Part shown: positions 1 to 64,000 of the stretch, piece after piece
How positions within the stretch are numbered: the first letter of the stretch is position 1
Layout of the letters: each line of letters opens with the position of its first letter
Assembly (NCBI GenBank): GCA_023053685.1
Contig: JALIGW010000002.1
Span: 43,965,778-44,029,777 of the forward strand
Reading direction: 5' to 3'
Source of the DNA: Diadophis punctatus similis
Lineage: Eukaryota > Chordata > Lepidosauria > Squamata > Dipsadidae
Length of the DNA: 64,000 bases
The notes under the pieces: generated by a model
Database searches by the model: none
Seen by the model: the letters and a program-made list of their open reading frames with translations, nothing else
Told to the model about the DNA's origin: nothing
Position numbers and translations under genes: made by a program

Positions 1-243
1 TTTTTGGCTCATGCGAAGGCTCTGGGAGGGCGATTTCGGCCTCTGGAGCCTGGGGAGGGCAAAAAACAGGCCTACCGGGCCCACTGGAAGTCGAAAAATG
101 GGGGAGGGGGGGTCACGCATGCATGCGCAGGGGGGTGGGGCGAGTGGGGAACTTTGAATTATGGGTGTGGGCACGCACGCACGTACGATAGCGTGCGTGC
201 GCACTATTTCGGCACCCGAGGAAAAAAAGGTTCGCCATCACTG
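1..243. mobile_element. hAT-like MITE, partial (right end; family J)
   Basis: The segment ends in GGTTCGCCATCACTG, the terminal inverted repeat shared with full copies at 16255, 20257 and 42836, and carries the same GC-rich core with CTGGGGAGGGC and a run of alternating purine-pyrimidine GCGTGCGTGCGC. The left end is cut by the window edge. Non-coding; the open frame across it is incidental. Confidence 0.75.
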
Positions 244-551
244 CTCTAGACAGTAGCTCCCTGCAAGGAGACTGTAAGACAGCAGTTTCCAGTGGCTTTA
301 GAGTTCTGGAAGCTGAGGGATCACCATCTGTGCTTTCTAAAAACTATTAAACAATAGTGATAACAAATCTGTCAAATTCTTTCTCATGCGGGCTCAAACT
401 CACAAGCTTACACTGATATGTTTTAGTCATGCTGGCTGGAAATTCTGGTTATGCAAGATTCCAGGATAAAAAAAGATTACTCTAGAGTCTAGACAATTCC
501 ATAATCCGATGACTGACCCAGATTGGATCCTGCAACATTATCCTGGAACAC

Positions 552-749
552 CAGTAGTGGGTTCTACTTACCTTTGCTACCGGTTTGGGAATGGAAGCGC
601 ACAGGCGCGCGCGCAACACTTCTGCGCATGCACAGAATATTCTGCGCATATGCAGAGCATTTTTGATGATGTCCGGGTGGGTGGGCGGAGCCTCCCGCCA
701 TCGCTACCGGCTCTCCGTACCGGGTCGAACTGGTAGCAATCCACCACTG
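552..749. mobile_element. hAT-like MITE (family K)
   Basis: Termini CAGTAGTGGGTTC and AATCCACCACTG are inverted repeats, and internal ACCGGT-type motifs are typical of this family (other copies at 56538, 56939, 62433). The flanks TGGAACAC and CGGAACAC form a 7/8 target-site duplication, pointing to the hAT superfamily. The interior is rich in TGCGCATGC-type motifs. Confidence 0.8.
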
Positions 750-996
750 CGGAACACGTATATTTGCCTTAATTCCATAACCTTTTAGAGACAGTTTTAT
801 GATTTGCCAGATGAAAAATATGGAAAAGGCAAGTGATTTTTGCTGATTCCATGTCTTTCCTGGATTGAAGGCCCTTCTGTAAATAGAAGGGCATGTTTGA
901 ATCAACTCAATAGCTACCTAAATATTATTTACACTGATAAGTTTTAGAACAGTTCGAGTTTTAAATCTGTCTTTGTCTCTCTGTCTGTCTCTCTTG

Positions 997-997
<1 letters not shown>

Positions 998-1032
<35 letters not shown>

Positions 1033-1064
1033 ACTCACTCACTCACTCACTCATCCACACACAG
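998..1064. repeat. (CA)n / (CACT)n compound microsatellite
   Basis: About 17 CA units run into a CACT tetranucleotide tract and a short CACA tail. It lies in a TMEM232 intron. Confidence 0.95.
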
Positions 1065-1550
1065 ATGTAATTCCATTATTCCTGAGAATATCAAAGAACA
1101 GAAATACTAAAGGAGAAAATACGCAGACAGTTGGGACACGTGAAGTAAGGCACAAGTATCCCTCTCCTATTACCATCCCAGAAACTTGAAAATAATAAAA
1201 CCCACTCAGCTCAGTCATAAAACATTTAGGAGGCCAACGAATGTTTAATAAACCTAGAAAGTGAATGCATGCTCTGGGAAACAAGATCACCATGATTAAA
1301 CCAGTAAAAATAGCTTTCGGGGGGGGGGGGGACCACCATATTTAAGAGAGCATTGCCTTTGTTCCATCTCTGTACCAGAGTTTCTATAATTCCAACCAAT
1401 TGTTTCACAGAATTGCCTCATTAATATGATATGCTGCTTTAGCTCATAATTTCCCATCAATGAATCCGATCTATGGATATTTTAATTTGCATAAACACAT
1501 AAGGAGCTTCCCACCCGCTTTTAAGTTAGCCCTTGCTGCCTCCAGTACTG

Positions 1551-1850
1551 TACAGGTTATCCTCAACCACAATTGAGCCCAATATTTCTGTTGCTAAGTG
1601 TGAAATTTGTTAAATGAATTTTGCCTCATTTTACTACCTGTCTTGCCATAATTGTTAAATGAGTCACGGCAGTTGTTAAGGTAGTAACACAGTTGTTAAT
1701 TGAATCTGGCTGCCCCATTGACTTTGCTTGTCAGAAGGTCACAAAAGGTGATAGCATCAGCATGACCCTGGGACACTGCAACTGTCATAAATATGAGTCA
1801 GTTGTCAAGCATCTGAATTTTGATCACGTGACTATGGAACTTTTAGCCGA
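1551..1850. mobile_element. Tc1/mariner-like MITE (family L), one end lost
   Basis: It starts ACAGGTTATCCTCAACC and continues with the family's conserved segments (CAATTGAGCCCAA, GTTGTTAAGT, CCATTGACTTTGCTTGTC, GATCACGTGAC). The second inverted terminus is missing. The same family recurs at least ten times in this window. Confidence 0.7.
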
Positions 1851-2246
1851 TGTTGGATACAACAGCGTAAATTCCCTTCCAGGTGCTCTTCCCCCCCCAA
1901 AAAAGATTTACTGTATCCAATGTAGTCTAGACAAGACAGTAAAATGTATATTGATTTAATTTTACAATATCTGTGCGATTTACCTCTTGTGAAATAGCAA
2001 CATTTTGCATGTTAAGCAAATTATGTCATGTGTATCAATTTAAGTCATTTGCATAATGACATCATTATTCCAATAGCATGTTGATGTATTTTAGCTAATT
2101 GTGTATTTTTATATTGAACAAACAGACATAACAGCTTCCTTCCACAAAATACTTTGTTAAAATGAGGTACCTGTGTTCATAATTCAGCAGCATTTGTTCA
2201 GCAAAAAGAGAAAATATGTATCAATTAAGATGAAAAAGCAACATAC

Positions 2247-2358
2247 CTTCACTAATTTCTCCTTTGCACTGCGATAACATTATTGCCTCGGTCCATGCGA
2301 CTGGAAGATTCACATACCGGTACTTCCCACAACCTAATACGTTGAGACCCAATCGTCT
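2247..2358 (-). CDS. TMEM232: TMEM232 coding exon 3
   Basis: 112 nt, entered in phase 0 after a pyrimidine-rich acceptor (…CTGGACAG) and left in phase 1 at a GTATGT donor. It encodes RRLGLNVLGCGKYRYVNLPV…WTEAIMLSQCKGEISE without stops. The conserved-looking LNVLG…VNLPVAW stretch is the best evidence that the gene is real and under selection. Confidence 0.82.
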
Positions 2359-5300
2359 CTGTCCAGAATATAAAATGGAAAGAAGCAAAAGATTATAATA
2401 CTATTTTTCCCCCAAGCTAACAACAGATTTGGGGCTGAACTAAAAACTAATGAAATGAGCACATTCGGAAGACATTCAGAAGAAATTCTTCAGACTTTGC
2501 ACAAGTCTAGTGCCTCTGAGCTAATCATTAAAGCAGCCTGACATTTTTCAGCCTTCTGCTTGGAATACATGTTGCTGATGCTGCTTAAGGAATGCATAAG
2601 ACTCTTAAAGCAGTGGCATCTTTTGTGACATAATGTGACATAAACAGAAACATAATGAATGGCATTGCAAAATATAGCATTGTCAAAGTATGCAAAACTC
2701 TACTTAAAGATAACATTTAAAATGAACTGCTGACAAGAAAATACAAGGCCTAGCCGAAATAGCAATGTTTTCATCCCTCAGGTTAAGACTTAAATAAGAA
2801 GATAAATACTGAGTGTAATTATATTGTTAACCATCAATTGAAGTGCCTTGCAACAAAGAGCAATTAATTACAAGCTCTGCATTCCAGCAATGACTTGCAC
2901 TGAGCCAGTTTGTGAAGAGGGCACATGTGGTGCCCAAAACCAATCCAATGAAACATCTTCAGGCATTTGGGAGTAAGCTTTTAAAACATAAATCTGTCAG
3001 AGTTGGAGTAACTCTGCCTTATTTTTATGCTAGATTGCCATAACAATATTTAACTTAACTATAAAGGGAAACTCTGTCAGGCCATTTCTTTTTCCTCATC
3101 TCCTGGAACAAGAGGCAATAATTAAAAACTAAGATGTCCTTTCCTCACCCCCAAGATTGTTTTCATGAAATTATTTCAACGTGACTATGTTTAAAAAGAA
3201 AACAAGTATTTCAAGCATTTTCAGCCTGGCAATTTCTTATAAATTTTAGATGTTCAAATACAAATTATTTTAACATTGTCCTTTCTGCACATCTTTGTAT
3301 GAATAACTTTAAAAAGAAAATGAATGTGATGTAGTAAAAAGTATTTTCATTAATGCTCAGGTCTTAAACAGCACCATAAACACTTAGGTTCAAAAGATGG
3401 TCTTTATAAATGACCTTTTATAAATCCTATATATACAAACCTTGCATCTAACAAGCATTTTTTTAGCCAGTTCTATGAATGCTTCCTTTCTTTCAGTTTC
3501 TGTGGCATTATTGAAATTCTCAATGAATTCTTCAGTAAGTTCAAATGGATTTCTAGAAAGATACACCCAAGGGAATATCAATTTAATTGGATAAATTAAT
3601 TAAAATTAATTAAATAAATAAATACCTAGAATTAACCTTTCAAGCATGAAAGAACATAAAGCTTATTTAATTTTAAAAGAGCCATTGTGTAATGTCAGTC
3701 TTTAATATATACAAAGACTTTCTGATACTGTCTCACTTTTACAACAAATTTTATAGCATCTACAGACTTGACCATTCTGTCCTGGTAAGATTAGAAATAT
3801 ATGTGCGTGTGACAGGCCACTATTTTATCTAGATGGAAATATTGGTTTTCTATCCTGAAAGTAATCTAGCTTAAGAAGTTGCTGTTCAATATGTTCATTA
3901 GCTTTGGCACTGATATTGCCGAGGCTTTGGTCTAGATGGAGGTTACCAAATTCCTAGCTGGTACATACCTGTGCATCTTTACCACTTCTACCTTAAGATA
4001 GTCCTTGTTTACTAACATCAAGTGGGACCAGAATTACTGTTACTAAGTGATGCAATTGAAAAGCCCAGTATCACATGACTGTGCCATTCAGTGATGGCAG
4101 TTTTGCATGTCCAGTTGGTAAACAAATCCCACATCATCATTAAGTTCAATCTCACATGGTCGCATTTGCAACCTCCTGCCAGCTTTGCCAGTGATTTTGC
4201 TTGCAGGAAGATAGCAAAGGAGGTCACAAATTCCGATCTGTGTGGCACTACAATGTCATAATTGCAATCCAGGTGCTGAACAATCACATGCAGAGACGCT
4301 GCAATGGCTGGATCTTTGAGTACAGATCATAAGTACCCCTCGTTCAGCACCATTGTAAGTTTGAATGATCACTGAATAAATAAGTAATTATCGATTGAAT
4401 GGTCACTAAACAAATGGTTATTAAGTACTAGGAAAACAAGAGCAAGTTGTTTGCCTTCTGAAGAGTGGGTCTTTCAGTACAGGGTGTCTATTATCGTCTC
4501 TCCCTTGTACTTGACATCTTTCTACTGGAACAGATATAGTATATGCTGAGGGTACTGGTTTAAGCTCTCTCGGTGGAACTGTGAAATTCTGTCTGCCTAC
4601 AGTTAGCAGCTCAGTTGGAATTGCTCAAAATAGTGTTTGATTTGGAGGTCACGAAAACAATGTGATCATCAACAGGTTCTTCCTGTTACAGGTATTTCCA
4701 CTGCTATTGAAAATCTTAAATCTTTGCCTGTTTTCCAAAGAAAAGAGAATTCACTAATTCTGCAAGTACCAACTGCAATTAATTTCAAATCTCTTCCAGG
4801 ATAAAAACTAAGTGAGTAGCTGGAGCCAGAAAAGTACAAAGGTATGCCAAGTGAAGGAAGAAGCATTGTTGATTTCACAAAATAAAATAAAAAAGAAATA
4901 TAAAGCCAGATTCTTATATGAAGTGGACATTTTGGGTGGGACAAATTAGTAAGAAGTGGATTGATTATGCAATAGCAATAGCAATAGCACTTACTTATAT
5001 ACCGCTTCATAGTGCTTTACAGCCCTCTCTAAGCGGTTTGCAGAGTTCAGCATATTGCCCCCAACAATCTGGGTCCTCATTTTACCCACCTCGAAAGGAT
5101 GGAAGGCTGAGTCAACCTTGAGCCTGGTGGGATTTGAACAGCTGAACTGCTGAACTAGCAGTTCAGATTGCAGTGCTGCTTTTAACCACTGCACCACCAC
5201 AGGCTCATGCAAAAGGATTAATTGGTAAGTCCACTGTGAACCTAGATATTTAGGCCTAGACTTTTTTAAAAAACATACATCTATTAATGATATTCCTGTT

Positions 5301-8300
5301 CTCATCATTTTCTGAGATTAAATGGGTGCTAGTGAACTGGAAAAGGGATTCTCAATTCTGGCCTTACATTTCTGGCAAGTTTTCCCTGAGAATCACTCAA
5401 TATCAATTATTGCACTTATCAATGCCATGTTGTAAGCTTCAACCATGTTATTTTGCCTATTTTGAATTTTTTATCAATTGTATCCTGTATTTTCTTTCCT
5501 TGTCCATATTTTCCTTTTTAAACATTTTGCTTACTATTTTTGCTTCCTATGTTTCCACACTTGGCTTAACACTGCTTACCCCAAAAGGGAATGAATAATG
5601 TGATGGATCTGTTATGGGTGTATCTGCATCAGTTTTGCTGGATTTTATCTTCTGCTGTGAATCAAACACTTCTATGATTCTCACTGATTTGTTTTTAATA
5701 ACAAAGGAGCCACCCTGTGGCAAGTGTGGAATTTTTTCTGGGAAAAAGTAACATTAAGCTAGGGATATATATATTTTTTAAATCTTAAATCCACCTCTTA
5801 GTTAAGGAATGTATATTCACTACATTTGTTATGACCTATCAGATTTTGTATATTCACTACATTTGTTATGACCTATCAGATTCCTATAACACAGGAATCA
5901 CTTGAAATTCTAAGGCAAAACTATGCCTTTTCATTTTTGTTTAATCAGTTGTTTAACTAATATTGGCTGAAATAATTGATTTAGTTTTACTTGTAGATGT
6001 TAAATGTTCCATATGGTATTATAGTTCATATTTATATGTCTTCAATAAGAAACTAACATAGAAAGTTTTAATCAATAACTGAACTTTCAAAAATGAAATA
6101 ATTGATACATAGGCATGCCAGAAATCAGGAACAGAACAGAATATCTTTGAAAGAGTAAAAATCATACTTCCTATTAGCACACTAAGGGGGGAAAACTAAC
6201 TTACACAATGGTATCTATTACTCAGTTACTCTACTAACTAGAGTAAATCCACATTGACAATACAGGTGGTCCTCAGTTAATAACAGTAATTATGGGACCA
6301 GACTTATCATCACTAAACAATGCAGTCATAAAGTGTGACATTACAACTGCATCATTTAGCGACAACATTTCTGGCAGTCTCTGGCTACCATTATTAAGTG
6401 AGGATCCTGTAGGTCATTAGGCAAGGACCTCAATTGATCATGACTTCCAAAATACTTGTCAACTTCCCCGACTCGCATTGTGGAAAGCTGGCAGGGAACC
6501 TCGCAAATTGCAATCACATGACTACAGGAGTGGCGGGCCAACCAGAATTTTTGAAGACCAGTCATAACTACCACTCGTTCAGCATCACTGCAAGTATGAA
6601 CAGTTGCTGAATGAATGGTTGTTAAACAAGGGCCACTTGTATGAAGCTAGTAAGTATGTTATATCAGTGGTCAACAGAAATATATTAATTAAATTTATAG
6701 TTAACCATCATACTGCTTTGAAGTTAATGACATTACTTCATGGATTGCATTTTTATAAGAAATAACCATTAATAATTTATGAATGTATCCATGTCTATTG
6801 CACTAAGCATATATTTGCTAGGAAGTCATCATTTGCATCAAGCTATGACATATACCAGGATGATATATTGTAAGGGACCTTGGTGTAAGAATTTAATTAT
6901 GCATGAAATAATTGATTCTCCTCAGCTATAGTTTTTGGAATAACTTGTAATGATAGACGTAGGATGCTATGAACTCTTCATGATAAGTGTACTGTATTCT
7001 TCTTACATTATTAATCTGCCAACTGATAGCAATATACTTATGATAAGACAGATGGATTTCATGTATGTGTGTATGAGAGAGAGGGGGGGGGGGAGGGAGA
7101 GAGAGAGAGACTATAGATGGGCTGAAAAAGTCCAGATGACTAATAGGAGCTAGTGAAGTATTAAAGGTGGCAGAATCTCTTTTATCTCCTCTGTTATTTG
7201 TATAATTATTTATTGCATTTATATTTTACCACAACTAAAAACAACTCTCGCTGGTTTATACAATATAACCTTAAATTATCCAAGGTGCAAATTAAAAATT
7301 AAAACAAAACAATATAAAAAAGCTATTTGAAGGAATGAATGAAAAGAAACTGATGGCAAGGTCTAAGCTAAAACACTCTGCAAAGTAACTCATTTTCAGC
7401 ATCTTCTTAAGTGAAGTCAGGAAAGGAGCAAGTATGCAGAAGAAAGGTTATTCCAAATTATGCCTAGTGCTTGTCTGGGTTTTGCAGGCCAGAAATGATT
7501 ACACTAATCAACTTCCGATTTCATATTCTACAAGATAGAAACAGATCTAAAATATATTAAGATCCAGGTCATTTTGTCAAGAATGCGAGGTGATGTATTT
7601 AAGTAACATTACCACCCTCCTCAAACAGTAATTTCTCCAAGCAATCTTCTGTTTCCTTTATTTTTTAAGAAGGTATCACAGAAATTAATTTTATTAGTTC
7701 TCATCAAGAAAATTAATGTCATATAAAAATTCCATTTAATGTGGTGATAGCAAACTCTTCAAATCAATTTTTAAAATGTATTTAAATTCAACTGACAGGA
7801 CGCTACTGATAATGACTCACAGATGAGATTCAATATGGATTCTACTATTTCATGTAGGCAAACAGATAATATTATTCTAAGTAATGAGCCCAAGAAAAGA
7901 AATTAAGAGTTTCACTCCATCTATTACAGTTATAATAGAGAGTTAATTCCTTAAGCATGAATCTTATTAACAGTTTCCAGTTAAGTTTCAGGGCATGGGA
8001 TAATATTCTAGTTCCTAAAAGTGGAGGACAGGTTTATTTTTACTAACTTAATTAAGCGCTAAGATTATTTTGGTTTCTTATTCCCCCTTTTCCTTAAACA
8101 GATAGTTATTACATTTCCTTATTATTTATGTTAATTTTTCCTATCTTTGACTGAACTCTAATAGTATCTGCCTATCCACAAGTGGTACAGATACCACCAT
8201 TGGAACAGTTCGCTATTATACATATGGAAAGTATTATTTACATACAGTAAATAATATGCACCAAAAAATTATCCAGAGCAGAATTTACAGGTACTCCTCA

Positions 8301-9952
8301 GTTAACATCAAAAATTGGAACCAGAATTTCCAACACTAAGTGATGCAATTGTAAAGCACAATATCACATGACAGCACTGCTTAGCAACAGCAATCATGAA
8401 ATTCCTCGTTGCTGTCATTAAGCAAGGATCGTGGCTCATCAAGTGAAATCTACCTCACAACTTCCCACCTGCTTGTTTCAAATAAATTTAATGGGTAAGA
8501 CAATAGGAAGTTGCAAGTCCTAGGAAGCTCGCAAGCAGGTTAGTGGGCAGGTAAGTAGCTGCTATGGCATGATGCGATGAAAGCCAAGCACGGGTGGTGG
8601 GAGGGGGGGTCCAGACAACAAGAGAATGCACAAGCCACAACCCAGCACAAATGTAACTGGGTCATGATAGTTGCTGTTAATTTAATTTAATTTAATTTAA
8701 CATTCTTATAGGCCGCCCCACTCCCGTGGGACTCAGGGCGGCGTACAATACAGAGAAGAACAATTCATAAAGACAGTTATAAAAAACAACAACATAATAA
8801 CAACAATTTAAAAGATTATAAAAAAGATTAAAAATCATCCATCATTCATACCAGGGGGGGAGACCAAAGATGTTCTAATTGGTCTCTCTTTCACCCCGCC
8901 TGCTGGAAGAGCCATGTTTTTATTGCTTTACGGAAGGCCAGCAAGGTGGGGATAATCCTGATCTCTGGGGGCAGTTGGTTCCAGAGGGACGGGGCTCCCA
9001 CAGAGAAGGCTCTCCCCCTCGGCCCCGCCAACCGGCGTAGCTTGGTTGACGGGACCTGGAGGAGACCAACTCTGTGGAACCTAACCGGTCGTAGGGAGGT
9101 ATGCGGTAGGATGCAGTCCCAGAGGTAACCTGGCCCTGAGCCATGTAGGGCTTTAAAGGTCAAAACCAACACCTTAAATCACGTCTGTTGGTGGCAGAAG
9201 GATATGTGTGTGGCTGCCCGTGGCACCACACAAGTGCAGCCATGGCACCACATATAAGGCATGTGTGTACTACAAAATAAGAGAACCCTGGGATCTTACA
9301 CTCCTGGCTAGGTTCTTTGGGAGAAAAAGTGATGGGAAGGGGAGTGATTTACAGGAGCAACATGTGACCTTCCCTGCTGGCTTCCCCATTGATTTTGTTT
9401 GTGAGAAGCCAGCAGATGTCACAAATGGTAATCATGTGACCACGAGACCCCGCAACCATGGTAAGTGCAATGCTCAGATTGCGATCAGATGACTGCAGGA
9501 GTACTGGGATAGCCAGAACTTCAAGGACAGATCATAAGTACCATTCATTCAGTGCCAACATAACTTCAGTCACTGAATTAGTGTTTGTTAACTGAGGACT
9601 ACCTGTACAGGAAGCATAAGCTGAAAAGGCAAAAGTGAAGTCATGTGCCACCTATCGCATTGTACACTATATCTTTCATTTTGTACCTTTTGATGGCATC
9701 TTATTTAAACTCTCACAAAGTGTTTAGCTGACTTGCTCTTTTCCTTAAGACATGGGTTGAGAACCCTGAAAACACTGAAGGTATAAATACTGCATCAATT
9801 ATGAATATTTAAACTTACCTACGTGGTTTTCTCTTGAAATCAGCTAACTCTTTTTGCAGATATTCAGTCACCAGTCTCTGATGAAGCTTTTCGTGCTCAT
9901 CACGGGACACAATGCCAAAGTTATAATGCACTGGCACTTTTAAAATGGGCAT
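2247..9952 (-). CDS. TMEM232: TMEM232, 5' coding part (3 exons, gene runs off the left edge)
   Basis: Three minus-strand exons join in phase: 9952..9819, 3552..3441 and 2358..2247. They encode about 119 residues beginning MPILKVPVHYNFGIVSRDEH, then NPFELTEEF...KEAFIELAKK, then RRLGLNVLGCGKYRYVNLPV...QCKGEISE. Every boundary has AG/GT signals (donors GTAAGT, GTTTGT, GTATGT) and the phases match. The last exon ends in phase 1, so more exons follow outside the window. The family is a poorly understood multi-pass membrane protein with testis and ciliated-cell expression in mammals; no membrane segment is visible in this N-terminal part. Identity rests on resemblance to the TMEM232 N-terminus as I remember it and on the conserved head-to-head position with SLC25A46. 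A database search would settle it. Confidence 0.8.
2359..3440 (-). other. TMEM232 intron 3
   Basis: AT-rich single-copy-looking sequence. I see no repeat, RNA gene or conserved block that I can name. Confidence 0.6.
3441..3552 (-). CDS. TMEM232: TMEM232 coding exon 2
   Basis: 112 nt between acceptor CTTTCTAG and donor GTTTGT. The first base completes the AG left by exon 1 to give Arg; 37 whole codons follow (NPFELTEEFIENFNN…ELAKKMLVRCK), ending in phase 0. Acidic and helical in character. Confidence 0.8.
3999..4425. mobile_element. degenerate family-L MITE
   Basis: Begins with GATAGTCCTTGTTTACTAAC and contains the family's GTGGGACCAGAATT, AGTGATGCAATTG and TCACATGACTG motifs; the far end has GGTTATTAAG. 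Both termini are eroded, so the edges are approximate. Confidence 0.55.
4966..5206 (-). mobile_element. tRNA-derived SINE (Sauria-type)
   Basis: On the minus strand the element starts GAGCCTGTGGTGGTGCAGTG (A-box-like), has a B-box-like GTTCAAATCCCACC, the body GGGTAAAATGAGGACC, and ends in a (TATTGC)n tail. The same SINE is at 61855-62098. Transcribed by RNA polymerase III when young; this copy is diverged. Confidence 0.85.
5811..5882. repeat. tandem duplication, 37-bp unit
   Basis: Two near-identical copies of a unit beginning GTATATTCACTACATTTG lie side by side in TMEM232 intron 2. Confidence 0.9.
6262..6641. mobile_element. Tc1/mariner-like MITE (family L, second subfamily)
   Basis: Begins ACAGGTGGTCCTCAGTTAAT and ends GGTTGTTAAACAAGGGCCAC…TGT, with subterminal inverted repeats. 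It shares the core TGATCATGACT…CAATCACATGACT with the copies at 8289 and 10847. Confidence 0.75.
7074..7113. repeat. (GA)n/G-rich purine tract
   Basis: GAGAGAG, about ten G, then GGGAGAGAGAGAGAG. Confidence 0.9.
7190..7600 (-). mobile_element. L2/CR1-clade LINE 3' fragment
   Basis: Reads as the 3' end of an L2-like LINE on the minus strand: an ATTTATTGCATTTATATTTTACC tail-side motif (see pattern at 38700) followed by remnants of the C-terminal ORF2 region (GGAAAGGAGC…GTTATTCCAAA). Heavily mutated. Confidence 0.5.
8289..9607. mobile_element. family-L MITE split by a LINE fragment
   Basis: Left terminus ACAGGTACTCCTCAGTTAAC and right terminus GTTAACTGAGGACTACCTGT are inverted repeats. The body is interrupted at about 8675-9207 by an L2-like LINE, so the MITE is older than that insertion. 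Confidence 0.75.
8677..9207 (-). mobile_element. L2/CR1-clade LINE, C-terminal ORF2 and 3' UTR
   Basis: On the minus strand an open 93-residue segment reads LVLTFKALHGSGPGYLWD…RAFSVGAPSLWNQLPPEIR…LAFRKAIKTWLF, the typical C-terminus of L2-like ORF2. It is followed by GTACGCCGCCCTGAGTCCC and a (TTAAA)n tail. It lies inside a MITE and is one of the youngest-looking LINE fragments here. Confidence 0.85.
9819..9952 (-). CDS. TMEM232: TMEM232 coding exon 1 (start codon)
   Basis: ATG at 9952-9950 opens 44 codons plus two bases up to a GTAAGT donor. A long T-rich tract and TTTTAAG lie about 20 nt upstream, so this exon is probably spliced to the non-coding exon ending at 17145. The encoded MPILKVPVHYNFGIVS…EKLHQRLVTEYLQKEL has no signal peptide. 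Confidence 0.8.
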
Positions 9953-10846
9953 AGTGTTGTAAATTCAGTCTTAAAACAAAAAAACAAAAACAGCATAGTC
10001 AAAAGAAAAGATTGCAATTTCCCTAAAAAGACTAAGCTTTAAAAGTTTTCTGTCATGTCCTCCAGGGAATTGAAAAAAACCCACAAAAAAACAATAATGT
10101 GGATGTCCTAAAAAGAACGGCAATTTTAAAAACTTAGGGTTTTTTAGCACTCAACTTAGAAAACAATTTAAACTGCATTTATGTTAATCAAATACTCATA
10201 ATAGAATAGCTAAAATTGCAATATGTTATGCTATTTACATCCAAAAAATATAATTAAGTTGAATTGCATCTGGAATCATGCCAAACTGTTTCATTTATTC
10301 CAATCTCTCTATTTCATTATTACTTCTTGATCAGATAGTTAATTAGCCACCATACCAGACTAGCATGTTTGTTTGATTAATCAATTTAAATGTTATTACC
10401 AGTAATAACTGATATGTGGTAGGCAATATAATATCAAAGAATTACAATATTATCCACAAAATAGAGCTAAATGATGGAAATGTCCATTAAAATTACATCA
10501 TGATTTAAAATATAAACTCCTAAAATATAATTTAAACTATGTTATTGATACTGTAAATGTAAAAATAATTGCTTATAAACTTCAGAAGTAAAACATACCC
10601 CTTTAGGAGGAGGCAACCATTGACAGTTGCTGGATTATATACAGTATATAAATGTTATCCAGATATATATTTTATTATAGCCCCTCCAAAGAAGGCAGAC
10701 AATAATCATCACATCAGAGATACCTTATAATAAAATTATACCTGTAGCATTAAGGAAACCACGTGATAGATGATCCATATAAAACCACTCTTTGGTTTTA
10801 AGGCTATCTAAAGACATGGTGGAGAGCTTATGCTATTATCAGAAAT

Positions 10847-11403
10847 ACAGGTAAACCTCGGATTACAATGGCAACTGGAACCAGAATTTCTGTCGCTAAG
10901 GGATGAGGTTATACGGTATGATGTCATGTGACTGTATCACACAACAACAGCAATCCCAGCAGTCCCAGTTCCTGTCATAACCCAAGGACTGCACAAGTTG
11001 TTAAGGAAGAAAAGGAAGGAGTCCCAAGCAGGTAGGGCAGTGGGTGAGAATGGTGGACAATCAGGTGCCACAGGCAAATGCTACAGACCAGAGGCAGGTG
11101 GGTGGATACCACAGACAGGCAAGCGAAAAAGCAGCAACAGCAGGAGTATCTTGCAACCTCCTGCCAGTTTTCCCCACTGACTTTCCTTGTGAGAAGCTGG
11201 CAGGAAAGGTTGCAAATGGTGATCAAGTGACCATGGGATATTACAACTGTTGTAATTGTAAAGCAGTTGCCTAGAGTCCAAATCACAATAAAGTGATTGT
11301 ATGGATGCTGTGATGGCCACAACTTCAAGGACCAGTTTTAAGTCTCCCTTGATCAACATTGTCCTAAATTTGAACAGCTGCTGAACAAATAGTCATGATC
11401 TGT
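10847..11403. mobile_element. family-L MITE (second subfamily), full-length but diverged
   Basis: Begins ACAGGTAAACCTCGGATTAC and contains CTAAGGGATGAGG, TCATGTGACTG and GTGACCATGGGAT core motifs. The right end fades near 11403. Confidence 0.6.
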
Positions 11404-11759
11404 AATCATTCCATAAATTCAACAAAATTTACTCTACTGTATGGTCAGGATTATAGCCTCTTTTCATCATACTCTAATCTAATGCGTATTTACTCTGAAT
11501 AAAATCCAATACAGTTCATTGTGGCATTTGTCATTGGAATTCTCTTTAGGGCTGTGTTAAGAAGGATCTCAAAGACAGTAGAATTACTATGAATCCTACC
11601 ACATGAACAGATTAGAAAACTAAAATTGCCATTGTTTATGCCACTAGTGGGATTAGGAGAATGAAAATAAAGGATACTTCCAGAAAGCACCAATAACCAA
11701 GATAAATAATGCAGCAATTCCACATATTTCCTTAATTAAAAAAAAATCTTCTTTATGAA

Positions 11760-12030
11760 AAAAGCTAGGAGTTACAAATTTATTATTTATTTCACTTATT
11801 TATTTTGTTTTGTTCAATTTAAACAGAAGCCCATCTCACTTACATGATACCTCACAAATTAAAACAGCAATGACAAACTCATGTAAATAAATTAAAACAA
11901 TTAATCAGAAACAGAGAACCATTGGAAAGCACCAGCCTTCAAACAATATGGATATCTTGCAGGCTCCCCACATCTCCACAGTATAACATGAGGCAAAATA
12001 ATCACAGAATAAAATCTTATCTAGAAATAC
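11760..12030 (-). mobile_element. probable L2-like LINE 3' relic
   Basis: TTATTTATTTCACTTATTTATTTTG next to AGAAGCCCATCTCACTTACATG and AAACAGCAATGACAAAC resembles the decayed 3' end of an L2 LINE in reverse orientation. Weak call. Confidence 0.35.
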
Positions 12031-12543
12031 ACAGAGAAGACATTTAAAATAGAGGATAAACTCATGAGAGTGTCAAATAATTAATACTTTATTGTGATAA
12101 AAGGATTCATTTATATAAGCCAAGCCATAACTATCCTTTGTGAGTACGAATATTCCTTCTGAAACAAACAAATAAAAAATGGAATATGATACATTTAATC
12201 ATTAGCAGAGGAAGCTATTATTAGATGCCTTACTATCTGCCAAGAAACAATCCTGCTTGGTTTATTTTTTAATTTAAGCTTTAGCAAATTGTAGATGCTC
12301 CACTTCAGTTAGAAAACATGGTTAAATCCATAGTATAAATTATTTCATATATTTATTTCCTCTTATAAAAAATGCTCTATTCTGGAAATTAAAAAAATTA
12401 AGTAAATTATGCTCCATATAAATCTGACCAAGTTTCATCAGATACATACAACTTTACAAACAGCTTTCCACCACATATTCTATATTAGTTAAGGCGTAAT
12501 TAAAAAGTGTTTATGCTTATAATGCAGATTTTCTCAAGAAAGG

Positions 12544-13550
12544 TACCGTATTTTTCGGAGTATAAGATGCACCTTTTTACCCCCAAAAAGAGGGTGAAAA
12601 CTTGGGTACATCTTATACACCGAATGCAGCCTCACCCACCCAGCCACCCCACCCTTTGGCCTCTGTTTTCCAGCAATTTACCTGCTTGCAGCAGAGGGAA
12701 GAGCCTGTAATGCCAAGCAAGTCGGTAGAAGCTTCCCGACCTACAGTTGATTAGGTTTGCCACCTGGGAAAATGAAAGTGAAACTAACTGCAAAGAGGCA
12801 AATAGCTGGGAGAGACATGCAGATTTTTATTTTTTGCTGAACTGGATGGAAGGGGGTAAGTGAATAACTATAAATGTCTGTAGAATGTTCAAATTATTAG
12901 ACTTATTTTTTAAAGACTGCTTTATTATTGTTCTAGAGCCAGGGGTCTCCAACCTTGGCAACTTTAAGACTTGTGGACTTCAACTCCCAGAATTCAACAG
13001 CCAGCTTTGTTAGCTTTGCTGGCTGTGGAATTCTGGGAGTTGAAGTCCACAAGTCTTAAAGTTGCCAAGGTTGGAGATCCCTGTAAATCTAGACAACTTA
13101 ACAAAATAAAGCTTTTTAAAATAAATGCTTGCTCTGAAGAGGCCCAGTGCTATTGTATCTTCTTTTAAATAATAGAGAATAATGTATACTTCCAGAAATT
13201 TTAATTAATTTTAACAGCTCTGTACAAGTATAGTATGAAATGTAACAGTGTCCTGTTTAGTATTAGAGTTTAGTTACCTTGGAGTAGATCTATTTAAATA
13301 ATTGGGAAGAGTTAGTGTGACTACATTTAAGAAAACTTTCTGGCGTAATGTACATTTCTCCAATTCTTTGCTATTTCTATGGGTCAGGTACACATGCACA
13401 GAAATACACAGCAAACAGTGTATATCATCTGTGCTTTTTGCTGTTTGGCAAATTGCTTGGAAGCAGAGGCCTTTTTTCCTTGTTTTCCTCCCCCAAAACT
13501 AAGGTGCGTCTTATACTTCGGTGCATCTTATACTCTGAAAAAATACGGTA
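12544..13550 (+). mobile_element. TA-flanked TIR transposon, copy A (1.0 kb, non-coding)
   Basis: Starts TACCGTATTTTTCGGAG and ends CTCTGAAAAAATACGGTA; the TA at each end is the probable target duplication, suggesting a Tc1/mariner-like element. No transposase frame. The interior has a subterminal repeat (TCTTATAC…) and an embedded hAT MITE at 12940-13083. The near-identical copies at 24620 and 27445 are in the opposite orientation. Confidence 0.85.
12940..13083. mobile_element. palindromic hAT MITE (family H) nested in copy A
   Basis: CAGGGGTCTCCAACCTTGGC is mirrored by GCCAAGGTTGGAGATCCCTG. The two arms (GACTTGTGGACTTCAACTCC) meet at a GCTGGCTG loop, so almost the whole element folds into one hairpin. 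TCTAGA lies on both flanks. Confidence 0.85.
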
Positions 13551-14019
13551 ATCTGCACAGTGACTGATTTGTTTTTGCTGGGGTACATTTCTAGGAAGAG
13601 AACTTTTATCACGAGTCATACACACTCCTAAGTCTGTCTGGTGACAGGTCAGAAAAAAGATACAGCCTAACATTAAATAACTGAGAGCATCATCAGTCGC
13701 TCAGTATTCCAACAGCACTCACAGCTATTATCAGGAATTAGTGACATTTCTCTCACCGCCTATAAATTTCAAAGCCGCAATTTATCCGCAGTTTTCAGAT
13801 GATGGCTACTCTGAAAACTCAACAACTAATTTTAATTAAAAGTTAACAAAAGAAAATAACTATTCAAATAGGCTAACACATGAAAAATTAAATTAGAAGA
13901 AAGAGCATGAAATGTGAAACATTAGAAGTACGGTTGAGAAATTGGACTTTTACATGGCAGTAGATAACATCTACTTACATTGCATTCTAATGAGGTGTAA
14001 GTATATGTCATTTCAGGAT

Positions 14020-14800
14020 CTTAAACTATTTTATTTATTAAATTTATGTGCCACCCATCTCGTCAGGCAAAGCATGCAAATGCGAGTAGATAAATGGGTA
14101 CCACTTAAGTGGGAAAGTAACAGCACTCCGTGTTTCACCACACGTTCTGCACTGGGGTGTGGTGTCATGCTGGCCACTTGACCACGGAAACATCTTCAGA
14201 CACCACTGACTCAATGGCCTAGAAACAGAGATAAGTACCGCTCCCTAAAATCGGCTACAAATATTCTAGCAAAGTAAAAACCTGCAGGGACTCCTTTACC
14301 TTTGCCATCTTGTCAGAGACAAACATTAAACTAGTTCACATTAAAATAATAAAACAATAAATAAAAATAATAATAAATACCATTAAAAGAGGAGGCAAAC
14401 ATGAAGCACAAAGATAGAGGTCTTTCCTAATCCAATAGTCACCTCCGGAATGGTGCACCCCTGTAGGGGCCCTGGGTCAACTGGCAGAGCCAGATGTTCA
14501 GGCTCTTTCGGAAGGTCAGAAAGGTGGGTGCGGATCTCACCTCGGGCGGTACAATGTTCCAAAGGGCAGGAGCTATGGCAGAAAAAGTTATTCTCTTGGA
14601 CCCCATCAGTTGAAAATCTTTAACTGGTGGGGCCTGCAGCATGCCCCCTTCTGTCATCTAGGTGGGGTAGGCTATTCCTATCAAGGTCAAATGGTTCCTC
14701 GGGTAACCTTGACCCAAGCCAGGCAGGGCTTTAAAGGTGATAACCAATACCTTGAATTGCACCCAGAGGCAAACTGGCAGCCAATGCAACTCACAAACAG
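14020..14800 (-). mobile_element. L2-like LINE 3' fragment
   Basis: Minus-strand remnants read PALWNIVPPEVRSAPTFLTF…KSLNIWL, the ORF2 C-terminus. TATTTATTAAATTTATGTGCC marks the LINE tail side. Several frame breaks; not functional. Confidence 0.75.
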
Positions 14801-15079
14801 CAGTGTGTGCATATGTGTGTGTGGTGACCTCTGGGAAGGGAAAGATCATGGTACCCACAGACACTATCTCACCAACTCCTGTTTATGTTATGATACTCAA
14901 AATATTTAAATGGCTACACACTGGTTCACATAAAGAAAAATGTTAGGAAAGTATTTTTACCCCAGTTAACTGAGATTGCTGCATTATTTAAAATATCTCA
15001 ATCTAGAACTGAGTTGAACTTAATCACACTGCCCTTTTTTCTAGAATGAGAAATGTTGCTACTCATTCCCCAGCTTGTT

Positions 15080-15101
15080 CTCGTTCTCCCTCTCTCCCTC
15101 T

Positions 15102-15143
<42 letters not shown>
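15080..15143. repeat. (CT)n–(CA)n microsatellite
   Basis: CTCCCTCT repeats grade into about 15 CT units and then CACACACACA. Confidence 0.95.
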
Positions 15144-16254
15144 GCACGTGGTAGTAGATAGGATTGTACTGCCACTGAATCCGCCTTTTAGCATAGGCTT
15201 CTAGATTCCTTATGAGATATTTCTTTAATGAACTCTTGTGCTTTTTGAGGAAGGGACAGAGAAAAGTAATGTATTTTTACTATTCTGTACATCATATAAA
15301 ACCACTTAAAATATTTTTTCATGTTGACATGAAAAAGAATATGTAGCCTGTGAGTGACAATAAACAGCTAGGGCAACAATATCCCATTGGCTTTGAATCC
15401 ACTTGTGGCACATCAGCCAGACGGTCGCAAAAATGACTAATATTGTCCTTATAGTTAGCAAAAAATGTTTTGCATGGCTTGGCTATAACAAAGACATCTA
15501 TTCTTTTCTTTTAATAAAGACATTATCTTAAAAGCTCAATTAACCAATTCTAGGACGGGTGGTGGTGATCAATGTCTAGAGACTGTCATCTAGGGATGAC
15601 CATGGCATGTGGAAGATTGTGACTTCGAATATAAGAGGAATAAATAGTAAAAAGTGTCAATTAAAGAGATGTGTTGTGTGTATGTGAAACTTAAAAGTCT
15701 CCCAACAGGATTTAGTCGGAGCTCACTTTCTCCTGGTTTCTAGGCCAGCAGCTTAACTACTACAGCAACTGGTCATATAAAAGTCATTTAATAATTTTAA
15801 AAACAATTCCTTTCTTAAAGTGATGTATAACAAATAATATAGCAACAACAACAGAGTTGGAAGGGACTACTTCACTTAGGTGTCTCTCAATGAAATCAAA
15901 CTTTGTCATGTCATTGATGGAATAAGGACTCTTTGATGTCTGCTTATCCACTGGTTTCAGAAACCTGTTCTGAAGGACAGCTTAGCCCATTTTCTTTCTA
16001 CTGACTTACAGCACCCTGTAACATCTCTGTTAGCAAATTGACTTCAAATCACCATTACAATGATTATGTGATAGCAGAATATACAAACCTTGTAGGAAGA
16101 GAGCCATGTTAGGCTGTATTGGCAAATAATCAGGAGCCCAGGAGCGCCTTTTCTGCCTAAACAAATGCCATTTAATAAAATGCAATGTCATTTGTGAATG
16201 GGAAAAGGGGCCGATTTAAAACATGCAGAAATAGATAGAAATAACAGACTATGA

Positions 16255-16632
16255 CAGTGATGGCGAACCTTTTTTGGTTCGCGTGCCAAAAGGAGGGGGG
16301 AAATGTGGGGGATCACGTGTGTGCGTGCCCACACTCATAATTCCATGCACCCCCGCACGCATGACCCCCCCTGCTCCCAGCATGCAATGGCACGCCCATT
16401 TTTCGCTCTCCCCAGGCTCCAGAGCCTTTCTAGGAGCCTGGGGAGGGCGAAAATGGCCTTCCCACCCCCTCTGGAGGCTGGAAACAGCCTGTTTCCCAAC
16501 TCCCAGTGGGTCCAGAAGGCCCGAAAATCAGCCAGCTGGTGCACACATGCACGCCGGACCTGAGCTCGAGTGCCCACCGATATGGCTCCGCGTGCCACTT
16601 GTGGCACCCATGCCATAGGTTCGCCATCACGG
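16255..16632. mobile_element. hAT-like MITE (family J)
   Basis: Termini CAGTGATGGCGAACC and GGTTCGCCATCACGG; flanks GACTATGA/GACTATGC give a 7/8 target duplication. GC-rich body with CTGGGGAGGGCGAAAATG. It is very similar to the copy at 20257, implying recent spread. The open frames across it are incidental. Confidence 0.9.
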
Positions 16633-16659
16633 GACTATGCTAACTGCCGCCCTCTAGCG

Positions 16660-16791
16660 CAGGGATCTCCAACCTTGGCAACTTTAAGACTTGTGGACTT
16701 CAACTCCCAGAATTCCTCAGCCAGCTTTGCTGGCTGAGGAATTCTGGGAGTTGAAGTCCACAAGTCTTAAAGTTGCCAAGGTTGGAGCCTG
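16660..16791. mobile_element. palindromic hAT MITE (family H)
   Basis: Arms GGACTTCAACTCCCAGAATT and its complement surround AGCCAGCTTTGCTGGCT. It sits 28 bp from the family-J copy to its left and close to the TMEM232 promoter zone. Confidence 0.9.
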
Positions 16792-17089
16792 CAGGGATCC
16801 TCAGAAATTTTTCAGCTCAGAACCCTACCTTCACCTAAGCAAGCTCTCGTACTAACGTTACTGTTTTCTCGGCGCAGGGTGGAAGTGATTTTTCAGCGCT
16901 TTCTTCAGATATAGTTTCCACTCCCAGTACGAAGCAGGTCCGAACCCGCTTAACTTTCTCAACCACTCCACTCCGTGCTGCCCTTCACCTGGGCGGGCGT
17001 TAAGTAAGACGTGAAACAGCAGTTCAACGAACCAGCGCTAAGGACAGCTCTAACCGGGTTACCAGGCAATTTGCCGGGTTTAAAATCAT

Positions 17090-17345
17090 CCCCTTGGGAA
17101 GCTCCCGACTTTGGACCGCGTTCGTGACCGTCTTGTTAACTTACCGTACTCGTAGGAAGAGGCGAAAACGACAAGCGCCCAGGCCCTCGGCCCCAAGCGG
17201 TCTCCTTCGCGGGGTTTTAATGCGTCGTGGCGACCGTTGCCACGGACGCAGCAGGACGGGACTCCACGGAGTGGGAGAGGGGAAGCTCATCAGTACCGCT
17301 TGAGATCCCGGCTCCCTGGCGGCTATTCCTGCGCCGCGTTTTGTG
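17090..17345 (-). promoter_or_regulatory. TMEM232 promoter zone / small CpG-rich island
   Basis: CpG-dense sequence between AT-rich flanks, just upstream of and including the inferred first exon. It contains GTTGCCACGG at 17236, one perfect half-site of the RFX X-box (GTTGCC) with a weak second half; RFX sites are expected in genes of ciliated cells and testis. No TATA box seen. The transcription start is not defined by sequence alone. Confidence 0.5.
17145..17300 (-). other. TMEM232: TMEM232 non-coding first exon (5' UTR), 5' end approximate
   Basis: A minus-strand donor …AGTACG|GTAAGT ends at 17145 in the CpG-rich zone and can splice to the acceptor just upstream of the ATG exon at 9952. 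A second, weaker donor (CCCAG|GTGAAG) lies near 16990. Position and strand fit a first exon; transcript data would be needed to confirm. Confidence 0.5.
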
Positions 17346-17349
17346 TATG

Positions 17350-17897
17350 ACGCTGCTGTAAGCTATGTGTAGCGAGGATCAATATCGGGATTGTTTTAAT
17401 GACAAAATGTAGTTTGTTTCATCTTTCACTGCGTTTTTTCTGGTCTTTGCGAACTCAAGGCAATAGACACGGAAGGAGGCGGAGGTGGTCTGTCTTCTTG
17501 GGAATTTAAGTATTTTAAACAAATGCACCCCACCCCAATAAATAGAGGGGGGTGAATCCAAAATAAATTAGCCTTTGTTTTCAGAAGTACCACGAACCTA
17601 TTTCTTTCTTCCTCCTGAATAGATGACCAATATTAACTCTTAGATTCACAAATGCAATTCTGGTAAACCACTTGGGTGACGTAGCTTACCTAATTTTGTA
17701 TTTATCTGCTTCTTCCCTGAGCCCCTTTTTGTACTATTTATCTGAAAAGTTCTTGGAACATTTACGCATTCATTTCTCAGCAATGGATGGGGTGCGAGTG
17801 GGGGTTTCCTTTAAAATTATAGACAAAAAAAGGAGGTCCACCAATGTAGTCAAATGTTACCCAGAAAGTTTATAGGATTTCTATCAAAAATCAGTAG
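17350..17897. other. intergenic spacer between TMEM232 and SLC25A46
   Basis: AT-rich sequence without a recognised gene or repeat; one short C-rich patch (CACCCCACCCC) at 17525. Confidence 0.5.
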
Positions 17898-17898
17898 T

Positions 17899-18252
17899 AC
17901 AGGTAGTCGACGACTTGCAATTATTCGTTTAGTGACCATTTGAAGTTACAACAGCACTGAAAAAAAGTAGTGTATGCCCATTTTTCATACTTTGGCCTTT
18001 GAAACATGCTCATGATCAAAATTCAAATGTTTGGCAACTGGCATGTATTTATGATGGTTGCAATGTCCTGGGGTCAGATGGTCACCTTTTGTGACCTCCT
18101 GACAAGCAAAGTCAGTGGGTAAGCCAGATTCACTTAACAGCCGTGTTACTAACTTAACAACTGTAGTGATTCACTTAACAACTGTTACAAGATTGATTGT
18201 AAAAATATCAGTTTTGTTTAGCAAAAGAAATTGTGGGCTCAATTGTGGTTAC
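17899..18252. mobile_element. Tc1/mariner-like MITE (family L)
   Basis: Begins TACAGGTAGTCGACGACTTG and contains CAAAGTCAGTGGG, GTTACTAACTTAACAAC and CTCAATTGTGGTTACA. The right terminus is truncated. It lies in the spacer between the two divergent promoters. Confidence 0.8.
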
Positions 18253-18639
18253 ATGTAGCACATATATCATCTACTAGAATACATGATTTACAATATTGTA
18301 ATGGCTTTTGATTGCTAGGAAAATTCCTCTTGAGTAAAAATAATAATTTGAACATAAACTGAAATACCCCGTCTATTTTAATATCTTCAACCACAAATAT
18401 TTCAGACAGATCAAGTTTCAATACATTTTTCTCTCTATTTAGAATATAATAGAATATTCTTTATTGGCCAAATGTATTGGATAACCAAATAATTTGTCTC
18501 CAGTACATAAGCTTTCAGTGTACATACAAAGCAATATCATGAGACACCAATAATATAAAGTAATAGGAAAGATGAGAAGGGTAATAGTAATACAGCCCTA
18601 CTACATAGGTAATTTTCCTTAGACATAAGACAGTGCTGT

Positions 18640-18888
18640 GAGAATTAGGTGTGCAGCCGAGTGAATTCCCAGTCCTAACCAACTACCCTCAACTTCCCGG
18701 TAGTCGCCAAGCTCGGACGAACCCTACGCTCCTAGCTGGGCGAAGTCATATCGCTCGGCAAGCCATCGGGGTTTGCTTCCGGTTGACACCAGGAAGTGAA
18801 GATTAGAAATTGGGAGTCGCAGCTCTTGGTTCTCCCCGCTTCTGTCTCTTTGCTTGTTTTTCCCGATCCTGCTTGCTTTCGCTGCCCA
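18640..18888 (+). promoter_or_regulatory. SLC25A46: SLC25A46 promoter and 5' UTR
   Basis: TATA-less, CpG-rich block directly upstream of the start codon. Two ETS-type motifs (CTTCCGG at 18776 and AGGAAGTG at 18791) are typical of broadly expressed mitochondrial genes. The CpG-rich zone continues through exon 1 to about 19270. Confidence 0.6.
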
Positions 18889-33579
<14,691 letters not shown>

Positions 33580-35600
33580 TAACTAGTGGACATGGCCATT
33601 TAGTTGGCTACATTTTCAGAAAATAAGTACAGTAGTGAAATTGAAAGATTAAATATATATATAGTAATGGTTCCTTCGTAAATAAAAACAAAGGCAAACT
33701 TTTCCTTTACACAGGCTAAGGTAATAGGAAATTGAAATGCATAGATCAACACAAGGCTTTTAAAATATTCAAATGTAAATACAATATTAAAAGGCATTTT
33801 ATAAATCTCTGCAAAGTATGATTTTCAGAATGATGATAATTAGTAGGTACAATTCCACTGGCAATTTCTGCTGCATAACTATTAGAAATAAACAATAGCT
33901 ACATAGAAGTAAATCTGTGTTCTATTTAAAGCCTTGTCTCTTCCTAGAGGCACCTGCACTGAAGATTATTAATGTGAAATTAATTTGGCAGTCTTGGAAT
34001 AAACTGAGAAAACAATGTACTTTGTCAGTTTCGTTGAAGGACTTTTCACATAATTGCTGTAAACAATATTGCTAATATCAATAATGCAAACGTAAACAGC
34101 ATTTTTACACCCTGTACTCTTGTTTTACAGTGTAACCCACCCACCCCTGCATTGTGTTGAATAAACAGTTTGTGGTACCCCTTCCCCCCAAAAAAATCAA
34201 AACTGAAAATTGTTCCGTTACTTGCCTAAAAGGAAACTGGTCGGAATTGTTCTACTTAATTGCTGAGAAGAATATTTGTTATAGTTGGCACTACTAGAAT
34301 TGTTCGTGCAATATTGGAATGTGCCTCACCGCAATATGATCTCAAAAGAATGTCATACGTGGGTGTTAATTTAGCTTTCTACTCTCCCTATGACAACATC
34401 AAAATACTTTCCAGTGCAGGTTGAGTTCAATTGAAGTAAATATAGTCCAAATAAATATAAGTTACATATAACAAGGAATTTGTGTTGATATTGTAAATCT
34501 CTCAGCACAATATCAAAGCTTTTAATTAAAGCCATTATTAATTTGAAATACCCCATTTCAAATGTGAAACAGGCGGGAAATACTTTACACTTGGAAGCAC
34601 AGTGGTTTAAACTCCGAACAGTGCTGTTTTAAACTAAGAACAGAAATGTTTCAAACTCAAAACACTTCAAAAGTGATCAAAATAACCCACTTTCCACTTG
34701 ACAGTTGTTTTACACTAGAATGGCATTTTGAATTCAAACGGGGTTTAATTGGAAATTGTTGCACATCTCTAATTGTTTTCAAATTCTAGTCTAAAGTAGA
34801 AGAGAGGTTGCTTTCACTATTGCTGATATTTTTTTTCAAGAATTGAACTGAAATTCATCTGAGAAATCTGGCTGAATTTGATTATATTCCCCAACCACAG
34901 CATATATTGTAATTTTAGCTATTTAAATCCTTGCTTATTTTTTTTTCCTGGAATAGCTGGGTGTAGAGCAGAATTATTTTGCCTATCAGTATAATATGCA
35001 ACTCTGGACTTCAGTTCCCTTTTAAAATGACATAATTTTTTCAAAAACCTAATACATTCAATGTCTATATGCTTCTGGGTCCAAGCTTGATCTAATGGAA
35101 AATGTAGAAAGATGTATGTAACAATGCATAAGTCCTTTGGAAAAGTTCCTGTCCCTTCCAGCAATCAGTGTGTGGTAAAAGTCTAGCTGTATCTATGAAT
35201 CTACAAAACAATATTTCAGTTCAAAATTTATGTACAAAATTCAAATCTATGGGATAACACCTACTAAACACACTCATGAATTATGAAGCACATCAAATTA
35301 CTTTTGAAAAGAAATTGAAATGGAACAAGCTAATCTTGTTAATTTTTGTAGTTATCAAAGAATTGCTATGAGAATTGAAGACATCAGGCAATTTGTTTTG
35401 TATTCAGACTGTTTTGCCAAAATAAATGTTCCAAACAAATGAATTGAGAAGAGGGTAATAGTAACACATTTCAGCTTTTCAATGTATCTCATAGATGTAA
35501 TTTTTTCACAATGCTTCTGCTAGGTTGAATGCAACAGTCCTAAAGGAATTGTACACTTTATAAGCTCTAATAAATATAAAATGTGCTGTGATGAACTTGT
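33580..35600 (+). other. SLC25A46: SLC25A46 3' UTR with candidate polyadenylation signals
   Basis: AATAAA occurs at 33887, 33998, 34160, 35421 and 35569. The one at 34160 (GTTGAATAAACAG) precedes a T/G-rich stretch; the one at 35569 is followed by TGTGCTGTGATG, a good downstream element. Several 3' ends are therefore possible. No repeat recognised in this segment. Confidence 0.55.
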
Positions 35601-36176
35601 GGATCCCTCAGTTTACAAAATATGTTTATCAGAATTCTGGAGAAAATTTAAATAAAAATCAACATAAATTTTGTTTGACATATTGGAAAAATATTTGGGT
35701 TATGTGTGTAATTAAGCTCTATGTCAACTTTAATGTATTACTACGGTATACTCAAAAAGGTCAGGTTTGGGGAGACGTTCATTATTAGTCAAATTTTTAA
35801 ATCATGCTGAAAATAGAAGTATTTCAAAGGAACTTGGTATTGAACATTTTTATACAATAAGATATAAAATGTCATCCTTGGTTCTATGAGGAAACCTTTA
35901 ATGCAGTAATATGTTCTAATCTAAGGCAATACTGTGAGTAAATTTCTTAGAAAATGCTGGCTTCCTTGTTATTGTAAATATTTATTGTGTGCTTAGTGCA
36001 AACAGCTAAAAAAAAACAGGAAAAAATACAAAAGTGTCTTATGATAGATTTTCATAACTTCACTAGTCTTTTAATATGTCCAAAATATGATAATTAGTTA
36101 TTTGTTTTATTATTTATTAATTAGTTATTTCTCAGTTATTCTCAACTGAGAAAATTTGTTCTTTGATCCATTGACC

Positions 36177-36198
36177 GGGGGGGTGGGGGTGGGGTTGG
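36177..36198 (+). repeat. G-rich tract, G-quadruplex candidate
   Basis: Runs of 7, 5 and 4 G separated by single T residues, followed by TTGG. Confidence 0.7.
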
Positions 36199-37079
36199 CT
36201 ATCCTGATATTGTCAGAAACATCACATTTTGAAAGCATCAATACACTTTCTATCCTCCTTCCAAACTCAACTTTAATATATTGTCAGGGAAAATAATTGC
36301 CTACACAATTCTGATCTTTGTAGCTACAAACACAATCCTGCATCTGTGTATCTTTTCCAAGGCTTTCATTATTTGTCTATCAAGTGCTGGTCTGTGGCAT
36401 ATTTATTGATTGATTGCTGATTTTCTTATTTCAATGATTTCATTGTCAAATTTTGGTGCATAATAAATCTTATTCTATATTAATATTTTATATAGAATAA
36501 TATTAAAACAATTTTAACTTTGGCTCAGCCTTAGGGGTATGAATTTCAGCCCTAAAATGCCTATATCAATTCCACATATTAAAATGCTATGGTGTTTATT
36601 TCTCTGAGAAACTGCAACTTGCACTTACAGTATGTATCAGAATTTAATTTATTTAAGGAAGGATCAAGCAGGATCTACCTTCCAGTAATTAAAATTCATT
36701 ATGCCACAACCTATTTTCTGGGATGATAAAGATATCTATGTGACAATTTTCTGTTACTTTCATCCATATTTTCCTTCAGCCTTGTCAGGCTAAATGAACC
36801 CACTCCATCCAATATGTTTTTCTAAATATTTAATTTTTAGTTCACTGATTACCTGTAATGATATGTAAAAATGACCTTGAGAGGCAGGGAGAGGGGGCCA
36901 CAGCCAGGGGAATGATGGGATAAGAGGCAGTTTAGCTTGCAGAAGCAATGAGGGCATGGCAAATATCTCAGAAGGGATCCTTTCTAGTTTCTTAGGCTTT
37001 AAAGATGACAATGGATAAATACACTTTCAGATTTGCAAGATTTGATTAATGTAACTTTACAATAAAGTAAAATTAGTTA

Positions 37080-37400
37080 ATCTGGGCATGCTTTCTGTCT
37101 GGACTGCCGTGCAAGGCTGACAGCATCCTTAGTGCCCATCTCTGAACCTGCTTGGATTCCATTTGTGTTCCATTCATTTTAAATGATCAGAACTGTACAC
37201 TATACTCAACATGTGGTCAGACCAATAAGAAACAAAGTACTATTTTATGAGATTTATGAGATACTTCTGTTAATGAAGCATAAAATTAAGTTTTTCTTTT
37301 TTGCAACTATCACTTTGTTCACTCATATTTGGTTAGTAATCAATTACAGTTCTAAGTTCTTTTTCACAAATATTGCTGTCATACCAAACATTTCCCACTC
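37080..37400 (-). mobile_element. CR1 LINE fragment, decayed
   Basis: CATCTCTGAACCTGCTTGG and ATTCATTTTAAATGATCAGAAC…GTACACTATACTCAACATGTGG match the reverse of a CR1-like 3' region. The flanking 37500-37840 is unidentified. Confidence 0.5.
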
Positions 37401-38181
37401 TAGGTATTATTTCTTTCACTTACATAAAATAATTTTGTCTCTGTTAAATTTAATTATAAGATTCAATCCATTTATATAAACTACCAATGAAATTGTACAA
37501 TTTATTTCTGATGTCTAATGGATTAGAGATCCCCTATGCAAATAAGTAAACCTCTCTAAATATTGACAAAGGCTAAATAAAGGAAACCTCTCAGTATCGC
37601 TATCCATCCTGAAGCTCTGACCTTCCTTCAAAGAGTCATTGACAATGATTACTAACATGCATGAGCAAGTGTCAGCCTTCTTCTTACCTCTCATATTGAT
37701 TGTCATTGTGACTCTCTTGGTTCTTGTGTGAGTCATTGCAGTACATCTAACAAGGAAAGTGGTTAATCTTAATAGCCACTTCAGCCAGGTTTCTGTCAGA
37801 ACAATATTTCTTTTCACCAGGAAGGTGTAGCACATTATATAGCCAGATACTATAACACTGTGACTACACCAACCTTTTTGCTTAATGTGAACTTAGTCTT
37901 CTACTGTGTTAAGGAAGTCATATAATTATAGTATGGTCATGAAAATTTTCCTGAATAGAATAATTCAGAGACTCAAAACAATATCTTCATATCTATCTGG
38001 CAGTCTAGCCTGGGATGTAAAAGCTCAGGCTCACAAACTTTCCAGATGGATTAATATATGTATAAAACAAGCCTCTGACACACAGAATAAATTTACCTCA
38101 CAGACCCACCCAAGCCTATCCCACTAGAATTCCAATCATTTTAGTTGCTTTCAACTTAAACACTCCTCTAGAAACATCTTC

Positions 38182-38315
38182 CAGAGATCTCCAACCTTGG
38201 TAATTTTAAGCCTGGAGGACTTCAACTCCCAGAATTCCCCAGTCAGCAAAACTGGCTGGGGAATTATGGGAGTTGAAGTCCTCCAGGCTTAAAGTTACCA
38301 AGGTTGGAGACCCTG
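38182..38315. mobile_element. palindromic hAT MITE (family H)
   Basis: CAGAGATCTCCAACCTTGG…CCAAGGTTGGAGACCCTG with arms GGAGGACTTCAACTCCCAG; the loop contains CAGTCAGCAAAACTGGCTG. Confidence 0.88.
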
Positions 38316-38639
38316 ATATACAACTGCAACATAGTATGTATTTTCTTTTATTAGGTGCTACAAGCTTAATTCTTATACCTTATTCAAAGCAACCTTAAGC
38401 AGGAGAAGTGTGATAAGGACTTGTGGGGGAGGGTGCTTCTAATAGGAGCTCCCATTCTTAAAGACAGTTCCTGTGCATCCCACTTTTTCAGATGCTCTGG
38501 CTCCACACTAGGTTAACATTGGGCTTACCGTATCATGAAAGTCCACTTTGGTAGTAGAGCACCAGCCTGCCCAAACAGCATCAGGGAAGGAAGGTATTTA
38601 GAGTTAAAACATTGATAAAATACACTGATGTATGTATGT

Positions 38640-38790
38640 TGTTTATATGTTTTTTAAACTGTTTTTAAAAATTGCTTTTTTAATGATTTGTTTGGAGTTT
38701 TCATAAAATGTTGTACACCGCCCTGAGTCATGAGGGAGTAGGACGGCATAGAAAAACTAACAAATAAATAAATAAAACAATCCTGTTTGC
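38640..38790 (+). mobile_element. L2-like LINE 3' tail
   Basis: GTACACCGCCCTGAGTC…GGACGGCATAGAAAAAC followed by (AAATA)n, the standard 3' end of the squamate L2 group. Confidence 0.75.
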
Positions 38791-39084
38791 TAAAAGGGCT
38801 AAATTTTCCTTTAAAATGGATTAACAGTGCCCAATTAGCTCATCTTGCATCTCTGTTTGGCAAGCAATTCTGAAATTATATGCGGTAATTATGTAATCTG
38901 CTTAAGAGTTGTTTTGCTATTGTTCTTGAACATAAAGATGCTAGAGACTAAGGTTTTAATTTAAGTACTAGAAATACTTACAGCCACTTAAGTATTTCTG
39001 TTATTATCCCACACTGATATGGCTCTGGGTCTTTTAATAATGCTTATTTGATCTCCTCCACACCAAACTTGTCCTTGTGTGTCT

Positions 39085-39330
39085 ATTTTGTGTGTATTCA
39101 TGCATGCACACTTGCCTTCAAATCAGTCCTAACTCTTAAGAAAGGACAAGTCGATGCAGTTTTCTTAGCAACATTTTCTTTTGCCTTCTTCCCAGAACTA
39201 AGAGGGAGTGACTGGCCTAAGGTTACCCAACTGGCTTTGTGGCTAAGGCGGGATAAGAATTTGCAAGCTCAGGTATTTCGCCTGGTATTTTTAAGTACCA
39301 CATCAAATCAGCTCTCATTTCCCATAAAAC
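39085..39330 (-). mobile_element. degenerate tRNA-derived SINE
   Basis: CCTAAGGTTACCCAACTGGCTTTGTGGC…GGCGGGATAAGAATTTG looks like an old SINE of the MIR/tRNA type in reverse orientation. The 128-residue frame over it (39048-39434) is not a recognisable protein. Confidence 0.35.
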
Positions 39331-39365
39331 TAAGAACTTCTGGGAATTATACAGTTTTTATTCCT

Positions 39366-39740
39366 TTTTTTTATAAAATAATTTTTATTGAGATATTTAC
39401 ATTTAAAAAAACATACAAAAGAAAACATTTATGACAATAACAAATACATTACAAACATATAGAAACATAAAAAGCGCATACAGCTATAAAACTGTCAATC
39501 TCTATAGTTTATCTTACGGCAAATATGTATTAGCAATCTATTTCTATATAGTTTTCAACTTTTTATCTTGTATTTTTTGTAGTACGTATTATATATCAAT
39601 AGTAGTAGTGATAATATTGACGATAATATTGATAGTAATACAATAATAATAACATTAATGATAATAATAATAGTAATAATAATACAGAAAAATAAGGTAT
39701 TCTTTTTAGTTTTGTAATATTATACATATTACATCATACA
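39366..39740 (-). mobile_element. 5'-truncated retroelement insertion with 18-bp target duplication
   Basis: TATACAGTTTTTATTCCT is repeated exactly at 39348-39365 and 39741-39758. The insert begins with poly-T (poly-A on the minus strand) and ends in an (AAT)n-rich stretch. It looks like the 3' end of a LINE inserted by target-primed reverse transcription. Confidence 0.85.
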
Positions 39741-39875
39741 TATACAGTTTTTATTCCTAAATAAAGTCTTTGTGTATCATTCTTTTTTATGGAACAAATA
39801 ATTGTAGTAGTTGTTTTGAGTGTGTTTCTTCTTGGAGTCATACATCAAATGTTGGCTAATATTAAGATAGATAAA

Positions 39876-40276
39876 TATCGTATTTTTGGAGTATAAGACG
39901 CACCTTTTCCCCTCCTAAAAGAGGCTGAAAATTTGGGTGTGTCTTGTCCTCCGAATGTAGCTTTTTCAAAGCTTTTTTTCCAGCTCTAATGAGGTGCTAA
40001 TAATCTTCCCTGCTTGTAGGATCTTTTCATTCCTACTCCCTCTAAAGAAGTGTTTTTCCAGCCCTAAGTCTTTGTAGGCTTGTTTTCATTGCTATTCCCT
40101 CCGAAAAAGGTCTTTTCAGCCCTAACCAGGGGATAAAATAATGTGCTGAAGCTGACCAGACTAAGGACGCTAGCCAGATGAATACCCGGTAGGTAGACTT
40201 TTTCCCCTATTTTCCTCCCCAAAAACTAAGGTGCGTCTTATACTCCAGTGAGTCTTATACTCCGAAAAATACGGTA
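39876..40276 (+). mobile_element. TA-flanked TIR transposon, copy E (short subfamily)
   Basis: TATCGTATTTTTGGAGTA…CTCCGAAAAATACGGTA; interior shared with copy D, including AGACTAAGGACGCTAGCC. Confidence 0.87.
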
Positions 40277-41275
40277 AAAGAAAAAAAATTAAAAAAAAAC
40301 TCTTGCACTAGATTTAACACAGAAACAAAAGAAAACCATCATCCACTAAAAAATATGAGGGGGGGAGGAAATAAAACCCATAGTGCAGGGCCACTTGGAT
40401 GATGTCATCACTCTGCCTACTAAGGCTGCTGACAGCCTTCCAAACCCTGGGATACTAAAAGATTGCTCACTGGTGATAAATTTTTTGACAAGACTCTCCT
40501 AAATGCTGTCAGGAAAAATAATGATTCAGATTTCGTTAGGATGAAATGATTCATCAGTTTCCTATATTGATAGTTGTGTCCATCAAAAATGTGACAGGCT
40601 GGCTTCTACGTACAGTATGTAAAGTACTTCATATGGATTATTATAAGTAGGCCTCCCCAGCTCATGTTTTGTCACAACTTTAGCTATTAAACAGCTAGTA
40701 TAGCAGCTGTTAAGCTATTAAAATATTATTAAACAGCTTAATGCATTGTGGAACTCCAAAAATGAAAGTATAATTAATGCCCAATCAATATCATATAATA
40801 AATAATATTTTAACCTAAAGAGATACAAAAATAATGAGCACTAAAAATCTATGGGAAAAGTAGTAAACAATTTTATGCTATTTGGCAATTCAGTAAGAAG
40901 CAGTTAATAATCTATGAAAAATTAGCACATTATTTGATTCAGTGAGGGGGCAATGTTTCAACACCTTCAACCATTAGCCAAGAAGAGAAGAAATTGTGAG
41001 GTTGGGATAGAAATATGTGTCAGAGATAAACGCTGGGATTTTACCCAAGTAAGTGCACCTCCCAATGCCCAGAGTGATTGGTTTAAATAATAGATACCTT
41101 AAAAAGACAATTAATATGAATCACTAAATAGTAAAGACCTTTATTGAAGGGTAAGCATTGATTTATTAATAGCAAGCTTGGAATATTATTAAGAAAAAAG
41201 ATGCTTCAATTGAATTTTTTGTTCAACAATAAAATTTATTTTTATCCTTTTTTTTCTTTTTCATATCATTTAGCA

Positions 41276-41455
41276 GGGGTCCTCAACCCTTGGTACTGAT
41301 CTGTGGCCTGTTAGGAACCGGGCCACACAGCTGGAGGTGAGTGGCAGGCAAGCAAACAAAACTGAAACCATTCTCCCACCCTGGTCCATGGAAAATTTGT
41401 CTTCCACGAAACTGATTCCTGGTGCCAAAAGGGTTGGGGACCACTGCCATATATT
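41276..41455. mobile_element. hAT-like MITE
   Basis: CAGGGGTCCTCAACCCTTGG…AAGGGTTGGGGACCACTG with AACCGGGCCACACAGCTGG and TTCCACGAAACTGATTCCTG inside. I recall the same body from mammalian hAT elements. Target duplication not evident. Confidence 0.75.
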
Positions 41456-41550
41456 ACCTATATTCTCCCCAAAGTCACATTACTAAAATAAAGAGAAAGA
41501 TTGGTAAAAATCACAGTAATATCAGGAGGGATCTTATATAATGCCCTAGA

Positions 41551-41694
41551 CATAGGTCTTCAAACTTGGCAACTTTAAGACTTGTGGACTTCAATTCCCA
41601 GAATTTTCCAGCCAGCATAGCTGGCTGGAGAATTCTAGGAATTGAAGTCCACAAGTCTTAAAGTTGCCAAGTTTGAAGACCTCTGCTCAGAAGA
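41551..41694. mobile_element. palindromic hAT MITE (family H)
   Basis: CATAGGTCTTCAAACTTGGC…GCCAAGTTTGAAGACCTCTG; hairpin arms with AGACTTGTGGACTTCAA. Confidence 0.88.
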
Positions 41695-41929
41695 ATATAT
41701 ATCCTATTATTTCTTTGGGAATGCCAAAGTGACTGACCAGTTCTTGACAGGTTCACACTAGAAATGTGCAGAATGTAATAATTTAGAAAAGGAATGTTCC
41801 AAAGAACTCTGGAATATTTCATTTGCTTCAGACTGTGAAGGAACACATTCTCCTGTAAGTCCCTACCGAAACCTGAAGATCACCAAATGAGAATCTCTTT
41901 TAGGTCCCCTCCTCAAAGGAGGATGGCAA

Positions 41930-42230
41930 CCTTTATAAGGGGAGAGTTTTTCTATTGTGGAATCTATGGAATTCCCTCCCCAGAAGGCTCACCCACACTA
42001 GCATTATTTCAGATGCAGTTGAAGACCTTTCTATATTCCCAAGATTTTTAACTGTTTTTAATTGCATTTTAATACATGTTTTGGTTTTGGAGAACCACCT
42101 TACAGCTGCCAAGTTTACATGGTGTTTTATGTTTTTATTCAGTCTATCATTTAAGTATATTTTATTATAAGCCCTCCAAACAGCTGAGGGCTTATTTTTT
42201 TATCAGCATAAATACATACATTCAAGCACA
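41930..42230 (+). mobile_element. L2-like LINE C-terminal ORF2 and 3' fragment
   Basis: Plus-strand remnant reads LWNSLPRRLTHT…DAVEDL; the usual tail-side motif ATTATAAGCCCTCC…GAGGGCTTATT follows. Confidence 0.55.
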
Positions 42231-42232
42231 CC

Positions 42233-42412
42233 CCAAATGGAAATAATTCAAGAAATCATTGTTGCCAAGTGTAATTCAAGAAATCATTGTTGCCAAGTGT
42301 AAGAATCACAAGTATAATCTTGAAAAAATTATGCAACAATATTAGCAAAATATCATTTAAGTTCATTATAGGGACTTAATAAGAAAGTTCATTATAGGGA
42401 CTTAATAAGGAA
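42233..42412. repeat. two short tandem duplications
   Basis: AATTCAAGAAATCATTGTTG occurs twice within 60 bp, and AGTTCATTATAGGGACTTAA occurs twice between 42358 and 42412. Confidence 0.85.
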
Positions 42413-42835
42413 GTCCTTATAAGGAAGAGAATAGTAGAAAGAAACTCACTGGCTCTGCCTTAACTCTTTCTATATAAGAAGAGGAAAAGGAAAATGCGAT
42501 TAGGCACTCAAGATTCTATTACTATAAGCCTACCAAAATAAAACAGAGTTAAAAATTGTGGAATCTTTTTCCTGACCTACCCTACCTTAAAGAGCTCACA
42601 TCAAGAAAACCATATGGATGTGTCCATGAAGTCATCAGAAGTCATTGAGCTGGATTCAGTGGAGACTTTATTTTCCTAGAACTACTAAATAGGGCTGCAA
42701 CAATTACCATTAGATGATAGCAAGGTGTTATTAGCTTTGTAGCTCCTTCCCACAAATTCCTGCTTGTCTATATTTTTGTTATCCATGGATTATAAATCTA
42801 ATTATGCTGGATGGGTAGCTTTCCACTAACTAGAA

Positions 42836-43188
42836 CAGTGATGGCAAACCTTTTAGACATCAAGTGCCCAAACTGCGTGCGCACGCATGCCCAAACAGAA
42901 AGTTGTGCGTGCACATGCTCAAACGTGTGCATGCACAGACATGCACATGCATGCGCAGCAGAGACCCGAAGACCAGCTGGCTGGCGGGAGTCGGGCATCC
43001 CAACACCGGCAGCGTAGCAAGAGGTAAGATCTTTTTCTTTTGTGAGCTTCTGTTTCGTCATTTGCAGGGAAACAGAAGCTCACGAAAGAAATGCCACAGA
43101 GATCCGACCTGGAGAGATGGCATGCATGCCAGAAGAGAGGGCTCTGCATGCCATCTCTGGCACACGTGCCATAGGTTCGCCATCACAG
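42836..43188. mobile_element. hAT-like MITE (family J) with internal hairpin
   Basis: CAGTGATGGCAAACC…GGTTCGCCATCACAG; duplication AACTAGAA/AACTAGAT. Inside is a second hairpin (TGTGAGCTTCTGTTTC…GAAACAGAAGCTCACG) and a tract dense in TGCGCATGC/GCATGCAC motifs. Confidence 0.88.
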
Positions 43189-43368
43189 AACTAGATTTTG
43201 CACTTACCCCTTTCATTTGGAAGTATCAAATAGATAAGAAGATTGTCGTATTCAAGAGAGAATTGTTTGTTTGCTTATCATTTATTAAATAACGTTTCTA
43301 GCAACACTAAAAGATGCTGGTTGTGAAGGGCAAAAGCAAAGTAATAATTAAAAAATGCAAACTTTTAT

Positions 43369-43718
43369 ACAGGTATCCTCAACTTACAACAGTTTGTTTA
43401 GTGACCATTCAAAGTTACAACAGCACTGAAAAAAAAAGACTTATGACGGTTTTTCACACTTACAATCATTGCAGCATCCCCATGGTCACGTGATCACAAT
43501 TAAAATGCTTGACAACTCACATTTATGACAGTTGCAGTGTCTCAAGGTCATGTGATCACCTTTTGCAATCTTCTGACAAGCAAAGTCAATGGGGAAAGCA
43601 TATTCACTTAACATCCTGTAATTTAACAATTGCAGTGATTCAATTAACAAAGGTGGCAAGAAAAGTCGTAACATAAATTTTGGGCTCAGTTGTGATCATA
43701 AGTTGAGGACTACCTATA
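43369..43718. mobile_element. family-L MITE, complete
   Basis: TACAGGTATCCTCAACTTAC…ATAAGTTGAGGACTACCTAT, TA at both ends. Confidence 0.88.
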
Positions 43719-43924
43719 ATGCATTTGTTTAAAAACTATCCTGTCACAAAGCCACTTGGATCAATGGATCAATGAAATAGGAATCCTTCCACTTCTTCAA
43801 AATGCAAAAAAGTCTTGGGCCCACATGCACACCCAGGGAAAGTTTCCCAAAAAATGAGGCTACTACCAAAACTTGGTAGAGCTGAATATTTTTGTTTGAA
43901 AATAAGCATGTTCTCTGAAAACCA

Positions 43925-44510
43925 GAACAACTATCTGTCTGGAACCTGCACCGCATATCGGACATTAATACAATCGAGAGAGTCCAGAAATATTTCACAA
44001 GAAGAGTTCTCCACTCCTCTGCTCGCAACAGAATACCTTATTCCACCAGACTTGAAATATTGGGATTAGACAATTTAGAACTATGTCACCTTCGATCTGA
44101 TCTAAATGTAGTTCATAAAATCATATACCACAATGTCCTACCTGTCAATGATTACTTCAGCTTCAACCGCAACAATACACGAACACACAATAGATACAAA
44201 CTTAATGTAAACCGCTCCAAACTCGACTGCAGAAAATACAACTTCAGCAACAGAGTGATCAATGCCTGGAATGCGCTACCTGACTCTGTGGTTTCTTTCC
44301 CAAACCCCCAAAACTTTAACCTTAAGACTATCTACAGTCGACCTCACCCCATTCCTAAGAGGTCTGTAAGGGGCATGCATAAGCGCACCACTGTGCCTAC
44401 CGTCCCTGTCCTCATTTATCTGTACTTCTTTGCTTATGTTATGTTTATACAAATACCTGCTATCTTGTATATGTTTGACAAACAAATAAATAAATAAATA
44501 AACTATTTCT
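43925..44510 (+). mobile_element. CR1-superfamily LINE, C-terminal ORF2 and 3' tail
   Basis: A 145-codon open frame (44060-44497) plus the upstream frame read RIQSRESR…RRVLHS…LEILGLDNLELCHLRSDL…VIYHNVLP…NRVINAWNALPDSVV, the thumb/C-terminal part of a CR1/L2-type reverse transcriptase. It ends in (AAATA)n. One frameshift separates the two pieces near 44055. Confidence 0.85.
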
Positions 44511-44593
44511 ACGTTTAGTGTACATCAAGGAACTCTGAGCTCTTTCTTGTACCAGTATCTCTGATAGGTTTATCAAACAATGGTAGTAAGTTG

Positions 44594-44963
44594 CACAAGT
44601 AGTTCTGGACTAACAACAGTTCATTTAGTATTGTTCAAATTTACAACAGCTCTGAAAAAAGTGACACGACTTTTTCACACTTACAACCATTGCAGCATCC
44701 TGATCATGTGATCAAAATTCACACACTTGGTAACTGACTCATATTTATGATGGTTGCAGTGTCCTGGGGTCATGTGATCAACATTTGCAACCCTCTGACA
44801 AGGGAAACCAATAGGGAAACCAGATTCACTTAACAAACATATTACTAACAGCTACAGTTGATTCACTTAATAACTATGATAAGAATGGGGCAAAACTAAA
44901 AACGGTCTCGCTTAGCAACAGAAATTTTGGCCTCAATTGTGGTCGTACATCGAGGACTACCTG
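44594..44963. mobile_element. family-L MITE, complete but diverged
   Basis: ACAAGTAGTTCTGGACTAAC…GTACATCGAGGACTACCTGT. Confidence 0.82.
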
Positions 44964-45441
44964 TGCGCACTACCATCCTGGTGAAGAATTCTATTTTAAT
45001 TTCCTATAATTCCACAGAGTAAAGCTACCATGGGCATGCAGGTCATTTTGATGAAAATTCTCAATCTTAGATCTGATTGCTAGGATAATCTATTGGAATT
45101 GACATTCAGATAATGAATTGCAGAAGTATGCGGAAGTATGAATCACCTTGTATGAAACTAAGAGGTTGTAACAAAACAAAGTGGCTTTTTATTGCTTATT
45201 TCTACCTTTGTACTAGAATTGACAGCTGCGAGGATGCCACCCAGTTCCCTTCCAGTCAGGTTTATTGCTTTATAAGTCTTGGTAGCGATTTGTGTTTAAT
45301 TTTCTTTTTTATATCTCCCTGACCAAGAGTCGCATCCTCTGTTTCACTTCTCTCTCTCTTTAGAGGCTTCCTTTTACTTTTACAATAACTCTAAGCTCTG
45401 CCGGATTGTTTAAGATTTCCTTTATGTGAGGAATAGACAGA

Positions 45442-46150
45442 TGTTGACACGTTTCTTGAACAAACAAGTAAACAGTTTATTTAAATACAACTCAGTAATT
45501 GTCAAGTGAATTTGTTAAAGCCACAACCAGCTATTTAATTCTTTCTTTTCTCTTCTTCCCCTTAAGAGACTCTCCTTGCTTTCCTGACTAAATCTAAGCA
45601 AATCCAATTCTTCTTTATTTCTAGGCCTATAGATAAGAGCACATTTCACCGTTTATCACTATCTACAAATAACACAATATATCAGTCAATAAAGTTCCCT
45701 GATCCTGGCACCTGCTTCCCACAGAACTGCCTAGGGCCTATTCTTCTCTCCTGTCAACTTCCCTCTTGGACAGCTAAACTCAGGCAGAGATTCACTATAA
45801 TCCTTCCCTCATGGAAGTTGCACACACAGACAGAGCTATTCAGTTCTTCACACTAAACCTTCCCTCATGGAATTTACCACATGAGCTTCCCTCAGCTCTT
45901 CACACCAGGCCTTCCCTCATGGAAGTTACCACATAACAGAGAGCTTTCCAGCTCTTCACACTAGATCTTCCCTCATGGAATTTACCACATAACAGAGCTT
46001 CTCTCAGCTCTTCACACCAGGCCTTTTATAGTTCCTGGCCCTGCTATCTATGCTCCGATTGGCTGTCTCTTATGATGTCATCTATCCCCCCTCCCTTCTG
46101 GAGCACTGGGATAAACACCTCCCCCTTTCTACTTATCATACATTTTAAAA
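45442..46150 (-). mobile_element. putative solo LTR (endogenous retrovirus-type), boundaries uncertain
   Basis: On the minus strand, a CCAAT box (CCAATCGGAGC), a TATA box (CTATAAAAGGCC near 46030) and a polyadenylation signal (TTAAATAAACTG near 45480) occur in U3-R order, which is what an LTR looks like. A minisatellite fills the part after the TATA box. No coding sequence of a provirus is seen next to it. The start TGTTGACACG at 45442 is a guess; no flanking duplication was found. Confidence 0.45.
45802..46022. repeat. minisatellite, about 54-bp unit, 4 copies
   Basis: Each unit begins CTTCCCTCATGGAA(G/T)TT and ends with AGCTCTTCACAC. Variation between units is low. Confidence 0.9.
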
Positions 46151-47483
46151 GCTGTTTGGCTCTATACTTACTTGTTTAAACAGCTCCATTTAACCACATT
46201 TTAACTTTATACAACAACTTACTATTTTACATTCAGTACCTGTATGTGGGCACCACAGCAGCCAATCAATATAATATGCAATGTAATGTAATATTGGATG
46301 AAGCATTCATTAGGCCTGGCTAATTCCCCTGGAATGCAGATAAGATGGAGTGATTGCTCCATTTTCTCTCTTGAATTTATTACCACTTTAGTCACTACAA
46401 ATGGTAGCAATAATCTTTGAAGGCAGTGTTTAAATTCTTACTCATCCAATATTTAGCATACCTTAACTCACCTAATGCTCCAATTTGAACACTGTCATTT
46501 TAATAAAGTTTGGGGAAAAATCACCAGCTTGGAAGTATGATACAAAGTCAGTGCTTATGATTAATACTGACTTAGGTTGACATAATTACTCATTTGGTTC
46601 CTCCAATTTTGACATCTTCAGTATTTCAGGGTTACATATTTCTCTGTAAAAGATCATTCATGAAATCCAAATACTCTGAGCAAAACCACTATTCATCTTC
46701 AGTCACCAGCTTTGTGAGTATTAATAGTTTTGGGAAACTCCCAATATTTTAACTCAGCATATCTGGGTCTTCTGATCATTGGATGTCAACACAGTTAGAG
46801 GATTACACATGTAAAATAACCAATCTATATGTCATTAGCCTAAAATGGCACGATGCAGAACTAGCTGATTAGAGTATAAACCAGACAGTTAATTCAATAT
46901 AGCAGCTAATTGTGCTCTTAAGTAGTCTTGTATTTTTAAAATCTTATACTAGAATCAGTAATGGAAACCCTTTCTCTAACTTACTTCCTAATAATTAGGC
47001 TGACTCTGATAAAGTGCAAGAGTCTTTTCTGCAGAGATTACATAACTCAGGAATATATTATGATTAGACTAAGATGAGGGATATTACAAGAGGAGAAAAA
47101 CTGGACAAAATAGGATAAACCAGAGACAAAATGGAAAAATCACGGTTTGTGAGAATCCTTCATTCATTTGATTTCTTCAACACCTTTTGGTGACAGTTTA
47201 AAAAATGTCCCCATAACAGTTACGAATCAATAGAAACAAGTATTCAACTACACATAAATAGCAAAGCATACACCACAGATTGAAGGAACATAATCTGACT
47301 TGTCTTCAGTTTGAACCAAGCAAAGTAAATATTTTCCAGGTTGAATTGAAATAGTTGCTGGGAAATGTGGGCAGGAAAAGGTTTTGAGCAGGAATGTAGG
47401 GAAATCAATCATCATGAAAATATTTAATGTCAAGAAAATATAGCAGAACACCTATTACACATAAATCCATTATGTAGAAAAGA
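46151..47483. other. intergenic AT-rich DNA
   Basis: No gene or repeat that I can name. Confidence 0.5.
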
Positions 47484-47690
47484 ATACAGGTAGCTCTTGT
47501 TTGGTGACCACAATTGAGAACTACAACTCAGTTATTAAGCAGAGTAATTACTAAGTGAAACCACAACTGTATTTAAGATCTTAGTTCAGACTGCTTTACA
47601 GACCAGTAAATGTCATAAATGTGAGGATTAGTCACAAAGTTACTTTTTCATCTCTATCATATATGTTATTGCTAAATGAAACAGTACTTA
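47484..47690. mobile_element. truncated family-L MITE
   Basis: TACAGGTAGCTCTTGTTTGG then a diverged body (CAGTTATTAAGCAG, CTAAGTGAAACCACAACTG). Confidence 0.55.
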
Positions 47691-48227
47691 AATAAGGATC
47701 ATTGTATTGGGCACAAGATGGCCTCTCTTTAGCCATACACCTAAATGTGTGAAGGTGGATAGGACAGGAGTTTCCAAATTGGGGCAGAGGGCAGATGAGT
47801 GGGAAACAGTCTCTGTTAGAATTTTAGAAATTTTAAGGATTTGAATGGTCCGTTTGAATGGTCTGGTTTCTTACGTATTCATATGCTGGATCTAAATCAA
47901 TATGCTTGTTTTGGTTCTTTTGAAAAGTTCTGGATGCAACTCCTCTTGTTTACAGTGGGGTAATTGCTTGTGAAATTTAGAATTTGGTCTGTGCATGGGG
48001 ATTTTCGATATACCGTATATACTCGAGTATAAGCCGAGTTTTTCAGCCCACTTTTTGGGCTGAAAAAAGCCGCCTCGGCTTATACTCGAGTCATTGAAAT
48101 TGGCCAAAGCGCGCGACCCTTAGAATTCCCCGAACGGGCTGGCGCAACCGGGCTGGGGTGTCCCCGGCGTGGGGGAACCGGTCCTTGTCTCCATGTGCTG
48201 CAGGGATCAGCGGGGAAGAGGCGCCAT

Positions 48228-48532
48228 CGCCCCCCCCAAAAAGGCATTAACTGGGAAACTAGTCCGGGCTCGGGGCGTTTTGCAAGCGGGCGAGAACCAG
48301 CCTCCGGGGCGGTGGCATGAACGAGGGCGAGGCGGAGGGTCCTCCGCGGCCGGCCCTTTGCAAGGAGATGTGCCCGGCGGGGGAGTTCTGGCGGCGGCGG
48401 CGGCGGCGGCAGAAGCGGCAGAAGCGGCTGGAGCTAGACCCGGATCGCCAGCCGGACCCTCCCCCGCTGCCTTGCGACCTCCACCCGGCGGTGCTGCTGG
48501 CCACGGTGCATCACCTGCTGGGCCGGTCGGCC
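48228..48532 (+). pseudogene. SAC3D1: captured SAC3D1 exon, copy 1 (with 5' UTR and start)
   Basis: After a 5' UTR-like stretch, ATG at 48317 opens MNEGEAEGPPRPALCKEMCP, then FWRRRRRRQ…RLELDPDRQPDPP and HPAVLLATVHHLLG. The frame then runs into the inverted sequence and stops at 48596. (CGG)n expansion has lengthened the Arg stretch. The copy forms the left arm of a foldback with copy 2. Family: SAC3/GANP-domain protein related to the mRNA-export factor GANP, linked to centrosomes and STAT5 signalling. Confidence 0.75.
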
Positions 48533-48579
48533 ACGAAGGCGCAGCGCTCAGCCGGGGAGACCTCGCTGGCTTTGGCCAC

Positions 48580-48870
48580 CGACCGGCCCAGCAGGTGATG
48601 CACTGTGGCCAGCAGCACCGCCGGGCGGAGGTCGCAAGGCGGCAGGGGAGGGTCCGGCTGGCGATCCGGGTCTAGCTCCAGCCGGTGCAGCCGCTTCTGC
48701 CGCCACCGCCGCCAGAACTCCCCCGCCGGGCACATCTCCTTGCAAAGGGCCGGCCGCGGAGGACCCTCCGCCTCGCCCTCGTTCATCCCCGGAGGCTGGT
48801 TCTCGCCCGCTTGCAAAACGCCCCGAGCCCGGACTAGTTTCCCAGTTAATGCCTTTGGGGGGGGCGATCG
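48580..48870 (-). pseudogene. SAC3D1: captured SAC3D1 exon, copy 2 (inverted)
   Basis: Exact reverse of copy 1 apart from small indels: on the minus strand it again reads 5' UTR, MNEGEAEGPPRP…EMCPAGEFW…LHRLELDPDRQPDPP…LLATVHHLLGRSVA. Together with copy 1 it makes a hairpin with about 290-bp arms and a loop near 48533-48580. The loop sequence is itself SAC3D1 in minus orientation, which extends copy 2 slightly leftward. Confidence 0.75.
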
Positions 48871-49374
48871 CGGAGGGTCCTCCGCGGCCGGCCCTTTGCA
48901 AGGAGATGTGCCCGGCGGGGGAGTTCTGGCAGCGGCGGCGGCAGAAGCAGCTGCACCGGCTGGAGCTAGACCCGGATCGCCAGCCGGACCCTCCCCCGCC
49001 GCCTTGCGACCCCCGCCCGGCGGTGCTGCTGGCCACGGTGCATCACCTGCTGGGCTGGTCGGTGGCCGAAGCCAGCGAGGTCTCCCCGGCCGAGCGCTGC
49101 GCCTTCGTGGCCGACCAGCTGCACGCAATCCAGCTGGATCTGGCTCTGCAATGCCCGCCCGCCGCGCCTTGCGCCGCCCTGCTGAAGCACGCCTTGCTTT
49201 ACCTGCTGCACGCCGGAGCCCGGCTCTGCAACCAGGCGCCCACGCGCTTCGACGCCCACCTGCACGACGGGCAGCTCCACGAGACCTTCGCCGCCCTGCG
49301 CCGCGCCTACCGCCACCCCGACGCGCATCCTGCCCAGCCGCGCTTCCAGGTGCTCTTCCTGCTCTACCACCTGG
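48871..49374 (+). pseudogene. SAC3D1: captured SAC3D1 exon, copy 3 (longest, open frame, ends at donor)
   Basis: An uninterrupted frame reads GPPRPALCKEMCPAGEFW, LHRLELDPDRQPDPP, VLLATVHHLLGWSVAEASEV, ERCAFVADQLHAIQLDLALQ, FDAHLHDGQLHETFAALRRA and FQVLFLLYHLG. It ends at CTGG|GTGAGC, a perfect 5' splice site followed by intron-like sequence. Against SAC3D1 as I know it the order is conserved, but the AVKEYSR-type motif expected between PDPP and the VLLATV block is absent, an internal deletion of roughly 20 residues. The 5' end (MNEGEAE) is lost; an upstream ATG at 48849 is in frame. Whether it is expressed, for example as an exon spliced downstream, is unknown. Confidence 0.78.
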
Positions 49375-49424
49375 GTGAGCCGCGGGGGTCGTAGTCCTGG
49401 GATTTGGGTGGGTGGGTGGGGGCA

Positions 49425-49550
49425 GTATTAATTTAATTTCATTTAAATTAATTTCATTTAATTTCATTTAAATTAATTTCATTTAATTTCATTTAAATTA
49501 ATTTCATTTAATTTCATTTAAATTAATTTCATCTAATTTCATTTAATTTA
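49425..49550. repeat. AT-rich minisatellite, 25-bp unit, about 4 copies
   Basis: Unit AATTAATTTCATTTAATTTC…; lies inside the Pack-type element right after the captured intron fragment. Confidence 0.9.
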
Positions 49551-49989
49551 ATTAAAAGTTCTTCTAAGACGCCCAATCCCGTAGGACTATTGTTTTTATT
49601 GACCCTCTTTTCCACTTACAGAGCTAGTTTACTGTTTTTCTTTGAAATAAATATTCAAAAACATTATTAGTATCTATTTTTATTTTTGAAATTTACTGGT
49701 AGCTGCTGCATTTCCCACCCTAGGCTTATACTCGAGTCAATAACTTTTCCAGTTTTTTGTGGTAAAATTAGGTGCCTCGGCTTATATTCGGGTCGGCCTA
49801 TACTCGAGTATATACGGTATGCAGGTTGTTAATTCACCATTATCTTGTCTCTTTATGTCAATGTCACACACAGACCAAAAACAGAGAACATATGAGAAAA
49901 AGAGAAGACAAATAATACCTGTACAAAGTGATTGCAGAACTTGAGAGCAGATCACAGCAGTCTTCCAGAACAGGAACCAATCACCATCA

Positions 49990-50640
49990 AGTAGCTGACC
50001 TCCAATAGCAGATCAAGAACATAAAGACTTGGACAGTTCCTGTCCCAGACATAATTCATAGCTACAGTCCCTGTTGCTTTTCTGCATAGGTTGGAACTTC
50101 TTCAGCCAGATAATTACAAAGACTGTATAAGGATAGAAGTTCAAATGAAACTACCATCAACCACCTGTTCTACATGGCTGTCAAGTTGTATGCTAAGACT
50201 GAATTACATATCGACTGGCTGATCCATCTGATACATATCTACAGTGAGGACACTGAAATGTCATTAGGACTGGAAAAGTATGGCCAGATGATAGTAAAGA
50301 GAGGGAAAGTAGTTAAGACCAATGGGCTACAATCACTAGCAGGCCACCTAGCAGACAAACAGACCAGTTACAAATACCTGGGTACCTATGAAAATCACAA
50401 TGAGGCGGCAAGAAAAACAGCAACAGCCAACACTCAAGTACAACAAAGGTATAAGATAGATCCTGAAGCTCAATGGGAAGAACTAGATTCATGCCAATCA
50501 CCAGATAACCTGCCAGTATAATGAGCTGGCCAAAGAAGGACCTGGAAGCTGCCAATTTGATGACCCAGAAACTCCTAATATCCCAGGACTAATACCTAGA
50601 GACCATCTAAAAAGAGGACAGTTTGGGTCTAGTAAGTGTC
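49990..50640 (+). mobile_element. LINE reverse-transcriptase fragment (non-LTR)
   Basis: An open 115-codon stretch (50174-50521) reads MAVKLYAKTELHIDWLIHLI, GLEKYGQMIVKRGKVVK and SYKYLGTYENHNEAARKT. This is the RT domain after the catalytic YxDD box; here the DD is replaced (YMAVKLYAK), so it is dead. Upstream frames continue the RT in decayed form. Confidence 0.75.
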
Positions 50641-52349
50641 AAAGTCACTATAAATAAATCTGGATAAATTCCAGAGCATTCAGGAATACTTGTATGATTA
50701 ATGGTGAAACTGTTTTTAGAAGGAATTGATTACTATATATAACCTTTGTAAGTTTGATATTATGAAAATGGTTTCTGACTTTTGAAGAAAAGGGAATTTC
50801 TTTTTATAGAAATGTTATAAACACTACAATTAAAAAATAAAAACTAATACCGGTATGAAATATAAAAATAAAATAAAAATATCACATGCAGAAAAGAAGA
50901 AAAAATAGAAAGGAAAATAGAAAAAATAAAATTAAAAAATAGGAACACACTAAAGAAAAAACATATATAAAGAAATAGCTTTCCCTTCTTCACAACAAAT
51001 ATAAACACTTTTAGTAACATTACTTTCTCTTAAAATGCAACAGATCTCTTCCCATATCTCATCCTAGAAACAAATCCTAAAGTCTCTCATTCAGTCCCGG
51101 TCAGCAAAAGTCCATTAAAGGTTACCAGAGATTACAACATATCTCTTTTAACCTTTATCAAATAAATCAATTTTATATTCCTTTCTTTTACTTTTGATAA
51201 TCTTAATCTTTAGACCCTTCAAATAATGATCTAAGGCTTGATTTTTTTTTTCAATTTTTTCTTTGTCCCCTATCACAATTCTTTTTCAAAACTTTAACAA
51301 GTCTCTTTTGTAAGAGGAAAAGGAAAGTTATTCGATCACTCTTTTGGCTTTATTAAGACATCAGTCAGTTTCATTTGTATATCCAGTGTAGAAGCTTTTT
51401 CCATATCATTCCTGTAGCCTGTCATTTTTAATTCACTTCATATGTTGTCTGGTAAAATCTGTACCTCAACCATACCATCTTTAAAACACAGTGTATAATG
51501 GCAGATACTCTTAAAATTAATTTCTGGGTCCATTGTTCACAAATACCTTTCAGTACAACCAATATTAAATTATTTTGTTCAATTCTGTATTAGTAAGTCA
51601 AATTTAGGAGTCCAAGCAAATATACTATGCTCCTTTGACTTACTTATTACCAAGCAGCAAACATTTCTACTGTACCAACAACTAAAATATTTTTTTAGAT
51701 TTTTACCCCATCTGATATGAGAGCCAATAAACAGATAGTAAAATAGCGATTCATATCAATCTTTTCATGAAAACTCTCTGAATGACTTTTGGCCAATCTT
51801 CCCCAGCCTAATCCGCCTCACAGGATGTTTTGCGTGGAGATAAAGGGATTCATCCTTATAAACTACCTTATACTCTGGAGAAAAGGCAGGATATAAATCT
51901 AGCTAATGTTGTAATAATAAATGCTAAACCTGAGGCAGCATACATGGAGGAAAGCCACAAAAGGGAGATTAGGAAAAAAAAAACCTCAAGAGAATCTGAG
52001 TAAATCCACAAGGAAGTGAAACAGAATATTACTAAAGCGGTAAAGTGAACTAATTTTAAAAGTTGCTTTAAACTTTAAAAGATCATAGGATACTTTTCTG
52101 AACTTTTGTAAACTCATTACTTAGCATTCATAGAATTCTTTGAATGTATAGAATTTGCTGATGACAGTATTCAAGCTTCCTGGATGCATGATTTCCACAA
52201 TGCAGAATACGCAACAGTAGCCATGAGATCAGTGACTACGTGAACATCCAAGAGAGGCAACAATTTATTTGGGTAATCTATTTTTTCTATTACGTAAGTG
52301 CAAACTGTTGAGCTAATTTTTCTAAAAATTAGGAAAAAGGGAGGAAGCT
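50641..52349. other. AT-rich intergenic DNA, probably old LINE 3' sequence in part
   Basis: Poly-A/T-rich stretches (50820-50960) suggest decayed retroelement tails; a short TATACTCTGGAGAAAAGGCA…ATAAATC near 51870 is L2-like. No gene seen. Confidence 0.4.
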
Positions 52350-52915
52350 GATATTACGAGTCATTGTATTTCCAATCACATGGGAAGCCAATGCAATCCT
52401 AAATTGCATTAACAGAGAGATACAATCAAGATCAAGTGAGGTACTAATACCACTCTACAAAGCCTTTGTAAGACTACACCTAGAATACTGCATCCAGTTT
52501 TGGTCACGACACAATACAAAAGATGTTGAGATGCTAGAAAAAGTGCAGATAATAGCAACCAAGATGATTAGGGGACTGGAGGCTAAAACATATGAAGAAT
52601 GGTTACAGGAACTGGGCATGGCTAGTCTAGTGAAGAGAAGGACCAGGGGAGATATGATAGCAGTCTTCCAATACTTGTGGGGCTGCCACAGAGAGGAGGG
52701 GGTCAAACTATTTTCCAGACGTCCACCTGAATGTCAGACAAGGAATAATGGATGGAAACTGGACAAGGAGAGATTCATCCTGGAAATAAGGAGAAATGTT
52801 CTGACAGTGAGAGCAATCAACCAATGGAACAGCTTGCCTTCAGAAGTTGTGGAAGCTCCATCACTGGAAGCTTTCAAGAAGAAACTGGACCACCATCTGT
52901 CAGAAATGGTGTAGG

Positions 52916-53439
52916 GCCGTGGTGGCGAACCTATGGCACGCGTGCCAGAGGTGGCACGTGGAGCCATAGAAGCCGGCACGCGAGGGTTTCCCACCGGCAA
53001 ACCGGAAGTGCGAAAAAACGCACTTCCAGTTTGCCGGTGTGCTGTTTTTTTGCACTCTGGAGGGTTCAGGGAAGCTCCCTGAAGCTCCGGAATGCAAAAA
53101 ACTACAAAACGAACAAACCGGAAGTGAACTTTTCTGCACTTCCGGTTTGTCCGTTTTGTAGTTTTTTGCATTCCGGAGCTTCAGGGAGCTTCCCTGAACC
53201 CTCCAGAGTGCAAAAAACAGCACACCGGCAAACCGGAAGTGCATTTTTTCGCACTTCTGGTTTGCCGGTTTCGTCGTCCCAGGCTCCGGTAAGCCTTTGC
53301 GCGGGGGTGGGGGTGTGTGCAGGGGGCAGCATGGGGGGTGTTGTGCGCATGCGTGGGGGGAATGGGTGTGGGTACGTGAGCGCGCGCGAGCGCCCCCCCC
53401 GCTTTTTGGCACGCGAGCCGAAAAAGGTTCACCACCACT
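52916..53439. mobile_element. hAT-like element (family J) nested in the CR1, with long internal palindrome
   Basis: GGTGTAGG flanks it exactly on both sides (52908-52915, 53440-53447). Ends GTGGTGGCGAACC / GGTTCACCACCAC. Unlike the other family-J copies, its core is a compound palindrome (about 52994-53275). Confidence 0.9.
52994..53275. repeat. compound palindrome with AACCGGAAGTGC ends
   Basis: Arms of about 140 bp: CACTCTGGAGGGTTCAGGGA…CTACAAAACG on the left and CGTTTTGTAGTTTTTTGC…CCTCCAGAGTGC on the right. Each arm has at its tips the motif GGCAAACCGGAAGTGC, itself repeated in inverted form. ETS-like CCGGAAGT occurs at least five times counting both strands. Confidence 0.85.
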
Positions 53440-53559
53440 GGTGTAGGGTCTCCTGCTTGGGCAGGGGGTTAGACTATATAACCTACAAATTCCTTCCAAC
53501 TCTGTTAATCTGTAATCTAATCTACATTCTTAGAGAGCCCCAAGGAATGCAAGATTGTT

Positions 53560-55890
53560 TTTTTATTTATTTTTTATTTTTTCACCAAACTTACACAAAC
53601 ATCCATACATATACCATATTATCAAAACATCCATAGTTATACATTCCTATCCAAAATATCATAATATATCCTTAATTTGCTCCTTTTATACTTTTATCTC
53701 CCATCTGCTTTCCTTCTATATTTCATATTACTCCCCTCCCTCTCTCTCCCTCTCTCCCCTCTACCTTCTTTCTCCCTCTCTGCCTCTTTCCTACTTCCCT
53801 CCTCTCTCTCTCCCCTTCCTTTCTACTTCCTCTTCCTCCCTCTGATCCTTCCCTGAGTACATCTAATCATATTCCATTTTATGGTTAGCAGACTAGCAAT
53901 TCAGAAACCCTAACTTCATTCCAACATCGGAGCTATTTCTTAGACTTATATCTTTCCCTTTATCCATATTTATATATTTAATATATTCTTCCAGGTATAT
54001 CTACTATTATGCTAATGCTGCCTCCTTCCTCCTATTTTTATCGCCTGGGTCTACCATCTCTAATTTTCAACTTTCTTCCAAATTAATTGCTATAACTTAA
54101 CTTCCAGAAATATCCATTATCTCTTATGCCTCTTAATTTTAGGCCATATTCCTCCCTCTCCTCAATTGATATCTTTACTCATCATTCTTTTTAATTCTAT
54201 CATTTCTAGATGCCCAAAATTTCTAATTTATTTTTATTTTAACTCATTCTCCATATTTAAACAAACACAATCCTTGTTGTTACTTTTCCATCCATTGGTT
54301 AATAACATTCTAAGTTCCCCATAACAAAAAATCCAACTTAGAAATTATATAATCTTATATAAAAACCTTTAAAAGTATTGATTATACAGATCTTATATCA
54401 TTCTAACAATATCAATAATCATCTGAATCCTTTCAATATTAAGTCAGGTTTGTAAGTTATACAAATCTTATATAAAACAAATCTTATAAAGAAGGATAGT
54501 AATTGTTCAAATTATATATCCTTCCAACAATTGACCTATTGTGGTCTAATTTATTTTCCTTCTTTTCTTTATTCTTTTTTCCCTTTCAACATCAAAATTT
54601 AATTCTATTAATTCAAAATTTAATTTAATTCAATCCATCATGTACCAATCTAGTATAGAATTATTAACTATAAAATAAACCTTTTAACTAAATAATTATG
54701 CTGATTAATTATACAAATTTATACACAACTAATATTGTTAACACAATTAGATAATACAGTAATTGTAAAAAGTTCTATAACATTCCACCGTCAGTCATCC
54801 ATTCTCTTTTAATCTCTCAATTATTCCATTCTTATAAATGATTCTCTTCCAACCCCATTCTCTTAACTTTTTCTTTTTCTTTCTTTTATTTTTGTACCAA
54901 TAACTTCTTTTTTCCCAAACTCCTTTTCTTCCTTTTAAATATATTATTTGTGTAGGTCTACTCTCAATTCCTCAGTCTCTTCTCACTATTACCCCCCTCA
55001 TTTTTAAATTGCTTCCTCTGATACCAATATTCCCCTCTTGATTTTTTCTTATCACTGTAAATCCCAGTGTAATCATCAATCTGTCTTTTATTTTCAATTT
55101 CCTTTTCATTTTTCTTGTCATTGTAAATCCCAATGTAATCATCTATCTGTTTTTTCTTTTCAGTTCTCTTTTCAAGGTCAGTCTCCAGCGGTCAGCATAA
55201 ACATGCTTCCACAATCTGTTGCAGTATTTTCTTTTAACCAGCAGATGGCATTGTCAATTCCAAATATAACAAAGCAGCTTTTTTAAAAAAAAATCTCTGT
55301 ATTTTAAATCCACTTACCACTTATAAAATATTTTCTTCAAATTCTTGTTTTTTCCAGTCACTTTAACTTCCACCAAGTCAGTTATAGAAACATCCTCAAA
55401 GTTGGGCTTTTAGTCCTATTCCTTTAAATCTCTCTATGATATTTTCCAATTGCTAGATAGCTGCTCACTCCATTTTGAAACCTCTTTTGTTTCCCTTTAT
55501 GTTTTAGTTTTCTTCTTTTAATTGTTAAATCGGCCAAACACTCACCAGCTTCAGCACTTCTTCATCTCTCTCCAGCACACATGCTTAGATCTTGTCACCC
55601 AGGCAATCAACGATCTCCTCATTCAATCAGTTCGATTGTGGCCGTCCCAGCTAATGAAGACAGGGTGGTCTTCCTCAGCTGCTGGCTGAGAGACTGGTGC
55701 CGGCTCCCAGGGGGTTGCAAAACCATTGCAAACTATTGACTGGTGCCTCTCTTTTCCATCACCTCTCCAGGGCAGATCTGACCTGGTTCTGGTTGGTTAC
55801 AGGTCTCCAAACAGCTGGGATTTGGGGCTTCCTGCGGAGCGCAGGAAACTCCGTACTGCTGCGACATTGGCCATGCCCCTTCTCCACAAC
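53560..55890 (-). mobile_element. 2.3-kb LINE-like insertion without visible ORF
   Basis: AGATTGTT is repeated exactly at 53552-53559 and 55891-55898. The left end is poly-T (poly-A on the minus strand, preceded by TTTGGTGAAAAAATAAA); the right 250 bp are GC-richer and resemble an L1 5' UTR. On the minus strand no open frame of 60 codons or more is visible. It appears to be a non-autonomous relative of a squamate L1, or a very decayed L1 with internal deletion. Confidence 0.75.
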
Positions 55891-56537
55891 AGATTGTTAA
55901 CTGGTACAATTTACTGTATTTTGGTTTTCTTAAAAAGAATAGGATAAGAGTGATAACCGAGAGATCCTTCTACATAAAATTTAAACAGTTACAGAGAAAT
56001 TCATATAGGGAAATTGGGGTGGGGGGTGGGAAGAGAGAAATGAAGGCATTGTGTTGGCATGATGTATAGGCATTGGGTTTTCACATGAAAATATGAGTGA
56101 GGCAGCGTTTGCAAAACTTGCACACAACAGCACAATATTGCTTTGACAAAAGTGCTCAATCCTGCAGATACTCAAAATCATACTTCTTTCTATCTGAAGA
56201 ATAAAAGAATTAGACATACTCCTTAGAAGGCATTAGGAATGCAATGAACCATGATCATTCAGTCTCACCTAGGCAACAAGGGCAGCATTGAAGTTTAATA
56301 ATAAACAAACAAACAAACCATTCAGTAATTATTCTATAGATGGTGTGGAAGAAAACCAAGTTACATGTGCTGGCCCTGGTTCTCACAAGATGATTTCTGC
56401 CAATTCATAGAGAGAGCCTACAAAATTTGTCATAGGCATCCCTCATATTTTCAGAGTATGTGGTGGAGCCAGTTGGAGTGCAATGGCAGAAACTGCCATT
56501 CTCCCCATGTAGTGTTAGGCTCTAAATGAGACTTATG

Positions 56538-56866
56538 CAGGGGTGGGTTCCTCCCGGTTCAGATCTGAACCGGTAGCAGCCTGCTAGTGATGTCACGATG
56601 ACATCACCGAATCGGATCGGTCGGTGCCAGTCCGTGGGCACCACCATCTTTTTTTAAAAAAATTCAAAAAAATTCAATTTTTTAAAATTTATTTTTCTTC
56701 TGCGCATGCTCAGAAGTTGAGTTTCCAGCACTGTGCATGTGATCGCCATTTTGTTTTGGCATTTTGGGAGGGGGTTGCACTGTGCATGCACGCGCGCCCA
56801 TGCGGCGCGGCCACACAGTGCAGGAGGAAGCAAACCGGTAGCGAGGTAAGTTGGAACCCACCCCTT
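56538..56866. mobile_element. hAT-like MITE (family K)
   Basis: CAGGGGTGGGTTCCTCCCGG…TTGGAACCCACCCCTTG; internal ATCTGAACCGGTAGCAG and CTGTGCATGCACGCGCG. Confidence 0.82.
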
Positions 56867-56938
56867 GACATGTCTATATTGAAACACTTTTATTGAGTCA
56901 AGGATTAGGACAAGGATGCACTGATTTTGTATATGGAT

Positions 56939-57134
56939 TAGTGGTGGGTTGCTACCGGTTTGCACCGGTTCGGTGAACTGGTAGCAGCAGCGGCAGCAGG
57001 AGGAGGCTCTGCCCACCCACCCGGACATAATCAAAAATGCTCTGCACATGCACAGAAGCATTGTGCGTGCACAAATTACACCTGTGCACTCCCATTTTCG
57101 AACCGGTAGCAAAGGTAAGTGGAACCCACTACTG
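56939..57134. mobile_element. hAT-like MITE (family K) with exact 8-bp duplication
   Basis: ATATGGAT lies on both sides (56931-56938, 57135-57142). TAGTGGTGGGTTGCTACCGG…GTGGAACCCACTACTG. Confidence 0.92.
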
Positions 57135-58102
57135 ATATGGATCTATTTTGTTTTTAACTATAACCAAAATCATCTACTGCAGCCAAGGGCAAAAGAATGA
57201 TTTGGCAAGGCAGTCATTGTTATCCATATATAATGCCATGCTAAAATGTTTAGTCATGGTTTGTTGAACAAGCCACAAAGCCTTTAAAAGGTGTTAACTT
57301 CTAAAGGCATAGAAAAACAGTGTTGTGTTCTAAAGGAAGTGGGACTAACACAGAAAATAGTTTGAGGAAATGGGGGTACTCAAAATAGATGTATTATGTC
57401 TACCAGATGGCACATCAAAACTTTCGACTTCCGGTTTGGCTCCGACGGCATCGCTGACGCTCCTCGTTGGGCGCCTTTCCGAATTCCCATTAAAGCTGCC
57501 AGAATAGCTGTCTGGCGGCTTGAAAATCTCTTCCCCGGGCAAAGGGGAGAGATGAGAGCTTGACAGGTGGGGTAGAGCCCCCCTAGTGCCCTAGGAGCCA
57601 TCCAGGGGCGCGAAAGGTGAGGACTCCCCAGGCAGCCTGTCTCCCGCTCCAGGAATCCAGAAACCTCCGCTTATGCGGAGCAAGATGCTGCGACCACCGC
57701 TGCTTCAACAATGGGATGTATACTTATTCTAAGCTTAAAGAAAGCAGCCAGAGAAAGGCAGGAGTCCAGAAGGGCAAGTATAAAAATTTTTGCCTTTAAT
57801 TCCACTGCTGGCTTTCACTTCGGAAGTAACAAAGTAGCTTAACAAGCAAGAAGCAACAATATGGCGATCGGAGATTTGGGTGTGGAAGTGAAAGTGACTT
57901 TTGTTTTGCTAGCAGCTATTTTTTTCTTATGGAAACTTCTGATCTTGAGAATTGATTTTTTCTCTTTTTGTTTCTTGATTTTGGATTAAAATAACAACTT
58001 ATATCTTTATAAAAAATAAAAGATTAACTGGCTTTGGATTTGGAAAGAACTTTGCTAAGTAGAGATCTGGTTTTCTCTTTGTACTCTTCTGGAAATACTA
58101 AA

Positions 58103-59106
58103 ATGGCTTCTAAACCTGGAAAGACTGTTTTGAATAAAAGAACTGAGTATTCTTCTGGTCATATTTCAAAAATGCAACTTACTTCGGACCTAACACCTTC
58201 ACAGTCTTTAACACCTGAAAATTTACTTAATACTTTGAAAGTTATGAAAAATGAACTGGTTATGGAATTTAATTTAAAAATCAGTGAAATAGATAAAAAA
58301 TGCAGGCTGATTTAAAGAAGATGGATCTACAATTGAGGGCGGATGTGTTGGCAGCTTGTCAAGGACTAGCAATAAATATGGAAGTTTTGGAGAATGATTT
58401 GGAAAAAAATAAACAAGCCTTGATAACTTCGGGGGAATACATAGACAAGATCCAAAATGACATTGCAAATTTTGAAACAGAGGTGTTAATTTCTCAATTC
58501 AGAAATATGGAATTTGCTATAAGAGTAAGGGGCCTGAAGGAGGGAAAATATGAAAATTTGAAAGGAAGGATGGTGGAGGCCCTGGAGCAGGTGTCTGGAA
58601 TGTCTAAAGAGGAACTGGCTATGCAAATTGTTAAGATATACACAGTCAATTCTTGTTATGTAAAACAAAATCATCTGCCAAGGGACATTGTAATATATTT
58701 TACCACAAGAGCTTTACAGAATAGAATTACACAGGCGAGTTTCAAGAATAATCTTCAGGTAAATGGCCAGGAAATAATGATATGGAAAGAAATCTCTTCT
58801 AAAATGCTTAAATCCAGAAAAGATTATACCTTCTTGGTTGATGAGTTTAAAAAATGAAATTTACAATATAAATGGGATGCACCAACAGGAGTAGTCGTGA
58901 AATTTTTGGGAAAAAGATACCGGCTCAATACAATAAAGAAAGCTACTGAATTTTATGTCAACGTTTTAAAGGCTGATATATCTAAAATTCCAGAGGAAAA
59001 AAGCATGAAATTAATAGAGGAGGAGAAGAAAAAGCCAGACATATTTGTTCAAACCGAAACAGCTTCAAAGATTCAAAGTGATTGGCAGAGCCAGAAAGAT
59101 GCTTAA
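58103..59106 (+). pseudogene. L1-type ORF1 (nucleic-acid-binding protein), one frameshift and one stop
   Basis: Starts MASKPGKTVLNKRTEYSSGH; a frameshift in the A-run near 58300 joins it to the next frame (MQADLKKMDLQLRADVLAAC). A coiled-coil region (residues about 60-130) precedes the RRM-like and C-terminal domains, with EFAIRVRGLKEG…, VKIYTVNSCY, NHLPRDIVIYF and FKNNLQVNGQEIMIW, then a TGA at 58855 after FLVDEFKK. Reading continues in the same frame to 59106. Known function: ORF1p trimer, RNA chaperone for retrotransposition. Here inactive. Confidence 0.85.
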
Positions 59107-59984
59107 AACGTGGGAAAGGAGATGGAGGATCAGAGTCAGCTGGGAGGCGAATTGACAAATTTAAAACTATCAAGTTACAAAAGGACGCAGTGATGAAACT
59201 TACAGGATGGACAGAGAGGCTAACATGATTGTATTTTTTCTTTTTATTTCTTTTCTTTATTAGTAATATTTTCTAATGATTTATGGATGGAGAGGTTAAT
59301 ATGATTGTATCTCCTTTCTCTATTTCTTTTTTATATTATTAATATTTTTTTAAGATTCAGAAGTTTTCTGAAGCTAATAATTTGATATATTGTAATATTA
59401 TGTTATTAATACTGTGTTTGATTTTATGATTAAATTTAAGGTCTTTGAGGTATAAGGGGTTAGCTTTAAAATATTGGAATTAAGAATTTGAAGAATATTT
59501 TAAATATTTAGGTATTTTAACAGGTATAAATACTTAATGTTTAGTTATTGTTTATGTGATATTTATTCAAGGGTTAGTTAGTTTTCAGGAAATGTTCTGT
59601 GTTATAATTGATTGAAAGGGGGAGGAAAGATTTTCTCTTTTTCTTTTTTTTTTACTTTATTTTTGTTTCTCTTTTACTTTTATTTCTCTTGATTTTTATT
59701 CTTATTAGATTATATAAAAGATAGAGGTTTAGTGATGTAAATTATGAGGTATGATGTTTGTTTAACATAATGTTCCTATTTTCTTATCTGTTTATTTATT
59801 CAATTTTTTAAAAAAATCTTTTTATAAATTCTTTTTTTTTATTTTTTTGATCACGTTTTAAACAGTTTTGAATAATTCGGAGTTAAAGACTTTAAAAAAT
59901 GTGGAAATTAACAATTTCTTTCAATTTAATCTAAACCCTTTTTTTTTCTTTTTGGAATATTATGCCCTGTACTTTCTCTGGGAA

Positions 59985-60050
59985 GTCCGGGGGGGAGGGG
60001 GGAAGGGAAGGGGGTGGGTTGGGGTTAGGGGGGAAGGGGGGGGAATAGAA
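59985..60050 (+). repeat. G-rich tract in the L1-like 3' UTR, quadruplex candidate
   Basis: At least six runs of three or more G (GGGGGGAGGGGGGAAGGG…GGGGTTAGGGGGG). L1 3' UTRs commonly hold such tracts. Confidence 0.85.
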
Positions 60051-60101
60051 AAATGTTTGTACTTTGTACTAATAAAACTTTTTGAATAAAAAAAAACTTT
60101 C

Positions 60102-60470
60102 CACAATTTCACCTTGAAATCTCTCACTATTGTTTCAGGATACTTCCTCAAATTGCAACCTTTCTTTCATTCCAAGCCACAACTTAAAACGTTGCTTAAC
60201 TTCAAATTTAGCTGGTTAAGTGTTACAATGATACCTTGCATCTTCTCCCAGCGCAAACTTTATTATATGCATATTATGTAGCAATTCTGTGGTGACTGCA
60301 ATAGGTGCTGGAATCTGCCCAGCTCCTTTTAGTTGTTGTAACCTGCTGTGAACATACTCCATCCTTTCTGACCACTGGTAATTTTCCTCCATGACTAGTC
60401 TGGCTTGGGCAGCAAGAATGATCAAGCACTGCCCATCTAATGCCTGATAGAAGTGGAGCCAAGCTGGCTA
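60102..60470 (-). pseudogene. unidentified coding-like relic, split by the L1-like insertion
   Basis: The minus strand reads LHFYQALDGQCLIILAAQAR, then NYQWSERMEYVHSRLQQLKG, then TTELLHNMHIIKFALGEDAR, with stops only at TAA near 60210 and TGA near 60140. If the L1-like element and one duplication copy are removed, the frame continues into 57416-57345 (ESFDVPSGRHNTSILSTPIS) before TAG. I do not recognise the family. It could be a processed pseudogene or part of an old transposon. Confidence 0.4.
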
Positions 60471-61009
60471 CTCTTACAGATTTTCACTTTACCGTATGAA
60501 TTGAGGTGCTGCATATTTTTAATTTTGTGTGTGTGTATTGTTCAAGCAATGTAATGCACACTTACTCTCAGAAAGTTTCCTTCTGCTCAATCAGGTTTGT
60601 AAAATCTGTTTAAAGTTGCAGTCAGTACTAAGTAGTTATTGTAGTTACCCAAGCTAAGTAACCAGAAAATACTTTCTAACAATAAGAGCATTGTGACAAA
60701 ACCCTATTGGCAAGGACTCAAGCCTTTCCTTCCATTGCTTAACACCTACGTGAAGCTGCTAGTGCTAATCTATTTCATATCATTTTTACCATCTTTTATC
60801 AAGGATTTTATACTTGATAGAGTAGTCTCACTCTCACTGGAATGCATAACAGTGATTAAGCACATGAGTTTATTTACTAGGGAAAAAACAACTGAAAAGC
60901 AAAAGGAATATGAATAAATGAAAAGCAAGATTTACGGTATGTATGGGTGATGGAAGGGACTGTGATTCATGGGAAATCTACCATCCACCCCAAGGATTCA
61001 TCTAATACT

Positions 61010-62300
61010 AGATTACAATGGAGGTATAATGGGGATTGTCTCAGTTGATGGAGGTAATCTATGGGATAATACTTGGCAATAAAATTATGACACTCTTTAG
61101 AAACTTCAACATGAGAGCTGCTTGGGAGGTCTGGATGCTTGTCAAATGTGGGGCATGTTTAATATGTCATCAGTTCAATTCATGAGGCATTCATGCCCTC
61201 ATTTTGTTCCATTTGTAGTAAAGATCCTTGATGAATTAATGGCTCTGTAAATTCAGATACTCCTGGAAAAAAATATGCTTACATGAAACCATATCAGTCT
61301 GGAGATATGTCAGGTTATGAGACTGATTCAGTTTCCATCAGGTTGATGGCTCAACATCAGTGGGATTGCAATTGTATTGTTTCTCCTTGACCTCTCAAAC
61401 TGATACTATTAACCACAATATCCTTCTGTTCTGTAGTCTGTGAATAAAGGACACAGTGCTGCAGTGTCGTACTTGTAGAACCAAGTTCAGAAGATAGCCT
61501 CCTGACAAATTGTGGAGTTCTATTAGGTTGTCTTCTTTCTTCAGGACTGTTTGACATCTATACTGAAGGCATTATTAGGAGATATAAAGAGAACTCGCTC
61601 TACCTTTTGACATTTCTGATACCTAATTTTATTTTTTTATATCATCTGAGTCAAGAAAGGCTGGAATCAGTGTATAAAGTTAGCAGTTTAGTGGTGGCAT
61701 AAATGGAAGTTAATACTTTGACATGGATCCCAACAAGATGAGAACATTCTGGACAGATGACTCCATTATTAGAGAAGGTGCCTAGTCTGGTTGATAGAGC
61801 AGGTGCATAATATGGGAAACTTTACAATTGTTTATTATTTATATATTATTATATAGCAATAGCAATAGCACTTAGACTTATATACTGCTTTACAGTGCTT
61901 TACAGCCCTCTCAAAGTGGTTTACAGAGTCAGCATATTGCCTCCAACAATTTGGGTCCTCATTTTACCCACCTTGGAAGGATGGAGGGCTGAGTCAACCT
62001 TGAGCCTGGTGAGATTTGAACTGACAAATTGCAGGCAGCTAACACTCAGCAGAAGTAGCCTGCAGTACTGCACTAACCACTGCACCACCATGGCTCATAT
62101 GTTCATGGGTTAGGACCTGTATACCTTGACTACCTTTCTCCAGATGTTTCTGCATTCCAGTAAGACCTGGCAGTGTCAGTATGCTTCAGATTCCATCAGT
62201 AAAGCAGTGCCATTTTGCAGGATATCAGAGATGGGCTATTGCCTTACTGCAGCCCAATATCAGACACAAGCTCTCACAATGGAATGATCTCATGATGAGG
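61010..62300 (+). mobile_element. decayed L2-like LINE ORF2, interrupted by a SINE
   Basis: The plus strand retains LINE blocks: GCTGCTTGGGAGG, CTCCTTGACCTCTC…ACAATATCCTTCTG (from the L2 LDLS…D-DH-ILL reverse-transcriptase region) and, right of the SINE, CTTCAGATTCCATCAGTAAAG…GGGCTATTGCC of the C-terminus. Many frame breaks. Confidence 0.55.
61855..62098 (-). mobile_element. tRNA-derived SINE (Sauria-type)
   Basis: Minus strand: GAGCCATGGTGGTGCAGTGG…CAGGCTACTTCTGCTGAG…GTTGACTCAGCCCTCC and a (TATTGC)n tail; same family as 4966-5206. Confidence 0.88.
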
Positions 62301-62432
62301 ATGATGGATTCCCTAAGAATCACAGTCACATTCATAAGCCTTAGGTCTCATTTATTTACATTCCATTTTACTTCTCATTTGTTTTTTTTTATGAGTAAAG
62401 TCATAACAATGCATGTGCTTATGGATTCTAAT

Positions 62433-62674
62433 CAAGGATGGTTTTCACTTACCTTCCCTACTGATTTGCAAATGTGAGTGTGCACCACCTCTGCACATGC
62501 GCATGGCCTCCTGTGCATGTGCCTTAGTCGTGCGTGAGCCTTCCGTGCATGCGCCTGGCCTCAAAAATGTGCACAAATAGGATAGAATAGAACTGGGGCA
62601 GGTTGACAGGCCCACCTGCAATTTCCGCTACCGGTTCGGGCGAACCGGACCGAACCGGCTGAATAACACCTCTG
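62433..62674. mobile_element. hAT-like MITE (family K) with exact 8-bp duplication
   Basis: ATTCTAAT at 62425-62432 and 62675-62682. The body has CTGCACATGCGCATGGCC and CCGGTTCGGGCGAACCGG; the termini are diverged. Confidence 0.85.
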
Positions 62675-62682
62675 ATTCTAAT

Positions 62683-63727
62683 GATTGTGAGTCACAATCC
62701 CTACTAAAGGTGTGGCTGACACTATTCTCTGAAATTCTGACACCACTCTCTGAAATTCACACTGTTGTGTTTTTCAGCAGGTTTTGGGACACAGGATTTC
62801 TAACCCCATTTTACTATATGGCTACAATGGTGTGTGGCTGTTTTTCTTATTCCATCTTGGGCTGAGGGGGAACTCCAACCCCATGTGGATATTGACTATT
62901 CATTGTTATTTGCTTGGTTTGTTTTTCCTTTGGATTTTTAAAATATTAATAAAGTACTGTGACTCAGATTGGATATAAATCTCTTAAATAAGCAATTAAT
63001 TAACCTGCAGACCTAGGAGTGGCTTCTCCTAGCAATAAATTGTGTAGCAACAATCACTATCGTTAAACAGGGAAATCACACCACATTTATTCAGGTCTGT
63101 TCATCTCAAAAAGCAATTCATGCCATGTAGAATTCTTGATATAATTCTAGAAACTGCCAATATTATACTAATATTATAAAATCCTGTAGGCTTGGTATCT
63201 GTCATCCCAAGAACCTCTCTTTTCATTCTAAATATATTCAGAGTAAAGGTGTGCTTTTGAAAAACAACATAATTTTTATATTGCAAGGCAGAGAAGAAGG
63301 AAGGAAGGCAGCCATTCTACATCTTCTGGATAATTTCATTGCATTGGGCAACATAGCAAGACTTAAATAAGGTAGGAAAAGCATGGTTTCTGAATTCTTC
63401 CTAATCGCTTGACACTCAATGGTCATCAAAGATACATGTAGTTGTTTCTGTGTAACCAAATAACATGGTGTGTGTGGTGTGCATATACACTTTGTCTCTA
63501 AATCTAATTCAAGTGACTGCATATGGTTTGCCTCTATGTGAGTCTAATCATGATAGGGTGCTAGATGTTGCATCTGTGTTTATATGTTTCTGCCCTCCGC
63601 TCACATTGTATCTATGTTTATGTATATTGAGGAGTATAGGGAAAGCTATATAGGCCTCACTGTTGTTCATGTAGCCAGGAAGCAGAAGGGCTGGATGAGG
63701 AAATCACAAAGCAGCATTTGGACCCAC
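62683..63727. other. AT-rich intergenic DNA
   Basis: No gene or named repeat seen. Confidence 0.5.
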
Positions 63728-64000
63728 TGTAAGGTCTGGCCTCTCCCCCTTATTCAAGAAAGTAAAGATTCTTGAAACTTAGCGTTTCAAAAGGAACCTT
63801 TTATTGAACAGGGGTGATAGCAGGATGAAAGAAAAGCAGGCTCCAAGATCTCTCAGGTGATACAGTTAGAATTAAGGAATTAGAGACCCCTCCCAACAGT
63901 CTGATGTGGATTCAGCCAATCCGCAGGTGTGAAGATGTTATTGTACCGGCCGCCCTGAGAACGCAATAAGGGAACTTTCTCGGGGTCATCCTCTGCCAGC
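63728..64000 (-). mobile_element. LTR of a retrovirus-like element, partial
   Basis: Minus strand shows a CCAAT-type box (GATTGGCTGAATCC), then a polyadenylation signal (CAATAAAAGG near 63800) and an end …GACCTTACA at 63728, i.e. R-U5 order with the terminal CA. The other end is beyond the window, so whether a provirus follows is unknown. Confidence 0.6.

Follow-up and report, generated by a model that had tools for sequence, protein, structure and literature searches.

A SAC3D1-carrying TIR element at many places in one genome and its probable origin by a single capture from DNA

The element in the window and its cargo

The stretch of DNA analysed here (the window, 64,000 nucleotides) holds at 48011-49819 an element with transposon ends, between which lies a part of the gene SAC3D1. 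The features are listed below, where J1 and J2 are the junctions on either side of an inverted copy of the exon and types A and B are two structural types of the element.

48010-48037 (+): left terminal inverted repeat, including the putative target TA at 48011-48012; its 28 nt are 96% complementary to those at the right end
48011-48101 (+): left arm of the transposon (91 bp), which contains a hairpin; types A and B have the same consensus here
48097-48101 (+): left capture breakpoint; AAATT common to the transposon arm and the gene
48102-48530 (+): first (forward) copy, with SAC3D1 upstream sequence, the ATG at 48317 and the start of exon 1
48522-48530 (+): junction J1, where the first copy turns into the inverted one; GCCGGTCGG (9 bp) is shared by the two source strands; found in all 40 copies of types A and B and in 2 of the 21 others
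48522-48872 (-): second copy of this exon part, in inverted orientation
48870-48872 (+): junction J2, where the inverted copy gives way to the third one, with GCG in common; found in all 40 copies of types A and B and in 14 of the 21 others
48870-49374 (+): third copy, again forward; it reaches the end of SAC3D1 exon 1 and is without the first codons
49375-49434 (+): SAC3D1 5' splice site, followed by the beginning of intron 1; GTATTAATTT holds the right capture breakpoint
49428-49553 (+): AT-rich tandem repeat with a 25-bp unit (4.9 copies of 25 bp at 49431-49553)
49435-49819 (+): right arm of the transposon; types A and B and the loci L082 and L083 have the final 192 bp (49628-49819) in common
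49793-49820 (-): right terminal inverted repeat, including the putative target TA at 49818-49819

An earlier note on this DNA had described terminal inverted repeats of 28 bp with TA at the edges. An inverted-repeat comparison of the window agrees with this, as the arms are 96% complementary and a TA forms the first and the last bases of the element. The end motif TATACTCGAGTATAAGCC, allowing up to three mismatches, has six matches in the window where 0.03 are expected, and all six fall inside the element. A search of the window against Rfam at the gathering threshold gave no match, and the 22-base end sequence had no exact match among viral contigs. The left arm is in itself an imperfect hairpin (48021-48091), in which the end sequence is repeated in reverse (78% over 77 columns).

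The interior had been described as GC-rich and as encoding a SAC3/GANP protein, and this is confirmed by the frame at 48867-49373, which matches Pfam SAC3_GANP (2.3e-20) and has human SAC3D1 as its closest solved structure (PDB, 1.4e-26); a search with the exon 1 protein against a large protein set gave no match. The GC content is 0.68 in the kilobase starting at 48001, and CpG observed/expected is 0.76-1.06 for 48001-49500, i.e., not depleted, vs 0-0.25 in four 250-bp windows of the flanks. Three properties go beyond the first reading, i.e., the triplication of the exon part (forward at 48102-48530, inverted at 48522-48872 and forward again at 48870-49374), the capture of sequence upstream of the ATG (about 215 bp in the window copy, 48102-48316) and the presence of the element in many copies. 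The insert of the window copy amounts to about 1333 bp vs 886 bp for the corresponding part of the gene. The predicted RNA fold of 48222-48872 is -711 kcal/mol compared to -336 for 20 shuffles, which is due to the inverted copies and has no bearing on transcription.

Elsewhere in the window a related short TIR family with the ends TACCGTATTTTTCGGAGTATAAGACGCAC is found at 30614-31100 and 39876-40276, with further ends at 12544, 24620, 25594 and 27445; its layout is similar to the ends of the SAC3D1-carrying element (TACCGTAT..GAGTATAAG). The window also contains a mitochondrial carrier frame at 32977-33579 (Pfam Mito_carr), which we take to be the last exon of SLC25A46.

The parent gene and the copies across the genome

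The C-terminal half of human SAC3D1 has one match in the host genome (1.78 Gb, 419 contigs), at C13:9425620-9426060 with 43% identity. On this contig, C13, SAC3D1 is an intact two-exon open gene of 342 residues, with an exon 1 of 568 nt counted from the ATG, an intron of 796 bp and an exon 2 that begins after ..CCTCAG. The separate intact locus foreseen in the earlier note is hence present, and the possibility that the window held the only SAC3D1 locus, with the remaining exons downstream, fails since the remaining exon is on another contig. No transposon ends (25-base end, up to four mismatches) were found around the gene in the 4.2 kb read. A tandem repeat with a unit of about 93 bp, counted by eye, lies directly downstream of SAC3D1, at about 2200-3200 of the stretch read at the parent locus (L078).

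The captured source part of the gene, which is 73% GC, begins about 254 bp before the ATG, takes in the whole of exon 1 with its 5' splice site and ends 64 bp into intron 1. The exact 5' splice site that had been recognised from the window alone is corroborated by the C13 gene, which reads ..CACCTGG/GTGAGC.. at the same place (the slash marks the splice site), and the intron sequence, put at about 50 bp, is present over about 60 bp in the window copy (49375 to about 49434). With both the start of intron 1 and the upstream sequence in the element, the argument that a retained intron edge speaks against capture through mRNA is upheld; as the intron is present, the SAC3D1 part was taken from DNA.

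At least 70 distinct places in the genome carry the element. Forty of these come from a first search, in which the best 40 of 872 first-look candidates were scored, and 30 new ones from a search with the upstream piece 48103-48233, in which the best 40 of 104 were scored. Sixty-one copies were read, namely the window copy, 39 copies with flanks and 21 of the 30 at new places, the latter only for about 1.7 kb inward from the left end. Taking the 40 best-scoring places per DNA search (of 872 and 104, and of 167 in the search for the second load of type B) favours long and similar copies, and the youth of the family may be overstated.

Both transposon ends are present in all 39 further copies read with flanks, and TA letters are found on both sides in 38 of them, the ends mostly reading TACCG..CGGTA; L043 is without TA on one side, and in L047 one end is degenerate. 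When the 100-bp flanks of 40 copies were compared, only those of L019, L028, L029 and L030 resembled another (E 1e-6). The flanks of L029 and L030 are alike over 100 bp on one side (94%) and over 21 bp on the other, and these two may stem from the duplication of a block or be separate hits within a single repeat. That the element carries copied host DNA around the genome, as had been proposed, is thus supported by the same ends and insert at many unrelated places, and two unrelated MITEs on either side of the gene do not account for it as both ends travel together with the insert. The earlier note further envisaged elements with the same ends that either share or lack the insert. The first kind is found at many places; the second is indicated in part by L082 and L083, which have the same right end and no SAC3D1 over the stretch read, short of their left ends.

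The copies fall into several structural types. Type A comprises the window copy and 18 others, with J1 and J2 in 19 of 19 and the splice donor in 18 of 19; full copies are 1777-1918 bp long, and the 25-bp tandem repeat is probably the main cause of the length variation. Type B comprises 21 copies, all of which have J1 and J2 and none of which has the donor or either capture breakpoint; the upstream piece has been cut away at ATT, and the shared right arm is preceded by new sequence of about 800 bp. A third type, form 0, has four members (L065, L066, L069, and L073) that carry the capture once and without inversion, L069 and L073 with further deletions. Form 0 retains a coding stretch of 45 bp (AVKEFS..) and, in full or in part, a further stretch of 17 bp upstream, both of which are lost in the rearranged copies, together with 3 bp more relative to form 0. 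The form 0 copy L065 aligns with the C13 gene at 92.7% over 888 bp, across the full extent of the captured part given above. A further candidate for form 0, L072, was rejected, its frame being without the AVKEFS stretch and its place in the tree being with type B. In the 21 other copies, form 0 included, J1 is found in 2 and J2 in 14. The left breakpoint is present in 19 of 19 type A copies, 21 of 21 others and no type B copy, and the right breakpoint in 18 of 19, 4 of 21 (many were not read that far or have lost it) and none, respectively. Tandem arrays of a 156-bp piece of the captured exon were observed in L064 (2000-3062 in element orientation, seven further units) and in L077 (1880-2690, units inverted).

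The new sequence of type B (L027 1503-2306) constitutes a second segment fused to the SAC3D1 part. When it was used as query, the best 40 of 167 candidate places were scored, some of them being known type B copies, and four other places were fetched. In two of these, L082 and L083, the second segment is accompanied by the same right end, and the stretch read is free of SAC3D1. The other two, L080 and L081 (97.9% alike), have the second segment without such an end in the 1.9 kb read, and their sequence runs on past the transposon boundary. On the letters compared, type B seems to have arisen by the fusion of two loads at TGCTC, the second being unrelated to SAC3D1, and L080 and L081 may be the source of the second segment.

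Outside CpG sites the divergence from the own consensus is 0.38-0.90% in 17 of 19 type A copies, with L017 at 1.7% and L023, which carries an insertion, at 7.0%. For type B it is 0-0.44% in 19 of 21, with L046 at 0.57% and L047 at 0.89%. Judging from this near identity among the best-scoring copies that were sampled, type B must have spread recently.

Single capture and the probable course of rearrangement and spread

The relationship between gene and copies was compared site by site over 929 columns, including the flanks of the capture, with rows for the gene, four form 0 copies, three type A consensus copies and three other rearranged copies, and with no type B row; 32 columns in which a group was unresolved were set aside and 65 were without derived letters. 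No column has the gene and the derived copies agreeing against form 0, two have the gene and form 0 agreeing against the derived copies, and 66 have form 0 and the derived copies agreeing against the gene. Only 20 of these 66 lie in the well-aligned captured part, the rest being outside it or in a G/T run. At the level of these aligned letters all compared copies are shown to trace to one capture, because the left breakpoint is present in 40 of 40 non-B copies and about 20 substitutions are shared against the gene. Type B, despite the loss of both breakpoints, is tied to type A because it has the same two inversion junctions.

Against a neat order of events, the tree rooted on the gene does not unite type A, type B and the remaining rearranged copies in a single clade. 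Furthermore, the distance to the gene outside CpG, TpG, and CpA is larger for form 0 (7.8%) than for type A (4.2%), type B (3.7%) and the others (4.0%), which we explain by the greater age of form 0. The pairwise identity among L065, L066, and L069 (94-96%) fits such an age; pairs with L073 give 83%, which we read as a result of the large L073 deletion being aligned against foreign sequence.

The route by which TIR transposons of animals acquire host genes is debated, as the majority of the cases known are single-copy and preserve little of their history. Here one genome holds the history of the family, i.e., the parent gene, copies with a single capture, the inverted form and a young fused form, and capture, rearrangement, amplification and second capture can be put in order and their junctions read. 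We consider it very probable that the element belongs to a non-autonomous multicopy Pack-TIR family, in which a part of SAC3D1 was captured once from DNA, rearranged and spread between TA letters. Both the capture and the later rearrangements would have come about by microhomology-guided template switching in repair or replication, the short shared sequences being AAATT at the entry, an AT-rich stretch at the exit, and GCCGGTCGG and GCG at the points of inversion. The order would have been capture, giving form 0, followed by three deletions, by the inverted triplication that gave type A and its relatives, and by the fusion with a second load that gave type B. The whole package would have been moved by a transposase that came from elsewhere, in trans, and recognised the ends. 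As targets, the TA letters would fit the Tc1/mariner group, with a duplication of the TA suggested by the pattern of the ends.

Several other explanations were considered for what is seen at the locus. Two unrelated MITEs could flank the SAC3D1 gene itself or a copy made by segmental duplication, and related short TIR elements are indeed common in the window. The intact gene with its exon 2 is on another contig, however, and the recurrence of left end, insert and right end at unrelated flanks refutes this explanation, to which we assign a practically negligible chance. Equally negligible is the chance of a retrocopy of SAC3D1 mRNA lying in a transposon by accident; it would agree with the presence of exon 1 and with exon 2 not being seen in the element, but it is refuted by the roughly 64 bp of unspliced intron 1 that follow the exon, and the roughly 254 bp captured from upstream of the ATG also speak against it.

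The inverted triplication might be thought an artefact of assembly or sequencing, as the captured part is so GC-rich (73%) and inverted copies are hard to sequence and assemble. The same two junctions nevertheless recur in every one of the 40 type A and B copies, which lie at different places, and form 0 copies exist without the inversion, which makes an artefact very improbable. It is also conceivable that the spread was not by cut-and-paste but by segmental duplication or as a replicative DNA element, the TA edges then belonging to the ends themselves. The TA could be part of the repeat (TACCG..CGGTA), and L029 and L030 share flanks. On the other hand nearly all 40 copies have flanks that are unlike each other as far as the TA itself, a pattern that would not result from duplicating larger blocks, and we hold this mode of spread to be improbable.

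A Pack-TIR family of this kind may have consequences for the host. Going by its sequence content, type A, which comprises the upstream region, the first exon and the donor, could act as a mobile first exon that splices into neighbouring genes; type B is without the donor and would therefore not splice into neighbours by means of it. It is tempting to speculate further that the family is a recently, perhaps still, active shuffler of gene fragments, in which the start of SAC3D1 has been folded, amplified and had half its load swapped with a second pack element, and that hairpin transcripts give rise to small RNAs against SAC3D1, making the family a dispersed regulator of the host gene. We regard this as unlikely as a whole; if it were true, RNA transcribed across the inverted repeat would fold into a long hairpin that matches exon 1 of SAC3D1. 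In any event the family provides a vertebrate case in which exon, promoter-side and splice-donor material is found at dozens of places, and in which chimeric transcripts and hairpin RNA can be looked for.

Comparison with known Pack-type elements

In the open-licence literature no paper was found that brings together captured gene fragments, DNA transposons and squamates or snakes, Tan et al. was the only work found under the name Pack-TIR, three papers mention Pack-TYPE elements together with vertebrates, and only work on nuclear RNA was found for SAC3D1 together with a transposon. The 15-base end sequence matched only fly work which, in the part considered, is on another subject. The earlier note had held that such captures are rarely reported in vertebrates. 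This needs correction, since 370 Pack-TIRs are described in 100 animal genomes, 81 of them vertebrate, in the part of that study considered here, on which the comparisons below are based (Tan et al., 2021; PMC8277862).

Several properties of a Pack-TIR are found in the present element, i.e., the insert lies between ends of the same transposon, it has an identifiable parent, it is not of mRNA origin, no element ends flank the parent in the 4.2 kb read, and there are multiple distinct insertion sites. As in the animal Pack-TIRs, a TIR transposon carries a host fragment with a known parent and microhomology at the breakpoints, and the copies, like the multicopy cases there, are GC-rich and far from the parent (PMC8277862). 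Among the animal Pack-TIRs TcMariner is one of the main carriers (115 of the 370; PMC8277862), a group that the TA edges here would fit. Template switching at short shared sequence has been argued for Pack-TIRs in that study, where the route of switching and then moving, proposed for multicopy cases, is termed FoSTeST (PMC8277862). Four multicopy families are described there, three in frogs and one in alligator, with examples of three and five copies (PMC8277862). The present family differs in its occurrence at no fewer than 70 places, in its several structural types and second load, and in an inverted triplication whose junctions recur in at least 40 of the 61 copies that were read. The screening filter applied there (insert 80-120% of parent length and at least 90% alike; PMC8277862) is fitted by the form 0 copy L065 and failed by the window copy (about 1333 vs 886 bp). 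As described, the filter is a screen for young unrearranged cases and not a definition, and families such as this one may therefore be missed by it.

Plant Pack-MULEs are similar in that one third are multicopy, in the origin of their fragments from other chromosomes and in being GC-rich, but they belong to the Mutator-like superfamily and the element here has TA edges (PMC8277862). The Drosophila element Ssk-FB4, of TcMariner type and with a repetitive TIR, has likewise captured an upstream region and gene sequence and then moved; it is known from three polymorphic fly loci, compared to dozens of places here, and it kept nearly the whole gene, whereas the SAC3D1 element has exon 1 only (PMC8277862). 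Vertebrate Pack-TIRs as such are therefore already known, and set against the cases in that part of the survey the present family is unusual in its scale, in the inherited inverted triplication, in the several types that exist in the same genome as the parent gene and in the second load.
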